Below the pieces are notes generated by a model that was given only the letters and a program-made list of their open reading frames with translations, did no database searches and was not told the DNA's origin. Shown here piece by piece: positions 1-64,000 of a stretch of 64,000 nucleotides of DNA; within the stretch, counting starts at the first letter, position 1, and each line of letters begins with the position of its first letter. The position numbers and the translations under genes are program-made. The stretch is from Haemophilus parainfluenzae (GTDB lineage Bacteria; Pseudomonadota; Gammaproteobacteria; Enterobacterales; Pasteurellaceae): NCBI RefSeq assembly GCF_036288925.1, contig NZ_CP127167.1, positions 868,001-932,000 on the forward strand, read 5' to 3'.

Positions 1-1406
1 TTCACCAAATAACCCGTTACACGAATCAAATCGGTGTTTTTAAGGTAAGTGGTGATGTAGCGGTAACCTTGAGCAAATGAGCCATCGATAATATCAACGA
101 CGGCATCTAAATGATCCACATAGGTTTGGTCAAAGGCAAACAAATCTCCCGTACCTGATGGGAAGTACTTATGGAATGGCGCTGATTGTTTTAAATGAGC
201 TAATAATGTTGGTTCTTCACCCACACGAATACGATGCGCAGGCGCATTACGTTTATCTTCTTCATGATTGCTTGCACCCACTTGCGCATGTAATAAATAA
301 CGGTTGCCCGTGCGTTCAGCATACACGCCTTCATGGTTATCCGTGACTTCTTTTAATTTATCCATAATCAAGGTTGCAATTTCATCACCGCGTTGGCTTT
401 TACCAAAGGTTTCGTTTAAGCCTTCTTGTTGCAATAAATGATTTGCTGCATCAGCGAGACCAACAATAGCAAACATCCCTGTAAAATTAGTCCGTTTGAT
501 AAAACCTTCTTTTTCGAGGAATGAGGTATTGAAGAAGTTGCTTTCTTCTACTACAAATTTATGACGTTTATCCATAGTGGATAGCGCGCATTTTGCAACA
601 CGAGGTAAAAGTTCATTGACCATTTCATCCACGGTTTTACAGGCGCGCGCGATAGTCCCTAAGCGCAAACGAGTGAGGGTATAAGCCCCACCACATTCAG
701 GAAGTGCGTTGTAGCAGCTTGCAATACCATATTGTTCGCCTAAGTCAGAAATGTAGTAAGCATCGTTGGCAAAAGACGGTTTAGAAACCAATAAGCAGGC
801 TTTTGCTGCTAATTCTGCAAATTCACGACTTGTTTTACTCTTATCGTAACGAATGGTCATATTTGGTGTTGGTGCTTCCAACTCAATCACCGCTTTTAAA
901 ATCAAACGCCCTGCTTTGGTGTCATAAGGCCCAATATTGGCATGACAGAATGAATCTGGCACGGTTTTATCCACATGATTTAAGAAACGTTTAATTTTGA
1001 TGTAGTCTTGTTCTTCATCGGTAATAAACGGGTCAAGTAGCATGTCTAATCGCCCAATGTAAACCGGGAATGTGGTAATTGATGGCACGTGGGAATATAA
1101 AATCAATAAGCCATCTAATGCTTCATCAAGATCTTTTGGTGCGGGCAATTCAAGGAATTCACAGCCTTTTTTAATATACACATTGTAATCCGGCAAAATA
1201 TAGCGAGGACGATAAATCGCATAGCCTTCGTTTAAATCACAGATCATTTGATTTTGAAGAAATTGCCATTCTTCATCCGTATAGCCTAATAATTCACGAG
1301 GATCAAATAATCGCTCGGCAATATTGCCTAAACACATGAGTTTTTGTTGATAGGTGAGCGTGTTGGATTTTACGGTATCCAAAATATCTTGAAGAGATGC
1401 AAGCAT
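1..1406 (-). CDS. yjjI: YjjI-family glycyl radical enzyme (3' end outside window)
   Basis: An open frame of 468 codons runs from an ATG at 1406 to the window edge without a stop, so the C-terminus, which should carry the glycyl-radical loop, is not visible. The N-terminus (MLASLQDILDTVKSNTLTYQ) and the body resemble the YjjI/DUF3029 family, relatives of pyruvate formate-lyase whose substrate is not known to me; E. coli YjjI is about 516 residues. AGGA lies seven bases before the chosen ATG. Enzymes of this class need a partner activase (YjjW), expected just beyond the edge. CRP and FNR-like sites lie upstream, fitting anaerobic expression. The family call is from recall of the sequence. Confidence 0.82.
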   Translation of the reverse strand, partial: MLASLQDILDTVKSNTLTYQQKLMCLGNIAERLFDPRELLGYTDEEWQFLQNQMICDLNEGYAIYRPRYILPDYNVYIKKGCEFLELPAPKDLDEALDGLLILYSHVPSITTFPVYIGRLDMLLDPFITDEEQDYIKIKRFLNHVDKTVPDSFCHANIGPYDTKAGRLILKAVIELEAPTPNMTIRYDKSKTSREFAELAAKACLLVSKPSFANDAYYISDLGEQYGIASCYNALPECGGAYTLTRLRLGTIARACKTVDEMVNELLPRVAKCALSTMDKRHKFVVEESNFFNTSFLEKEGFIKRTNFTGMFAIVGLADAANHLLQQEGLNETFGKSQRGDEIATLIMDKLKEVTDNHEGVYAERTGNRYLLHAQVGASNHEEDKRNAPAHRIRVGEEPTLLAHLKQSAPFHKYFPSGTGDLFAFDQTYVDHLDAVVDIIDGSFAQGYRYITTYLKNTDLIRVTGYLV

Positions 1407-1470
1407 AATAATGTCCTGATTAAAAAGGGTAGCTTATTTTAAGTCAGTGAATGAGTAATGACAATTTTGA

Positions 1471-1492
1471 CAATGTGATCCGCATCACATTT
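1471..1492. promoter_or_regulatory. CRP binding site between yjjI and yczE-like gene
   Basis: The core TGTGATCCGCATCACA (1474-1489) matches the CRP consensus TGTGA-N6-TCACA at all ten fixed positions and is flanked by A- and T-rich bases. It lies 68 bp upstream of the yjjI start and also upstream of the divergent membrane-protein gene. Which of the two promoters it serves is inferred; yjjI is the likelier. Confidence 0.75.
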
Positions 1493-1506
1493 ATGATATT
1501 TATCAG
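1493..1506. promoter_or_regulatory. FNR-like site next to the CRP site
   Basis: The string ATGATATTTATCAG keeps the TGAT-N4-ATCA centre of the FNR consensus TTGAT-N4-ATCAA, with one mismatch at each outer base. It directly abuts the CRP site. An oxygen-responsive control would suit an oxygen-sensitive glycyl radical enzyme. No footprint evidence; the assignment is by consensus only. Confidence 0.5.
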
Positions 1507-1596
1507 TCAATTCGGTTATATCATATGACGTTAAAATGTTTGGGTTTTATCGGATTTCCCATTATGATGTTGGCGTTAAACATAAACAGGAATAAT

Positions 1597-2262
1597 ATGA
1601 AAAAAGCACGGGTGATTCCCCACACCAGTTGGGCAGCCAAATCGCTATGGTCAGTCGAAGGTAAAACCATGTCGATGCTCTTATTTGCATTGGCAATACT
1701 GGGCATTGGAGATGGCTTAATTGTGCTCGCTAATTTGGGCTCTTCACCTTGGACCGTGCTTTCTCAAGGTGTGGCATTACAAGCTAAGGTGAGTATCGGT
1801 TGGTCATCATTTTGGATTAGCTGTTTGGTAATGTTAGCTTGGATTCCCTTCAAATTAAGGCTTGGGCTTGGCACCATTCTAAATATTATTGTGATTGCCT
1901 TTTTCCTTGGCTTAACCACGAAAATTGTGCCAGAACCAACCGCACTTTTTAGCCGAATTTTATTCGATGGAATTGGGCTTTTGCTTTATGGATTAGGGAC
2001 GGCATTGTATTTAACCTGTCATCAGGGGGCAGGCCCGCGGGATGGTTTAATGGTGGGGCTTTGTCAACGATTTCATTTAAAAGTGGGGATTGTGAGAACA
2101 AGTCTTGAAGTGTCGGTTTGTGTATTAGGTTATATTCTCGGCGGCACAGTCGGAATTGGTACCGTTGTTTTTGCCGCCGCGATAGGTTGGATAGTGCAGT
2201 TATGCTTAAACTCAATTGCTCGCTTGCCACATCTTCCGCACGAAGGGGATAATCTCCACTAA
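1597..2262 (+). CDS. YczE/YitT-type integral membrane protein
   Basis: A protein of 221 residues with about five or six hydrophobic segments. It resembles the YczE/YyaS family of small membrane proteins; conserved-looking features are GSSPWTVLSQG near the first loop and GAGPRDGLMVGL in the second half. No substrate is known to me. A longer frame opens at 1525, but the ATG at 1597 is preceded by AGGAA at a good distance and is preferred. The 3' end overlaps the convergent glycosyltransferase gene by 51 bp. It is divergent from yjjI, with CRP and FNR-like sites between them. Confidence 0.7.
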   Translation: MKKARVIPHTSWAAKSLWSVEGKTMSMLLFALAILGIGDGLIVLANLGSSPWTVLSQGVALQAKVSIGWSSFWISCLVMLAWIPFKLRLGLGTILNIIVIAFFLGLTTKIVPEPTALFSRILFDGIGLLLYGLGTALYLTCHQGAGPRDGLMVGLCQRFHLKVGIVRTSLEVSVCVLGYILGGTVGIGTVVFAAAIGWIVQLCLNSIARLPHLPHEGDNLH

Positions 2263-3240
2263 GGCATCATCAATAGAAATTAAACCTAAATTCATTTCCT
2301 CTTTCCCTTTTGGCGGGCAGAAAGCAATGTGTTTGTCTGCATCGTTAATCGGTTTCCAACGACGAGGCTGAGATGACCGACTATTTGGATAGAATCCGAT
2401 CGTTGGCACATTGAATGCACTGCTTAAATGCAATGGTCCAGTAGAGCCTGCAATGAATAAATCCGCACAAGCCAGTGAGTGTGCAAAATCCACTAATCCT
2501 TTATTCTTATCGTACACAACCACATTTGGGTTATCGATTTTTGCTGCTAGCTCATGGGCCTTTTCACTTTCACCCGGTCCTGCCGTTAAGATAATCTGGC
2601 AATCAAATTCGCTTAACAAGCTTTGTATCAATTGAGCATATTGTGACAATGAGAGACTTGTTGCTGAACCACCTGTTCCGCTATGCACAAACACCCATTT
2701 TTTATCTGCCGATAAGCCTAATTGTTCTTGCAGAAAAACACGTTGATTTTTAACCGCACTTTCAGGAAGTAAAAGATAAGGTGGTTTGGGTTCCACAATC
2801 GGCATGTTGTGTTTTTTTAAGAACGCTCGAGCCAGATCTTGATTGTATTCTGCTTCAGATTTTTCTGAGCGTGAGCGGCGTTGTGTTAAACGATGGTTAT
2901 AAAGGATTTGCACCCATTTTGTTGCGGGTGCAAGACGATAAGAAATCCCACTTTTCCACGCTAATTTACCGTTATGGGTATTGGAAAAGAAGCTAATCAT
3001 GCCGTCAAATTGCTGATCTTTGATTTCTTTAACAAGACGATTGAAATCCGCTTTGTCGTTCTTGGCACTATCAATGATGACATCATCTAAATAGGGGCAA
3101 ATTTGAGCCAATGGGGCTGTATAAGCTGGCACAAGTGCGGTCAGTTTTAGCTCGGGATTTGAGGCTTTCAACATCGCAAAAGCTGGAAATGCCTGAACAA
3201 AATCCCCCAGTTTATCGTTACGAATGACTAAAATTTTCAT
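2212..3240 (-). CDS. Glycosyltransferase family 9 (heptosyltransferase-like)
   Basis: A 342-residue GT9 protein, the fold used by ADP-heptose:LPS heptosyltransferases of the inner membrane face. It has the N-terminal IRNDKLGDFVQAFPA loop (residues 6-20), the central VHSGTGGSATSL segment and the late AGSTGPLHLSSAF motif that contacts the nucleotide sugar. It probably adds a sugar to the lipooligosaccharide core, but acceptor and donor cannot be read off. Its ATG overlaps the stop of the ligase-like gene upstream (ATGA at 3237-3240), so the two are translationally coupled. In H. influenzae a homologue sits next to fba; here other genes separate them. Confidence 0.85.
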   Translation of the reverse strand: MKILVIRNDKLGDFVQAFPAFAMLKASNPELKLTALVPAYTAPLAQICPYLDDVIIDSAKNDKADFNRLVKEIKDQQFDGMISFFSNTHNGKLAWKSGISYRLAPATKWVQILYNHRLTQRRSRSEKSEAEYNQDLARAFLKKHNMPIVEPKPPYLLLPESAVKNQRVFLQEQLGLSADKKWVFVHSGTGGSATSLSLSQYAQLIQSLLSEFDCQIILTAGPGESEKAHELAAKIDNPNVVVYDKNKGLVDFAHSLACADLFIAGSTGPLHLSSAFNVPTIGFYPNSRSSQPRRWKPINDADKHIAFCPPKGKEEMNLGLISIDDALVEIIPFVRKMWQASN

Positions 3241-4484
3241 GATTCTGCCTTTTGTTGTGTTCGTATTGCGGCATAAAATACAATCGTTAAGAAAAAGTAA
3301 AAAATAGTACCCGAGTTATGGGTTAGGAAACCTTGGCTCAAGCCATAGATCATCACAGATAAAATATGGGCAATACCTAAAGTGGCAATCAGCTTGATTT
3401 CATTATTCGTGGTTTTCAGACCTTTCATAAAGGCAAGTAGAGGAATCAATAACACAGCGAGCAAGGCGAGTAGTCCAACTATTCCTCGTTTTGAGAGGTC
3501 GTCTAAATATTGATTATGGGCATGCGTAAATTGTCCAATGTCACCCGTGACAATTTTTTCTTTCGTATCTAACTTACGCTTTTCTGTCGCCCCTTGAATG
3601 CCCCAGCCAAATAAAGGCTTTTCTTTTGCCATTTCAAGTGCACTTTTCCACATTTCAAAACGCGCACCTAGAGAAGTATTGCCATCATTATTATCCAAGT
3701 AAAGTTGGATATCTTTTCGTGCAACGTCAATCCGTTCCATAATTCGGTTATTGGGCATTTGGCTAATGCCAACGCTTGCTACGGCAATGATTCCAAAGAA
3801 AGTCAGGAAAAAACGTTTCGAAAGAGAATGGCGATAGATATAAAGGATAACAATAAGTAAGATAGGTAATGTCACCCATCCTCCACGAGCAGTGGAAAGT
3901 AAACTTCCTATGATGCCACATAAACCACCAATAACACTAAGAGCGGTTAATTTTATGTCTTTTTTCTGATGGGCATAGAGGGCAATAACTAGGCTAAAAA
4001 TACCTAATGACATAGAAATGTCACCACCTTGAATATGCATAATTCGAGGATTTTGCTCTGGGCGTAAATTCAACATAAATTTATCATAAAGTGCAACACA
4101 GGTGGAACTCATTCCACCAAGAGGAATCGCATAATTCAAAACGCAAGTTTTGATTGGGTATTTTAACAATAAAAACAAGATAGGAATTAAGAAAACTACT
4201 CGACTTGCCGTATCGATATCGCGCATTTTCCCTCCATGAATGAAGAGGGAAAAAATAAATGTAAAGAAATAAAAAAGGTAACTATAAATTAACCATTTGT
4301 CCACTTTTGATAAGTTTAATAGTGTTCTCTTGATTAAACTATAAATGCCATAACCTAAACTGATTAACATCAGTAAAACTGGTGCTGCATTATACCCACC
4401 CTTGACAATAAAAATAGAAAGAAAGAATAGTGTTACCGCAAAATTTATGATGGTGGGTAACCAATTTTGTTTTGTTATGTACAT
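3237..4484 (-). CDS. O-antigen ligase (WaaL)-family membrane protein
   Basis: A 415-residue polytopic inner-membrane protein with about ten hydrophobic segments and one long periplasmic loop. The loop region carries LGARFEMWKSALEMAKEKPL (about 277-296) and then FTHAHNQYLDDLSKRG (about 328-343), typical of the Wzy_C/O-antigen ligase domain, where the Arg and the HAHN His act in glycan transfer. It would join a glycan to lipid A-core or polymerise a glycan in the periplasm. It is first in a two-gene operon with the GT9 gene. A uptake-signal hairpin 40 bp upstream separates it from the Slam island. Ligase and polymerase cannot be told apart by sequence alone. Confidence 0.8.
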   Translation of the reverse strand: MYITKQNWLPTIINFAVTLFFLSIFIVKGGYNAAPVLLMLISLGYGIYSLIKRTLLNLSKVDKWLIYSYLFYFFTFIFSLFIHGGKMRDIDTASRVVFLIPILFLLLKYPIKTCVLNYAIPLGGMSSTCVALYDKFMLNLRPEQNPRIMHIQGGDISMSLGIFSLVIALYAHQKKDIKLTALSVIGGLCGIIGSLLSTARGGWVTLPILLIVILYIYRHSLSKRFFLTFFGIIAVASVGISQMPNNRIMERIDVARKDIQLYLDNNDGNTSLGARFEMWKSALEMAKEKPLFGWGIQGATEKRKLDTKEKIVTGDIGQFTHAHNQYLDDLSKRGIVGLLALLAVLLIPLLAFMKGLKTTNNEIKLIATLGIAHILSVMIYGLSQGFLTHNSGTIFYFFLTIVFYAAIRTQQKAES

Positions 4485-4523
4485 AGATAATGGCCGATAT
4501 TTTGGGGGAGATTACATTAAAAA

Positions 4524-4546
4524 ACCGCACTAGAAAGTGCGGTCTT
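4524..4546 (-). terminator. Uptake-signal inverted pair terminator
   Basis: ACCGCACT (4524-4531) and AGTGCGGT (4536-4543) form an eight-bp stem with a four-base loop. On the minus strand it is followed by six Ts. It lies next to the left fba fragment, so it may be the original terminator of fba from before the island was inserted. It now ends the transcript of the Slam gene. Confidence 0.75.
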
Positions 4547-4564
4547 ATTTTAGTCTATTTTTAT

Positions 4565-4637
4565 GGATTATAAAACATCAACGCAGTTTAAGTCTTCGAA
4601 AGATTGTTCTAAGCGTTTAGAGGGAGATTCCTCCATT
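4565..4637 (-). repeat. Left copy of the fba 3' end (direct repeat)
   Basis: Bases 4565-4620 are identical to 7575-7630, which are the last 17-18 codons plus stop of fba. The similarity goes on for 17 more bases with 13 matches and then ends. The fragment still reads as the fba tail (MEESPSKRL... to DVL-stop), with Pro where the intact gene has Met. It has no start of its own and is a remnant. With the second copy it brackets the Slam island in the manner of an attachment-site or recombination duplication. Confidence 0.9.
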
Positions 4638-4750
4638 GTCTCTCCAGATAAATGATTGTAGGTAGTACTTAAATAGCAATAGAAATTATTCATGAAAGCC
4701 AGTTAATTATCTGGTATAAACTTTTACCTTATTTTTATTAAGATGTTTTA

Positions 4751-6106
4751 CTAAAAACTCTTTTCAAAAATCAGATTAATATTCTTCTGTTGATAAGAAT
4801 ACATTTGAGGAATGTTACTTATTTGCTTTTTCCAAATAAACTGTAGTTTAGGTGTAATTCCCTCCAAATGCCAATCTCGTTTCCAAACTAATAAATTTAG
4901 AGAATAAATATGATCTTTACGGTTTTTATTAAAGGAGAAAATATCTAAATTACCTAATTTAGCAACATCTTTATAATTTCGTTTAATAAATGACACGGCT
5001 ATTTGTGAAGATATTCCTTTTCCCCAGTCTTGTCCCCAACCTAAACGTAGGCCTTTGCTTTTAGAACCATATTGCCTTACTTGAGTTTTTTCATTTATCC
5101 AGTCACCTCCAATATAGAAAAATTGTCGAGTGTTTGGCTGAAAAATTAAGGTTGATGTAAGCTGTGTTAGATGTCCATTAAGCTCTTTTTCAATAAAATA
5201 ATGTTGTTTTTCAAATTCAGCAGAATAAGATAGTTGCCAATGTGGGTTAAAGTGAAAATCATATTCAACTTGCACACCATTATTCCAGCGATAACGATGG
5301 TTGCCATACCAACGACGCTCATAAAAAGGTTTCACTTTTATTATATGAGATGCATTTTTATAGGCATAACCTAAAAAAGTGCGGTTTAAAATATCATCAT
5401 ATTCATGATTATCCCAATACTCTTTACCCCAAGCTCGATTGCCGAATAAAAAATAGTGAGAATCGAATAAATTCAAATCTCGAGAAACCGAGAAAAAATA
5501 TCCAACTCCATGGGCTGATTGTGGCAACATTTTTGGGGATTTGGTCAGTACTGCACGATTAGACAATGGCACATAATTGACATTTGCTGCATGGTTGACA
5601 TTTTTATCTCGGATATAATGAGCTGCAAAATCTATCTCCCAACTTTGTCTCTTATCTAATGCTTGCAGATAATTATTAATAACCAACAACGAACCATCAG
5701 GTAGATCTTTTTCCACTTTTGCTTTTTCAAATTGAGTTCTTGCTGCACTATCTTGCCTTTGATGAAATAATGCAATCGCTAACTCGATTCTAACTGGGTT
5801 TAATTCTGGGTTTTCCGATAAGACTTGTCGATAAAGCCGAATTGCTTCGTAATAATCTTGTTCTAAAAAGGCAATACGCCCTTGTGCAAATTGAGCTAAA
5901 TGTTTATTGAAATGAGGATTATATTGATACAGATCTATTAATCGGGCCAGTTCTTTTCCAGATAAAGAATATATATTTTCGGATAATAGTTTTTCAATCA
6001 TTTTAGGATTACTTTGAAGATATGTTATATCTGGTAACGATAATGTGTGAGCAGTCGCAGAAAATGAAAAAGATGAGTAGAATAGCCAAAATAACGCTTT
6101 TTTCAT
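4751..6106 (-). CDS. Slam-family surface lipoprotein assembly modulator (outer membrane)
   Basis: A 451-residue protein with a signal peptide (cleavage near residue 20, SATAHT), a helical tetratricopeptide-like region (about 25-150, including EQDYYEAIRLYRQVLSENPE) and a C-terminal beta-barrel of alternating aromatic strands that ends in Phe, as outer membrane proteins do. This order, signal peptide then TPR then DUF560 barrel, defines Slam proteins, which move lipoproteins or hemophores to the cell surface. The lipoprotein gene directly upstream is the obvious client. AGGTG lies before the ATG. The gap of 54 bp to the lipoprotein gene holds a hairpin. The function is inferred from family and pairing. 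Confidence 0.85.
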   Translation of the reverse strand: MKKALFWLFYSSFSFSATAHTLSLPDITYLQSNPKMIEKLLSENIYSLSGKELARLIDLYQYNPHFNKHLAQFAQGRIAFLEQDYYEAIRLYRQVLSENPELNPVRIELAIALFHQRQDSAARTQFEKAKVEKDLPDGSLLVINNYLQALDKRQSWEIDFAAHYIRDKNVNHAANVNYVPLSNRAVLTKSPKMLPQSAHGVGYFFSVSRDLNLFDSHYFLFGNRAWGKEYWDNHEYDDILNRTFLGYAYKNASHIIKVKPFYERRWYGNHRYRWNNGVQVEYDFHFNPHWQLSYSAEFEKQHYFIEKELNGHLTQLTSTLIFQPNTRQFFYIGGDWINEKTQVRQYGSKSKGLRLGWGQDWGKGISSQIAVSFIKRNYKDVAKLGNLDIFSFNKNRKDHIYSLNLLVWKRDWHLEGITPKLQFIWKKQISNIPQMYSYQQKNINLIFEKSF

Positions 6107-6120
6107 ATTACACCTAATAA

Positions 6121-6144
6121 AATAGGCGGAATAACCCGCCTATT
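6121..6144 (-). terminator. Intercistronic hairpin between lipoprotein and Slam genes
   Basis: AATAGGCGG (6121-6129) pairs perfectly with CCGCCTATT (6136-6144) around a six-base loop. On the minus strand it is followed by TTATTAGG, a weak U-tract. It probably lets only part of the transcripts continue into the Slam gene, giving more cargo than translocon. Confidence 0.6.
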
Positions 6145-6160
6145 AACATATAAAAATAAA

Positions 6161-6775
6161 TTAACGATAGCCACCAAAAGAAGTATTTAATGCTGAATTA
6201 TTATCAAAAGTTACAATACCAGCAGCTTCTTCGGCATTTGGCCCATATAATGCACCTGTATATTTACCACCGTCATTCAAGAATACACTAGCTTTACCAC
6301 TAAAACTATTACCATTTAAACTAGTTTCATGCAGAGTAATATCACGAGCAAGTGGCATCTCAATTTTTCCATCAACTTTTTTAGTATCAAAATTTACATT
6401 AAGAGTGGTTTTTCCATCTGCTTGTACGCCATTAATATTTTGAGCAATGATACTATCTCTTGCACGCACTGCATGCCCCGTATAAGTTGCAGAGCCTTTT
6501 GGAATACTTGAAGTTGGTGTTACTGTACCTTGATAACGAATTTCTTGGCGAGTTTTATCGTGATTCACCCACACACCGTAAAATGAATGATTTTGGTTAT
6601 AACCAATTAGTGTTCCATCCATCGTATTACCGCCAGTTAGTCCTTTGTCACTATTATTTAAATCAAATTTTGTACCATCTGGTGTTTGTGCAGTACCAGA
6701 ACCACCACCAGAACCACAAGCGACAGCTAAGGCTGATAATCCTAAAATAGCAACATTATTTAATTGTTTTAACAT
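6161..6775 (-). CDS. Slam-dependent surface lipoprotein, TbpB-like barrel domain
   Basis: A 204-residue lipoprotein precursor. The signal peptide ends in the lipobox ALAVAC with the lipidated Cys at residue 20, followed by a Gly/Ser-rich linker (GSGGGSG). The C-terminal half has the strands of the eight-stranded barrel shared by TbpB lobes, factor H-binding protein and hemophilin-like hemophores: FSGKASVFLNDGGKYTGALY, the GPNAEEAAG motif and the end SFGGYR. It would be displayed on the cell surface by the adjacent Slam. The ligand (haem, metal carrier or host protein) cannot be told. GAGGAAA precedes the ATG. It is first in a two-gene operon behind its own promoter. Confidence 0.82.
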   Translation of the reverse strand: MLKQLNNVAILGLSALAVACGSGGGSGTAQTPDGTKFDLNNSDKGLTGGNTMDGTLIGYNQNHSFYGVWVNHDKTRQEIRYQGTVTPTSSIPKGSATYTGHAVRARDSIIAQNINGVQADGKTTLNVNFDTKKVDGKIEMPLARDITLHETSLNGNSFSGKASVFLNDGGKYTGALYGPNAEEAAGIVTFDNNSALNTSFGGYR

Positions 6776-6820
6776 AACGATTTCCTCATTTTTTCTTAGT
6801 TAGAAAGATTAACTTTAATT

Positions 6821-6849
6821 CTAATAGGAAACTAGACTCTATATCTCAA
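6821..6849 (-). promoter_or_regulatory. Sigma-70-type promoter of the surface lipoprotein gene
   Basis: On the minus strand TTGAGA (6844-6849) and TATTAG (6821-6826) are 17 bp apart and lie 46 bp upstream of the lipoprotein start. Both hexamers are close to consensus. The -35 box overlaps the palindrome at 6847-6860. Confidence 0.55.
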
Positions 6850-6860
6850 CTGTCCAGTTG
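6847..6860. promoter_or_regulatory. Candidate operator of the CI/Cro-like regulator
   Basis: CAACTG-TC-CAGTTG is a perfect 14-bp palindrome midway between the divergent lipoprotein and regulator genes. It overlaps the lipoprotein -35 box and lies 45-58 bp upstream of the regulator's -10. Size and symmetry fit a dimeric helix-turn-helix repressor. Binding is inferred. Confidence 0.5.
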
Positions 6861-6904
6861 TTAATTTAAAAATCATTTGGTGAATTTATTATTTGGGTTA
6901 TCGT

Positions 6905-6910
6905 TATAAT
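6905..6910 (+). promoter_or_regulatory. -10 box giving a likely leaderless regulator mRNA
   Basis: A perfect TATAAT ends six bases before the regulator's ATG at 6917, so the usual start point of transcription would be the A of the ATG itself. There is no Shine-Dalgarno sequence in the short gap. No good -35 hexamer is seen at 16-18 bp, so an activator or a different start is possible. Confidence 0.5.
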
Positions 6911-6916
6911 TATTAA

Positions 6917-7294
6917 ATGCAGAAAATATTTGATGAAAAAGCACTTTTTAGCCAACGGTTACGAGTTGCTCTTGAAGCCGCTTCTTACGGTACATTTAAA
7001 GTATCAGACATTGAGAGGGAATTTAACTTACGTTATGTTTCAGGGTCTGTCACACCCCAAGCAATTTATAAATGGCTAAATGGTCAATCAATCCCTTCTT
7101 TTGACAAAATCCAAGTACTTGCCGATTGGTTAAATGTTTCTGCAGAATGGTTAAAGACCGGGGCAAGTAATACCACTTTAAATGCACAATCACTTATTGA
7201 AAAACAAGGTTTAGAGAGTTTCCTTCAATTAAATAATGAGCATAAGTATTTAATTCTCAATTTGATGCAAGCACTTCTTAGAACCTACCCATAG
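6917..7294 (+). CDS. CI/Cro-type (XRE) helix-turn-helix regulator
   Basis: A 125-residue protein with one DNA-binding domain in its N-terminal half: SVTPQAIYKWLNGQSIPSFD (about 44-63) is the helix-turn-helix, followed by KIQVLADWLNVSAEWLKTG, the usual last helices of small XRE repressors. The C-terminal 40 residues are helical and may dimerise. It is divergent from the lipoprotein-Slam pair and probably controls it and itself through the palindrome at 6847-6860. The absence of a ribosome binding site and the position of the -10 box suggest leaderless translation, as for lambda cI. It could be a phage-derived regulator retained in the island. Targets are inferred. Confidence 0.75.
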   Translation: MQKIFDEKALFSQRLRVALEAASYGTFKVSDIEREFNLRYVSGSVTPQAIYKWLNGQSIPSFDKIQVLADWLNVSAEWLKTGASNTTLNAQSLIEKQGLESFLQLNNEHKYLILNLMQALLRTYP

Positions 7295-7524
7295 CCTCAT
7301 CTCCTTGTGTTAAGAAACTATATTTAAAAATAAAAGAATCAATAAAATACTTGCTATAATCAAGCTATCTTTATAGGTTCCATTAAATTTATTTTCTGTT
7401 AAACAATAAAAATAAAGACATGATAAAAATAATATTGTGTATTAGTTAGTAGAATTCAATATAGAAGCGTTAATCCATTACTGATATTTAATAAATTCGA
7501 AGATTAATTCCTAAATTAAAATAA

Positions 7525-7553
7525 AAGGCTAAATTCTATTAGAATTTAGCCTT
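7525..7553 (-). terminator. Terminator of fba (island copy)
   Basis: A perfect 12-bp stem (7525-7536 with 7542-7553) and five-base loop, followed on the minus strand by TTTTATTTT. It lies 25 bp beyond the fba stop. The 230 bases between the regulator stop (7294) and this hairpin are very AT-rich and hold no gene that I can support. Confidence 0.85.
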
Positions 7554-7574
7554 AATATTTAAATATAATTTACA

Positions 7575-7647
7575 GGATTATAAAACATCAACGCAGTTTA
7601 AGTCTTCGAAAGATTGTTCTAAGCGTTTAGACATAGATTCTTCCATT
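7575..7647 (-). repeat. Right copy of the fba 3' end (in the intact gene)
   Basis: This is the end of the intact fba gene; its first 56 bases are identical to 4565-4620. See the left copy. The two define the borders of a 3-kb segment carrying the Slam pair and its regulator. Confidence 0.9.
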
Positions 7648-8657
7648 TTACGTAACCAAACACGTGGATCGTAGTATTTTTTGTTTGGCGCATCTGGGCC
7701 TTCTGGGTTACCTAATTGACCTTGAAGATAAGCTTCATTTGCTTTATAGAAGTTCAAAATACCATTCCAAGATGCCCATTGAGTATCTGTATCAATGTTC
7801 ATTTTGATTGCACCATAACTAATTGCTTCACGGATTTCTTCGCGACTAGAACCCGAACCACCGTGGAAAACGAAGTTAATTGGTTTAGCAGGAAGGTTGC
7901 GTTCTTTTGCAACGAACTCTTGTGATGCACCTAAAATAGATGGTTTTAATTTTACGTTACCTGGTTTGTAAACACCGTGTACGTTACCGAATGCTGCTGC
8001 AACGGTAAAGTTAGGGCTTACAGGGTTTAATTGGTCGTAAACATAAAGCACATCAGATGGTTGAGTATATAAACGAGATTCATCGACATCTGAGTTATCT
8101 ACGCCATCTTCTTCACCACCGGTAATACCGATTTCGATTTCAAGGGTCATACCTAACTTGTCCATACGAGCAAGGTATTCACGGCAGATTGCCATGTTTT
8201 CTTCCATTGGCTCTTCAGATAAGTCAAGCATGTGAGAAGAGAATAATGGACGACCAGTTTCTGCAAAGTGTTTCTCACCCGCTTCAAGTAAGCCATCGAT
8301 CCATGGAAGTAATTTTTTCGCCGCGTGGTCAGTATGAAGAATAACGGGTACACCATATTCTTTGGCTAAAGTATGAACGTGTTTCGCACCTGCGATCGCA
8401 CCTAAAACATCTGGACGTGCCCCGGTGGTTGGTTTGATACCTTTACCTGCGTAGAAAGCTGCACCACCGTTTGAGAATTGGATAATTACTGGCGCTTTTA
8501 CATGTGCAGCGGTTTCCAATACCGCATTTACGGAGTCAGAGCCCACGCAGTTCACTGCAGGGATTGCGAAGTTGTTTGCTTTGGCATAAGCAAAGATTTT
8601 TTGTACATCTTCACCTGTTACTACACCTGGTTTTACGATATCTAATAATTTAGCCAT
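7578..8657 (-). CDS. fba: Fructose-bisphosphate aldolase, class II
   Basis: A 359-residue zinc aldolase of the class IIA type that splits fructose 1,6-bisphosphate into dihydroxyacetone phosphate and glyceraldehyde 3-phosphate in glycolysis and the reverse in gluconeogenesis. Visible family signatures are ILHTDHAAKKLLPWIDG with the zinc-binding His, EIEIGITGGEEDGVDNS, AAFGNVHGVYKPGNV and NFVFHGGSGS. Length equals that of E. coli FbaA. It is the second gene after pgk (92-bp gap with a hairpin) and probably shares the pgk promoter. The last 56 bp including the stop are duplicated at the far side of the Slam island. Confidence 0.97.
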   Translation of the reverse strand: MAKLLDIVKPGVVTGEDVQKIFAYAKANNFAIPAVNCVGSDSVNAVLETAAHVKAPVIIQFSNGGAAFYAGKGIKPTTGARPDVLGAIAGAKHVHTLAKEYGVPVILHTDHAAKKLLPWIDGLLEAGEKHFAETGRPLFSSHMLDLSEEPMEENMAICREYLARMDKLGMTLEIEIGITGGEEDGVDNSDVDESRLYTQPSDVLYVYDQLNPVSPNFTVAAAFGNVHGVYKPGNVKLKPSILGASQEFVAKERNLPAKPINFVFHGGSGSSREEIREAISYGAIKMNIDTDTQWASWNGILNFYKANEAYLQGQLGNPEGPDAPNKKYYDPRVWLRKMEESMSKRLEQSFEDLNCVDVL

Positions 8658-8713
8658 AGTTGTGTTTCCTTTTGTTTTGGAGGATTCATTCCTCCGTTTG
8701 AAAAATCAATATT

Positions 8714-8737
8714 TATCCCCTCTGTGCAGAGGGGATA
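8714..8737 (-). other. Stem-loop between pgk and fba
   Basis: TATCCCCTCTG (8714-8724) and CAGAGGGGATA (8727-8737) form an 11-bp inverted repeat. It has no proper U-tract on the minus strand, so processing, mRNA stabilisation or partial termination between pgk and fba are all possible. The CCCCTCT/AGAGGGG arms resemble the pair of elements downstream of hemH. Confidence 0.55.
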
Positions 8738-8749
8738 GAAGCCATTTAA

Positions 8750-9910
8750 TTAACCGTTCGCACGTTTTTCAAGAATTTCTACTGCTGGTAATACTTTACC
8801 TTCAACGAATTCTAAGAATGCACCGCCACCGGTAGAGATATAAGAGATTTTATCTGCAATACCGAATAAATCGATAGCTGCTAAAGTATCACCGCCACCT
8901 GCGATAGAGAATGCATCGCTGTTTGCAATCGAGTGAGAAATGATTTCAGTCCCTTTACGGAAGTTAGGGAATTCAAACACGCCAACTGGGCCATTCCATA
9001 AAATGGTTTTTGCATTTTTGATGATTTCAGCTAATTGTTTAGCAGATTTATCACCGATATCGAAGATAGATTCGTCATCTTTTACTTCAGTCACTGATTT
9101 TTCTGTTGCAGGTGCAGTTTCAGAGAATTCAGTACCAACACGTACATCAACCGGAACAGGAATATCTGTGCTTGCGGCTAATTCTTTTGCTACAGGGATT
9201 AAATCTGCTTCATATAATGATTTACCCACATTGTGGCCCGCTGCTGCAATGAACGTATTTGCAATACCACCACCCACGATAATTTGGTCAGCAATTTTTG
9301 AAAGAGAATTTAATACTTCTAATTTAGTGGAAACTTTAGAACCGCCTACGATCGCGACCATTGGACGAGCAGGTTCTTTTAGTGCTTTACCTAATGCATC
9401 TAACTCAGCCGCTAATAATGGACCTGCACAAGCAACCGGTGCAAACTCTGCTACGCCGTAAGTTGATGCTTGCGCACGGTGAGCCGTACCGAATGCATCC
9501 ATCACGAATACATCACAAAGTGCGGCATATTTTTTACCTAATTCAGGATCGTTTTTCTTCTCACCTTTGTTCACGCGAACGTTTTCTAAAACAACGATTT
9601 CGCCTTCTTTAACATCCACACCGTTTAAGTAGTCTTGCACTAAACGCACATTGAAACCTGCGTCTTTTAAGTAATCAACAACCGGTTGTAAAGAATCTTC
9701 AGGTTTGAATTCGCCTTCAGTTGGACGACCTAAGTGAGAGGTAACCATCACTTTTGCGCCTTTCTCTAAAGCCAGTTTTAACGTCGGGATAGTCGCACGA
9801 ATACGCGCATCAGATGTCACTTTGCCATCTTTTACCGGTACGTTTAAGTCTGCGCGAATAAATACACGTTTACCTTTTAAATCTAAGTCGGTCATTTTGA
9901 TTACTGACAT
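8750..9910 (-). CDS. pgk: Phosphoglycerate kinase
   Basis: A 386-residue cytosolic kinase that transfers phosphate from 1,3-bisphosphoglycerate to ADP. The N-terminal [11 protein letters not shown] signature (about 15-25), HLGRP, the central [12 protein letters not shown] and the late GGGDTLAA loop of the nucleotide site are all present, and the length matches E. coli Pgk (387). It heads a pgk-fba operon. A near-consensus promoter lies about 40 bp upstream of the ATG, with an inverted repeat in its spacer. GAGGAAAG precedes the start. Confidence 0.97.
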
Positions 9911-9948
9911 AAGCTTTCCTCTTGGGTTAGTTAAAATTAAACGGGGAC

Positions 9949-9976
9949 ATTATACCTAGTTCTTACTAGGTTGTAA
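9949..9976 (-). promoter_or_regulatory. Promoter of pgk-fba with palindromic spacer
   Basis: On the minus strand TTACAA (9971-9976) and a perfect TATAAT (9949-9954) are separated by 16 bp. The spacer consists exactly of the inverted repeat CCTAGT-AAGA-ACTAGG (9955-9970). A repressor bound here would block polymerase directly, but no regulator is identified; the repeat could be chance. Confidence 0.6.
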
Positions 9977-10008
9977 CGATGTAGATCAAATAAAAAAGTG
10001 AATTATGC

Positions 10009-10722
10009 TTATTTAGGGCAATCGATTACTTGCCATCGGCGATCGTAGCAAATAAATAATTCGTTATGGCTCGCCCCTAAATAAGCGCCTTTTAATTGCG
10101 GATTATTTTGCTTCATCCATTGAAATAATTCTTTACGGCTTAATTGTTCGTTTGGCAAAGAAAGCGATTCAAATAATGCTTTCTCTTGTTTGAAATAAGC
10201 TTCTGCTGAATCAAACGCACAGCTACCGTGTTTTTCCCATTCGCCTTGCAACAATTTTGCGCCTGGCGAGATTGAAAGGTAAGGCTCGAACGTTTCAATT
10301 GGAAGTGGCGATAAATCACCATTACAAAAACGAGGGTGATCCGTAACAGAGCGTGCATTCGCATTTTGCGGCCATAATCCATGCACTACCCAGCCAAATT
10401 GATTTTTTGTACTACATTGATATTGCGCTGAATCAGGTAAATTATTGCCATATTGCGCACGTTGTTTTTCACAGAATGCCGGCGACCAAGATAAGGCCAA
10501 CATATAGTAATCAACTGGGGCATTTTTATTTTGCCCAATAGCATCATCACGCATGATGACATCATAATTCCCAAAATCTTTGGTATTTTTGATCGCACTT
10601 TGGCTTTGTTGTTGTGTGGTTGTTGGGGCTGGTTTTGTATCTTTTTTGTGTTCAGTAAAATATTGCCAAATGCTAAATGCAGCAAGGGCAATAAGGGAAA
10701 GAGTGGAAACCTGTTTTTTCAT
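10009..10722 (-). CDS. rna: Ribonuclease I, T2 family
   Basis: A 237-residue periplasmic or membrane-anchored RNase of the T2 family, which cuts RNA with little base preference through 2',3'-cyclic phosphates. Both catalytic blocks are seen: HGLWPQ with His114 and EWEKHGSC with Glu161, Lys164 and His165. WSPAFC (80-84) is another family mark and the Cys residues suggest disulfides. The N-terminal hydrophobic segment (about 5-22) is followed by a Thr/Gln-rich linker, so it may be anchored rather than released. It lies upstream of pgk on the same strand and divergent from the ferredoxin gene. Confidence 0.88.
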   Translation of the reverse strand: MKKQVSTLSLIALAAFSIWQYFTEHKKDTKPAPTTTQQQSQSAIKNTKDFGNYDVIMRDDAIGQNKNAPVDYYMLALSWSPAFCEKQRAQYGNNLPDSAQYQCSTKNQFGWVVHGLWPQNANARSVTDHPRFCNGDLSPLPIETFEPYLSISPGAKLLQGEWEKHGSCAFDSAEAYFKQEKALFESLSLPNEQLSRKELFQWMKQNNPQLKGAYLGASHNELFICYDRRWQVIDCPK

Positions 10723-10797
10723 AAAAATCCTGTTTAAATTTTGTCAATTTTGCTTTTGTCGGCTATAATTCGCCGCTTTCTCATATAAAGGAATGGT

Positions 10798-11058
10798 ATG
10801 GCGTTACTGATCACAAATAAATGCACAAACTGCGATATGTGTCTCCCCGAATGTCCGAATGAAGCAATTTCAATCGGCGAGGAGATCTATGTGATCGATC
10901 CTGTACTTTGTACGGAATGTGTTGGTCATTATGACACGCCAACCTGCCAAAAAGTTTGCCCGATTACCAACTGCATCAAGCCAGATCCTGAGCATCAAGA
11001 AAGCGAAGAGCAGCTTTGGGAACGTTTTGTGATGATTCACCATTCGGATAAGTTGTAG
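10798..11058 (+). CDS. yfhL: 2[4Fe-4S] ferredoxin, YfhL type
   Basis: An 86-residue ferredoxin. The first cluster motif CTNCDMCLPECP gives Cys9, Cys12, Cys15 and Cys19; the second is the longer spaced form C38-x2-C41-x8-C50-x3-C54, with an extra Cys59, which is typical of the YfhL/Allochromatium-type ferredoxins with low-potential clusters. It carries electrons in the cytosol; the partner is not known. AAAGGAA precedes the ATG. It is followed after 29 bp by the DUF1232 mini-gene and is divergent from rna. Confidence 0.92.
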   Translation: MALLITNKCTNCDMCLPECPNEAISIGEEIYVIDPVLCTECVGHYDTPTCQKVCPITNCIKPDPEHQESEEQLWERFVMIHHSDKL

Positions 11059-11087
11059 AATTTACCTGATCTTTTTCTTTTCGTCCA

Positions 11088-11246
11088 ATGACTATGAATA
11101 AAACGAAGTTAATCAAAATCGCCATCATTCTGATTTATCTGTTCAGTCCCATTGATATTTTGCCTGAAGCGGTGCTTGGCCCATTAGGTTTAGTCGATGA
11201 TGCGGCAGCCATTGCCTTATTAATTCGAATTTTATTGAAAAAATAA
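11088..11246 (+). CDS. DUF1232-type small membrane protein
   Basis: A 52-residue frame (or 50 if the ATG at 11094 is used). It carries the YLFSPIDILPEAVLGPLGLV...DDAA block that defines DUF1232/YkvA-like proteins: a membrane helix, the SPID-LPE turn and a second helix, ending in basic KK. The function is unknown. No clear ribosome binding site is visible, so translation may depend on the ferredoxin gene 29 bp upstream. It is shorter than most members of the family, which makes it a minimal version of the domain. Confidence 0.7.
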   Translation: MTMNKTKLIKIAIILIYLFSPIDILPEAVLGPLGLVDDAAAIALLIRILLKK

Positions 11247-11388
11247 AAACTTGAATAAAATCAACCGCACTTTGTTTTTCTCATTCTTGCAAAATTCCGT
11301 CAATTTCTCTAAACTACGCATCGGAAAATTTCTTCCCTCATCATTTCACTTTAAACGCTACCCGTGAGTAGCAAAAGGAATCTCAATC

Positions 11389-12603
11389 ATGACAAACGTC
11401 AATCAATATGGCTGGAAAGCCTTGGTTGGATCAGCTGTCGGCTACGCGATGGATGGATTCGATCTTCTTATTCTTGGATTTATGCTTAGTGCCATTTCGG
11501 CCGATCTTAATTTAACTCCCGCACAATCTGGCTCATTAGTTACCTGGACTCTTATTGGTGCTGTGGTGGGTGGTATTGTATTTGGTGCATTAAGCGATCG
11601 TTATGGGCGTGTACGTGTACTAACTTGGACAATCGTCCTCTTCGCCGTATTTACCGGTTTATGTGCAATCGCACAAGGCTATTGGGATTTATTAATTTAT
11701 CGCACCATCGCGGGGATCGGTTTGGGTGGTGAATTTGGTATCGGTATGGCATTAGCTATTGAAGCTTGGCCCGCAAAACACCGTGCAAAAGCCGCGTCTT
11801 ATGTGGCGTTAGGTTGGCAAGTTGGTGTGTTAGCGGCGGCATTACTCACCCCTGTATTGCTTCCACATATCGGCTGGCGTGGCATGTTCGTTGTTGGTAT
11901 TTTCCCTGCATTTGTTGCTTGGTATTTACGAGTACGCTTACATGAACCTGAAATTTTTTCGCAAAAACAGACTGAACTTTCAACCCAAAAAATATCTAAA
12001 CTGGAATCTTTCAAACTCTTAGTGAAAGATAAAGCAACCACAAAAGTGAGCCTTGGTGTGGTGGTGTTAACTTCCGTACAAAACTTCGGTTACTACGGTA
12101 TTATGATTTGGATGCCAAACTTCTTATCTAAACAACTTGGTTTTAGTTTAACAAAATCAGGTTTATGGACGGCTGTTACGGTATGCGGCATGATGGCAGG
12201 GATTTGGATTTTTGGTCGTCTAGCCGATAGAATCGGGCGTAAACCAAGTTTCTTATTGTTCCAACTTGGTGCGGTGATCAGCATTATCACTTACTCTCAA
12301 TTAACCGAACCAACCGCTATGTTGGTGGCCGGTGCATTCTTGGGGATGTTTGTGAACGGCATGATGGGCGGTTATGGCGCATTAATGGCAGAAGCTTATC
12401 CGACAGAAGCACGTGCAACGGCACAAAATGTGTTGTTTAACTTAGGTCGTGCCGTAGGTGGTTTCGGACCGGTTGTTGTCGGAGCGATTGTCTCTGCGTA
12501 TTCATTCAGCATTGCGATTGCTTTCTTGGCGGTGATTTATGTCATCGACATGGTAGCGACAGTCTTCTTAGTGCCCGAATTAAAAGGCAAAGAATTGAGC
12601 TAA
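11389..12603 (+). CDS. MFS transporter, aromatic acid/sialate-type H+ symporter group
   Basis: A 404-residue inner-membrane transporter with 12 predicted helices. It shows the DGFD motif in helix 1 (about 22-25), the MFS loop signature GALSDRYGRVRV between helices 2 and 3, IAGIGLGGEFGIG in helix 4, and a second copy of the loop signature, GRLADRIGRKPS, in the second half. These features place it with the AAHS/SHS groups that take up aromatic acids, sialate or small carboxylates with protons. The substrate cannot be decided. It is monocistronic, with AAAGGAA before the ATG and a hairpin terminator after the stop. Confidence 0.82.
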   Translation: MTNVNQYGWKALVGSAVGYAMDGFDLLILGFMLSAISADLNLTPAQSGSLVTWTLIGAVVGGIVFGALSDRYGRVRVLTWTIVLFAVFTGLCAIAQGYWDLLIYRTIAGIGLGGEFGIGMALAIEAWPAKHRAKAASYVALGWQVGVLAAALLTPVLLPHIGWRGMFVVGIFPAFVAWYLRVRLHEPEIFSQKQTELSTQKISKLESFKLLVKDKATTKVSLGVVVLTSVQNFGYYGIMIWMPNFLSKQLGFSLTKSGLWTAVTVCGMMAGIWIFGRLADRIGRKPSFLLFQLGAVISIITYSQLTEPTAMLVAGAFLGMFVNGMMGGYGALMAEAYPTEARATAQNVLFNLGRAVGGFGPVVVGAIVSAYSFSIAIAFLAVIYVIDMVATVFLVPELKGKELS

Positions 12604-12631
12604 GTGCAGTCAAAAAAAATCAAGTTTTTGA

Positions 12632-12661
12632 AAACATCGGGGTTAAAACCGATGTTTTTTT
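12632..12661 (+). terminator. Terminator of the MFS gene
   Basis: AAACATCGG (12632-12640) pairs with CCGATGTTT (12649-12657) around an eight-base loop and is followed by more Ts. Confidence 0.85.
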
Positions 12662-12739
12662 ATTTATGAAAAATCAGCCAATTTCAACCGCACTTTGTGC
12701 TAAACTATGGGCATTTTTCCCCTGTTTTAAAGAATTACC

Positions 12740-14443
12740 GTGTACGCTAAACGTTCAGTTTCTACCCGTATTGCTAAATATTTATTTGTGGTCATTATCT
12801 TCATGGGCATTATTAGCTCATTGAGTTTGATCGTGATGGCCAGTAATAAATCGGACGCGGAAGCCATTAATATTTCCGGTTCTCTACGTATGCAAAGTTA
12901 TCGCATATTGACGGAAATGGAGCGGTCGCCAGATACGGTTGAACAGAATTTAGTGCGCTACCAACATAGTCTCAATGCTAAGGCCTTACGCAATGTACAA
13001 CAACAATTGTTTGTGCCTTCTGAAGTGCAAGAATCCTATCAGAAAATTCTTAAACGTTGGGTGATGATGTCTGATCTTGCTCATTTACAACAGGTAGAAA
13101 AATACTATGCAGAATTAAAAAGTTATGTGCAAGATGTGGACGATTTTGTTTTAGAGCTTCAACGTTTTTCGGAACAAAAATGGATCATTGCGGTTTCAGT
13201 ACTTTGCTTCTCTATGTTGCTGATTGTTGTGATGGTTTCTTACGTAATTTGGTATTTAAAGAAAGAGGTTGTTAAGCCTCTAGAGTTAATGACGAAAGCC
13301 AGTATGCAAGTGCAAATGAGGCAGTTTAACCATATCCAGCTTGATACAGAAAGTGGTAATGAGCTTGGTGTTTTGGCGAAAGTGTTTACCCAAATGTCAT
13401 CAGAGTTAGGGCGGCTTTATTCCCGTTTAGAAGATGCGGTAAATGAGCAAACGCAAAAGTTGCGTCAAACCAATCGCTCTTTAACAACACTTTATCAAAG
13501 CTCTCAGTTACTTACGCCAACAAAGATTAATGATAAAATTCTCAGTCAAGTGCTCAATCATATTCGTGTTAGCGAACATTTACGCTACATTGAGTTAGAA
13601 ATTCTAGGTGCAGAACATTGGGAAATTTCCTTTGGACAAAAAGATCCTAAACAATCACTTCAAGTCGAAGAGCTTTCCATTGAAAATGAAAACTTAGCGG
13701 TGCTCTCGTGGCAAGCCGGTTTGCCTTGCCCTGATCCTCGCATGATGAAAAACTTAGGGCAAATGGTGGCAAAAGCCTTGTATTCACACAAAACGCAACG
13801 CCAGCAAGAGCAACTCTTATTGATGGAAGAGCGGTCAATCATTGCAAGGGAATTACATGACTCGTTGGCACAAGTGCTGTCTTTCTTACAAATTCAATTA
13901 ACGCTGTTAAAGCATAATTTGAAGAAAGAAGACGAGGAATCAAAAGAGAAAAGCATTGCCATCATTGGTGAATTTGAACAAGCCTTATCAGATGGTTATT
14001 CTCAATTACGAGAATTATTGGCGACCTTCCGTTTAACGGTGCAAGAAGCCAACTTACAGGTTGCCTTGGAACAAGTTATCGAAAGTTTGCGCTCACAAAC
14101 GAAGATGCAAATGACCGTAGAATGTAGTTTGCCCTCACAAAGTTTAAATCCACAAGAATTAGTGCACGTTCTGCAAATTGTACGTGAAGCAACGTTAAAT
14201 GCGATGAAACACTCCAAAGGCACACGTATAGAAGTAAAAGCCCATATTAATGCTGAGGGCGAATACGAAATCCTCGTACAAGATAATGGCGTAGGGATAC
14301 CTACATTAGACGAGCCAGACGGACATTATGGTTTAAATATCATGACTGAGCGCAGTCGACAATTAAATGCTCAGTTCAGTATTTCAAAAGGGGAGCAAGG
14401 CGGTACTATCGTGAAAATCACGCTTCCTCACACACTTTTTTAA
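12740..14443 (+). CDS. narQ: Nitrate/nitrite sensor histidine kinase NarQ
   Basis: A 567-residue membrane sensor. Two membrane helices (about 14-33 and 153-176) flank a periplasmic domain whose N-terminal part has the nitrate-binding P-box-like INISGSLRMQSYRI. A HAMP linker follows, then a cysteine-containing central domain (SWQAGLPCPDPR), the HisKA_3 dimerisation helix with the phosphorylated His373 in ARELHDSLAQ, and the ATPase motifs EATLNAMKHS and QDNGVG. NarQ phosphorylates NarP, encoded elsewhere, to switch on nitrate and nitrite respiration. The start is a GTG with only a weak ribosome site. murB follows after nine bases. Confidence 0.93.
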   Translation: MYAKRSVSTRIAKYLFVVIIFMGIISSLSLIVMASNKSDAEAINISGSLRMQSYRILTEMERSPDTVEQNLVRYQHSLNAKALRNVQQQLFVPSEVQESYQKILKRWVMMSDLAHLQQVEKYYAELKSYVQDVDDFVLELQRFSEQKWIIAVSVLCFSMLLIVVMVSYVIWYLKKEVVKPLELMTKASMQVQMRQFNHIQLDTESGNELGVLAKVFTQMSSELGRLYSRLEDAVNEQTQKLRQTNRSLTTLYQSSQLLTPTKINDKILSQVLNHIRVSEHLRYIELEILGAEHWEISFGQKDPKQSLQVEELSIENENLAVLSWQAGLPCPDPRMMKNLGQMVAKALYSHKTQRQQEQLLLMEERSIIARELHDSLAQVLSFLQIQLTLLKHNLKKEDEESKEKSIAIIGEFEQALSDGYSQLRELLATFRLTVQEANLQVALEQVIESLRSQTKMQMTVECSLPSQSLNPQELVHVLQIVREATLNAMKHSKGTRIEVKAHINAEGEYEILVQDNGVGIPTLDEPDGHYGLNIMTERSRQLNAQFSISKGEQGGTIVKITLPHTLF

Positions 14444-14452
14444 GGAAAGTTA

Positions 14453-15478
14453 ATGCAAAGTTTACAGCCGTTTCACACCTTCAATATTCCAGCAAATGCG
14501 CGTGAAATTATTGAAGCCACATCGATTGAACAAATCCAACAAGCTTGGCAAAAAGCGCAAGCTGAAAATCTACCTGTCTTATTTTTAGGACAAGGCAGCA
14601 ATATGCTGTTTTTAGAAGATTTCCAAGGTGTTGTAATTGTTAACCGTTTATCGGGTATTCAACATACAGAAGATAGCAATTACCATTATTTGCATGTTAA
14701 TGGTGGCGAAAATTGGCATCAGTTAGTGGAATGGTCGCTTTCACAAGGGGTTGACGGCTTAGAAAATCTCGCACTCATTCCCGGCTGTGCCGGCTCAGCA
14801 CCGATTCAAAATATTGGCGCGTATGGCGTAGAATTTAAAGATGTGTGCGATTACGTGGATGTATTGAATCTCAACACGGACGAACAATTCCGTTTACAGG
14901 CGAGTGAATGTGAATTTGGTTATCGTGAAAGTATTTTCAAACATCGCTATGCACAAGGTTATGTGATTACAGCGGTTGGATTGAAATTAGCCAAAAATTG
15001 GCAACCAATTTTAAAATATGGCTCATTAGTGAATTTTGATCCTCAAACTGTAACGGCAAAACAAGTGTTTGATGAAGTGTGCCATATTCGCCGCAGCAAA
15101 TTGCCCGATCCAAAAGAATTTGGTAATGCGGGCAGTTTCTTCAAAAATCCTGTGGTAAGTGCAGAACAATTTGCGAAAATCCAAAAACAGGTCGAAAATC
15201 TACCGCACTTTCCACAACCGGATGGTTCAGTGAAACTGGCAGCAGGTTGGTTAATCGATCAATGCCATTTAAAAGGATTTCAAATCGGTGGCGCAGCGAT
15301 TCATCAACAACAAGCTTTAGTGCTGATTAATAAAGGCAATGCCACTGGGCATGATGTGGTTAAGTTAGCACATCATATCCGTCAAACCGTGGCAGATAAA
15401 TTTGGTGTGTATTTACAGCCAGAAGTGCGCTTTATGGGCGCGAATGGCGAAATGAATTCAGAGCAAGCCATTAGTTAA
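14453..15478 (+). CDS. murB: UDP-N-acetylenolpyruvoylglucosamine reductase
   Basis: A 341-residue FAD enzyme that reduces UDP-GlcNAc-enolpyruvate to UDP-MurNAc with NADPH, the second step of peptidoglycan precursor synthesis in the cytosol. The FAD-binding segment [10 protein letters not shown] (about 44-53), the [17 protein letters not shown] loop (108-124), FGYRESIF and GSFFKNPVV with the catalytic Ser, and the final QPEVRFMG are all visible; this is the type I MurB of enterobacteria and Haemophilus. It lies nine bases after narQ with AAGGAAAG in the gap, so the two are cotranscribed. Confidence 0.95.
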
Positions 15479-15497
15479 TTTATAGAGGAAAGCAATC

Positions 15498-15809
15498 ATG
15501 AACTTTAAAGACATTTTAGAGACTTTACCAAGCATTGATCATTTAACGGGTTTAGATGTATTAAACGGTGAAACCGTGATTCATCATATTCCTGCTGCAC
15601 CAGGCAAACTTGGCTCGCTTCGTCTTTATAATGCACTGGCTGAAAAATTTAATGGAAAATTAGACCGCCCTTCAGCGCAGCAAGGCATTGAATGGTTTGC
15701 AGAGCATGTTGAAGATGCCAAACAAAATCCTGGAAAACACCCTAATATTGATCTATTGTTTAAGGTTGTGGCAGAGGATGTAGTTTATTCACTTGTGCCA
15801 TTAAATTAA
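15498..15809 (+). CDS. Small conserved protein, probable DUF2322 family
   Basis: A 103-residue soluble protein, mostly helical in its second half (QQGIEWFAEHVEDAKQNPG). It resembles the small DUF2322 proteins as I recall them, but I cannot confirm that without a search, and no function is known. It has no signal peptide or cysteines. GAGGAAAG precedes the ATG. It sits 19 bp after murB in what is probably the tail of the narQ-murB transcript, and just before the rpoH promoter. Confidence 0.6.
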   Translation: MNFKDILETLPSIDHLTGLDVLNGETVIHHIPAAPGKLGSLRLYNALAEKFNGKLDRPSAQQGIEWFAEHVEDAKQNPGKHPNIDLLFKVVAEDVVYSLVPLN

Positions 15810-15855
15810 TTTGGAAAATTTTTAGTGATTAATTTGAACTTTTAATCGTTAAAAA

Positions 15856-15884
15856 CTGTCAAATAAAACAAATTGAGGTATAAT
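15856..15884 (+). promoter_or_regulatory. Sigma-70-type promoter of rpoH
   Basis: CTGTCA (15856-15861) and a perfect TATAAT (15879-15884) are 17 bp apart. Transcription should start near 15891, leaving a leader of about 65 bases with a small GC-rich hairpin (15921-15933) before the ribosome site. Confidence 0.6.
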
Positions 15885-15955
15885 GACAATAGTTGTTATA
15901 CAATAACAAATAAGTAATGAATCGGGGCGTTGCTCCGCATGCTGTGAGGAGAAGA

Positions 15956-16798
15956 ATGAATAAAGAAACTCAAATGATGTTAGTACCTCAAGGTAGCATC
16001 GAAGGTTATATTCGAGCAGCAAACGAATATCCGATGCTGACTGCAGAGGAAGAAAAAAGCTTAGCAGAACGTTTGTATTATGGCGGTGATATTGAAGCAG
16101 CGAAAAAGTTAGTTTTATCACACTTACGTTTTGTTATTCATGTTGCGCGTGGTTATTCAGGTTATGGATTACCGCAAGCAGATTTAATTCAAGAAGGTAA
16201 TATCGGATTAATGAAAGCGGTAAAACGTTTTAATCCGGAAGTAGGTGTTCGTCTTGTATCTTTTGCGGTGCATTGGATCAAAGCTGAAATCCATGAATAT
16301 GTCCTTCGCAACTGGCGTATTGTGAAAGTCGCTACTACGAAAGCACAACGTAAATTGTTCTTTAACCTACGTAAAACCAAACAACGTTTAGGTTGGTTCA
16401 ATGAAAACGAAGTGGATATGGTGGCGAATGAGCTTGGCGTGTCAAAAGAAGATGTCATCGAAATGGAATCCCGCATGACAGGGGCCGATGTAGGCTTTGA
16501 TTTGCCAACAGACGATGATGACGAAGCTTATGCACCTTCTTTATATTTAGAAGATAAAAGCTCAAACTTTGCGGCAGAACTTGAAAGCGAAAACTTTGAA
16601 GAACAAGCTACAGAAAAGTTAGGTACAGCCTTAGCTAATCTTGACGAACGTAGCCAAGATATTATCAAAGCACGTTGGTTAGATGATGATAAAGCCACAC
16701 TTCATGATCTTGCTGCAAAATATAATGTGTCTGCAGAACGTATTCGTCAGCTTGAAGCGAACGCACTGAAAAAACTTAAAAGTGCGGTAGATTTCTAA
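15956..16798 (+). CDS. rpoH: RNA polymerase sigma-32 factor
   Basis: A 280-residue heat-shock sigma factor. Region 2 is clear ([20 protein letters not shown], then [20 protein letters not shown]), followed by the RpoH box [17 protein letters not shown], which marks sigma-32 and binds core polymerase, and region 4 with the final helix-turn-helix [17 protein letters not shown]. An ATG at 15917 is in frame, but the one at 15956 has AGGAGA in front and matches the known N-terminus MNKETQMM. It directs transcription of chaperones and proteases. It has its own promoter and terminator. Confidence 0.95.
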
Positions 16799-16816
16799 GC
16801 CATTTTGATAAAAAGA

Positions 16817-16847
16817 AAACCTGTCGATTATCGACAGGTTTTTTTAT
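16817..16847 (+). terminator. Terminator of rpoH
   Basis: AAACCTGTCGA (16817-16827) pairs with TCGACAGGTTT (16831-16841), loop TTA, followed by a T-run. It also lies just beyond the stop of the convergent plsY gene, so it may serve both. Confidence 0.88.
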
Positions 16848-17447
16848 TTATTTCTTCTTGGATTTCCCCCACATTTTATCTTCTTGGCCTCGCCATAAGC
16901 GCTGAATATTGTCGTGGTGACGATAAATCAGCAAACAGCAAACTAAGGCAACGGGGAAGGTAAATTCCGGTTTAAGCCACCAAACATAAAATGGCACGAG
17001 AAGTGCAGTGATAACCGCACTTAATGAAGAATAGCGACTAATTAAGAAGACTAACAACCACGTACCTAGTGTTGAGCCGGCGACGCCCCAAGAGATGGGT
17101 GCTATGGCACCGAATGCAGTCGCTACACCTTTCCCGCCTTTAAACTGAAAGAAAATAGGGAAGATGTGCCCCAAGCAAGCCCCTAATGCAACCATGCCTA
17201 ATTCAAATTGCGTAAGCCCTAAATAATAACCCGCCCAAACAGGTAACATCCCTTTTAAAATATCGCAAATTAATACCGCAAGCGCCGCCCAACGTCCGCC
17301 AATACGTAATACATTGGTCGCACCAGGGTTATGAGAGCCATTTTTTCGCGGGTCAGGCAAGCCTGCAACCTTACAAATCAAAATTGCACTGGAAATCGAA
17401 CCCAGTAAATAAGCAAAAATCATATAAAAAAGGGCAAATAGGCTCAT
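16848..17447 (-). CDS. plsY: Glycerol-3-phosphate acyltransferase PlsY
   Basis: A 199-residue inner-membrane enzyme with five hydrophobic segments that acylates glycerol 3-phosphate from acyl-phosphate, the first step of phospholipid synthesis. The three PlsY motifs are present: [10 protein letters not shown] near the N-terminus, [14 protein letters not shown], and [21 protein letters not shown]. An in-frame GTG lies at 17459, but the ATG at 17447 has GGAG at the right distance and gives the usual length. It is divergent from folB and convergent with rpoH. Confidence 0.93.
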
Positions 17448-17544
17448 TTTGTGCTCCACAATCTTGATTGTATTTGAAAAACTTGTTCGTTATTTTAACC
17501 AAACTTGATAGCATAAGCCCACTATATTTTTACAGGAATGAGAG

Positions 17545-17901
17545 ATGGATCGTATTTTTATTGAAGAATTAGTGGTCTTCGCACAAATCGGTGTGTATGA
17601 CTGGGAACAACAAATTAAACAAAAGCTTGTTTTTGATTTGGAAATGGCATGGGATTGTCAAAAAGCCGCAGAAACGGATAATGTGCAATACTGTCTCAAT
17701 TATGCCGAAGTGAGCCAATTTATTTTAGATTATGTGCAAGCTAAGCCATTTTTATTGATTGAGCGAGTGGCTTATGAAGTAGCAGATCAATTACAACAAC
17801 GTTTTGGTATTTCATGGTTACGCCTCAAATTAAGCAAACCGAAAGCCGTTGCTCAAGCAAGTAATGTGGGGATTATTGTAGAACGAGGCGAGTTGAAATA
17901 A
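17545..17901 (+). CDS. folB: Dihydroneopterin aldolase
   Basis: A 118-residue cytosolic enzyme of folate synthesis that splits dihydroneopterin into 6-hydroxymethyl-dihydropterin and glycolaldehyde. The family start (DRIFIEELVVFAQIGVYDWE) with Glu22 of the active site, NYAEV, the LLIERVAYEVAD helix and the KLSKPKAV end with the catalytic Lys fit FolB and its tetrahydrobiopterin-fold relatives. Its length equals that of the E. coli enzyme. It has its own small transcription unit, closed by a uptake-signal pair. Confidence 0.93.
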   Translation: MDRIFIEELVVFAQIGVYDWEQQIKQKLVFDLEMAWDCQKAAETDNVQYCLNYAEVSQFILDYVQAKPFLLIERVAYEVADQLQQRFGISWLRLKLSKPKAVAQASNVGIIVERGELK

Positions 17902-17908
17902 TCACTGA

Positions 17909-17955
17909 AAATTGACCGCACTTTGGAAATCTCAAACCAAAGTGCGATTAATTTT
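17909..17955 (+). terminator. Terminator of folB, uptake-signal inverted pair
   Basis: CGCACTTTGG (17917-17926) pairs with CCAAAGTGCG (17937-17946); the stem extends outward with two mismatches into AAAATTGA and TTAATTTT. One arm is a perfect uptake core, the other has one change. Confidence 0.75.
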
Positions 17956-18290
17956 CAAGGTGTTTTTTACAGTGAAATAATATGCGCCAGTTCCACTTTT
18001 AACTCAAGTAAATTCTTACATAGTCATTCCTGAATATATGTTTTTAGTTTCGAAATAATGACAAGAATTAATTCTAATAGATAGATAAACTAATGCGTTA
18101 TCAAAATTATGACATTGTTAGTCTGGCTTAAGCTGTCATGCCTTTCTAGCGTATAAAAGCTCAAGGTTATTTTATGTAACTTTTTAGTCTAAAAATCCTT
18201 TATTACCTCTCTTGAATTTCAATGTATTATGGTGTTAAATCAGCACATATTATAAGGGTATAAAATGATAAAAATAAGTTGTAGGAATTT
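17956..18290 (+). other. AT-rich gap before the amidotransferase gene
   Basis: This stretch holds no open frame that I can support. The last 60 bases probably contain the promoter of the next gene, with TATAAG/TATAAA-like boxes near 18251-18262 and AGGAA just before its ATG. Nothing else is recognised. Confidence 0.5.
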
Positions 18291-19118
18291 ATGTGCCAAT
18301 TACTCGGAATGAATTGTAATACACCGACGGATATTGTTTTTTCTTTTGAAGGTTTCCGTCGTCGTGCTGGTCTTACTGATTGTCATTCGGATGGCTTCGG
18401 TATTGCTTTTTTTGAAGGTCGTGGAGTGCGTATTTTTCGCGATAACCACGCAGCATCACAATCCCCGATTGCGGATTGTGTAAAACAATACAATATTAAA
18501 TCACTGAACGTGATCGCCCACATTCGTAAAGCAACACAAGGAGGGGTCACCATTGAAAACACCCATCCCTTTATTCGTGAAATCTGGGGCGAAAACTGGG
18601 TGTTTGCTCACAATGGTAATTTAAAAGAATTACCAGACATGTCTGAGAGTTTCTGTCAGCCTATTGGTTCAACTGATTCAGAAGCCGCATTTTGTTATAT
18701 GGCGGAATATTTGAAAAATCGTTTCCGTCGTAAACCGTCTGAAATGGAAATTTTTAACGCGATTCAAGATATTGCTAAAGCACTCTCAGAAAAAGGCACC
18801 TTTAATTTCATTCTTTCAAATGGAGAATGGATGATCGCCCACTGCTCAACCAATTTGCATTACTTAACACGTAAAGCCCCTTTTGGTAAAGCGCACCGCA
18901 TTGATGATGATGGCGTCATCGATTTTAATGATTATGCAAAAGATGGCGACAAAGTCACAATCATTACGACTTTTCCACTCACTAAAGATGAGCCTTGGGT
19001 CAAAATGGAACATGGTGGTTTCGTCTTCTTCAAAGAAGGGGATAAAATTGCTGAGGTCGTCGGTGTAGCTAAAGAAATGGAAGATGATGGTACATTAGGC
19101 AATCGCGCAGCAGCCTAA
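18291..19118 (+). CDS. Class II glutamine amidotransferase, YafJ type
   Basis: A 275-residue Ntn-hydrolase-fold protein. The chain begins MCQLLGMNC, so Cys2 becomes the N-terminal nucleophile after Met removal. Further family features are DGFGIAFFEG (about 38-47), HIRKATQGG, the ENTHPFIRE turn, FAHNGNL and GSTDSEAAF. This matches YafJ/YhhP-type stand-alone amidotransferase domains, which lack a synthetase partner; the acceptor of the ammonia is not known. It is alone in its unit. Its terminator downstream has been split by the insertion sequence. Confidence 0.88.
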   Translation: MCQLLGMNCNTPTDIVFSFEGFRRRAGLTDCHSDGFGIAFFEGRGVRIFRDNHAASQSPIADCVKQYNIKSLNVIAHIRKATQGGVTIENTHPFIREIWGENWVFAHNGNLKELPDMSESFCQPIGSTDSEAAFCYMAEYLKNRFRRKPSEMEIFNAIQDIAKALSEKGTFNFILSNGEWMIAHCSTNLHYLTRKAPFGKAHRIDDDGVIDFNDYAKDGDKVTIITTFPLTKDEPWVKMEHGGFVFFKEGDKIAEVVGVAKEMEDDGTLGNRAAA

Positions 19119-19132
19119 TAACAAATCACAAT

Positions 19133-19150
19133 AAAAAGTGCGGTCAAAAA
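19133..19150. terminator. Left arm of a dyad terminator split by the IS
   Basis: AAAGTGCGGTCAAAA within this stretch is the exact reverse complement of 20407-20421. Together they once formed a 15-bp stem with a short loop between the convergent amidotransferase and gor genes. The insertion sequence now lies between the arms. Confidence 0.8.
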
Positions 19151-19188
19151 CATCAGAGATTTTGATCTGACCCCAAAAAGTTAGACTG

Positions 19189-20010
19189 TTATTCAAAGGA
19201 TTGTTTTCGATATTGTATCGGACTCAGTCCTTTTAATTTTAGTTGAATCCGTCGATGATTATAGTAATCCAAATAATCCCTGACGGCATCAACTATCTCT
19301 TCTTTTGTTTTAAATTCCCGACCATAAAAACATTCTGTTTTTAATCGTCCAAAGAAACTTTCCATTGCGGCATTATCTAAGCAATTCCCTTTTCTCGACA
19401 TACTTTGAATGATGCCATGTTCAGCTAAAATTCGACGATAAGCTACCATTTGATATTGCCATCCCTGGTCTGAATGTAAAATGACACCACAAGCTTTATT
19501 TAATCCTTTGACGGCTTGCATTAACATGTCCTCTACTTGCGCCCAATTTGGGGAATAGCTGAGATTATAGGAGACTATCTCATTGTTAAATAAGTCTAAA
19601 ATTGGAGATAAATAGACTTTACTCCCATCTTTCGCCTTAAACTCGGTGATATCGGTCACCCATTTTTGTTTCGGGGCCGTTGCACTAAAATCGCGTTCAA
19701 GATGATTCGGTGCAATTACCCCTATCGTGCCTCGATAGGTGGTAAATTTCTTGCTTTTTCTTGACCGCACTTGAAGTCCAAGTGTCTGCATTAAACGTTG
19801 AACTTTTTTATGATTCACGCCTGGCAAGCTGGCATGAACACGTCGGTAGCCATAATCAGGATGATTGGCTTTGATGCGTTTAATGGCCTTTTTCAGCTCC
19901 TCATCCTTATCCAGTTTAATCTGAAGTTTCGCAAAAAACGTACTACGCGCTAACTGTGCAAAGCCTAAAAGCCATTTTAACGGATAGCGTGTTCTTAACC
20001 TTTGGATAAT
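19189..20010 (-). CDS. IS150-type transposase OrfB, DDE domain
   Basis: About 273 codons open from an ATT at 20010 to the stop at 19189. The integrase core is complete: WVTDITEF with the first Asp, LHSDQGWQY with the second, and the SFFGRLKTE segment with the catalytic Glu, plus the typical SMSRKGNCLDNA. The N-terminal part (PLKWLLGFAQLARSTFF, then YGYRRV) is the usual HTH_21 region. There is no ATG; the frame is -1 to orfA, so it would be made as an OrfAB fusion by programmed frameshifting, or from the ATT. A shorter reading starts from TTG at 19827. Confidence 0.85.
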   Translation of the reverse strand: MIQRLRTRYPLKWLLGFAQLARSTFFAKLQIKLDKDEELKKAIKRIKANHPDYGYRRVHASLPGVNHKKVQRLMQTLGLQVRSRKSKKFTTYRGTIGVIAPNHLERDFSATAPKQKWVTDITEFKAKDGSKVYLSPILDLFNNEIVSYNLSYSPNWAQVEDMLMQAVKGLNKACGVILHSDQGWQYQMVAYRRILAEHGIIQSMSRKGNCLDNAAMESFFGRLKTECFYGREFKTKEEIVDAVRDYLDYYNHRRIQLKLKGLSPIQYRKQSFE

Positions 20011-20349
20011 TTCCGTTGCTCGGCTTCGTCCTGAAGTCTGAGCCTTCTCAACTCCTTTAGGTAGGCTACCTCCGCTTCAAGCTGTAAAATTCTCAGGCGT
20101 AAACGGTCTTCTTCAGTTTTGGGTGGCGGTGGCATTCTGGCATATTTAGGTTTCATAGGCGGTCGTCCTGATGGTTTACGGGGAATAAGTCCCTTTATGC
20201 CACTTTTTTCAAACTGTTTCAACCATATCCCGATTAGGGCGTTGGAAGAAATATTGTAAAAAACGCGCGGCTTCTCTGATACTCATTTTTCGATTCAGAA
20301 TAGGTTGAAGAACCTGTAATTTGAATTCGATTGTGTAGTGTTTACCCAT
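19995..20349 (-). pseudogene. IS150-type OrfA, frameshifted
   Basis: The frame starts at ATG 20349 (MGKHYTIEFKLQVLQPILNR) as a helix-turn-helix OrfA should, but after REAARF it leaves the frame. The expected continuation YNISSNALIGIWLKQFEKSG is found in another frame, down to the stop at 19995. The cause is one extra A in the run of six at 20258-20263. The downstream part has the basic RKPSGRPPMKPK stretch and a leucine-zipper-like helix (RLRILQLEAEVAYLKELRRL). As it stands no OrfA and no OrfAB can be made from the start codon. Confidence 0.85.
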
Positions 20350-20406
20350 AAAAAATCTGCACCTCAATTGTTGGTTTGTTGAGTCCAACTTTTGGGGTGC
20401 AGATCA

Positions 20407-20421
20407 TTTTGACCGCACTTT
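20407..20421. terminator. Right arm of the split dyad terminator
   Basis: TTTTGACCGCACTTT, just after the stop side of gor. See the left arm at 19133-19150. Confidence 0.8.
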
Positions 20422-20433
20422 CTTTATCAGCAA

Positions 20434-21804
20434 TTAACGCATTGTCACAAATTCTTCAGAACCTGTTGGGTGAATCGCTACGGTATTATCAAAGTCTGCT
20501 TTCGTTGCGCCCATTTTGATTGCCACAGCAAAACCTTGAATCATTTCATCCACACCAAAACCAATACCGTGTAAGCCCACAATTTTCTCTTCTTTGCCAA
20601 CACAAACTAACTTCATTCGGCAAGGTTGGCGATGTTCAGTGACAGCGGTGTACATTGCCGTGAAAGAGGATTTATACACTTTCACATTTTCTTCACCATA
20701 TTGCTCAATCGCTTGCGGTTCAGTTAAACCCACCGCACCAATTGGCGGATGGCTGAATACCACAGTTGGCACTAAGTTATAATCTAAATGTTCAGTCGGT
20801 TTATTATTAAATAAACGCTCAGATAAGCGACGACCTGCTGCTACGGCAACGGGTGTTAATTCAATACCACCTTCGATAATATCTCCCACAGCATAAATAC
20901 CAGGCACGTTTGTATTTTGGTATTTATCGACAATAATTTGTCCGCGTGAGTTGGTTTTCACCCCTGTTACTTCAAGATTAATCACATCCGTTGCCGGTTC
21001 ACGACCAATCGCCCAAATTAACGTATCTACCGTGGTTTCACGACCATCTTGTAATTTCAAGGTAAGTGAACCATCGGCATTTTTTACGACTTCTTCAGGC
21101 AACGCTTTGGTATGTAATTGAATTCCATCTTGTGCTAACACTTCAACTAATGTCTCTACAATTAATGGATCCTGATGACGCAATGGGGCGTGTTGGCGCA
21201 CAAATAAATGGGTTTCGCTGCCTAAGCTATTTAAAACACCCGCTAATTCAACAGCAATATAACCCGCACCAACCACTGCAACACGTTTTGGTAATTCATT
21301 TAAAGCAAATACACCATTTGAATCAATCCCGTATTCTGCACCTTTTACCGCAGGAATACTTGGACGACCACCTGTAGCAATTAAAATATGATCCGCTGTC
21401 ACTAATTCTGTTGAACCATCTGCATAGCTTACTTCAATCGTTTTCGCATCTTTAAAGCGAGCAAAACCATTTAGAACATCCACATTATTTTTTGCTAATA
21501 CATTATTGTAAGAGGTATGAATACGACCGATATAAGCTTGACGACTCTCAACTAATTTCGCGTAATCAAAGTTTTTCACTTCGACATCAAAACCATAAGC
21601 GGGTGCATAGCTGTTAATGGCTTCTGCAATTTGTGCGCCATAAAACATCACTTTTTTCGGTACACAACCTACGTTCACACAAGTGCCACCGAGGTGTTTT
21701 GCTTCGATAATGGCACATTTTTTACCGTAGCTTGCTGCACGGTTAATTGAGGCAATCCCGCCAGAACCGCCACCAATCGCAATATAATCGTAATGTTTAA
21801 TCAT
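20434..21804 (-). CDS. gor: Glutathione reductase
   Basis: A 456-residue homodimeric flavoprotein disulfide reductase that keeps glutathione reduced with NADPH. The FAD motif GGGSGG lies at residues 11-16, the redox-active pair is Cys42 and Cys47 in [27 protein letters not shown] is the NADPH site, and the C-terminal [12 protein letters not shown] carries the catalytic His of the partner subunit. Haemophilus relies on imported glutathione, so the enzyme is central to peroxide defence. Its terminator is broken by the IS, which is in the same orientation, so read-through into the transposase is expected. Confidence 0.96.
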
Positions 21805-22058
21805 TGTAATAATCCTTTTTTTACTTACTTAAATTTTCTCCTATTTTGCCTAAAAGTGAGGAAGAAAGCTATAAATTGATGTAATTGGAATTGTCTATAT
21901 GAAAAAGGGGAGGATTGATCGTTTTCAGCATAAATTTCAACATACAAAGTAGATTTTCGTTATAATGCTGACTTGCACTCTAGCAAATAAACCGCATTGA
22001 ATTATCTTAAAAGATAAAAAACTCAAAAATTAATCAGCCTATCTAAGGAATAACCTAC

Positions 22059-22478
22059 ATGGCGATCTGGAAAAAGACATTCACACTCAATCAACTTAAT
22101 GAAATGAGTAAAAACTGTGCTATAGAACATTTAGGTATTGAGGTTTATGCGGTTGGAGAAAACTGGATTGAGGCCAAAATGCCTGTAGATCATCGCACAA
22201 TACAGCCTTTTGGTTTGCTACATGGGGGCATATCTGTTGCCTTGGCCGAAACTATTGGATCTCTGGCAGGATTTCTCTGTGTAGAAGAGGGACAAATAGT
22301 TGTCGGCTTAGACATTAATGCGAATCACCTCCATTCAGTAAAACAAGGTTTTGTGATTGCTAAGGCAATCCCTATTAGTTTAAGTAAAAATATCCATGTA
22401 TGGCAAATTGACATTCGTGATGAACAAGATAAACTTTGTTGCGTTTCTCGATTAACGCTTTCTATTAAACATTTATGA
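22059..22478 (+). CDS. menI: Hotdog-fold thioesterase, MenI/YdiI type
   Basis: A 139-residue hotdog thioesterase. The active-site motif [20 protein letters not shown] (about 49-68) has the catalytic Glu on the central helix, and [10 protein letters not shown] follows. This group includes YdiI/MenI, which frees 1,4-dihydroxy-2-naphthoate from its CoA ester in menaquinone synthesis, and the solved H. influenzae HI1161. The frd operon in this window needs menaquinone, so that role fits; the related EntH/YbdB proofreading role cannot be excluded. The stop overlaps the hemH start by four bases (ATGA). Confidence 0.87.
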
Positions 22479-23446
22479 ATAAAACTCAAAAAATCGGTGT
22501 TATCTTAGCCAATCTTGGTACGCCGGATGAACCTAACGCCAAAGCAATTTCACGTTATTTATGGGAATTTCTCACAGATCCTCGAGTGGTCGATTTACCC
22601 CGTTGGAAATGGTATCCCCTTTTAAAAACTATTATTTTACCGATGCGTTCTAAACGTATTGCACAAAATTATCAAGCTATTTGGACCGCTCAAGGCTCTC
22701 CGCTGCTCGCTATTACAAAGCAACAACAAACAGGTTTACAAGCTTATTTGACTGAACAAGGCATCAATGCACAAGTCGAAATTGCCATGACTTACGGCAA
22801 TCCTTCGATGCAAAGTGCGGTCAAAAATTTACTCAAAAATGATGTAGAACGCATGATTGTACTACCACTTTATCCACAATATTCCAGCACCACAACAGGT
22901 GCATTAATCGATGCATTCAATCGTGCGATTGCACAAGAACGCGATATTATGCCTTTTGAGTTTATTCATTCTTATCATCTTGATAAAAACTACATTAATG
23001 CGTTGGTGGATTCTATCAAAGTGCGGTTAAAATCGGATGAATTTTTGCTTTTTTCTTATCATGGCATTCCATTGCGTTATGAGAATATGGGGGATTATTA
23101 TCGTCAGCATTGCAAACAAACTACGATTGCGATTGTGGATAAGCTCGGTTTAACCGAAAACCAATGGAATATGACGTTCCAATCTCGTTTTGGTCGTGAA
23201 GAATGGTTACAACCTTATACCGATCATTTCTTGGAAGAAGCTGCTTCTCAAGGGATTCAAAAAATCGTGGTGATTTGCCCTGGCTTCTCGGTGGATTGCT
23301 TAGAAACCTTAGAAGAAATTGAGGTTGAAAATAAAGAAACATTCTTAAATCATGGTGGTGTGTCTTATCACTATATCCCTGCGTTGAATGCAGAAAAAGC
23401 CCATATTGAAATGATGGGAGAACTGATTTTGGATAAGTTGAAGTAG
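22475..23446 (+). CDS. hemH: Ferrochelatase
   Basis: A 323-residue enzyme that inserts Fe(II) into protoporphyrin IX, the last step of haem synthesis, on the inner face of the membrane. Visible signatures are [11 protein letters not shown] at the N-terminus, [31 protein letters not shown] with the metal-binding His, [15 protein letters not shown] and [15 protein letters not shown] with the Glu cluster. Length matches E. coli HemH. H. influenzae keeps hemH although it cannot make the porphyrin ring; here hemE is also present in the window, which suggests a fuller pathway. It is translationally coupled to menI. Confidence 0.95.
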
Positions 23447-23448
23447 TT

Positions 23449-23488
23449 AATCTCCCCCTAGCCCCCTCTTTGCGAAAGAGGGGGGGGG
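23449..23488. repeat. CCCCTCTTT/AAAGAGGGG palindromic element, copy 1
   Basis: A short intergenic element with arms CCCCCTCTTT and AAAGAGGGGG around GCG, preceded by AATCTCCCCCTAG and ending in a run of nine Gs. Its reverse complement resembles the second copy 80 bp away. It stands directly after hemH and may act as a terminator hairpin. Confidence 0.7.
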
Positions 23489-23568
23489 TATTTTATTGGC
23501 AAATAAATGCTTTCCGTTCTTAGCTCTCTCAAATACTCCCTAAAATATTAAAAGTAACTCATAAAAAA

Positions 23569-23602
23569 GCCCCTCTTTTGTAAAGAGGGTTTGGGGAGAT
23601 TT
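23569..23602. repeat. CCCCTCTTT/AAAGAGGGG palindromic element, copy 2 (inverted)
   Basis: GCCCCTCTTTTGTAAAGAGG followed by GTTTGGGGAGATTT. Read on the other strand it begins AAATCTCCCCAAACCCTC, parallel to copy 1. The two copies face each other between the convergent hemH and porin genes. Confidence 0.7.
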
Positions 23603-23615
23603 AAAAAGATAAATA

Positions 23616-23643
23616 AAAAGGCGAACCTTTCGATTCGCCTTTT
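23616..23643 (-). terminator. Terminator of the porin gene
   Basis: AAAAGGCGAA (23616-23625) pairs with TTCGCCTTTT (23634-23643); both sides are flanked by A or T runs, so it could work in both directions. Confidence 0.85.
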
Positions 23644-23665
23644 AAGATTTCTTTCTAATCAAAGA

Positions 23666-24709
23666 TTAGAAGTATACACGCATACCTACACCGATAGCTC
23701 TGTCTTTAACTTTACCAGTATAAGTATCATTAGTGTAAGATTTAGTTGTTACGTATTTACCTTCTAAGAACACTACGACTTGTTTATGAAGTTTGTAGTC
23801 TGCACCAAGTAAGAAACCGTGAGTTTTATCTTTATTAACGTCACCTTTCACACGTTCGTATAGGTAGTTACCATACACTTTAGACGCTGGCACAACCTGA
23901 TATGCGAAACCAGGAGACACATAGAATTTGTTTGTTTTTTCATCATCAAATTTTTCATGACCATAAGCGAAGTCACCAGTTAATGTGAAGTCGCCAAATT
24001 TATAACCTAATGATGCTAAAAAACCATCTAAACGGTGTTTATATGACGCATCAGTTTCAAAGCTAGTGTGGCCATAAGCGAAACGCGCATCTAAATCACC
24101 CGCTGTGTATAATGCACCGAAACCAAATGCATTTTTGATAGCTGGATCAAGTGCTTTGCCTTTTTCATTATTTTTTTGACCAAAGTTATAGTTTGCACTT
24201 AATTGTAAACCTTCAATACCTTTATAGTCATAACGAACTACGCCAGTACCATCTTTTGGGATATATTCTTCTTTTGGAATGAAACCGTATTCATAGTCAT
24301 TCGCTTGTACTAACTCATCTGCGATAGTTACTTGACGACCAAATGTGATGTCACCTGTCGCTTTGCTACCTAAACCTACGTAAGCACGTTTAGCGTAAAG
24401 TCTACCAAATTTATCACGAGAATCAGTATCATCAAAACGGAATTCTAAACGACCTAATGCATAGAAATCGTTATCTAAGTTATGTTTTACAGTGATGCCG
24501 AAACGTGAGCCTGCATTACGTAAAGCAGAGTTAGCTTTTTTAGTTGATTGACCAGCGGCGTTGTACTGTTTTTTATCCGCCTTTTCCATGATTAAACGAA
24601 GAGAACCATTTAATTCAACTTTAGTACCTTCGTTGTCGTAAACTACTGCTGCGTTTGCTGCTGAAGCGGCAAATGCAGAAACAATTAATGCTGCTAGTGT
24701 CTTTTTCAT
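23666..24709 (-). CDS. ompP2: OmpP2-type general porin
   Basis: A 347-residue outer-membrane porin. The signal peptide MKKTLAALIVSAFAASAANA is cut before AVVYDNEG, and the mature chain starts like P2 porins (EGTKVELNGSLRLIMEK). The body has alternating amphipathic strands expected for a 16-stranded trimeric barrel (FGRQVTIADELVQANDYEYG in the loop 3 region), and it ends GVGMRVYF with the terminal Phe for Bam insertion. It is the route for nucleotides, NAD precursors and sugars. A CRP/FNR-like palindrome lies upstream. The gene symbol is by similarity; paralogues exist in this genus. Confidence 0.88.
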   Translation of the reverse strand: MKKTLAALIVSAFAASAANAAVVYDNEGTKVELNGSLRLIMEKADKKQYNAAGQSTKKANSALRNAGSRFGITVKHNLDNDFYALGRLEFRFDDTDSRDKFGRLYAKRAYVGLGSKATGDITFGRQVTIADELVQANDYEYGFIPKEEYIPKDGTGVVRYDYKGIEGLQLSANYNFGQKNNEKGKALDPAIKNAFGFGALYTAGDLDARFAYGHTSFETDASYKHRLDGFLASLGYKFGDFTLTGDFAYGHEKFDDEKTNKFYVSPGFAYQVVPASKVYGNYLYERVKGDVNKDKTHGFLLGADYKLHKQVVVFLEGKYVTTKSYTNDTYTGKVKDRAIGVGMRVYF

Positions 24710-24852
24710 AATTGTTATTCCTTTGGGTTATGCTCTACGATTTTTGATTGAAGCAATTTTTCATAAAAAGTTCAATCTCCGAAATAGACGCCACAAATAT
24801 TACAAAATAAAGTTATGGTGTCAATGGGAGGATCTACACCAATTTACTAAAA

Positions 24853-24868
24853 TCTGATCAAGATCACA
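24853..24868. promoter_or_regulatory. CRP- or FNR-like palindrome upstream of the porin gene
   Basis: TCTGATCAAGATCACA matches the CRP pattern TGTGA-N6-TCACA at nine of ten positions. On the other strand GTGAT-CTTG-ATCAG also fits FNR with one mismatch per half. It lies about 145 bp upstream of the porin ATG. The remaining bases of this 300-bp gap are AT-rich and show nothing else that I can name. Confidence 0.4.
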
Positions 24869-25010
24869 TTTTTCAAACAATAAAGTTTGTTTTTTAATCA
24901 ATCCCAAATTGACTTGCTGACATTTTAAATATTCGGCCAGATCGATTTCTTGTTTTATTTATTCTTTATAATCGCCTAAGTGTCGAAGAAATAATGGGTA
25001 TTTGATAGCG

Positions 25011-25994
25011 TTAAGCGCACTCCACTGAAAATGAAATCACCTCTTTAATACTTTTAGCACCTAATGCAATCATAATTAAACGATCGACACCTAAAGCCAC
25101 GCCTGATGTATTGGGAATCCCTGCTTGTAATGCCGCCAGGAAGCGATGATCGATTTCATGTTGTGGTAAGCCTGCTTTTTCGCGTAGGCGGTTATCTTGC
25201 TCAAAGCGGTGTTGTTGTTCACGGGCATCAGTTAACTCGTGAAAACCATTTGCTAATTCTAATCCTTTATAATAAAACTCAAAGCGTTCTGCCACACGAC
25301 TATCTTCTGGACTAAGTTGTGCAAGTGCAGCTTGTGAAGAGGGAAAATGATATACAGCAACAGGTGCTTCTTGCCCGATGTTAGGTTCTACCACTTCGCT
25401 GAATAAAAATTGTAATAATGTGTCCCTGTCTTCATTTTCATCTGCCATGAAATGGTGTTTACGAGCTGCTTCAACTAATTCTTGACGAGTTGCAGAAAGT
25501 GGGTCTAATCCTACATATTCTTGAAATACGAACTGATAACTTAAGGTTTCTGCGGGTTTACAATCAAGAATTTGTTGTAATAAATCATCCACTTCATTCA
25601 TCAGACGATACATATCAAAGTACGGTCTATACCATTCAAGCATGGTAAATTCTGGATTATGCCGATTGCCAGCCTCCTCATTACGGAATACTTTACTAAT
25701 TTGAAAAATTGGCCCACTGCCAGCAGCCAGTAAACGTTTCATGTGATATTCCGGACTAGTGGAAAGCCAGAGTGTTTTTGATAATTCGCCAAAAGGTGCA
25801 ATAAATTCGGTATTAAAGGTGGAAAGATGGAGATCGGTTACGCCAAATTCGCTTAAAACAGGTGTTTCTACCTCTAATAATCCACGATCAGTAAAGAACT
25901 CGCGAATATCAGCAATAATTTTTGCACGAGCCAGTAAATTTTTTATTGGAGCAGAAGGTTGCCATAGTGTTTGTTTATCGCTAAGTGCGGTCAT
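25011..25994 (-). CDS. epmA: Elongation factor P--(R)-beta-lysine ligase
   Basis: A 327-residue homologue of the catalytic domain of class II lysyl-tRNA synthetase that attaches beta-lysine to a Lys of elongation factor P, helping ribosomes through polyproline stretches. Motif 2 is [20 protein letters not shown], motif 3 is [11 protein letters not shown] near the end, and the N-terminal anticodon domain is missing, which separates it from LysS. A longer frame opens at 26042, but the ATG at 25994 has GGAG in front and gives the E. coli length. The start codon lies within an uptake-signal core (ATGACCGCACTT). It is divergent from frdABCD, as in other gammaproteobacteria. Confidence 0.94.
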
Positions 25995-26126
25995 TTTTTT
26001 CTCCATTTTTGGCACTAAGAGGAATGATATTATTGTAAACAAGAGCGATTTTTAACTCAATAATCCAATTGAATGGTTTATAAACGAAAACAGTTATCAT
26101 CCCAAAATATATAAAAACTAACTTTT

Positions 26127-26140
26127 TTGAGTTAGATCAC
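26127..26140 (+). promoter_or_regulatory. FNR-like site of the frd operon
   Basis: TTGAG-TTAG-ATCAC matches the FNR consensus TTGAT-N4-ATCAA with one mismatch in each half and lies 133 bp upstream of the frdA start. Fumarate reductase operons are classic FNR targets, which supports the call. Confidence 0.5.
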
Positions 26141-26272
26141 ACTTTTAGTATTTTATCCGTTTATTCAGGAAAAAAGGTTACTAATTTGTAAACAAAAATG
26201 GCAGAATGGTAGTATGTTCCCTATTGCTTTTATTAGGGCGTTTCATTTTTTTACTTTTAATTGGAGGATATC

Positions 26273-28072
26273 GTGCAAACGGTTAATGTCGATATTGCTA
26301 TTGTTGGTGCCGGTGGCGGCGGTTTACGTGCAGCAATTGCAGCAGCAGAAGCAAACCCTAACTTAAAGATCGCATTAGTTTCTAAAGTTTATCCTATGCG
26401 TAGCCATACGGTTGCTGCAGAAGGTGGTGCGGCCGCAGTAATTAAAGAGGAAGATTCCTACGATAAACACTTCCACGATACCGTTGCCGGTGGTGACTGG
26501 TTATGTGAACAAGATGTGGTGGAATATTTCGTTGAACATTCTCCGGTGGAAATGACTCAACTTGAACGTTGGGGCTGCCCTTGGAGCCGTAAAGCCGATG
26601 GTGATGTAAACGTGCGTCGTTTCGGTGGGATGAAAATCGAACGTACTTGGTTCGCAGCAGATAAAACCGGTTTCCACTTATTACATACTCTTTTCCAAAC
26701 ATCCATTCAATATCCACAAATTCAACGCTTTGACGAGCACTTCGTTTTAGACATCTTAGTTGATGATGGTCATGCTCGTGGTATGGTTGCGATGAATATG
26801 ATGGAAGGTACACTTGTTCAAATCAACGCAAATGCGGTTGTGATTGCAACTGGTGGTGGCTGTCGTGCATTTAAATTCAACACCAACGGCGGTATCGTAA
26901 CTGGTGATGGTTTATCAATGGCATATCGTCATGGTGTTCCTCTTCGTGATATGGAATTCGTCCAATATCACCCAACCGGCTTACCGAATACCGGTATCTT
27001 AATGACTGAAGGTTGTCGTGGTGAAGGCGGTATCTTAGTGAACAAAAACGGCTACCGTTATTTACAAGATTATGGTCTAGGTCCTGAAACCCCAATCGGT
27101 AAACCTGAAAACAAATATATGGAACTTGGTCCACGTGATAAAGTTTCACAAGCATTCTGGCAAGAATGGAAAAAAGGCAACACCTTAAAAACTGCAAAAG
27201 GCGTCGATGTAGTTCATCTTGACTTACGTCACTTAGGGGAAAAATACTTACATGAACGTCTTCCATTCATTTGTGAATTAGCCAGTGCTTATGAAGGTGT
27301 AAACCCAGTTAATGAACCAATCCCTGTACGTCCTGTTGTTCACTACACCATGGGTGGTATTGAAGTGGATTACAACAGCGAAACTCGCATTAAAGGTTTA
27401 TTTGCTGTGGGTGAATGTGCGTCTTCTGGTTTACATGGCGCAAACCGTTTAGGTTCTAACTCGCTTGCAGAATTAGTGGTTTTAGGCCGTGTTGCAGGTG
27501 AATATGCCGCACAACGCGCAGCGGAAGCACAACCTGCAAACCGTGCAGCAGTTGATGCGCAAGCTCAAGATGTTGTAGCTCGCCTTGAAGCACTTTATAA
27601 CCAAGAAGGTAACGAATCTTGGTCTGAAATCCGTGACGAAATGGGTACCGTTATGGAAGAAGGTTGTGGTATCTACCGTGACCAAGAAAGCATGCAAAAA
27701 GCAGTAGATAAAATTGCTGAGCTTAAAGAACGTTATAAGCGTATTCGTGTTGCAGACCGTTCAAGCGTATTCAATACCGATGTGCTTTACACTGTAGAAT
27801 TAGGTTACATCCTTGATGTGGCACAATCTATTGCAAACTCTGCAATTGAACGTAAAGAGTCTCGTGGTGCACACCAACGCTTAGACTACACTGAACGTGA
27901 TGATGTGAATTATTTACAACACACCCTTGCTTACTACAATGGCGATGATGCACCGCGTATTGAATACAGCCCGGTGAAAATCACCAAATCTCAACCAGCA
28001 AAACGTGTTTATGGTGCTGAAGCAGAAGCGGCAGAAGCGGCTGCGAAAGCTAAGGAGCAAGCAAATGGCTAA
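26273..28072 (+). CDS. frdA: Fumarate reductase flavoprotein subunit
   Basis: The 599-residue catalytic subunit that reduces fumarate to succinate at the end of menaquinone-dependent anaerobic respiration. [11 protein letters not shown] (11-21) is the FAD fold, [10 protein letters not shown] holds His45 that binds FAD covalently, and [20 protein letters not shown] is the substrate loop. The start is a GTG at 26273: GGAGG lies just before it, and the protein then begins [12 protein letters not shown] like E. coli FrdA; a TTG at 26261 would lie inside that ribosome site. Overlaps frdB by eight bases. The C-terminus is unusually Ala/Glu-rich. Confidence 0.97.
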
Positions 28073-28835
28073 TTCACCGGTAATGACTGTAGAAGTATTA
28101 CGCTACAACCCAGAAAACGATCAAGAGCCACATTTAAGCTCTTATCAAGTACCTTATGATAACCAAACCTCTCTTTTAGATGCGTTAGGTTACATTAAAG
28201 ATAAACTTGAGCCGTCTCTTTCTTATCGTTGGTCTTGCCGTATGGCGATCTGCGGTTCTTGTGGGATGATGGTTAATAACAAACCAAAATTGGCTTGTAA
28301 AACGTTCTTACGTGATTACAGTGGCCACATGCGTATTGAACCATTGGCAAACTTTCCTATTGAACGCGACTTAGTGGTTGATTTAAGCCACTTTATCGAA
28401 AGTTTAGAGGCAATTAAACCTTATATTATTGGTAACGAAGCACCAGCATTAGATGGTAAACCACATCCATCGAAAGAATTGCAAGTAAGCCGTACTAAAC
28501 AAACTCCGGCACAGCTTGAAAAATATCGTCAATTCTCAATGTGTATTAACTGTGGTTTATGCTATGCGGCTTGTCCGCAATTTGGTTTAAATCCTGAATT
28601 CTTAGGCCCAGCAGCAATTACGATGGCACACCGTTACAACCTTGATAACCGTGACCATGGTAAAGCACAACGTATGCCATTATTAAATGGTAAAAACGGT
28701 GTTTGGAGCTGTACTTTCGTGGGTTATTGTTCTGAAGTGTGTCCAAAACACGTGGATCCGGCTTCTGCAATCAACCAAGGCAAAGTGGAAAGTGCCAAAG
28801 ATTATGTTATCTCAATGCTAAAACCAAAAGGCTAA
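28065..28835 (+). CDS. frdB: Fumarate reductase iron-sulfur subunit
   Basis: A 256-residue subunit with three clusters that pass electrons from quinol to FrdA: the [2Fe-2S] site [11 protein letters not shown] (about 57-67), the [4Fe-4S] site [12 protein letters not shown] and the [3Fe-4S] site [12 protein letters not shown]. The start is the ATG at 28065, with AAGGAG in the frdA coding sequence just upstream and the eight-base overlap with frdA; a longer open frame upstream is only read-through inside frdA. It is followed after ten bases by frdC. Confidence 0.96.
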
Positions 28836-28845
28836 GGGGAAGAAT

Positions 28846-29256
28846 ATGTCAGTAACAGTAAGTAAACGTAAAAAATATGTTCGCCCAATGACGGCTACTT
28901 GGTGGCAAAAATTGGATTTCTACAAAGCGTATATGGTGCGTGAAGCAACCTCTATCTTTGCTGTATGGTTCTGTATCGTATTGCTTTATGGCGTACTTTG
29001 CCTTGCAAGCAATCCTGTTCCAGGTCTAGGCATTATTGATTTCATCGGCTTCTTAAGAAATCCAATTGTGGTGTTCTTAAATATCATCACATTAATTGCG
29101 ACTTTATATCACACAGCAACTTATTTCGTGATGACACCAAAAGTGATGAACATCATTGTTAAAAATGAGCGTTTACCACATCACGTGTTAAGAAATGCAC
29201 TTTGGGCAGTTACAGCTGTGATTAGTGTTATCGCATTAATTTTAGTTTATATGTAG
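28846..29256 (+). CDS. frdC: Fumarate reductase membrane subunit C
   Basis: A 136-residue membrane anchor with three hydrophobic helices. The N-terminal [20 protein letters not shown] segment with the RPM motif is conserved in FrdC, and the Glu in the first helix ([11 protein letters not shown]) belongs to the quinone site in the E. coli enzyme. With FrdD it holds FrdAB on the inner face of the membrane and binds menaquinol. AAGGGGAAGA precedes the ATG. Confidence 0.94.
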
Positions 29257-29267
29257 GGAGAGAAAAA

Positions 29268-29612
29268 ATGGTCGAACAAAATCCAAAACGCTCTGGTGAA
29301 CCACCAGTATGGTTGATGTTTGGTGCTGGCGGGACTGTCAGTGCGATTTTCTTCCCTGTGGTAATCTTAATCCTTGGTTTATTGTTACCATTCGGATTAA
29401 TTGATCCACATAACTTAATTACATTCGCTTATTCTTGGATCGGAAAATTAGTTATCTTAGTTTTAACAATTTTCCCTATGTGGTGTGGTTTACACCGTAT
29501 CCATCATGCGATGCACGATCTTAAAATCCACGTGCCAGCAGGCGGATTTATCTTTTACGGTTTGGCAATGATTTACACAATTTGGGTGTTATTTGCTGTA
29601 TTAGGTTTGTAA
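29268..29612 (+). CDS. frdD: Fumarate reductase membrane subunit D
   Basis: A 114-residue membrane anchor with three hydrophobic helices, starting with the family's [20 protein letters not shown] and with [11 protein letters not shown] in the loop between helices 2 and 3. It completes the four-subunit fumarate reductase. AGGGAGAG precedes the ATG, 11 bases after frdC. A uptake-signal terminator follows. Confidence 0.94.
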
Positions 29613-29638
29613 TTTAAAACAACACTAAATGGATAAAT

Positions 29639-29673
29639 AAAAGTGCGGTCAAAAAAATGATCGCACTTTTTTT
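29639..29673 (+). terminator. Terminator of frdABCD, uptake-signal pair
   Basis: AAAAGTGCGGTC (29639-29650) and GATCGCACTTTT (29659-29670) form a stem with one G-U pair, followed by further Ts. Confidence 0.85.
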
Positions 29674-29718
29674 ATTCTTTAAGCATAACTAAAATATTTT
29701 CTTAATCCAGAAAAACAA

Positions 29719-29743
29719 AAAACCCGACATTACGTCGGGTTTT
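29719..29743 (-). terminator. Terminator of the rpsF-priB-rpsR-rplI operon
   Basis: AAAACCCGAC (29719-29728) and GTCGGGTTTT (29734-29743) with a five-base loop, 22 bases beyond the rplI stop. On the minus strand it is followed by TTGTTTTTC. Confidence 0.88.
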
Positions 29744-29765
29744 CTTTTATCAAAAACTTTGATAA

Positions 29766-30215
29766 TTATTCTGCAACAACGATAACATCTAATGTTGCAA
29801 ATACTTCACCGTGAAGTTGGAAACGAACATCGTGATCACCAAGAGTACGGATTGGACCATTTGGTAAACGAACTTCGCTTTTCGCAATTTCAACACCAGC
29901 TGCAGTTACGGCTTCTGCTACATCACGAGTAGTGATTGCGCCGAATAAACGACCTTCATCACCTGCTTTAGATGCGATGGTAACAGAACCTAATGCAGTC
30001 ACTTGTGCTGCACGAGCTTGAGCTGCTGCTAAACTTGCTGCTGCCGCTGCTTCTAACTCTGCACGACGTGCTTCAAAGTGTTCAATGTTAGCTTTAGTTG
30101 CCATAACTGCTTTACCTTGTGGGATTAAGAAGTTACGAGCGAAACCAGATTTAACATTAACTTGATCACCTACGTTACCTAGGTGAACGATTTTATCTAA
30201 AAGAATTACTTGCAT
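29766..30215 (-). CDS. rplI: 50S ribosomal protein L9
   Basis: The 149-residue L9 protein with the N-terminal rRNA-binding domain ([22 protein letters not shown], then [13 protein letters not shown]), a long exposed helix (about 40-75, Ala-rich) and the C-terminal lobe. It is last in the rpsF-priB-rpsR-rplI operon, 14 bases after rpsR, with AGGAG before the ATG. Confidence 0.97.
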
Positions 30216-30229
30216 TTCCTAACTCCTTC

Positions 30230-30784
<555 letters not shown>

Positions 30785-30798
<14 letters not shown>

Positions 30799-31162
30799 CC
30801 TCAAAATCGTTGTTTTCAACTTCAGCTAAAGGTTTACGTTCTTCTTTAGCCGCTTTCATTGGGGACGCTTCGGTTACGGCGTGCTTAGTATGGATAACAA
30901 GACTGCGTAATACAGCATCGTTATAACGGAAAGTCGTTTCTAGCTCGTCGATGACTTGTTGAGGCGCTTCTACATTCATAAGCACGTAATGTGCTTTGTG
31001 TAATTTGTTAATTGGGTACGCTAATTGACGACGACCCCAATCTTCTAGGCGATGAACTTGACCACCAGCTTCTTTAACAGAACCTGTGTAACGTTCGATC
31101 ATACCTGGTACTTGCTCGCTTTGGTCCGGATGAACCATAAACACGATTTCGTAGTGACGCAT
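30785..31162 (-). CDS. rpsF: 30S ribosomal protein S6
   Basis: The 125-residue S6 protein: [20 protein letters not shown] at the N-terminus, [14 protein letters not shown] and [10 protein letters not shown] in the centre, then an acidic tail ([10 protein letters not shown]) that can receive added glutamates in E. coli. It opens the rpsF-priB-rpsR-rplI operon. AAGGAG precedes the ATG. Its leader may hold the S6:S18 autoregulatory RNA known from other bacteria, but I could not confirm the fold by eye. Confidence 0.97.
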
Positions 31163-31309
31163 TACTGCTCCTTACGGGTTAATCAGCCTTTGACGTAGAC
31201 TAGCCACCAATCTGCAAAGGCAAGGAACGAAAAAATGAACGTGGCTAAGGATGCCGATTATACAGTTTTTTTTCTAGACTTCAAATCATTTGCATGCTTT
31301 TCAAACAAA

Positions 31310-31336
31310 AAAACCGATATTAACAACATCGGTTTT
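31310..31336 (-). terminator. Terminator of infA
   Basis: AAAACCGAT (31310-31318) and ATCGGTTTT (31328-31336), nine-base loop, 16 bases beyond the infA stop, followed on the minus strand by TTTGTTTG. Confidence 0.85.
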
Positions 31337-31352
31337 CTTTTTTATTTCTAAA

Positions 31353-31916
<564 letters not shown>

Positions 31917-32594
31917 ATGGCTATACCTAAAATAATTGTAATTAGTTTAAAACATTCAAAAAGAAGAGAAAATATTGCTAAACGCCTTTCCGGTTTGGGG
32001 TTGGACTTCAGTTTTTTTGATGCAACAGATGGGAAAAAACTATCCGCTTCTGTATTAGAATCTGTCGATTATGATTTCTATCCAAAACACTATTTATCAC
32101 CTAAGCCATTAACACTCGGCGAAATTGGTTGCGCAATGAGCCATATTAATGTTTATGAATATATTATAGAAAACAATATTGAAAGTGCTATTGTTCTTGA
32201 AGATGATGCTATAGTTTCACATTATTTTGAGGAAATTGTTCAGGATGCGTTAAATAAAGTTGGAAAAAAATATGATTTGATCTTTTTAGATCATGGTAAA
32301 GCCAAATCATATCTTTGTAAGAAAAAACTTTATGAAGGCTATCGACTTGTACATTATAAGTCTCCTTCGAAAAATTCTAAGCGGTTTATTACCTGTACTG
32401 CCGCATATTTAATTACACAATTGGGCGCTTCAAAATTGCTTAACTATGCTTATCCTGTACGAATGCCTTCAGACTACTTAACAGGACTTATTCAAAAAAA
32501 CAAAATGAATGCCTATGGAATCGAACCACCTTGTGTATTCAGAGGTTTGAGTATTGATTCTGAAATAAATCAAGTTGAAGAGCGATATGAATAA
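31917..32594 (+). CDS. Glycosyltransferase family 25 (LOS biosynthesis)
   Basis: A 225-residue GT25 enzyme of the kind that adds galactose or glucose to lipooligosaccharide in Haemophilus and Neisseria. It begins with the strand PKIIVISLKHSKRRENI, has LTLGEIGCAMSHINVYEYI (about 65-83) and the metal-binding IVLEDDAIV (92-100, the DxD-like LEDD), then CTAAYLITQLGASKLL. The sugar and linkage cannot be assigned. It is AT-rich compared with the ribosomal genes beside it. The stop overlaps the start of the next gene by eight bases. Unlike lic2A or lex2 it has no tetranucleotide repeat, so it is not a classic phase-variable gene. Confidence 0.85.
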   Translation: MAIPKIIVISLKHSKRRENIAKRLSGLGLDFSFFDATDGKKLSASVLESVDYDFYPKHYLSPKPLTLGEIGCAMSHINVYEYIIENNIESAIVLEDDAIVSHYFEEIVQDALNKVGKKYDLIFLDHGKAKSYLCKKKLYEGYRLVHYKSPSKNSKRFITCTAAYLITQLGASKLLNYAYPVRMPSDYLTGLIQKNKMNAYGIEPPCVFRGLSIDSEINQVEERYE

Positions 32595-33618
32595 GTTAAA
32601 AGCCCTAAGATTAAAAATAGGGAAATGGATACTCGATAAATCATCGAGAGTAAATAATCCCCAAAGTTTAGAACATCCTAAGAGTTTCTTATTTTTGCGA
32701 CAAGATGGGAAAATTGGCGACTATATCGTGAGCTCTTTTGTTTTTCGAGAGATAAAGAAATTTAATCCATTGATAAAAATTGGTGTTATCTGTACGAAAA
32801 AAAACGCTTATCTATTTCAAAAAAATAAAAATATTGATGAAATTTATACTGTAAAAAAAAGAAATATTTTAGACTATATTAAAAAGGGGCTATTAATTAG
32901 AAAAGAAAGATATGATGTTGTCATTGACCCAACCCTCATCATTAGAAATCGAGACTTGTTGCTCTTGAGGATAATCAATGCTCATAATTATATTGGCTAT
33001 CAAAAAGAAGATTATAATATTTTTAACGTAAATATTACTAAAGATAGCCATTTTTCAGAAATTTACAAAGAAGCTTTAGCTAAATCAAACATTAATTTAA
33101 GTGATGATAGCTATGATATTCCGCAAGATGACTTAATTAAAGAAGAAATTCTCCAGTTTATTACGGATAATAAGTTAAATAATTTTATTGCCATTAACTT
33201 TTATGGAAATGGGAAAAATAGAAAGTTTGATGATGCTCACATTATAGATTATTTAACATATATTAAAGACTTTTATAAGCATCAGTTAGTCTTGCTTGCA
33301 ACGCCGGATACTCATGAACATTTAAGTCGTATCGCTAATCAATTTAATGATGTGTTTGTTTATTCAAGTCATCATATAATGATCTATCATACTATTGAAT
33401 TAATTAGAAATTGCACACAACTTATTTCGGTTGATACATCCACCGTTCATATTGCTTCAGGGTTAAATAAAGCGATGATTTGTATTTATTCGCGAGACAA
33501 AGATAATTTTATACATTGGCATCCCAACTCCAAGAATGTGTGCCATATTCTGCATTACAACGATAATGTGAATGAGCTCTCCCCGAGAGAAATAAAACCA
33601 GAGTGGTTAGATATTTAA
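32587..33618 (+). CDS. Glycosyltransferase family 9-like protein
   Basis: A 343-residue heptosyltransferase-like protein. FLRQDGKIGDYIVSSFVFRE (about 33-52) is the GT9 N-terminal loop, and the C-terminal part has SVDTSTVHIASGLNKAMI (about 288-305), the second family motif. The middle is divergent and very rich in Lys, Asn and Ile. The ATG at 32587 has GAAGAG in front; a TTG at 32575 is in frame. It is coupled to the GT25 gene, and both lie between infA and rsmA, where they look inserted. It is quite different in sequence from the GT9 protein at 2212-3240. Confidence 0.8.
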   Translation: MNKLKALRLKIGKWILDKSSRVNNPQSLEHPKSFLFLRQDGKIGDYIVSSFVFREIKKFNPLIKIGVICTKKNAYLFQKNKNIDEIYTVKKRNILDYIKKGLLIRKERYDVVIDPTLIIRNRDLLLLRIINAHNYIGYQKEDYNIFNVNITKDSHFSEIYKEALAKSNINLSDDSYDIPQDDLIKEEILQFITDNKLNNFIAINFYGNGKNRKFDDAHIIDYLTYIKDFYKHQLVLLATPDTHEHLSRIANQFNDVFVYSSHHIMIYHTIELIRNCTQLISVDTSTVHIASGLNKAMICIYSRDKDNFIHWHPNSKNVCHILHYNDNVNELSPREIKPEWLDI

Positions 33619-33660
33619 AGATATAAAACCACAAGCTTTATTATTTATTAGACTATCTTT

Positions 33661-34524
33661 ATGAACTCAAAGAAACATTTAGGCCATACAGCCCGCAAAC
33701 GCTTTGGTCAAAACTTTTTACATGATACATCTGTGATTCAAGGTATCGTGGCGGCGATTTACCCACAACCCAATCAATTCTTAGTAGAAATTGGTCCGGG
33801 ACTTGGTGCATTAACAGAGCCTGTTGGTGAACTTGTCGATCATCTGACTGTGGTCGAGCTTGACCGAGACCTTGCTGAACGTTTACGTCATCATCCATTT
33901 TTACATCAAAAACTCACCGTTATTGAAACGGATGCGATGCAATTTGATTTTGGTGAGCTTTATAGACAAGAAAACCTAGCAGAAAAAGGCCAGAAATTAC
34001 GCGTGTTTGGTAACTTGCCTTACAACATCTCCACCCCATTGATGTTCCACTTGTTTAAGTATCATGATGTGATTCAGGATATGCACTTCATGCTGCAAAA
34101 AGAAGTGGTCAAACGCTTATGCGCAGGGCCAAATAGCAAAGCTTACGGTCGTTTAACCATTATGGCGCAATACTTCTGCCAAGTGATGCCTGTACTTGAA
34201 GTGCCACCTTCTGCATTTAAACCAGCACCGAAAGTGGATTCAGCCGTTGTGCGTTTAATTCCGCATAAAGAATTGCCACACCCAGTGAAAGATTTATATT
34301 GGTTGAACCGTGTTTGCTCCCAAGCGTTTAATCAACGTCGAAAAACATTACGCAATGCACTTTCAACACTATTTTCACCTGAAAATCTGACTGCACTTGG
34401 TATTGATTTAAATGCACGTGCAGAAAATTTGGCTATCGCAGATTATGCGCGTTTAGCAAACTGGTTAGCGGATAATCCTCCAGCTGATATTAATAAAGAT
34501 GAAATCTTAGATTCAGAAGAATAA
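33661..34524 (+). CDS. rsmA: 16S rRNA (adenine1518/1519-N6)-dimethyltransferase
   Basis: A 287-residue methyltransferase (KsgA) that dimethylates two adjacent adenines in helix 45 of 16S rRNA, a late step in small-subunit assembly. The SAM site is [14 protein letters not shown] (about 41-54), followed by [19 protein letters not shown] and the catalytic [16 protein letters not shown] motif IV. The end of the protein continues to DSEE. apaH follows after 15 bases. The three genes rsmA-apaH-HI_0552-like are closely spaced and in one direction. Confidence 0.96.
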
Positions 34525-34539
34525 AAAGAGCGGTCAAAA

Positions 34540-35367
34540 ATGGCAACCTATTTCGTCGGTGATTTGCAAGGCTGTTATGATGAATTACAGCTTTTATTAG
34601 AACGTGTAGATTTCAATCCTACGCAAGATAAACTTTATCTTGTGGGGGATCTTGTCGCGCGTGGGGATAAGTCACTTGAATGTCTTCGTTTTGTAAAATC
34701 ACTTGGTAACGCAGCGCAAACCGTACTAGGGAATCACGATTTACACTTAATTGCGACCGCACTGGGTATTAAAAAAGTGAAACCACGTGATCGTGTTGAT
34801 GCTATTTTTAATGCGCCCGATTTTGATGAACTGATTCATTGGTTACGTCATCAACCATTACTTGTGCATAATGAAGAATTAAACTTTCTGATGGCGCATG
34901 CTGGTATTTCGCCTGATTGGGATTTGAAAACTGCGAAATCTTGTGCAGCCGAAGTGGAACAGATTTTACAAAACGGTGATTTTCATTATCTCATTGAAAA
35001 TATGTATTCCGAACAGCCTGATCGCTGGTCGCCAGATTTACAGGGCTTAGCGCGTCATCGTTACATTATTAATGCTTTCACTCGAATGCGTTTTTGCTAT
35101 TTGGATCATCGCTTTGATTTTACTTGTAAATCCCCTTTAAAAGATGCACCAGATGAACTCACGCCTTGGTTTAATTTAGATAACCCACTTTATAAACAAA
35201 TTCCCATTGTCTTTGGGCATTGGGCAAGTTTAGTCGATGAGCCCACTCCACAAGGTATTTATGCCCTAGATACTGGTTGTGTATGGAATAATCGAATGAC
35301 TATGCTGCGCTGGGAAGACAAACAATGCTTCACACAAAGTGCGGTCAAAAATTACAGTGATTTTTAA
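34540..35367 (+). CDS. apaH: Diadenosine tetraphosphatase, symmetrical
   Basis: A 275-residue phosphatase that splits Ap4A into two ADP and can remove nucleoside-tetraphosphate caps from RNA. The metallophosphatase motifs are [10 protein letters not shown] (7-16), [10 protein letters not shown] (36-45) and GNHDLHL (66-72), followed later by [11 protein letters not shown] and the FGHWAS motif. Length is that of E. coli ApaH. It is cotranscribed with rsmA; the gap carries a degenerate uptake core (GAGCGGTCAAAA) close to the start instead of a clear ribosome site. Confidence 0.95.
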
Positions 35368-35376
35368 GGAAATGCT

Positions 35377-36000
35377 ATGCTCTCTCTTACAGCTGAATCT
35401 TGTGAACTGTTTAATATTCCTTTCTACCAATTTGCCCAAATGAAAAAATTCTGCCCAGAAGATATTCCGGCGATTAAAGCGGATTACAAATTACATTGGG
35501 ATAACTGGAAAGCGATTATTCAAGAAGTGGCAAAGCAGCTTGGCACACCTTTTGCGAAACCGCATATTGAAAGTTGGACCAATGGTTGGCAGGTACGTGC
35601 GCATTTCTTCGCTTATTTTAAATACGAGTTTAATCAAAATTCTGCAGCAATCTTTTCCGTGCTATTAAATCGTCGTCGATTAAGAGTGTGCTTAGATTGG
35701 CATTGCTATCGTGCAGATCGCTCACAAATTAATGTGCAACAATATAATCAGTGGCTTGAGCAATTTGATTTCAAACAATTTGCTGATTTTGATATTTGGC
35801 GAGAAGATGAAAGCGAATATGATGATTTTCGCCAAGTGAAGGACATTTCTGAAAAAGATCTCCTCTTACGTTCAGATGAAGATTTTTGGTGCATTGGAAA
35901 AAGCATTGAAAAAGCTGAACTTCATCAAATCGACCCAGTTTCATTTATCACCCAAACCATTCAACAGTTACAACCGCTTTACGATCGCTGCCATCAATAA
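35377..36000 (+). CDS. Conserved Pasteurellaceae protein, HI_0552 family
   Basis: A 207-residue soluble protein without signal peptide or membrane segment. It is rich in aromatic residues and has LLNRRRLRVCLDWHCYRADR (about 97-116) and acidic clusters (WREDESEYDD). The place after apaH and the sequence match what I recall as the HI_0552 family; the function is not known to me. AAGGAAAT precedes the ATG, nine bases after apaH. A uptake core starts at the stop codon. It could bind nucleic acid through the Arg-rich segment, which is only a guess. Confidence 0.7.
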   Translation: MLSLTAESCELFNIPFYQFAQMKKFCPEDIPAIKADYKLHWDNWKAIIQEVAKQLGTPFAKPHIESWTNGWQVRAHFFAYFKYEFNQNSAAIFSVLLNRRRLRVCLDWHCYRADRSQINVQQYNQWLEQFDFKQFADFDIWREDESEYDDFRQVKDISEKDLLLRSDEDFWCIGKSIEKAELHQIDPVSFITQTIQQLQPLYDRCHQ

Positions 36001-36099
36001 AGTGCGGTCATTTCCATTAAATTTTTTCGTCTTTTTATTTGTTATGCTATCATTACATTAGTTTAACATTTTTAACAATTTTACTTTTAGGAGTACTTT

Positions 36100-37434
36100 A
36101 TGAAAAACGTCGTGATCGTTGGCGGTGGCGCCGGCGGCATAGAGTTAGCGACATTTTTAGGCGATAAATTAGGTCGCAAAAAACAGGCTAAAGTGACGCT
36201 TGTGGATCGCAATGCGACCCACTTGTGGAAACCCTTATTACATGAAATTGCTACAGGTGTGATGGATGATGGCACCGATTCTCTGAGTTATCGTGCACAC
36301 GGTAAAAACCACCATTTTAGCTTTGAGCAAGGTTCAATCACACGTATTAATCGTGAGCAAAAATATGTTGAACTTGCTCCTGTTTATGGGCAAGAAGGTG
36401 ACATGCTCGTGGTTGCACGTCGTATTCCTTATGATTACTTAGTAATTGCGATCGGTAGTAAATCGAACGATTTCAATACAAAAGGCGTGGCTGATAACTG
36501 TATTTTCTTAGACAGCTCTGATCAAGCACTTCGCTTTCAACAAAGAATGTTAGAATTATTCCTTAAATTCTCTGAAAACCGTGCATTAGACGATATTGGT
36601 GAAGAAGAATTTAAACAGAAATTAGTCGATGAGAGCAAAGTCAATATTGCGATTGTTGGCGGTGGTGCAACTGGCGTGGAATTAACCGCAGAGCTTTATC
36701 ATGCGACTGAAGACTTATCTTCTTATGGTTACGGCAAAATCGATAATTCTTGCTTGCAAGTCACCTTAGTTGAAGCGGGCCCGCGCTTACTTCCAGCATT
36801 ACCTGAAAATTTATCTGCTGCGGTATTAGATGAATTGCAAGAAATGGGTGCAAATGTGAAATTAAATACGATGATCACAGAAGCCCAACCAAATACACTT
36901 ATTACCAAAGATGGCGAAGAAATCAAAGCTGATCTGATTGTGTGGGCAGCGGGTGTTCGCACCTCAACGGTGACACAGCAATTCGATGGATTAGAGCTTA
37001 ATCGCATCAATCAATTAGTGGTAAAAGATACTCTCCAAACCACGGTTGATGACAGTATTTTTGCCATTGGTGACTGTGCGGCATTAATGCAACCAAACGG
37101 TAAATTAGTCCCGCCAAGAGCGCAAGCGGCACACCAAATGGCAAAAGCTTGTGCAAAAAATATCTTTGCACTTTTTGAGCAAAAACCATTAAAAGCATTC
37201 AAATACAATGATAAAGGGACCTTGGTTTCTCTTTCAAGCTTTACCGCATTGGGTAGCATTTCAAATAAATTTGGGAAAAATCCACTGACTGTTCAAGGTA
37301 AATTTGCACAGTTTGCGTATTTATCCTTATATCGTATGCACCAACATGCTTTGCATGGATGTATTAAGATCGGCTTGATTATTTTAGTGGATAAACTTAA
37401 CCACTATTTAAAACCAAGATTGAAATTACATTAA
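36100..37434 (+). CDS. ndh: NADH dehydrogenase, type II (non-proton-pumping)
   Basis: A 444-residue peripheral-membrane flavoprotein that passes electrons from NADH to quinone without moving ions. The FAD motif is VIVGGGAGGIELA (4-16), the NADH motif AIVGGGATGVELTAEL (about 185-200), and AIGDCAAL plus PRAQAAHQMA mark the C-terminal FAD contacts. The last 60 residues are amphipathic and bind the membrane. AGGAG precedes the ATG. It is monocistronic with a strong terminator shared with the convergent receptor gene. Confidence 0.94.
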   Translation: MKNVVIVGGGAGGIELATFLGDKLGRKKQAKVTLVDRNATHLWKPLLHEIATGVMDDGTDSLSYRAHGKNHHFSFEQGSITRINREQKYVELAPVYGQEGDMLVVARRIPYDYLVIAIGSKSNDFNTKGVADNCIFLDSSDQALRFQQRMLELFLKFSENRALDDIGEEEFKQKLVDESKVNIAIVGGGATGVELTAELYHATEDLSSYGYGKIDNSCLQVTLVEAGPRLLPALPENLSAAVLDELQEMGANVKLNTMITEAQPNTLITKDGEEIKADLIVWAAGVRTSTVTQQFDGLELNRINQLVVKDTLQTTVDDSIFAIGDCAALMQPNGKLVPPRAQAAHQMAKACAKNIFALFEQKPLKAFKYNDKGTLVSLSSFTALGSISNKFGKNPLTVQGKFAQFAYLSLYRMHQHALHGCIKIGLIILVDKLNHYLKPRLKLH

Positions 37435-37486
37435 GAGAACACTAAGTTTACATATGAGCAGTTTCTAGAAACTGATATATTGAGTT

Positions 37487-37526
37487 AAGGCCTGACAACA
37501 ATATTATATCGTTGTCAGGCCTTTTA
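37487..37526. terminator. Bidirectional terminator between ndh and the receptor gene
   Basis: AAGGCCTGACAAC (37487-37499) and GTTGTCAGGCCTT (37511-37523) make a perfect 13-bp stem with an 11-base loop, followed by TTTTAATTTT. A separate perfect 16-bp palindrome, CAGTTTCTAGAAACTG, lies at 37459-37474. Confidence 0.9.
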
Positions 37527-37533
37527 ATTTTAG

Positions 37534-39492
37534 TTAAAACGTATAATTGACATTTAAACGAATGTCTCGACCTGGCTCAGGTAATGTTGATACCCCTGCA
37601 CGTTGGCTATGGCTTCGATAATACTTGTTAAACGCATTATCTAGAGCAAGATTCACATTAATATTTTCAACCGGTTTCCATGTAATATAGAAATCACTTA
37701 CCCCATATCCAGGGCGTTTAGTGGTTGTTGCACCACCGCCACGATTATTCGTCGTTGAGTCATAACTGGTATGTTGTACAAAGCGACCTTTCCAGCCAAT
37801 TTCAATATTAGGTTGAGTAAAGCGATAAGATACGCCTGTTGTCCAAGTACGTCCAATCGGAATAGCTGTCACGGTACTATCTACTGTTCTGCCATCTAAT
37901 TCAGGTTTACTATAAGCTACACCTGCACGTAATGTTAAACCTTCATATTTGTAAGCTGCACCGACTTCATATCCGTGGTTTCTTAGCTTGCCTGCATTTT
38001 GGATTTCGTAAAAACCAGGACGAATAAGTGTAAATGCGTGAGTATCTTTTACCGTTTGCCAGAAATAGCTTCCATTTAACGAGAAATTATCGGCTAATTT
38101 GTAATTGAAACCCACTTCTGCATTACGGGATTTTTCTGGTTTAATATTTGATGCTATTGAGTAAACCGCTGTCTTACCTCGAGTTGAACCTGACGATAGC
38201 ATTACTTCATGGAAACGAGGGCTTCGTGTTGCATAGTTTAAGCTTGCATTAAAACTTAGATCATTATTCACTTCATAAATTAAACCAACACTCGGATTTA
38301 CACTTCCCTTATGCGATTTTTTGCCATTCATTGCTCGGAAATCAAAGTGATCATAACGTAATCCGGTTGTTAAAGTAAAAGCACCTAAACCCCAGATACC
38401 TTCTGTATAAACACCGACATCACGTTTCTTTTGAGTTTTCATTTGAACACCGTTTTGTACGGTGAGCGAATTAGGTTTACCTTCTTGATCACGATAATTG
38501 AGGCCGTATTTAACGAGATGAGATTGACCGATTGCACTTTCTAAATTTAAGTTTGCCCCATTAGCAATTAAGCGTGTTTTTGAATTTTCACTCGGTTCTT
38601 TACGATTGATCATAGAATGATATACATTAGCTTTAGCATTTGTTACAAAGCCCATGTTCGTACCATTCCATTCTAAATTTGTCGTATCATTTTGTGTTAT
38701 ACGATAGCGAGGAGCATTATTTGCCTCATTATTGTCTTGCGCAAAATCAAACTCTTCACGAAGGGCACGAACACCATAATGACGTTCTTGACGATGACTG
38801 ACTTCGATTCTGTGGTTTTCATTGACATCAAAACCAAGTTTAGCTAATAAGCCACGCTGTCCTAATGCACTATTTTTTACTTTATAGCCATTACCGTCTT
38901 TATAATCACGTTCAGTCACAAAATTAGCAGAAATTAATGCATCTACCGGACCAGCTTTAGAATAAACTGTTGCCCCTTTAGACCAGCCACTATTTGAACT
39001 TACACCTGCATTAACTTTGAAGCCGATATCTTGTCCTTCTTTGAGCAAATCTTTTGCGCTAACTGTTTCTGCAACAATTGCACCGCTTGTAGCTCCAATT
39101 CCAGCACTTGCTGAACCCGTCCCTTTTTGCACATCGACACGTTTTAATAAAGACGGATCAAACATGAAACGACCTTGGTGATGGAATAATTGTGCATCGG
39201 TATAAGCACCATCAATTTTTACATCAACTTGATCTTGTCCCATACCACGAATTGTAAACCATTGTGAGGTACCACGACCGCCACCAAAATTAATTGCTGG
39301 TTCATCCTTTAATAAACCTTTTAATTCGGTCTCAGTGCTACGCTCCATTGTTTTTGTCGTAATCACATTGGTTTTACTTTTTGCCCCACTATTTTCGGAA
39401 ACAACATTAATCACATCTAGTTGTTCTTCAGCTTGGGTATTCGCTGCAATAAACACAGCAAGTGGCAATAAGGCAAAATTTGCTTTCTTCAT
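37534..39492 (-). CDS. TonB-dependent outer membrane receptor (iron or haem type)
   Basis: A 652-residue receptor. The signal peptide ends NTQA-EEQ, then a TonB box-like LDVINVV, the plug (ELKGLLKDEPAINFGGGRGT, IRGMGQDQVDVKIDG, RVDVQKGTGSASAGIGATSG) and a 22-stranded barrel ending LNVNYTF. The segment YATRSPRFHEVMLSSG is placed like the FRAP/NPxL region of haem receptors, so a haem or catechol ligand is likely, but it cannot be assigned. The ATG at 39492 has AAAGGTG in front; the longer frame to 39627 lacks support. A Fur box lies just upstream. The neighbouring fepA-like gene is broken. Confidence 0.82.
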   Translation of the reverse strand: MKKANFALLPLAVFIAANTQAEEQLDVINVVSENSGAKSKTNVITTKTMERSTETELKGLLKDEPAINFGGGRGTSQWFTIRGMGQDQVDVKIDGAYTDAQLFHHQGRFMFDPSLLKRVDVQKGTGSASAGIGATSGAIVAETVSAKDLLKEGQDIGFKVNAGVSSNSGWSKGATVYSKAGPVDALISANFVTERDYKDGNGYKVKNSALGQRGLLAKLGFDVNENHRIEVSHRQERHYGVRALREEFDFAQDNNEANNAPRYRITQNDTTNLEWNGTNMGFVTNAKANVYHSMINRKEPSENSKTRLIANGANLNLESAIGQSHLVKYGLNYRDQEGKPNSLTVQNGVQMKTQKKRDVGVYTEGIWGLGAFTLTTGLRYDHFDFRAMNGKKSHKGSVNPSVGLIYEVNNDLSFNASLNYATRSPRFHEVMLSSGSTRGKTAVYSIASNIKPEKSRNAEVGFNYKLADNFSLNGSYFWQTVKDTHAFTLIRPGFYEIQNAGKLRNHGYEVGAAYKYEGLTLRAGVAYSKPELDGRTVDSTVTAIPIGRTWTTGVSYRFTQPNIEIGWKGRFVQHTSYDSTTNNRGGGATTTKRPGYGVSDFYITWKPVENINVNLALDNAFNKYYRSHSQRAGVSTLPEPGRDIRLNVNYTF

Positions 39493-39512
39493 AAGTACAC
39501 CTTTAATAAAAT

Positions 39513-39531
39513 TAAAATGATAACAATTATT
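39513..39531 (-). promoter_or_regulatory. Fur box upstream of the TonB-dependent receptor
   Basis: TAAAATGATAACAATTATT agrees with the 19-base Fur consensus at 14 positions and lies 20 bp upstream of the ATG, where it would cover the promoter. Iron repression is inferred. Confidence 0.6.
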
Positions 39532-39598
39532 ATTTATTTTTATATGTTGAGTCAAGATTTCTTTGCGTTTTTGTTGTCTAAGTTGGCTACATATAAAA

Positions 39599-39620
39599 AA
39601 GCCCTGTATAAACAGGGCTT
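39599..39620 (-). terminator. Terminator after the fepA-like pseudogene
   Basis: AAGCCCTGT (39599-39607) pairs with ACAGGGCTT (39612-39620); on the minus strand it is followed by TTTTT. It separates the pseudogene from the next receptor gene. Confidence 0.85.
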
Positions 39621-39637
39621 GAATCATCTTTTATTAC

Positions 39638-41887
39638 TTAGAAAGTATATTTTACTGTTGCGTAATAAGCACGACCAGGTTCGTTATAAGTATGAGCATT
39701 GTAATTTGTACTGCTTGATGAACGATAAATACGTTTATCAAATAAGTTACTTACGCCAACACGAATGCTGATTGTGTCTTTCCAATTATAACCTGCACTT
39801 AATCCCCAAACTGCATAGCTACCAATATCTTCTGAGCCAGCAAGCTGATTAACGTATTTATTGTTACCATTTTCCATACGGTTTTCCGGATTTTTACGGG
39901 ATTTTTGTTTACCGTATTGCGTATAAGTTAACATCGCATCCAAACTATCGGTAATTTGATAACTTAAGCTTGAATTCAAGGTATATTTTGGCACGATAGA
40001 AAGCGGATTACCTGTATCTTTATTTTTGGTTTTATGCATATAAGTGAAGTTATTCACCCAGTTTAATTTATCTTGGATTAATGGTAATGTCAGATTACCT
40101 TCAAAACCTTCAATCACCGCGCGGTTTGCATTACCCCATTTATACAAATAGTTACCTAAGTTAGTTAAACCAATAAATTCACCATCAGATACGATTTTGT
40201 TACGATAGTCATTACGGAAGTAAGCCACAGAAGCAAGAAGCCCGTCTTTATTATATTCAACTCCAATTTCTTTATTCCAGCTGGTTTCTGGTTTAATGTC
40301 GCTATTACCTTGGAAATAACAAGTTTTATTATTTGGTACATTCGTTGGACAACCTTGGCCTAAGGTAAACAACAAGTAATTCGGATTAGTTTGATAAAGG
40401 TTCGGTGCTTTATAAGCTCTTGCTATCCCACCTTTGATTCTCCAATCATCGTTGAGGCTTTGTAAGAAGTTTAATCCACCACTTACATTAGAACCTGAAT
40501 AGGTGTTGTAATCATAACGTAAAGATGGCGTTAGGATGGTAGATTGGGTTGCTGAAATATTATCTTCAACAAATACTGCCCATTCAGTTTGACTGCTATG
40601 ACCACCTCGTACATTTGAGATACCACTTGGTAAACGTTCTTTCAAATCATAAACTACTTTATTGCCAACACGTCGTCCGCCGAGTAACTGTGTCATCGAA
40701 GCGTCATCATCTAAACTGCTATGCGCACCTTCAAAACCAACTGTCAGCATATGATCTACACCCAAGGTAAATGGAATATAGAATTCTGAACTAAAACGTG
40801 TATTTTTAAGAATGGAATCGCTAAAAGCTGATGTACTCGAATAACTGCCCTCTGGACCACCCGCTAAGTATTCTGGTAAACGGCTGTTTTTCGTTTTATC
40901 AAAAGTAATATAGGTTTTATTGTCAAAATGATCGAATTTACCTTCATAGGTTAAAGCATAGTTTTGACGATATAAACGAGCAGTTTCAGCTTTACTTCCT
41001 GCCAAGGTTTTGGTTTCAGGATAGTTTTTATTATTGTAAAGCCCTGCTGAGCTATTTTGTGTATCACCGTTATAAATATTACCTTGACGGTTAAAACCAG
41101 AATCCAAGGTTAATTTATTTTTCTCATTGATATTCCACACTAAACGGCCATTAATATCTTTATTACGTACACCTTCACGACCGGCAATAGCAGGATCGCC
41201 ATTAATACCGACTTCATCCGCTTGCGTTTTGTTCCAGTTACCATATAAACGGAATTGCAATACGTCTTTAATTAACGCTCCGCTTAGATTAAAACCGACA
41301 CGGTTCGTTGCGCCTTCGTCGCTATCTTCGGGTTAGTTGGTGTAATAACTTAAGCTCCCGTGTAAATCATTGGTAACAGGTTTAGTGATAATATTCACCA
41401 CTCCACCCATTGCACCTGAGCCATAGCGTGCAGCCGAAGGACCACGTAATACTTCAATTTTTTCAATCGCTTCAACTGGTACCCAGTTACTGTCGCCACG
41501 AGAGTTACGTTCACCACGCACACCATAACGTTCTGCATTACGAGAGGTGACTGGTTTACCATCCACTAAAATCAATGTATTTTCTGGTCCCATACCACGA
41601 ATATCAATTTGACGTTTATTTCCGCGTTGTCCTGTAGATGAGTTACCTGTTAAATTCACACCTGGCATAGTACGTAATACTTCAGAAACATCATTTGTCG
41701 CTGGGCGTTTCTCTAAATCTTTTGCTGTCACAAGAGAAGAACCAAGTGATTGTTTTACCTGATCTTCCGCAGTAACTTTAATTTCCTCAAGTTTCTCTTC
41801 TGCATAAGAATAGTTTGAAAAAAGCGCGATGGTTAACGCACTTAATGCGAAGAATGATGTTGTTTTTAAATGATTGGATTTATACAT
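39638..41887 (-). pseudogene. fepA: FepA-like ferric-catecholate receptor with an in-frame stop
   Basis: One continuous frame of 750 codons, about the length of E. coli FepA (746), is cut by a single TAA at 41333-41335 (codon 185). Before it: signal peptide to SYAEE, TonB box-like EEIKVTAE, and plug motifs DIRGMGPENTLILVDGKPV and RGPSAARYGSGAMGGVVNII. After it, in the same frame: DEGATNRVGFNLSGALI, REGVRNKDINGR, AYKAPNLYQTNPNYLLF and the end YYATVKYTF, all FepA features. No base is lost or gained, so a point change is enough. Only a 184-residue plug fragment would be made, unless the stop is suppressed. A Fur box precedes it. Confidence 0.88.
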
Positions 41888-41960
41888 TAAAATGCTCTCC
41901 TGGCATATGTGGAATAAATAATGTCCGAGGATTTTAGTACAACATTATTTTCATGTAAAT

Positions 41961-41979
41961 AATAATTCTTATCATTATA
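41961..41979 (-). promoter_or_regulatory. Fur box upstream of the fepA-like gene
   Basis: On the minus strand TATAATGATAAGAATTATT matches the 19-base Fur consensus at 15 positions. It lies about 75 bp upstream of the fepA-like ATG. Confidence 0.65.
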
Positions 41980-42067
41980 ATAAGTGCATTAACTAGAATA
42001 GGTAAAAATACCAAAATTTTTGACCGCTCTTTCTTGCAATCCAAACAGATTCTAGTATCATTCACGG

Positions 42068-42084
42068 CTCGCCAATTTGGCGAG
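42068..42084 (+). other. Leader hairpin before the preQ1 element
   Basis: CTCGCCA-ATT-TGGCGAG, a seven-bp stem with a three-base loop, is followed by TTTATTTCTC on the plus strand. It may be a terminator for upstream transcripts or a part of the yhhQ leader. Confidence 0.55.
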
Positions 42085-42097
42085 TTTATTTCTCGTG

Positions 42098-42133
42098 TCG
42101 GGTTCCCTACCCCCGATTAACTAACTAAAAAGG
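42098..42133 (+). promoter_or_regulatory. preQ1-I riboswitch candidate for yhhQ
   Basis: The stem UCGGG/CCCGA (42098-42102 with 42112-42116) closes a loop with UUCCCUACC, and the A-rich tail UUAACUAACUAAAAAGG follows, as in preQ1 class I aptamers (compare the Thermoanaerobacter type). The CCU of the loop can pair with AGG at 42131-42133, which belongs to the ribosome site of the next gene, so ligand binding would block translation. The downstream gene imports queuosine precursors, which strongly supports the call. No folding programme was run. Confidence 0.75.
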
Positions 42134-42140
42134 TCTTAAA

Positions 42141-42854
42141 ATGAAAATTAATACTCTGATCTTCAATGATCAACAAAAACGTTTTGCTTTAATTTTATTA
42201 AGCTTGTTTCATATCTTCATCATCACAGCCAGTAATTATTTCGTTCAAATTCCCTTTGAAATCAATTTAAAATTGACCGCACTTGGTTTTGCTGATGATT
42301 TCTCATTCCACAGCACATGGGGCACACTCACTTTTCCATTCATTTTCTTAGCCACTGATTTAACGGTGCGTGTATTTGGGGCGAAAGAAGCACGTTGGAT
42401 CATCTTTATCGTGATGCTCCCTGCGCTTATCGTGAGTTACATTGTTTCGGTTGTTTTTTCTAATGGACAATATCAAGGCTTAGGTGCATTAAGTGAATTC
42501 AATATGTTTGTTTTCCGTATTGCCCTTGCTAGCTTCTGTGCTTATGTATTCGGACAATTATTAGATGTGTTAGTTTTCAATCGCTTACGCCAATTAAAAA
42601 CGTGGTGGATTGCCCCGAGTAGTTCAATGACATTTGGCTCTCTTGCTGATACTTTTATGTTCTTTGCTGTAGCGTTTTATCAAAGCAGCGATCCTTTCAT
42701 GGCAGAGCATTGGTTTAGCCTTGGATTTGTCGATTATTTATTTAAATTATTTGTTGGCATTATCTTATTTGTACCCGCTTATGGCGTGGTGCTTGGTATG
42801 ATTTTGCGTAAGCTTCAATCACTGACAAATTCTCAATATGAATTGAAAATATAA
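42141..42854 (+). CDS. yhhQ: Queuosine precursor transporter YhhQ
   Basis: A 237-residue inner-membrane protein with six hydrophobic segments of the YhhQ/COG1738 family, which imports 7-cyano-7-deazaguanine (preQ0) or preQ1 for the queuosine base of tRNA. Family features are FPFIFLATDLTVRVFGAKEARW (about 67-88) and SSSMTFGSLADTFMFFAVAF (about 156-175). It ends with a cytosolic basic tail. AAAAAGG before the ATG is part of the riboswitch. Many Pasteurellaceae lack the early queuosine pathway and salvage precursors, which fits this control. Confidence 0.9.
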   Translation: MKINTLIFNDQQKRFALILLSLFHIFIITASNYFVQIPFEINLKLTALGFADDFSFHSTWGTLTFPFIFLATDLTVRVFGAKEARWIIFIVMLPALIVSYIVSVVFSNGQYQGLGALSEFNMFVFRIALASFCAYVFGQLLDVLVFNRLRQLKTWWIAPSSSMTFGSLADTFMFFAVAFYQSSDPFMAEHWFSLGFVDYLFKLFVGIILFVPAYGVVLGMILRKLQSLTNSQYELKI

Positions 42855-42861
42855 CGAGGAT

Positions 42862-42890
42862 AAAAGGCGTGTTAAACACGTCTTTTTATT
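42862..42890 (+). terminator. Terminator of yhhQ
   Basis: AAAAGGCGTGT (42862-42872) and ACACGTCTTTT (42876-42886) with a three-base loop and one G-T pair, followed by TATTT. Confidence 0.8.
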
Positions 42891-42893
42891 TCT

Positions 42894-43004
42894 GTTCATG
42901 CACAGATATTTCTTCGGAATGTTGACTCACAGATTACCAAGTATTATGGAAACTATTTGAATGATTATAATAATGCCATTGATTATCTCATTGAACAAGT
43001 ATGA
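42894..43004 (+). pseudogene. Possible C-terminal remnant of an unknown gene
   Basis: A frame without a start codon reads 36 residues (VHAQIFLRNVDSQITKYYGN, then [16 protein letters not shown]) to a TGA at 43002-43004. The composition looks like a real helical protein end rather than noise, and it begins right after the yhhQ terminator. It overlaps the last 17 bases of ftsP on the other strand. I do not recognise the parent protein. It could also be a chance frame. Confidence 0.3.
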
Positions 43005-44397
43005 TACCAAGGCAACCCATATCTGCTAGCATCAAATTTGATGCACCGAATAAGAAAGGATGGCTATTTGATGATGGTTGTTCAAATTTTACTAAAATTT
43101 GTACTTTCTTTTTCACCCAAACTGTGTCTTTCCAGGCAAGCTCCGACACATCGACGTTGACGTCATCTTGGCTTTTAATAACAAATTTAGCGCCTTGAAT
43201 GGTAAAGCCGACAGGCAGAGAGCTGTTGATGATCCAACGTTCGACAGTACCAACTTTAGCCGAAATATCAACACGACGCGGATCGAAGCGTTGTTTGTTG
43301 ATTAAGCCATTCGTGACATCCAATTCAAAGGTGCGTTCTTGGGCGATTTTACTTTCGAGCATAGCCATGGCATCAGTATTAAATTGCTCATTCATCTTTT
43401 TACTGAATGCTGAAATGTCACCTTGTGGGCGAAGTTCTAAAACGGTGTTATCTGCAAAATCATTGCTTGAGCTGAACACATTTTTGACTTTGTCGAAGAA
43501 ACCACGTTTAGCCCCAGAGATGAGCGATACACCTTCTCCTTCGCTTAAATTGACTAATACTTCAGCACGTTCACCTGGTGCAAGAATGAGAGAATTAATT
43601 GCTTTACCTTGTGGTAAAAAGCCTAGGTCTCGCGAAACGAGCAACATATCTTGCTCATTATCTAAACGCAGATCATAGGCTCTTGCTAATGACGCATTGA
43701 GCAAACGCAAACGCACCCAGCCACGAGGGACGTCAAGATAAGGCGCTTCCTGTCCATTAACGAGAAGACGATTACCGACAAAGTGCGGTTGATTTTGCTT
43801 AAATAATTGTAATCCGTTGCCGTTAAATTCCATGTCTTGTAAGATTAATGGAATATCGTCCACGCCATATTTATGAGGAAGTTGTGATTTTAGGCTTTGC
43901 TCATCTTCAATCAACCACATTCCCACAATGCCGCGATAGGTTTGATAAGCCGAGTTAGCCAAGGTCGCAGAACGATACCAGCAAGTCGCGGCAGGTTGGT
44001 CTATAGGGATAATTGGTGCCCAAGATTCCCCTTTTTTGAGGACTTTTGCCGCGCCACCAAATAATTCGCCACTAGCTTGTAATCCCTGAATAGAGAGAGC
44101 AATACTTTGTGGCAAATTGTTGTGATAATTGAGTTTTGCAAAAGAACCCGATTTGATGCGAATAGTGGGCCCAAGATAATTGCCGTTAAAGCCCCATACA
44201 CTGACATTATGGGAGCCATCTAATTTGTAGCCGGTTTCTTCCATATTAAGAATAATTGGGCGGCCACGTTTCGCTTCCATCAATGGCGGAATGGTTAATT
44301 TTTCACGAGATGCCGCTAATACTGATTGAGGTGTGGTAGCAAGTGCGGTTGAAATTGCAGTAGTTTTTAATAATTGGCGACGAGAAAGACGCAACAT
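42988..44397 (-). CDS. ftsP: Cell division protein FtsP (SufI), cupredoxin fold
   Basis: A 469-residue periplasmic protein of the multicopper oxidase fold that protects the divisome under stress. The twin-arginine signal [19 protein letters not shown] is visible, followed by the FtsP body: [44 protein letters not shown] and [12 protein letters not shown]. The His-Cys-His copper ligands of true oxidases are absent, as in E. coli SufI. The ATG at 44397 has AAGGAAAA in front and is one base after the plsC stop; a start at 44424 would lie inside plsC. The pair plsC-ftsP is cotranscribed. Confidence 0.92.
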
Positions 44398-44398
44398 A

Positions 44399-45121
44399 TT
44401 ATTTTCCTTGTGCAATTTCAGCATCGAGTTCTGCGATGCGTTTTTCCATCAAATCGTGGCAGTAAGTAGCAAGTTCGCGGACATTGTCTTTTGTGTAGGA
44501 TGACACGTCAATCGGATCCATCATTTCACAAATTACTTTACCGTTATCCCAACGATTTAAATCTATTTTATTATGTGTAGTTGAACACACAACGGGGACA
44601 ATTGGTACGCCAGCTGCAATTGCTGCATGGAATGCCCCTGTTTTGAATGGCAATAAGCCGCGACCACGGCTACGAGTGCCTTCAGGGAACATCCAAATTG
44701 ACAGGTTGTCTTTATTGATACGACGAGCAAGTTCTGTCATCGTGCTGTGTGCTTTAGAGCGATTTTCACGATCTAAGAAAATATTGCCCGTCACCCAATA
44801 CAAAATGCCGAAGAAAGGAATCCAAATCAGGCTTTTTTTACCTACACTCACCGTGCGAGGTAATACCATGTAAGAGATGGTCACCATATCAAAATTATTT
44901 TGGTGGTTACCGATATAAATACAACGCGGCATATTCTCTTTATTTTGTGGAAAACGGTGTTCTACTTCTAAGCCAAATAAAGGGTATAAGCGGCCAAACC
45001 AGCGAGCCATAATACCCACATTGCTTGGATTTTTGAAACGAATAAAGGAATAGATCGTACCGAGCACACAAATTAAAATACAACAAAGTGCAACGATGAG
45101 AATTCTGGCGATTTTTAACAT
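44399..45121 (-). CDS. plsC: 1-acyl-sn-glycerol-3-phosphate acyltransferase
   Basis: A 240-residue inner-membrane enzyme that makes phosphatidic acid from lysophosphatidic acid. After an N-terminal membrane segment it has the catalytic NHQNNFD (HX4D), [28 protein letters not shown] with the substrate-binding EGTR, and VPIVPVVCS. These are the four PlsC motifs in order. It is upstream of ftsP and divergent from lpxH, as in H. influenzae. Confidence 0.95.
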
Positions 45122-45208
45122 AGAAAATACCTAATTAAAATTTTTGGAAAGTATAGCAAATTACACAAAAATGTGTGCTAATCTAATGAAAAAAATGACG
45201 GAATAGTT

Positions 45209-45913
45209 ATGAAACCCATTTATTTTATTGCAGATCTTCATTTGAGCGAAACGCATCCAGAATTAACCGCACTTTTTAACGATTTTATGCAAAACAAAGC
45301 ACAAGAAGCCCAAGCGGTTTATATTTTGGGGGATCTTTTTGATTTTTGGATTGGTGATGATGAGACCTCACCTTTAATTTCACAAGTCAAACAGCAGCTT
45401 AAAAAACTGACAGAAAAGGGCATTGCTTGTTATTTTATTCATGGCAATCGAGATTTTCTCGTCGGGAAAAAATTTGCACAAGATTGTGGTTTAACGTTAT
45501 TGCCAGACTATCATTGCGTTGATCTTTATGGTGTGAAAACCTTAATTTGTCATGGTGATACCTTATGTATTGATGATGTGAAGTATCAGCAATTTCGCCG
45601 AAAAGTGCATCAAAAATGGCGACAAAGATTGTTTTTATGTTTGCCATTAAAAGTGCGGTTAAAAATTGCAGAGAAAATTCGTGCGAAGAGCAAAGAAGAT
45701 AAGCAGTATAAGTCGCTGGATATCATGGATGTGAATTTAGTGTTTACGGTACAAACAGTGAAAGCATTTGGTGTTGAGCGGTTAATTCACGGTCATACGC
45801 ATCGAGAGGCCATTCATCAGGAAAAAGCGTACACGCGAATAGTGTTAGGCGATTGGCGAAAGGATTATGCCTCCATTTTGGAAGTAACAGAAAACGGTTA
45901 TCGGTTTATTTAA
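45209..45913 (+). CDS. lpxH: UDP-2,3-diacylglucosamine diphosphatase
   Basis: A 234-residue manganese hydrolase of lipid A synthesis that releases UMP and lipid X. Metallophosphatase motifs are ADLHLSE (8-14), [12 protein letters not shown] (about 41-52), [13 protein letters not shown] and [10 protein letters not shown] near the C-terminus, with His for the metal site. The length is slightly below that of E. coli LpxH (240). It contains two uptake cores in its coding sequence. Divergent from plsC; terminator follows. Confidence 0.94.
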
Positions 45914-45916
45914 ACA

Positions 45917-45946
45917 AAAAGCACAGGATTAAATCTGTGCTTTTTT
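45917..45946 (+). terminator. Terminator of lpxH
   Basis: AAAAGCACAG (45917-45926) and CTGTGCTTTT (45935-45944) followed by more Ts; it may also close the convergent glmS transcript. Confidence 0.87.
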
Positions 45947-45977
45947 GTATTAAAACGTGCTGATTTTCAACCGCACT

Positions 45978-47810
45978 TTATTCTACGGTTACCGATTTCG
46001 CTAAGTTACGAGGTTGATCCACGTCGGTTCCTTTAATTAATGCCACATGGTATGACAATAATTGCATTGGAACGGTGTAGAAAATTGGTGCAATAATTTC
46101 ATTCACTTTTGGCATAGTGATTATTTTCATGCCTTCACTTGGTGTGAAGCCTGCTTCTTTATCTGCGAACACATAAAGCTGACCACCACGCGCACGTACC
46201 TCTTCAATGTTTGATTTCACTTTTTCAAGCAATTCATTGTTTGGTGCCACCACGATAACCGGCATATCCGCATCGATTAACGCTAATGGACCGTGTTTTA
46301 ATTCACCCGCTGCATAAGCTTCAGCATGGATATAAGAAATTTCTTTTAACTTCAATGAAGCTTCCACCGCGATAGGGTAGAACTCACCACGACCTAGGAA
46401 AAGCGCATGATTTTTCTCGGCAAAGTCTTCAGCTAATACTTCGATATCTTTATCAAAGGCAAGCGCTTTTTCAATTTCAGCAGGCAGTGATTGTAACGCT
46501 TTTACAATTTCCACTTCTTTTTCGTTTGAGATATTGCCTTTTACTTTACCAATTGCAGTCACTAACATTAATAATGCGGCTAATTGAGTGGTAAATGCTT
46601 TGGTTGATGCCACACCGACTTCTACGCCTGCACGAGTCATGAATGCAAGATCAGATTCACGTACTAAAGATGAACTTGATACGTTACAGATCGTTAAGGC
46701 AGCCATGTAACCTTTTTCTTTTGCCAAGCGAAGTGCGGCAAGAGTATCCGCTGTTTCACCTGATTGAGAGATGGTCACTAACAAGCTATTTGGGCGAGTG
46801 ACAAATTTGCGATAGCGGAATTCAGACGCGATTTCGACATCACAGCTCACGCCAGCAAGTGCTTCAAACCAGTAACGAGCGGTCATCCCTGCATTATAAG
46901 AGGTACCACAAGCCACAATTTGAATGTGTTCAACTTTTTCTAAAATTTCTGATGCGCCATTACCGATAGCATCCACAATCACGTTATTGTGAAGGATACG
47001 ACCTTCCATGGTATTGATTAATGCATTTGGTTGCTCATAGATTTCTTTTTGCATGAAATGGCGGAATTTGCCTTTTTCTGCGGCATCATTTTCAAGGTTG
47101 GATTCGTGTACTTCACGTTCTACTTTTTGACCATTCGCATCGTAAATATCCACGGTACGACGTGTAATTTCGGCAATGTCGCCTTCTTCTAAATAAATGA
47201 AACGACGAGTTACGCTTAATAACGCGAGTTGGTCAGATGCCAGGAAATTTTCACCAATCCCTAAACCAATTACTAATGGACTGCCTGAACGCGCAGCCAC
47301 TAAATGTTCTGGATGTTCGCGATCTAATACCACCATACCGTATGCACCGGTAAGTTGTTTTACGGTTTTTTGTATGGCTTCAAGCAGAGTAGAGGCTGAA
47401 CGCATTTCCCATTCAACTAGGTGAGCGATCACTTCTGTATCGGTTTGAGAATTGAACACATAACCACGAGATTTAAGCAATTCACGTAATTCTTCATGAT
47501 TTTCGATGATGCCATTATGTACGACAGCAAAGTTACCCGAAGTATGTGGGTGAGCATTGGCTTCAGATGGTTCACCATGAGTTGCCCAACGTGTGTGCGC
47601 AATCCCTGTACCACCGATTAATGGTTTTACTGCAACTGCTTCATCAAGAGCTTTTACTTTACCTAAGCAGCGCACGCGGTGTAATTCATGGTTTGGATCC
47701 ACGACAGCAACACCCGCAGAGTCATAACCACGATACTCTAAGCGGTGTAAACCATTAATTAAAATTTCTGCTACATCACGTTGTGCTACCGCACCAACAA
47801 TACCACACAT
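45978..47810 (-). CDS. glmS: Glutamine--fructose-6-phosphate aminotransferase
   Basis: A 610-residue enzyme that makes glucosamine 6-phosphate, the entry point of peptidoglycan and lipopolysaccharide amino sugars. Cys2 in [10 protein letters not shown] is the glutaminase nucleophile; [32 protein letters not shown] and the two SIS domains ([20 protein letters not shown] and [18 protein letters not shown]) follow, ending [10 protein letters not shown] with the catalytic tail. A DeoR regulator gene lies 50 bp upstream in the same direction and may form an operon with it. No GlmS ribozyme is present, as expected outside Firmicutes. Confidence 0.97.
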
Positions 47811-47860
47811 AGTTTTTCCTTATTTACTCAAATTAAAAGTCTTGTTTTTCTGACCGCACT

Positions 47861-48643
47861 TTATGCCACATCTACACAAATTACTTCTACGCCTTGTGCC
47901 ATTATGGCGTCTTTGTCGGCCTGAGATAATTTGTTATCGGTAATCAGTACATCAATTTGCTGCCAGGTTAATTCCACATTTGGCATTTTTCTGCCAATTT
48001 TTTGTGATTCCACCATCACAATCACTTCACGAGATACTTCAGCCATCACTTGGCTTAAGCGAACTAACTCATTGAATGTTGTTGTCCCTCGTTCTAAATC
48101 AATGCCATCGGCTCCAATGAATAATTGGTCAAAATCATAAGAACGTAGCACTTGTTCGGCAATCTTGCCTTGGAAGGATTCAGAACGCATATCCCAAGTA
48201 CCTCCCGTCATTAAGAGCGTCGGTTCATTTTCGAGTGAGCGTAATTCGGTTGCCACCGAAAGCGAATTTGTCATCACAACTAATCCTTGCTTGCGATTAA
48301 GTTGTTTAATCAATGCGGCGGTTGTACTGCCACTATCCACAATAATGCGATTGTGATCACGAATACGTTCTGCAGCTGCCTTTGCTAAGACTAACTTTCG
48401 TTGCGAAAGTTCATTATCTTGTTCTTCTTCGATGATTTCTTGTGGCATTAAAATAGCACCACCGTATTTACGAAGAAGAAAACCATTACTTTCCAATGCA
48501 GTGAGATCTTTTCGAATTGTCACTTCAGAGGTGTCAAATAACTGTACTAGCTGTTCTACACTGACTTCACCTTGTTCTTGTAGCAGTTGCATAATGGCAT
48601 GTCTGCGTTGTTGGGTATTTCGGTGTTGAATATTTCGTTTCAT
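47861..48643 (-). CDS. DeoR-family regulator next to glmS
   Basis: A 260-residue regulator. The N-terminal helix-turn-helix (EQGEVSVEQLVQLFDTSEVT, about 24-43, then IRKDLTALESNGFLLRKYGG) and the DeoR sensor domain with DSGSTTAALIKQL, MTNSLSVA, LLMTGG and LFIGADGIDLERGTTTFNE resemble AgaR/GlpR, which sense phosphosugars. The position just before glmS suggests control of amino-sugar synthesis by a hexosamine phosphate, and similar arrangements are known to me from Vibrio-type genomes. The effector is inferred. The ATG has no strong ribosome site. Confidence 0.82.
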   Translation of the reverse strand: MKRNIQHRNTQQRRHAIMQLLQEQGEVSVEQLVQLFDTSEVTIRKDLTALESNGFLLRKYGGAILMPQEIIEEEQDNELSQRKLVLAKAAAERIRDHNRIIVDSGSTTAALIKQLNRKQGLVVMTNSLSVATELRSLENEPTLLMTGGTWDMRSESFQGKIAEQVLRSYDFDQLFIGADGIDLERGTTTFNELVRLSQVMAEVSREVIVMVESQKIGRKMPNVELTWQQIDVLITDNKLSQADKDAIMAQGVEVICVDVA

Positions 48644-48723
48644 TATTTATGTTCCGTAATAAGTTTCGGTTCGGAATTATATCGACAAAATTATGATTGT
48701 AAAGCTAAAATTTAGACAATAAA

Positions 48724-48745
48724 AAACCCTGACAAAGCAGGGTTT
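48724..48745 (-). terminator. Terminator of hupA
   Basis: AAACCCTG (48724-48731) and CAGGGTTT (48738-48745), six-base loop, followed on the minus strand by TTTATTG. Confidence 0.83.
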
Positions 48746-48769
48746 AATTTTAATTCGTTTTAAAACAAA

Positions 48770-49042
48770 TTATTTAATTGCGTCTTTTAATGCTTTACCA
48801 GATACGAAAGCAGGTACTTTCGATGCGGCGATTTGGATTTCTGCACCTGTTTGTGGATTACGGCCAGTACGTGCTGCACGTTGGTTAACTTTGAATGTAC
48901 CGAAACCAATTAATTGTACCGATTCACCTTCTTTAAGGCTGTTGGTGATAGCGTCTAAAGTTGCTTCTAATGCAGCTTTAGCTTGTTTTTTGTTTAATTC
49001 AGCTGCACTTGCAATCGCATCAATTAAATCTGTTTTGTTCAT
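48770..49042 (-). CDS. hupA: DNA-binding protein HU
   Basis: A 90-residue histone-like protein that bends and compacts DNA. It begins [20 protein letters not shown] and has the HU signature [21 protein letters not shown] (shown in part), which forms the beta arm with the intercalating Pro. Length and sequence fit the alpha subunit of E. coli. AGAAGG precedes the ATG. It has its own terminator. Confidence 0.96.
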
Positions 49043-49180
49043 AAATTTGTACCTTCTGTTAAATTAAAATTTGATTTTATTTAGCTAAGTCTAGCCGTTA
49101 TTAGCTAACGCTCGGTAAAGGATAATCGAACTTTTTAGGAAATAAAAGCATGATTTGTAAAAATTGTGACAAATCTCACG

Positions 49181-49771
49181 TTATTGCTCAATTTTTATAC
49201 CAATATTGGAGATTCCCTCCTGTTTGATCTCGTTCCGGAGGGATAAAATCAAGTCAACATCACGTTTTTCACAGTCTTTGAGTAAACGATAGATTTGCCA
49301 TTGAAGGTCAAGTTCCTCTTCAATTTCTTCACGGCTTTTTAGTTCGCTCTCAGAAAGATCTCGATTTTCTTGTGTTTCTAACAAAGAACAAACCGTACCT
49401 AACGAAATTTGGCTGATTTGAATCGCTTTTTCGAGTGTTTCACCTGCGATAATGGCATGCAATAATTCACCTAACGCTTCACAAGCATCGAGAGCGGGTA
49501 CCACACCAAAGAAGTCATAATTATTCACATCAGGAATAATCTCTTCGAGCTTCTCCAATTGGTTTTCGAAATTGATTTTCGCCCCTTTAACGGTTAGAAA
49601 TTCCCACACTAAATTTAAAATGTTGTGATAGGTCTTTTCTGCTTGTTCCTGTTCGGTCATTTGACAAAACAAGGTAAAATTCGGCGCCATACGTTCGCAT
49701 AAGCAGGCCATAAAGGTCAGATGTTGCCAGCTTTCAACATTTTCGAGACGCTTGTGAATTGGGTTTCGCAT
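49181..49771 (-). CDS. yjaG: DUF416 family protein YjaG
   Basis: A 196-residue, mainly helical soluble protein of the DUF416 (YjaG) family, with the N-terminal LENVESWQHLTFMACLCERM and the FFGVVPALDACEALGELLHA segment (about 86-105). The function is unknown. It follows hemE after 11 bases, an arrangement (hemE-yjaG-hupA) also seen in E. coli, so it is probably cotranscribed with hemE. AGCGAGAAAAAA precedes the ATG. Confidence 0.88.
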   Translation of the reverse strand: MRNPIHKRLENVESWQHLTFMACLCERMAPNFTLFCQMTEQEQAEKTYHNILNLVWEFLTVKGAKINFENQLEKLEEIIPDVNNYDFFGVVPALDACEALGELLHAIIAGETLEKAIQISQISLGTVCSLLETQENRDLSESELKSREEIEEELDLQWQIYRLLKDCEKRDVDLILSLRNEIKQEGISNIGIKIEQ

Positions 49772-49782
49772 TTTTTTCTCGC

Positions 49783-50847
49783 TTATTTATGATAGGCTTT
49801 AGAAAATTCGTGAATGGCATCCACGAAGATTTTTGGTGCACTTTCCGGCACGTCTTGGTGGATTCCATGACCTAAGTTAAATACATGTCCGCTGCCTTGA
49901 CCAAAATCGGATAAAATTGACCGCACTTCTTGCTCGATACGCTCTGCAGGTGCATATAACACACTTGGATCCATATTGCCTTGTAGCGCCACTTTATGAC
50001 CTACACGCGCTTTTGCATCAGCCAAATTAACTGTCCAGTCTAATCCTAGCGCATCGCAGCCTGTATTAGCCATGGCTTCTAACCATAACCCGCCGCCTTT
50101 AGTAAATAAGGTTACCGGTACTTTACGACCATCGTGTTCACGAATTAAACCATCAACGATTTTATGCATATATTGCAGAGAGAAGTCTAAATATTCACGA
50201 TGACCTAATACACCGCCCCAAGTATCAAACACCATGACCGCTTGTGAACCTGCTTTGATTTGTGCGTTTAGGTATAAAATCACGGAATCCGCTACTTTAT
50301 CTAATAAAAGGTGTAAGGTTTGCGGTTCGGCATACATCATTTTTTTGATTTTATTGAAGGTTTTGCTGCTACCACCTTCAACCATATAAGTTGCTAGGGT
50401 CCATGGGCTACCAGAGAAACCAATCAGTGGCACTTCGCCTTTTAGTTCGCGACGAATTGTGCGCACAGCATTCATCACATATTGAAGTTCGCCTTCAGGG
50501 TCAGGAATGGGTAAATTTTTGACCGCGCTTTTGTTTTCAATTGGATGGGCAAATTTCGGACCTTCACCTGCACCAAAACTTAATCCTAAGCCCATCGCAT
50601 CAGGAATAGTCAGAATATCTGAAAATAAAATAGCCGCATCTAAAGCATAGCGACGAAGTGGCTGTAAAGTAACTTCACAAGCTAAATCCGCATTGCGGCA
50701 AAGAGACATAAAATCGCCCGCTTCTGCACGTGTTGCTTTATACTCTGGCAAATAGCGTCCCGCTTGGCGCATCATCCATACGGGGGTCATATCCACTGGT
50801 TCGCGTAATAAGGCTTTTAAATAACGATCATTTTTTAATTCAGACAT
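49783..50847 (-). CDS. hemE: Uroporphyrinogen decarboxylase
   Basis: A 354-residue cytosolic enzyme that removes four carboxyls from uroporphyrinogen III. The signature [19 protein letters not shown] with the substrate-binding Arg lies at about 21-39, followed by [18 protein letters not shown] with the catalytic Asp and [17 protein letters not shown]. An upstream frame opens at 50898, but the ATG at 50847 has AAAGGAAAG in front and gives the E. coli length. Ten bases separate it from nudC. H. influenzae lacks part of this pathway; the presence of hemE here is a useful species clue. Confidence 0.95.
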
Positions 50848-50857
50848 GGGCTTTCCT

Positions 50858-51652
50858 TTATTTATTTTGTTCCGCTTTGCAAAGCTCAAGCGTAGCATTA
50901 ATTAATTTGAGTGCGATAGTACCTGTTGGCGGTAATTCTGGCAAGGGGGCAGCGCTAGAAAACCATTGTGCATCATGCAGTTCTGTTTCTTGCAGTTGAA
51001 TTTCTCCACTGTCGTAATCGGCTAAAAAGCCCACCATTTGTGAATTAGGGAATGCCCAAGGTTGGCTACCGAAATAGCGAATATTTTTAATGCGAATGCC
51101 GGTTTCTTCAAACACTTCGCGGTGAACCGCATCTTCGAAGGTTTCACCCACTTCCACAAAACCGGCGAGCGTGGTGTACATCCCCGCTTTGCCAGGCGTG
51201 TAATGGCGTTTATGGTTGGCTAATAAAATCTCTGTGCCACGGCGAACGGCGACAATAATCGAAGGGCAAATAACGGGGTAAGTACGATAGCCGCAACTTG
51301 TGCATTGAACCGCAAGCTCATCGTGAGTTTGTTCCGCTTTTTGACCGCACTTTCCACAAAATTGATGGGTTTTCAAAAAATGATTGATTTCTACACCTCG
51401 GCTTAACAAATGAAAATCTTCAGTCGGTAAGGACAACAAACTCCGTAAGGAAAGGTATTCTCGCTCATCTTGATCATTTTCTGCCACAAGCCATAAAGGT
51501 CGTGATTTCCATTTCCCGAGCAACATTGCTTTTTGCGTTGTGAGGCCGAGTTCTTTTGCTGATCCAAAAGGCAGATCATTTTCCTGCCAATAAAGTGTCG
51601 ATCCTTTGGTGAACAGCCAATATCCCTGATCTTCGGGCTGAATTGCATTCAT
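50858..51652 (-). CDS. nudC: NADH pyrophosphatase / RNA deNADding enzyme NudC
   Basis: A 264-residue Nudix hydrolase that splits NAD(H) into NMN(H) and AMP and removes NAD caps from RNA. The zinc site is CGKCG...CTSCG (two CxxC pairs), the Nudix box is [20 protein letters not shown] followed by TGI, and [14 protein letters not shown] is the NudC-specific block. The long frame upstream of 51652 lies in intergenic sequence; the ATG at 51652 fits the family's N-terminus. In NAD-requiring Haemophilus it may help use external NAD. It is cotranscribed with hemE. Confidence 0.9.
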
Positions 51653-51713
51653 ATTTTTCTCTTTTTGTTTCAAAAGTGCGGTCATTATAAAAGGGATTTT
51701 TAATAAAACGAAT

Positions 51714-51750
51714 AAAAAAAGACCGCACCTTAAAAGTGCGGTCTTTTTTT
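51714..51750 (-). terminator. Terminator of tyrP, uptake-signal pair
   Basis: AAAAAAAGACCGCAC (51714-51728) and GTGCGGTCTTTTTTT (51736-51750) form a perfect 15-bp stem with a seven-base loop. One arm is a perfect uptake core, the other ends in CCT instead of CTT. Confidence 0.88.
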
Positions 51751-51758
51751 CGCTCATT

Positions 51759-52973
51759 TTAACCGACAACAAAAGGTAAATAACCCGCTCGGATGGCAAA
51801 AGGAATTGAAGTAATAATCACCCCAAGCACCAATACAAGTACTAACAATGCTTTACCGCCCCATACTCTGTATGGCAAGTTAGGATGAATAGCACGTGCT
51901 TTCCAAACTAATGCTACCGGTAAAACCACTGCGTAGAACGCGAACATTTGACCGGCGTAACCTAGTGCGAGAATAAAACCTTCCGGATAGAAAAGGGAGA
52001 AAAGCACTGGGGGAATAAAGGTCATTAAACCTAATGAAATACGCCCTGCATGAATATCAAAAGATTGTTTGAGTAAGTCTTCGATACATTCTAATAAACC
52101 TAATGCCACCCCTAAGAATGAAGTTACCAATGCTAAAGTGGAGAAGATTTTTACCGCATTCGCAATAATTGGGCTTTGGGTGATTTCTAAGGTTGCTTTC
52201 ACTAAGCCATTTAAGGTTGCGTCTTCACGTAAAATTTGTAAGAACTCATTTTGGCTGAGTAAGCCATGCGTCGAAAGCTGCCATAAAAAGTAAGCAAATA
52301 ACGTGATACCAGAACCGACTAAAATCGCAATGCGTAAGGATTTCACATTACCGTCTAAGTATTTATTTAAGCTAGGAATCGAACCGTGGAAGCCAAATGC
52401 CGTGAAAAATACAGGGCTTGCAGAAATAATTAAGGCATTATCAATCGGCATCGCCATTAAGTTATCAAATTTAATGTTTGGTAACATTAATGCGAGCACT
52501 AAGATAAAAGTGGCAATCATCACAAAGAATAGGACACGGTTAATTTTATCCACACTGTGTGTACCGATGACAATAAAACTACCGAAGAAAATGGTGAATA
52601 CAAGCACCGCGATTTTGTTCATGGTGTCTTTATCCCCCATGGCTGGGAGTAAATCCATTAATAAGGAACCACCACCACTTACATAAGCAGCAATTAAGGC
52701 ATATAAAAAGACAATTAAAACAGCGGTGGAAATAATTCGCCCCGCTTTACCAAAATATTGTGCAGCAAGTGTGCCGATCCCCGCATCGCTGTCAGCAGTT
52801 TGATACAGTTCCACGAATAACAATGCGGTGAATGTGAGTACCGCCCACAAGCCAATTAATAAGAAAACCGTCGCCGTTAAGCCAATCCCTGCTGAGGTGA
52901 GCGGCATTGCCAACATCCCCGCACCAATCATAGTTCCTGCCACAAGCAAGGTACTTCCCACAGTCTTGTTCAT
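51759..52973 (-). CDS. tyrP: Aromatic amino acid transporter, TyrP type
   Basis: A 404-residue inner-membrane permease of the hydroxy/aromatic amino acid family with 11 hydrophobic segments. The N-terminal GSTLLVAGTMIGAGMLAMPL (6-25) is the substrate-binding broken helix of this family, followed by FTAFGFHGSIPSLNKYLDGN in the middle and CIEDLL. It resembles tyrosine-specific TyrP more than Mtr or TnaB. It takes up tyrosine with protons. AAAGGAAAG precedes the ATG. Confidence 0.9.
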   Translation of the reverse strand: MNKTVGSTLLVAGTMIGAGMLAMPLTSAGIGLTATVFLLIGLWAVLTFTALLFVELYQTADSDAGIGTLAAQYFGKAGRIISTAVLIVFLYALIAAYVSGGGSLLMDLLPAMGDKDTMNKIAVLVFTIFFGSFIVIGTHSVDKINRVLFFVMIATFILVLALMLPNIKFDNLMAMPIDNALIISASPVFFTAFGFHGSIPSLNKYLDGNVKSLRIAILVGSGITLFAYFLWQLSTHGLLSQNEFLQILREDATLNGLVKATLEITQSPIIANAVKIFSTLALVTSFLGVALGLLECIEDLLKQSFDIHAGRISLGLMTFIPPVLFSLFYPEGFILALGYAGQMFAFYAVVLPVALVWKARAIHPNLPYRVWGGKALLVLVLVLGVIITSIPFAIRAGYLPFVVG

Positions 52974-53149
52974 TCTACTTTCCTTTAATTGTAATAATTA
53001 ATTTACGATGATTGTATTTTAATCTTTACAGTGTGTAAAGTGGAGAAAACAAATTTCTTCTACAAAATGTACGGTAGAAATGACCGCACTTTCCCGATAA
53101 AATAACCGGCAAATCAATTAAGACGAGAGACAATAGTAGGAGAGCGCTT

Positions 53150-54013
53150 ATGATTTATAGTATGACAGCCTTTGCACGCCTTGAAATCAAGAAAGATTGG
53201 GGCGATACAGTTTGGGAAATTCGTTCGGTTAACCAACGTTATTTGGAAAACTTTTTCCGCTTGCCAGAGCAATTTAGAGGCTTGGAAAATGCTTTGCGTG
53301 AGAAACTTCGTCAAAATCTCACTCGCGGTAAAATTGAATGTTCATTGCGTATTGATAGCAAAAAACAAGCAGCGGCTGAGCTCAATTTAAATAAAGAATT
53401 AGCGAATCAAGTGATTCAATCTTTACAATGGATTAAGTCGCAAGCTGGCGAGGGTGAAATCAATTTAGCAGATGTATTGCGTTATCCTGGCGTGGTGGAA
53501 GCGGCTGAGCAAGATCTTGATGCCATCAGTCAAGATTTGTTGACAGCTTTTGATGAATTGTTGGTGGAATTTATTGCAATGCGTGGGCGTGAAGGCGAAA
53601 AACTACAAGCCATTATTCAGCAACGTCTAGATGGTATTACGGTAGAAGCCGAAAAAGTGCGGTCACAAATGCCGGCCGTTTTACAATGGCAGCGTGAGCG
53701 TTTATTGCAACGTTTTGAAGAAGCGAAGATTCAACTTGACCCACAACGTGTTGAACAGGAAATGATTTTATTGGCGCAACGTGTGGATGTGGCGGAAGAA
53801 TTAGATCGTCTGCAAATGCACGTGAAAGAAACCAACAACATCTTGAAAAAAGGTGGGGCAGTGGGTCGTAAACTAGATTTTATGATGCAAGAGCTCAATC
53901 GTGAATCTAACACGTTGGCATCAAAATCCATTAATGCTGATATCACCGCTTCCGCCGTGGAATTAAAAGTATTAATCGAACAAATGCGTGAGCAAATTCA
54001 AAACCTTGAATAG
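53150..54013 (+). CDS. yicC: YicC/YloC-family endoribonuclease
   Basis: A 287-residue cytosolic protein of the YicC family, which recent work describes as an RNA-cutting enzyme that affects small RNAs. It starts MIYSMTAFARLEIKKDWGDT, has EIRSVNQRYLENFFRLPEQ and the C-terminal DUF1732 block GGAVGRKLDFMMQELNRESN followed by TLASKS, both hallmarks of the family. Length equals that of E. coli YicC (287). TAGGAGAG precedes the ATG. ygfZ follows after eight bases. Confidence 0.92.
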   Translation: MIYSMTAFARLEIKKDWGDTVWEIRSVNQRYLENFFRLPEQFRGLENALREKLRQNLTRGKIECSLRIDSKKQAAAELNLNKELANQVIQSLQWIKSQAGEGEINLADVLRYPGVVEAAEQDLDAISQDLLTAFDELLVEFIAMRGREGEKLQAIIQQRLDGITVEAEKVRSQMPAVLQWQRERLLQRFEEAKIQLDPQRVEQEMILLAQRVDVAEELDRLQMHVKETNNILKKGGAVGRKLDFMMQELNRESNTLASKSINADITASAVELKVLIEQMREQIQNLE

Positions 54014-54021
54014 GAAAAATC

Positions 54022-54861
54022 ATGGCAACATTTATTTCATTAAACCACTATGATTTGGTGGAAGTGGCTGGCGTCGATGCGGAGAAATATCTGCAAGGCC
54101 AATTAACGTGTGATGTGGTGCATTTAGCAGCTGGCGCTTCAACGCTTACAGCGCATTGCGATCCTAAAGGCAAAATGAACTCGTTGTTTCGCTTAATTAA
54201 GCTTTCAGCAGAGCAGTTTTTGATTTTAATGCCGAAAGCTTTATTAGCTCCACTCGATCAGTTAAAAAAATACGCGGTGTTTTCAAAAGTCACTTTCCAA
54301 GTATTGGATTGGCAAATTGTTGGCTTGATTGGTGAAAAGTGCGGTCGAATTCATGCGCAGATTGAATTAGATATTGATGAAAATCGTGCAATTTTGCTCA
54401 ATCCTACACCGTTAGATGTCACCTTTAATGGCGATGAAAAACAATGGCTTTGTGCGGATATTCAAGCGGGCTTACCAAGCTTGAGTGCGGAAACGCAAAA
54501 TGAATTTATCCCGCAGGCATTAAATCTACAAGCGATTGAACAAGCAATTTCTTTTACTAAAGGGTGCTATATCGGGCAAGAAACTGTCGCACGAGCCAAA
54601 TATCGTGGCGCCAATAAACGAGCGATGTATGTGCTTTCAGGAAAAACCACGGTTACACCGAAAATCGGCAGCGAAATAGAAATGCAGTTAGAAACAACTT
54701 GGCGTAAAACGGGCACGATCGTAAGTGCGGTTAATTTTGACGGCGTTTTATGGTTACAAGTGGTGATGAATAACGATTTAGAAGAAGGGATGCATTTCCG
54801 TTTACCTGAAGATGGAACTGTTCTAAAAATTGAATCTCTTCCTTATTCCATAAATAGCTAA
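54022..54861 (+). CDS. ygfZ: Folate-binding Fe-S protein repair/tRNA-modification factor YgfZ
   Basis: A 279-residue protein of the glycine-cleavage T-protein fold that binds tetrahydrofolate and is needed for Fe-S enzymes such as MiaB. The family motif KGCYIGQETVARAKYRGANK (about 180-199) with the essential Cys is clear, and the N-terminal EVAGVDAEKYLQGQLTCDV block fits. It is shorter than E. coli YgfZ (326), as is common in Pasteurellaceae. It is cotranscribed with yicC. Two uptake cores lie inside the gene. Confidence 0.9.
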   Translation: MATFISLNHYDLVEVAGVDAEKYLQGQLTCDVVHLAAGASTLTAHCDPKGKMNSLFRLIKLSAEQFLILMPKALLAPLDQLKKYAVFSKVTFQVLDWQIVGLIGEKCGRIHAQIELDIDENRAILLNPTPLDVTFNGDEKQWLCADIQAGLPSLSAETQNEFIPQALNLQAIEQAISFTKGCYIGQETVARAKYRGANKRAMYVLSGKTTVTPKIGSEIEMQLETTWRKTGTIVSAVNFDGVLWLQVVMNNDLEEGMHFRLPEDGTVLKIESLPYSINS

Positions 54862-55001
54862 AAATAGTTCCTTTTAATCTATTTTACACTTAAAAATCCT
54901 TGGTAAAGTCAGCCTTTGCAAGGATTTTTTCGTTATATGATTTTATCATGAAAATTTATTTTCTATCACAATTCCTGTATTTTTATCAGATTTTTTGAAT
55001 A

Positions 55002-55044
55002 GTTAAAAAATTGTTACAATAAAAGGTGAAAATGTTAAAAAATT
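55002..55044 (+). promoter_or_regulatory. Repeated GTTAAAAAATT boxes upstream of lldP (ArcA-like)
   Basis: GTTAAAAAATT occurs at 55002-55012 and again at 55034-55044, 32 bp apart, about three helical turns. A related inverted TTTTTAAC lies at 55062-55069. ArcA binds repeated GTTA-containing boxes, and lactate genes are repressed by ArcA in E. coli, so this is a candidate. The rest of the 290-bp gap is AT-rich and has no gene. Confidence 0.4.
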
Positions 55045-55151
55045 ATGAGATCTTTGTCACATTTTTAACAAATTTCACTAAATAGGGTATAGGCTTTTTC
55101 TTCAAAAACCATAGAATACGCGCAATTTTTAGTTACATAAGAGGATTAAGT

Positions 55152-56753
55152 ATGACTCTATCTTTTATTCTTAGTGTTTTTCCCATCATTTTATTAATTT
55201 ATTTAATGGTAAAGCGTAATGCATTACCTTCTTATGTTGCATTACCTTGGATTGCAACTTTAGTGATGGGCGTTCACCTTCTTCATTTTAATACCGACAT
55301 CGTAACGATTAGTGCGAATGTGACCGCTGCTATTGTGGCTGTTCAAACACCAATTACGGTGATTTTTGGGGCAATTCTGTTTAATAAATTTTCAGAAGTA
55401 TCTGGTGCAACCGATACGATGCGTAAATGGTTAGGCAATATTAACCCAAACCCAGTTGCACAATTAATGATTATCGGCTGGGCATTTGCTTTTATGATTG
55501 AAGGCGCAAGTGGCTTTGGTACGCCAGCTGCGATTGCCGCACCAATTTTAATGGGATTAGGTTTTAATCCATTAAAAGTCGCCATGTTAGCTTTGGTGAT
55601 GAACTCAGTTCCGGTTTCTTTTGGAGCAGTAGGTACACCAACTTGGTTCGGTTTTGGTCCGTTAAAATTAGATTCAAAATCGATTCTTGAAATTGGCTCG
55701 ATGACAGCGTTTATTCACTCCATTGCGGCATTAGTGATTCCATTGATGGCATTACGCATCATGGTGACCTGGAAAGAAATCCGTCAAAATATTGTTTTTA
55801 TTTATATCAGTGTATTTTCTTGTATCATTCCTTTCGCCATCATAGCTCAATTTAACTATGAATTCCCATCATTAGTGGGTGGCGCAATTGGTCTCTTTAT
55901 TTCTGTATTTGTAGCGAATAAAGGTATTGGTTTAGCGAAAGTTGAAAACAAGTTAGATAATAATGCGGTTAGTACGGGCCAAGTTGCTAAAGCATTACTC
56001 CCTACTGGTTTATTAATTTTATTCTTAATTGTTACACGTATTCCTGAATTAGGCTTAAAAGGCTTAATGAATAACAAAGATGTGTGGTTCTCCACCGTGT
56101 TAGGTTCATTAGGTACATTTGAAGTCAGTAAAGGTTTAATTTTTAGTTTAAAAAATATCTTTGGTTCAGAAGTGAGTGAAAGCTATAAACTACTTTATGT
56201 GCCTGCGTTAATCCCATTTGTCATTACCGTATTAATTTCATTACCACTTTTCGGCGTGAACTTCAGCAGAGCAAAAGGTATTTTTAGTGCAAGCTTAAGC
56301 CAAGTAAAAAATCCATTTATTGCCTTAATGGGAGCCTTAGTTATGGTAAACTTGATGTTAGTAGGTGGCGAGCATTCTATGGTGAAAATCATCGGTCGTA
56401 CCTTTGCAGAAGTGACCGGTAGTGACTGGACAATCTTCTCATCTTTCTTAGGTGCGGTAGGTGCATTCTTCTCGGGGTCAAATACGGTATCTAACTTAAC
56501 ATTCGGTAGCGTACAATTATCGACCGCTGAAACCACCGGTTTATCTGTGACCTTAATTCTTGCGTTACAATCAGTTGGTGGAGCGATGGGTAACATGGTA
56601 TGTATTAATAATATCGTAGCCGTTTCTTCTGTATTGAATATTCAAAACAAAGAAGGAACAATCATTAAGACTACGATTGTACCAATGGTCGTTTACGGTA
56701 TCATTGCAGCCCTTTGCGCAAGTTTCTTAATTCCGCTATTCTACGCGCTCTAA
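55152..56753 (+). CDS. lldP: L-lactate permease
   Basis: A 533-residue inner-membrane lactate:proton symporter of the LctP family with about 12-14 hydrophobic segments. Family regions include [20 protein letters not shown] (about 113-132, the most conserved), VGTPTWFGFG, and the C-terminal FSGSNTVSNLTFG. AAGAGGA precedes the ATG. Genes for L-lactate oxidation follow in the same direction, so uptake and use of host lactate are linked. Confidence 0.94.
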   Translation: MTLSFILSVFPIILLIYLMVKRNALPSYVALPWIATLVMGVHLLHFNTDIVTISANVTAAIVAVQTPITVIFGAILFNKFSEVSGATDTMRKWLGNINPNPVAQLMIIGWAFAFMIEGASGFGTPAAIAAPILMGLGFNPLKVAMLALVMNSVPVSFGAVGTPTWFGFGPLKLDSKSILEIGSMTAFIHSIAALVIPLMALRIMVTWKEIRQNIVFIYISVFSCIIPFAIIAQFNYEFPSLVGGAIGLFISVFVANKGIGLAKVENKLDNNAVSTGQVAKALLPTGLLILFLIVTRIPELGLKGLMNNKDVWFSTVLGSLGTFEVSKGLIFSLKNIFGSEVSESYKLLYVPALIPFVITVLISLPLFGVNFSRAKGIFSASLSQVKNPFIALMGALVMVNLMLVGGEHSMVKIIGRTFAEVTGSDWTIFSSFLGAVGAFFSGSNTVSNLTFGSVQLSTAETTGLSVTLILALQSVGGAMGNMVCINNIVAVSSVLNIQNKEGTIIKTTIVPMVVYGIIAALCASFLIPLFYAL

Positions 56754-56765
56754 AATAGAGGCAAA

Positions 56766-56794
56766 AAGCAACCGTACTTTATCGGCGGTTGCTT
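56766..56794 (+). terminator. Hairpin between lldP and lldE
   Basis: AAGCAACCG (56766-56774) and CGGTTGCTT (56786-56794) form a nine-bp stem followed by AACTTTT. It contains a degenerate uptake core (ACCGTACTT). It may separate the permease from the dehydrogenase genes or attenuate between them. Confidence 0.65.
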
Positions 56795-56849
56795 AACTTT
56801 TATCGAATATTTTACTTTTTATTTTCTATTACTGTTGGAGTAATTATTT

Positions 56850-57581
56850 ATGAACGTAAATTTCTACGTTACCTGTATTGCTGATGTCGTAAAAAGCGGT
56901 GTGGCGAAAAACACCGTATTACTACTGGAGAAACTCGGTTGTAATGTTATCTTCCTTGAAAAACAAGGCTGTTGCGGGCAACCTGCATTAAACAGCGGTT
57001 ACACCAAACAAGCCATCCCTGGCATGAAAAACTTAGTCGAAACCTTTGAAGTGAACGATTATCCCATCGTTGCCCCTGCAGGTTCCTGTGTTTATGCGAT
57101 TAAAAACTATCCTGACTATTTCACCAAAGTGGGTGAATTAGATTGGGCAGAGCGCGCTAAAAAAGTGGTGGATCGTTTCTGTGATTTAACCGATTTTATT
57201 GTCAATAAACTTGGTGTAACGGATGTCGGCGCATATCTGCCAGGTAAAGCAGTTTATCACCCTTCTTGTAGCTTATCTCGAAAATTAGGTATTGTTGATG
57301 AGCCCATTGCGCTTTTAAAAGGAGTGAAAGGTTTAGAATTGCTTCCTATTCATAATCAGCAAACTTGCTGTGGTTTTGGGGGAACTTTCTCTGTGAAAAT
57401 GGCAGAGATTTCTGGCGAAATGGTGAAAGAAAAAGTTGAGCATATCGAAGAGGTTGAACCGGAATATTTAATTGGTGCCGATGTCAGCTGTTTATTAAAC
57501 ATTGGTGGTCGTTTACAACGCGAAGGCAGCAAGATCAAAGTGATGCACATTGCGGAAGTATTAATGCAAGGGGAGAAATAA
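56850..57581 (+). CDS. lldE: L-lactate utilization protein LldE/LutA
   Basis: A 243-residue subunit of the LutABC/LldEFG L-lactate oxidation complex. It has two cysteine-rich CCG domains: EKQGCCGQPALNSGYTKQA with a downstream APAGSC, and YHPSCSL with NQQTCCGFGGTFS. These domains bind iron-sulfur clusters in electron carriers. lldF follows after one base. An ATG at 56850 with GGAG further upstream is used. Confidence 0.92.
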   Translation: MNVNFYVTCIADVVKSGVAKNTVLLLEKLGCNVIFLEKQGCCGQPALNSGYTKQAIPGMKNLVETFEVNDYPIVAPAGSCVYAIKNYPDYFTKVGELDWAERAKKVVDRFCDLTDFIVNKLGVTDVGAYLPGKAVYHPSCSLSRKLGIVDEPIALLKGVKGLELLPIHNQQTCCGFGGTFSVKMAEISGEMVKEKVEHIEEVEPEYLIGADVSCLLNIGGRLQREGSKIKVMHIAEVLMQGEK

Positions 57582-57582
57582 T

Positions 57583-58995
57583 ATGTCACTAAAAACCAGT
57601 CATCTTCCTTTTAAAGCGCGTGTTGATCACGAAGTACATAATACTATCATGCGTAAAGCGGTAGTGAAAGCCCAAGAAACTATTGGTGCTAACCGTCAAA
57701 AAATGGTGGACGAATTAGGTCATTGGGAAGAATGGCGTGATTTATCTAAACAGATTCGTAACCATGTTTTAGCTAATTTAGATGCTTATTTGTATCAATT
57801 AAGCGAAAAAGTGATTGAAAATGGCGGTAAAGTGTATTTTGCTGAAACTGCCGAAGAAGCGAGTGCTTATATTCGCAAAGTAGCATTAGAGAAAAATGCG
57901 AAGAAAATCGTAAAATCCAAATCCATGGTGACAGAAGAAATCGGTTTAAACGACGTGCTTGAAAAAGAAGGTATGCAAGTGATCGAAACCGATTTAGGGG
58001 AATATCTCTTACAAATTTCAGGTGATAAACCATCCCATATCGTTGTACCAGCAATTCATAAAGATCGTCATCAAATCCGTAAAGATTTAGCTGAGCGACT
58101 CGGCTATGAAGGTGAGGAAACACCAGAAGATATGACGAGTTTCGTACGCAAAAAAATTCGTCAAGATTTTTTAGAAGCGGATATTGGTATTAGTGGTTGT
58201 AATTTTGCCGTAGCAGAAACTGGCTCAGTTTGTTTAGTAACGAATGAAGGTAACTTACGTTTAGCCACTACTTTACCAAAAACACATATTGCCGTGATGG
58301 GAATGGAGCGTCTAGCACCAACCTTCCAAGAGGTAGATGTGTTAATCACGATGCTTGCTCGTAGCGCTGTAGGAGCGAAATTAACCGGTTATAACACTTG
58401 GTTAACGGGTCCTCGTGTTGCAGGTGAAACGGATGGACCTGAAGAATTCCATTTGGTTATTGTGGATAATGGCCGTTCAGATATTTTAGCGTCTGAATTC
58501 CAAGAAGTTTTACGTTGCATCCGTTGCGGTGCTTGTTTGAATACCTGTCCGGCATATCGTCAAATCGGTGGTCATGGATATGGTTCTATTTACCCAGGGC
58601 CAATTGGTGCCGTGATTTCTCCGTTACTAGGCGGCTACGATGAGTTTAAAGAATTGCCGTATGCTTGTTCATTATGTAACGCATGTAACTCTGTCTGCCC
58701 GGTGCGTATTCCATTAGCACAGTTAATCTTAAAACACCGTGAGAAAATGGTAGAGTTAGGTAAAACGCCTGCGATGGAACGTTTATCTATTTTTGGTTTC
58801 ACCACAGCCAATGCCAACCCAATACTATGGAAAACAGGTGTGAATATTGGTGCGAAATTAGCGGGTAAGCTGATCAAAAATGGGAAAGCACCAATTACAT
58901 TTGGTGCATTGGGTGAATGGACAAAAGCACGAGATTTACCACAAGCAGATGGCGAAAGTTTCCGTCAATGGTTTAATAATAGAGAGAGAGGGTAA
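57583..58995 (+). CDS. lldF: L-lactate utilization iron-sulfur protein LldF/LutB
   Basis: A 470-residue protein with an LUD domain in the first two thirds (GISGCNFAVAETGSVCLVTN, EGNLR) and two [4Fe-4S] motifs in the last third, CIRCGACLNTCP and CSLCNACNSVCP. It carries electrons from L-lactate oxidation to the quinone pool. AGGGGAGAA in the end of lldE serves as its ribosome site. It is followed by lldG after five bases. Confidence 0.93.
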   Translation: MSLKTSHLPFKARVDHEVHNTIMRKAVVKAQETIGANRQKMVDELGHWEEWRDLSKQIRNHVLANLDAYLYQLSEKVIENGGKVYFAETAEEASAYIRKVALEKNAKKIVKSKSMVTEEIGLNDVLEKEGMQVIETDLGEYLLQISGDKPSHIVVPAIHKDRHQIRKDLAERLGYEGEETPEDMTSFVRKKIRQDFLEADIGISGCNFAVAETGSVCLVTNEGNLRLATTLPKTHIAVMGMERLAPTFQEVDVLITMLARSAVGAKLTGYNTWLTGPRVAGETDGPEEFHLVIVDNGRSDILASEFQEVLRCIRCGACLNTCPAYRQIGGHGYGSIYPGPIGAVISPLLGGYDEFKELPYACSLCNACNSVCPVRIPLAQLILKHREKMVELGKTPAMERLSIFGFTTANANPILWKTGVNIGAKLAGKLIKNGKAPITFGALGEWTKARDLPQADGESFRQWFNNRERG

Positions 58996-59000
58996 TAAGC

Positions 59001-59699
59001 ATGGATTTACAAAATCGCGAAAATTTTCTTAATAAATTAGCGGCGAAAATGGGTAAAGCCCGTGCTATCGTACCTGAACCGATGGAAGCACCAGTCAATA
59101 CATACCCAACTGAGCGTTTAACCCATTTAAGTGCGGTTGATTTAGCGAATGAATTTACCAATTCTGCTAAAACCATGATGGTGGACGTAAATGTGTGTAA
59201 AGAGTCTGATGCAGTACAAACCTTACTTGCTCTCTGTGAAAAATATGGTGGCGGTGATGTTGTGCTTAATTCCGATGAAAGATTGACTGCACTTGGTATT
59301 CCTGCAGCGCTTGAAGCGAAATATACTTGCCATACATGGTCACCAGAAACGGCACAAGATAATATTAGTTTTTCTGAAAAAGCTAATCTTGGTGTGGTTT
59401 ATGCAGAATATGGTTTGGCGGAAACGGGCGGAATCGTCTTATTCTCTGACGCAGATCATGGACGTTCAGTGAGTTTATTACCTGAAAAATCGATTGTTGT
59501 TGTACGTAAAAGCCAAGTACTACCACGTGTTGCACAAGTGGCGAAAGTATTACATGATAAAGCACAACAAGGCGAGCGTATGCCATCTTGTATCAATATT
59601 ATCTCAGGTCCAAGTTCAACCGCAGATATTGAATTGATTAAAGTGATTGGCGTACATGGTCCAGTAGCAAAAATCTATTTAGTCATTGATGACTTATAA
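59001..59699 (+). CDS. lldG: L-lactate utilization protein LldG/LutC
   Basis: A 232-residue LUD-domain protein, the third subunit of LldEFG. GVVYAEYGLAETGGIVLFSD (about 131-150) and SGPSSTADIELIKVIGVHGP (about 204-223) are the conserved LUD blocks. AGAGAGGGTAATA lies before the ATG. It is closed by a strong hairpin terminator. Confidence 0.92.
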   Translation: MDLQNRENFLNKLAAKMGKARAIVPEPMEAPVNTYPTERLTHLSAVDLANEFTNSAKTMMVDVNVCKESDAVQTLLALCEKYGGGDVVLNSDERLTALGIPAALEAKYTCHTWSPETAQDNISFSEKANLGVVYAEYGLAETGGIVLFSDADHGRSVSLLPEKSIVVVRKSQVLPRVAQVAKVLHDKAQQGERMPSCINIISGPSSTADIELIKVIGVHGPVAKIYLVIDDL

Positions 59700-59715
59700 G
59701 AATCATCCATGATGA

Positions 59716-59750
59716 AAAGAGAGAACTATAATGTTCTCTCTTTTTTTATT
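59716..59750 (+). terminator. Terminator of lldEFG
   Basis: AAAGAGAGAAC (59716-59726) and GTTCTCTCTTT (59733-59743) with a six-base loop and further Ts. Confidence 0.9.
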
Positions 59751-59796
59751 TTTTTGAAATCCGCTATAATTCTGAAAAACTCATGAATTGAACACT

Positions 59797-60915
59797 ATGA
59801 CTTATTATCTTGGCATTATGTCTGGCACCAGCCTTGATGGGGTGGATATTGCCCTTACTGACATCCAATCTAATCAAACCAAATTAATTGCGGCAGGTTT
59901 TACGCCGATGCCGGCAAATTTACGCGAAAAAGTGACCGCACTTATTCAATCGGGCGAAACGTCGTTACAAGCATTGGGTGAACTCGATCATCAATTTGGT
60001 TTGCTTTATGCCGATTGCGTAAATGATTTTTTACGTAAACACCAGTTAAAGCCAGAACAGATTGAAGCCATTGGCTGCCATGGCCAAACAGTGTGGCATT
60101 CCCCAAAAGGTCAATTTCCGTTTACCATGCAAATTGGCGATATGAACTTATTAGCTGCAAAAACAGGCATTACGGTCGTTGGCGATTTGCGCCGTAAAGA
60201 TATGGCGTTTGGTGGACAAGGGGCGCCTTTAGTACCCGCTTTTCATCAAGCGGTATTTTTTGATCCTCATTGGACAACGGTGGTGCTGAATATTGGTGGT
60301 ATAAGTAATGTATCGTTATTGATACCCGAACAGCCTGTCATTGGCTTTGATACGGGAACAGGTAATACCTTGCTTGACCAATGGATCGAAAAACATCAAA
60401 GCAAAGCTTACGACCAAAATGGTGAATGGGCGGTTTCAGGTCAAGTGAATCCAGATTTGTTAGCGGCATTATTAGATGAAGATTTCTTTCAGCTTCCACC
60501 ACCGAAAAGCACGGGGCGTGAATTATTTAATTTGGCTTGGCTAGAGAGGAAAATTCAAAAAATAGCAGGCAAAACGACCGCACTTTTACCACAAGATGTG
60601 CAAGCTACTTTGGCTGAATTTACCGTGCAAAGCATTGTTTTAGCCCTTAATAATATTCAGACGATATTACCATGTCGATTACTTGTTTGTGGCGGGGGGG
60701 CTAAAAATCAGGCGATCATGAATGGTTTAAAACAGGCGTTGCCAACTTGGCGTATTCAACTGACGACGGAATTAGAGCTTGATATCGATTATGTGGAAGC
60801 GGCAGCTTTTGCTTGGTTGGCTTATCGTCGTATGCATAATTTACCCGCTAATTTGCCGAGTGTGACGGGCGCCACAAGTGCGGTCAGTTTAGGGGCGATT
60901 TTTCCAAAGGAATAA
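59797..60915 (+). CDS. anmK: Anhydro-N-acetylmuramic acid kinase
   Basis: A 372-residue kinase that opens and phosphorylates 1,6-anhydro-MurNAc from peptidoglycan recycling, giving MurNAc 6-phosphate. The sugar-kinase-like ATP fold starts with [17 protein letters not shown] (3-19); [26 protein letters not shown] and FDTGTGN follow. The ATG at 59797 is preferred over the TTG at 59788, though neither has a strong ribosome site. murQ is three bases downstream and uses the product. Confidence 0.94.
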
Positions 60916-61827
<912 letters not shown>

Positions 61828-61835
61828 GCAAAAAT

Positions 61836-61866
61836 AAAACGCTAGGCATCAAACCTAGCGTTTTTT
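61836..61866 (+). terminator. Terminator of anmK-murQ
   Basis: AAAACGCTAGG (61836-61846) and CCTAGCGTTTT (61854-61864), seven-base loop, then TT. It also faces the end of the convergent phosphosugar mutase gene. Confidence 0.9.
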
Positions 61867-61887
61867 ATTATTTAATAGTTTGCTTAA

Positions 61888-63546
61888 TTAGCAATCTTGT
61901 TTGCCGTAAGCATCTTGACGAAGGATTTGACGAACGCCTTCCTCAAATTGTGCTAAAACTTGATCCGCGTCTTTTGGATCTTTACCGCGAGCATCAAGGT
62001 AGAACTTGATTTTCGGCTCAGTACCAGATGGACGAGCGATTAAGCGGCTACCGTTTTCTAATACGAATACAAGGATGTCGCTTTGGCGATCAGTTTTAGT
62101 GTGGTCGATGAATTGTGCCACTTTAACACCACCTACTTCAGCTGGAGGCGTGTTACGAAGTGCGGTCATTAATTTACCGATTTCAGATAAATCGCTTACA
62201 CGGATAGAAATTTGACCACTTACATAAGCACCGAATTCTTGTGTGAAGTCATTGGCATAATCCGCTAAGGTTTTACCTTGTGCTTTTAAGTGACGCACTA
62301 AATCTAAGAATACGATCGCCGCTGAAATACCGTCTTTATCGCGTACTTTATCTGGGTCAACTAAGTAACCAAGCGCTTCTTCGAAACCGAATAATAAGCC
62401 TTGAACTTTACCGATGTATTTGAAACCGGTTAAGGTTTCTTCTGATTGGAAGCCGTATTTTTTCGCAATTTCAGCAAGCGCTGGAGAGGACACTAAAGAA
62501 CACGCTAATACGCCTTTCTCACCTTTTGCATGATATTGTTTTGCTAAATACCAACCTAAGAAACAACCTACTACGTTGCCGTGTAAAGGTTTCCAGTTAC
62601 CTTGTGCATCTGGAACAGCTACTGCTAAACGGTCTGCATCAGGGTCATTGGCAATAATGAATTCCGCATTGTGTTCTTTTGCCACTTTAATGGCTAAATC
62701 TAATGCCCCTTTTTCTTCTGGGTTAGGGAAGTTTACTGTTGGGAATGTGCCATCTGACCATACTTGTTCTGCCACAATATGAGGTTGTGGAAGACCTGCT
62801 TTGGTTAAGGTTTTGCTTAATACTTCATAGCCTACACCGTGCATTGCGGTATAAACGTAGTTAATGTCTGCTTTAGGTTCTTTAGCAAGAGAAGCCGTTT
62901 TTTCAATATAAGCGTTAACTACTTCATCATCTAACACAACATAATCTTGGCTACGAGGTAAATCTTTTACATTACCCACTGCGACTTTGTCGATTAATGC
63001 AGCGATATCTTTATCTGCAGGCGAAACGATTTGGCCACCGCCGTTCGCTTTGCCTAAATACACTTTATAACCGTTATCTTCTGGTGGGTTGTGACTTGCT
63101 GTCACCATAACACCTGCTGTGGTATCAAAATATTGAATTGCGTAAGCTAATACTGGAGTGGGTAATTTACGTGGAAGTAAATAAGCTTTAACGCCTGCCC
63201 CCGCCATGATTTCAGCGGTATCACGTGCGAAAACATCAGAGTTTTTACGACCGTCGTAACCAATCACGATAGAAGGTTGTTTGTCGTAATCTTTTAAATA
63301 ATCCGCTAAACCACCTGCTGCTTGTGCTACTAAAACACGGTTCATCCCCATAGGGCCTGCTTGTAATGGTCCACGAAGCCCTGCAGTACCAAATTGTAAA
63401 CGGCTACTAAAGCGAGCTTGTAATTCAGATTGTGCTTTTTTATCACCATTTTTCGCCGCGGTTAAAAGTGCGGTTAATTCTGCATGAGTTTCTGCATCAG
63501 GATCTTGGTTTAACCAGTTTTGTGCAATATCAAAAAGCGTTGTCAT
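61888..63546 (-). CDS. Phosphoglucomutase/phosphomannomutase family protein
   Basis: A 552-residue alpha-D-phosphohexomutase. The N-terminal FGTAGLRGPLQAGPMGMNR (52-70), the phosphoserine loop VMVTASHNPPEDNGYKVY with Ser151, the metal loop NDPDADRLAV, and the C-terminal RPSGTEPKIKFYLDARG that binds the substrate phosphate are all seen. The length and the GLRG start are those of the PgcA/YhxB-like subgroup, and the Haemophilus homologue supplies hexose phosphates for lipooligosaccharide. Glucose and mannose specificity cannot be told apart. GGAGAAAAC precedes the ATG. Confidence 0.9.
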   Translation of the reverse strand: MTTLFDIAQNWLNQDPDAETHAELTALLTAAKNGDKKAQSELQARFSSRLQFGTAGLRGPLQAGPMGMNRVLVAQAAGGLADYLKDYDKQPSIVIGYDGRKNSDVFARDTAEIMAGAGVKAYLLPRKLPTPVLAYAIQYFDTTAGVMVTASHNPPEDNGYKVYLGKANGGGQIVSPADKDIAALIDKVAVGNVKDLPRSQDYVVLDDEVVNAYIEKTASLAKEPKADINYVYTAMHGVGYEVLSKTLTKAGLPQPHIVAEQVWSDGTFPTVNFPNPEEKGALDLAIKVAKEHNAEFIIANDPDADRLAVAVPDAQGNWKPLHGNVVGCFLGWYLAKQYHAKGEKGVLACSLVSSPALAEIAKKYGFQSEETLTGFKYIGKVQGLLFGFEEALGYLVDPDKVRDKDGISAAIVFLDLVRHLKAQGKTLADYANDFTQEFGAYVSGQISIRVSDLSEIGKLMTALRNTPPAEVGGVKVAQFIDHTKTDRQSDILVFVLENGSRLIARPSGTEPKIKFYLDARGKDPKDADQVLAQFEEGVRQILRQDAYGKQDC

Positions 63547-63676
63547 GATGTTTTCTCCTTGTAAAAAGTAATTCTGGATAGACTAACGGAAAATGGATCG
63601 GATTAAAACGACTATTTTTCTTTTTTCCTGAAAAGATAAGCTTTTTTTGATCGCAATCGTTTTCTAATAAAATAAA

Positions 63677-63701
63677 AACAGCGTAAAATATTCACGCTGT
63701 T
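63677..63701 (-). terminator. Terminator of lldD
   Basis: AACAGCGT (63677-63684) and ACGCTGTT (63694-63701), nine-base loop, followed on the minus strand by TTTTATT. Confidence 0.82.
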
Positions 63702-63730
63702 AAATGATTTTAGATTATGAAATTTAAAAT

Positions 63731-64000
63731 TTATTTGCTGAAATCCACCAAAGCATCACGAGTAATATCTGTGATATTCTTATTGCTTGTTAGTGTCATT
63801 GCTACACGCATTTCTTTATGAAATATATCGAGCATATTCTCTACGCCACGTTGACCATCTGCTCCAAGAGCATATACAAAAGAACGACCAATCATAGTAG
63901 CATCAGCACCTAATGCGATCATACGTACTACATCTAATCCATTACGAATACCACTATCTGCAAGAATTTTTATATTACCTTTGACTGCATCAGCGACATA
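63731..64000 (-). CDS. lldD: FMN-dependent L-lactate dehydrogenase, C-terminal part
   Basis: Ninety codons are visible; the gene continues beyond the window. The chain [20 protein letters not shown], then [20 protein letters not shown] and [15 protein letters not shown], is the FMN phosphate-binding end of the alpha-hydroxy acid oxidase barrel and closely follows E. coli LldD, to [15 protein letters not shown]. It oxidises L-lactate to pyruvate and feeds the quinone pool. With lldEFG in the same window the organism has two L-lactate dehydrogenases. Confidence 0.93.

What the first reader, a model, noticed from the sequence alone, without database searches (positions are those of the whole stretch)
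4565..7647. Slam island bounded by a 56-bp direct repeat of the fba 3' end
Bases 4565-4620 are identical to the last codons and stop of fba (7575-7630), and similarity goes on for another 17 bases. Between them lie a Slam translocon, its probable lipoprotein cargo and a CI/Cro-like regulator. This is the pattern of an element that entered the 3' end of fba and rebuilt it, like islands at gene ends, but no integrase is present. The left fragment keeps a Pro codon where the intact gene has Met, so one copy came from another fba allele. The uptake-signal terminator at 4524 may be the original fba terminator. A short surface-protein cassette placed in this way at a glycolytic gene is, as far as I know, undescribed.
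Basis: partly seen in the sequence, partly recalled or inferred. Interest (0 to 1): 0.78.

Follow-up and report, generated by a model that had tools for sequence, protein, structure and literature searches.

The report
Slam cassette inserted at fba end
A 3-kb cassette for a surface lipoprotein and its exporter sits at the end of a sugar-metabolism gene in three Haemophilus species, between two copies of that gene's last bases, and appears to have spread between species without an integrase of its own.

Summary
The repeat is real: 4565-4620 equals 7575-7630 (56/56), 88% over 92 bp. The empty-site test succeeds: 10 of 10 other genomes of the genus, and 8 of 10 in a second Haemophilus genus, have one fba end followed by its terminator and wzy or a GT9 gene. 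Two genomes of the second genus, one named H. seminalis, carry the same island at the same place with a duplicated fba end. Island DNA is 98% identical across genera; fba is 91%, GT9 76%. So it is a horizontally acquired islet; the left fragment is the displaced native fba end with the native terminator. No integrase was seen, and the window's two repeat copies match the local, not the foreign, fba. Best reading: an integrase-less islet spread by homologous recombination, probably natural transformation. The 'other fba allele' is not supported. A second Slam cassette, between pta and rnd in two genus-mates, lies between duplicated uptake-signal terminators; a third, beside mgsA, has no duplication. 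New variant of a known kind; the origin of the first duplication is open.

The parts
4524..4543 (+). USS-type dyad terminator, originally that of fba; now follows Slam
   Evidence: follows fba directly in empty-site relatives
4565..4637 (-). left copy: displaced native 3' end of fba (4565-4620 exact repeat; inner edge altered)
   Evidence: 4301-4564 is 264/264 identical to empty-site genome G003
4751..6106 (-). Slam / type 11 secretion outer-membrane protein, 451 aa, full length
   Evidence: PF04575 over the whole profile, PF24575 TPR_Slam
6161..6775 (-). Slam-dependent surface lipoprotein, 204 aa, handle plus barrel
6847..6860 (.). candidate operator: palindrome CAACTG-tc-CAGTTG between regulator and lipoprotein
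   Evidence: arms kept in all three island copies; overlaps a weak promoter-like pair
6917..7294 (+). HTH_3 (CI/Cro-like) regulator, divergent from the lipoprotein gene
   Evidence: weak RstR similarity below cut-off
7525..7553 (-). island-borne terminator-like stem; now follows fba
   Evidence: shared by the three islands, absent from the empty sites printed
7575..7647 (-). right copy: 3' end of intact fba
7578..8657 (-). fba, class II fructose-bisphosphate aldolase, intact
   Evidence: NF006628, TIGR01520

Best explanation
A horizontally acquired islet (HTH regulator, surface lipoprotein, Slam exporter) of about 2.93 kb at the 3' end of fba. Shown: insertion at a site that is empty in relatives; displacement of fba's native end and terminator; intact fba; the same islet at the same site in two species of a second genus with about 98% identical DNA; window repeat copies that match the nearest empty relative. 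Inferred: it spreads as integrase-less DNA by natural transformation and RecA recombination. The strongly conserved fba end on one side, and its duplicate plus native downstream DNA on the other, are the homology arms; later exchange with island-free strains (or mismatch repair at entry) keeps the arms local. Recombination between the two copies would delete the islet and restore fba with its own terminator exactly, which would explain patchy occurrence. The first insertion, which made the duplication, was either an illegitimate event or the act of an integrase now lost. Function, inferred: Slam puts the lipoprotein on the cell surface, where its handle-and-barrel fold binds a host or nutrient ligand not yet known; the regulator probably represses the cassette from the palindrome.
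For: Empty sites: 10 of 10 genus-mates and 8 of 10 second-genus genomes. Carriers: 3 of 140 family genomes, all at fba with the end duplicated. Identity without gaps: island 98.0, 97.8 and 98.8%; fba 90.8% and GT9 75.6% for window vs H. seminalis. All 26 sites in the last 600 bp of fba where G003 differs from both other carriers are G003-type in the window, the nearest 18 bp from the island side; the left flank is 264/264 identical to empty G003. Around the island 2.48 kb holds 6 mismatches to G003, while the 47.5 kb compared averages 3.84% divergence, as expected of a recombination tract. With G005's pta end as query, H. seminalis scores 90% against 82-83% for the nine other genomes of its genus: exchange between the genera. 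Precedent: H. influenzae took up 1.2- and 2.7-kb insertions in transformation with donor runs of 8.1 +/- 4.5 kb (PMC3145789, passages).
Against: Local DNA within 18 bp on one side and some tens of bp on the other is much shorter than known transformation tracts and needs later homogenisation or an unseen closer donor. The three bases that tell the window's repeat from H. seminalis' are not fixed by genus: G008 has two of the H. seminalis bases, L097 one of the window's, and G071's fba shares the first with the window, so the typing rests on the nearest relative. Only one fixed genus difference lies in the last 600 bp for H. seminalis and G071. G071's two copies differ from each other (94%). 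The low-divergence block is not unique in the window (another at about 28.4-33.5 kb). The window's island edges differ from the other two at both ends (12 extra bases and CC/TA), which could mean a separate insertion; 69 gap columns separate the window's island from H. seminalis'. No excision product, transfer or expression was observed. Only one USS core lies in the island.
Confidence: 0.64

Rival explanations
1. Relic of an integrase-mediated island: a tyrosine recombinase used the fba end as attachment site, the element restored the gene, and the integrase was later lost or acts from elsewhere.
For: A direct repeat of a gene's 3' end with an intact gene is the classical footprint (classical pattern recalled); same site in two genera; weak RstR-like similarity of the regulator.
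Against: No ORF large enough for an integrase in the window's island (60 aa and more) or in H. seminalis' (100 aa and more); G071's is 98.8% identical to the latter. No duplicated fba end in 80 further loci. With one crossover point one copy should carry element-type bases, but both window copies match G003, with the caveat that those bases vary within genera. No fba attachment site in one paper search (listing only).
Confidence: 0.22
2. Independent insertions of the same cassette into fba in each lineage, each duplicating the host's own fba end.
For: Within the window and within H. seminalis the two copies agree with each other and not across; edges and repeat lengths differ between the genera.
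Against: No transposase that makes a duplication of about 70 bp is known to me (recalled), and none is encoded; H. seminalis and G071 share both edges; one insertion plus edge mutations explains the same.
Confidence: 0.12
3. Vertical inheritance: the cassette was ancestral and lost in most lineages.
For: Loss between the repeats would leave clean empty sites (inference).
Against: 98% island identity against 91% in fba and 76% in GT9 across the genera; 3 carriers of 140 genomes.
Confidence: 0.02

Closest known systems
Neisseria minimal mobile elements
   Same: Short cassettes without mobility genes between conserved genes in a naturally competent bacterium (definition partly recalled); a passage says they facilitate horizontal exchange of gene cassettes (PMC2649163).
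   Different: Here the cassette lies between two copies of the neighbour gene's 3' end, and no alternative cassette was seen between fba ends.
Genomic islands in gene 3' ends (integrase type)
   Same: Direct repeat of the gene end, gene kept intact.
   Different: No integrase; the window's two copies match the local fba.
Slam / type 11 secretion with Slam-dependent lipoprotein
   Same: Adjacent exporter and lipoprotein with C-terminal barrel, as in PmSLP (PMC10075479, PMC12080921; passages); a link of T11SS genes with mobile islands is already reported (PMC12282271; passages).
   Different: Compact 204-aa lipoprotein with a divergent HTH regulator; ligand unknown.

Membership tests
Slam / T11SS outer-membrane protein | SlipAM domain with Slam TPR domain | tested here: met
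   PF04575 293.7 bits over the whole profile, PF24575 85.6 bits
Slam / T11SS outer-membrane protein | Translocates its lipoprotein to the surface | not testable with these tools
   needs a display assay
Slam-dependent surface lipoprotein (NF041636) | Score above curated cut-off | tested here: met
   87.7 against 80 bits
Slam-dependent surface lipoprotein (NF041636) | Handle-and-barrel fold | tested here: met
Integrase-type genomic island at a gene 3' end | Direct repeat of the gene end, gene intact | tested here: met
Integrase-type genomic island at a gene 3' end | Own integrase | tested here: not met
   no ORF of that size besides the three genes in the window or in H. seminalis
Integrase-type genomic island at a gene 3' end | Excision as a circle | not testable with these tools
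   needs reads or PCR
Minimal mobile element | Cassette without mobility genes between conserved genes (definition partly recalled) | tested here: met
Minimal mobile element | Alternative cassettes at the same site | tested here: inconclusive
   only this cassette seen in 21 genomes of two genera (3 filled, 18 empty), but one genome per species
Minimal mobile element | Exchange through homologous flanks | tested here: inconclusive
   recombination block around the site, but such blocks occur elsewhere too
RstR phage repressor (NF041951) | Score above curated cut-off | tested here: not met
   27 against 80 bits

The most novel reading that the evidence does not exclude
Slam-lipoprotein cassettes of Haemophilus are a class of integrase-less mobile cassettes that settle at the 3' ends or terminators of housekeeping genes (fba, pta) and are held between duplicated gene-end DNA. 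The duplicate serves as homology arm for entry by transformation and for scarless loss, so surface antigens can be gained and dropped at fixed neutral sites.
Probability: 0.27. Interest if true: 0.66.

Novelty: new variant of a known kind. Interest (0 to 1): 0.5.

Why it matters
It gives a bounded case of a surface-antigen cassette crossing genera of Haemophilus, with exact empty sites and a repeat that would make scarless gain and loss possible. A second site (pta-rnd) with a similar layout makes the question general and testable: do competent bacteria keep duplicated gene ends as docking sites for surface proteins?

Tried and rejected
Other fba allele as source of the left copy: rejected, Met in 80 of 80. 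Longer ancient duplication: rejected, shuffle level. fba end as family-wide hotspot: not seen in 80 loci (in one search some loci were read in the wrong orientation and the scan was redone). That scan gave two weak partial matches to the fba end (24 bp in G120, inside wzy, and 29 bp in G035, both 83%), which I judged not to be duplications; an insert longer than about 5 kb would have been missed. Two loci have a lipoprotein hit downstream of fba: G080 (40%, behind three other genes, no Slam beside it) and G022 (26%, beside a large putative receptor gene); neither lies between two fba ends. Same operator in cassettes of G098, G135, G059: palindrome not found. Gene-end duplication as a rule for all Slam cassettes: rejected; the mgsA-site cassette of G077 has none, and among the other Slam-type loci only uptake-signal-like pairs (G055, 29 bp; G016, 74 bp at 80%) and a 25-bp match (G115) appeared. 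A control on how alike uptake-signal dyads are in general failed: ended in errors (their printed parts are used), and the window holds one strict dyad, so the pta duplication rests on the empty sites. Four of eight second-genus empty loci lacked the exact anchor (all eight are shown); two were dropped. PmSLP does not appear among the matches or the 50 shown rows; that is no evidence of difference.

Full report
Observation. The repeat is as described: 56 of 56 bases between 4565-4620 and 7575-7630, and 88% over 92 bases. In the whole 2.23-Mb genome only these two places match the left copy. Between them lie a Slam gene, a Slam-dependent lipoprotein gene and a divergent HTH regulator; the other ORFs of 60 aa or more there are 60-96 aa, too short for a mobility gene.

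Empty sites. The window's genome is one of 11 in its genus here. In the other 10, fba is followed at once by a USS-type terminator and then wzy (9) or GT9 (1, L025). In a second genus (g19) 8 of 10 genomes are empty, fba being followed by the terminator and GT9. I fetched 80 fba loci outside the window's genus (these 8 and 72 more; 47 further genomes of the 140 were not fetched). Of them 41 have wzy next, 8 GT9 and 31 another neighbour, and none has a duplicated fba end within about 5 kb, apart from two short 83% matches that I do not count. The left fragment, its terminator and wzy in the window are therefore the original end of the fba locus, pushed aside; 264 of 264 bases next to the repeat equal the empty genome G003.

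Other carriers. A DNA search of 140 Pasteurellaceae genomes finds the whole island in three: the window, G077 and G071. G077 matches Haemophilus seminalis SZY H1 (L017, title) by contig coordinates. Both are at fba with the end duplicated: 67 bp at 100% in H. seminalis and at 94% in G071, whose fragment has gathered changes.

Transfer. Island identity without gaps is 98.0% (window-H. seminalis), 97.8% (window-G071) and 98.8% (H. seminalis-G071); the lipoprotein gene is 612/612 identical between the latter two. fba is 90.8, 91.0 and 97.1%, GT9 75.6, 76.1 and 92.9%, pgk 90.2, 90.8 and 95.3%. The island is thus younger than the split of its hosts. It is also poorer in G+C (0.32 against 0.39 for the window).

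Whose repeat? The window's two copies agree with each other and with empty G003; H. seminalis' two copies agree with each other; the pairs differ at three bases. Those bases are not fixed by genus: G008 has two of the H. seminalis bases, L097 one of the window's, and G071's fba the first of the window's. In the last 600 bp of fba, all 26 sites where G003 differs from both other carriers are G003-type in the window, the closest 18 bp from the island side. A simple carried-in gene end would be expected to leave element-type bases in one copy. Around the island 2.48 kb holds six mismatches to G003, with 5-6% divergence just outside on the left and about 3% on the right. That looks like a recombination tract, though another such block lies at about 28.4-33.5 kb, so it is support and not proof.

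Edges. The window differs from the two others at both edges: twelve extra bases and altered bases at the left, CC for TA at the right.

A second site. In the same genus G005 and G006 carry a different Slam (54 and 53% aa identity to the window's) between pta and rnd, in G005 with a 586-aa cargo. It is flanked by two copies of the terminator (56 bp, 89 and 91%). Eight genomes of the genus, the window's own included, have one copy and no cassette; G009 is unresolved. Here the left copies vary with the host while the right copies are the same in the two carriers, which suggests entry through a shared terminator. At a third site, beside mgsA in G077 (G068 altered too; empty in the other 8 of 10 genomes of that genus), there is no duplication. 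So the layout recurs but is not a rule.

Verdict. A real, recently transferred surface-protein islet with a gene-end duplication and no integrase. Spread by homologous recombination is best supported; how the first duplication arose is not known. No paper describing a Slam cassette at fba was found in the listings; horizontal acquisition of T11SS genes as such is already in print (PMC12282271, passages).

Noticed in passing
L104:5295-5350 and 8977-9032; L105:3411-3466 and 7140-7195: Second Slam cassette between pta and rnd in two genus-mates, flanked by duplicated uptake-signal terminators; site empty in eight genomes of the genus, the window's own included.
   Followed up: partly
L106:4245-8037; L264: Third polymorphic Slam site between a DUF945-like gene and mgsA (names recalled from the sequence, not scanned) in G077, with G068 altered too, without duplication; the longest Slam ORF in L106 covers only part of the gene.
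   Followed up: partly
L247: The pta end of H. seminalis (G077) is 90% identical to that of G005, where nine congeners show 82-83%: likely inter-genus recombination. G009 of the window's genus also shows only 83%.
   Followed up: no
L228:5475-6581; L235:2085-5294; L236:5812-7500: The same regulator family lies divergent beside a Slam-type lipoprotein gene in three other genera.
   Followed up: partly
window 28400-33500: Five-kb stretch nearly identical to G003 in a region that averages 3.84% divergence: another recombination block.
   Followed up: no
L025: One genus-mate (G002) lacks wzy here, with fba followed directly by GT9, as in the second genus.
   Followed up: no
L129:2195-3178: In G080 a 327-aa lipoprotein related to the cargo (40%) lies behind three other genes downstream of fba, with no Slam beside it.
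   Followed up: partly
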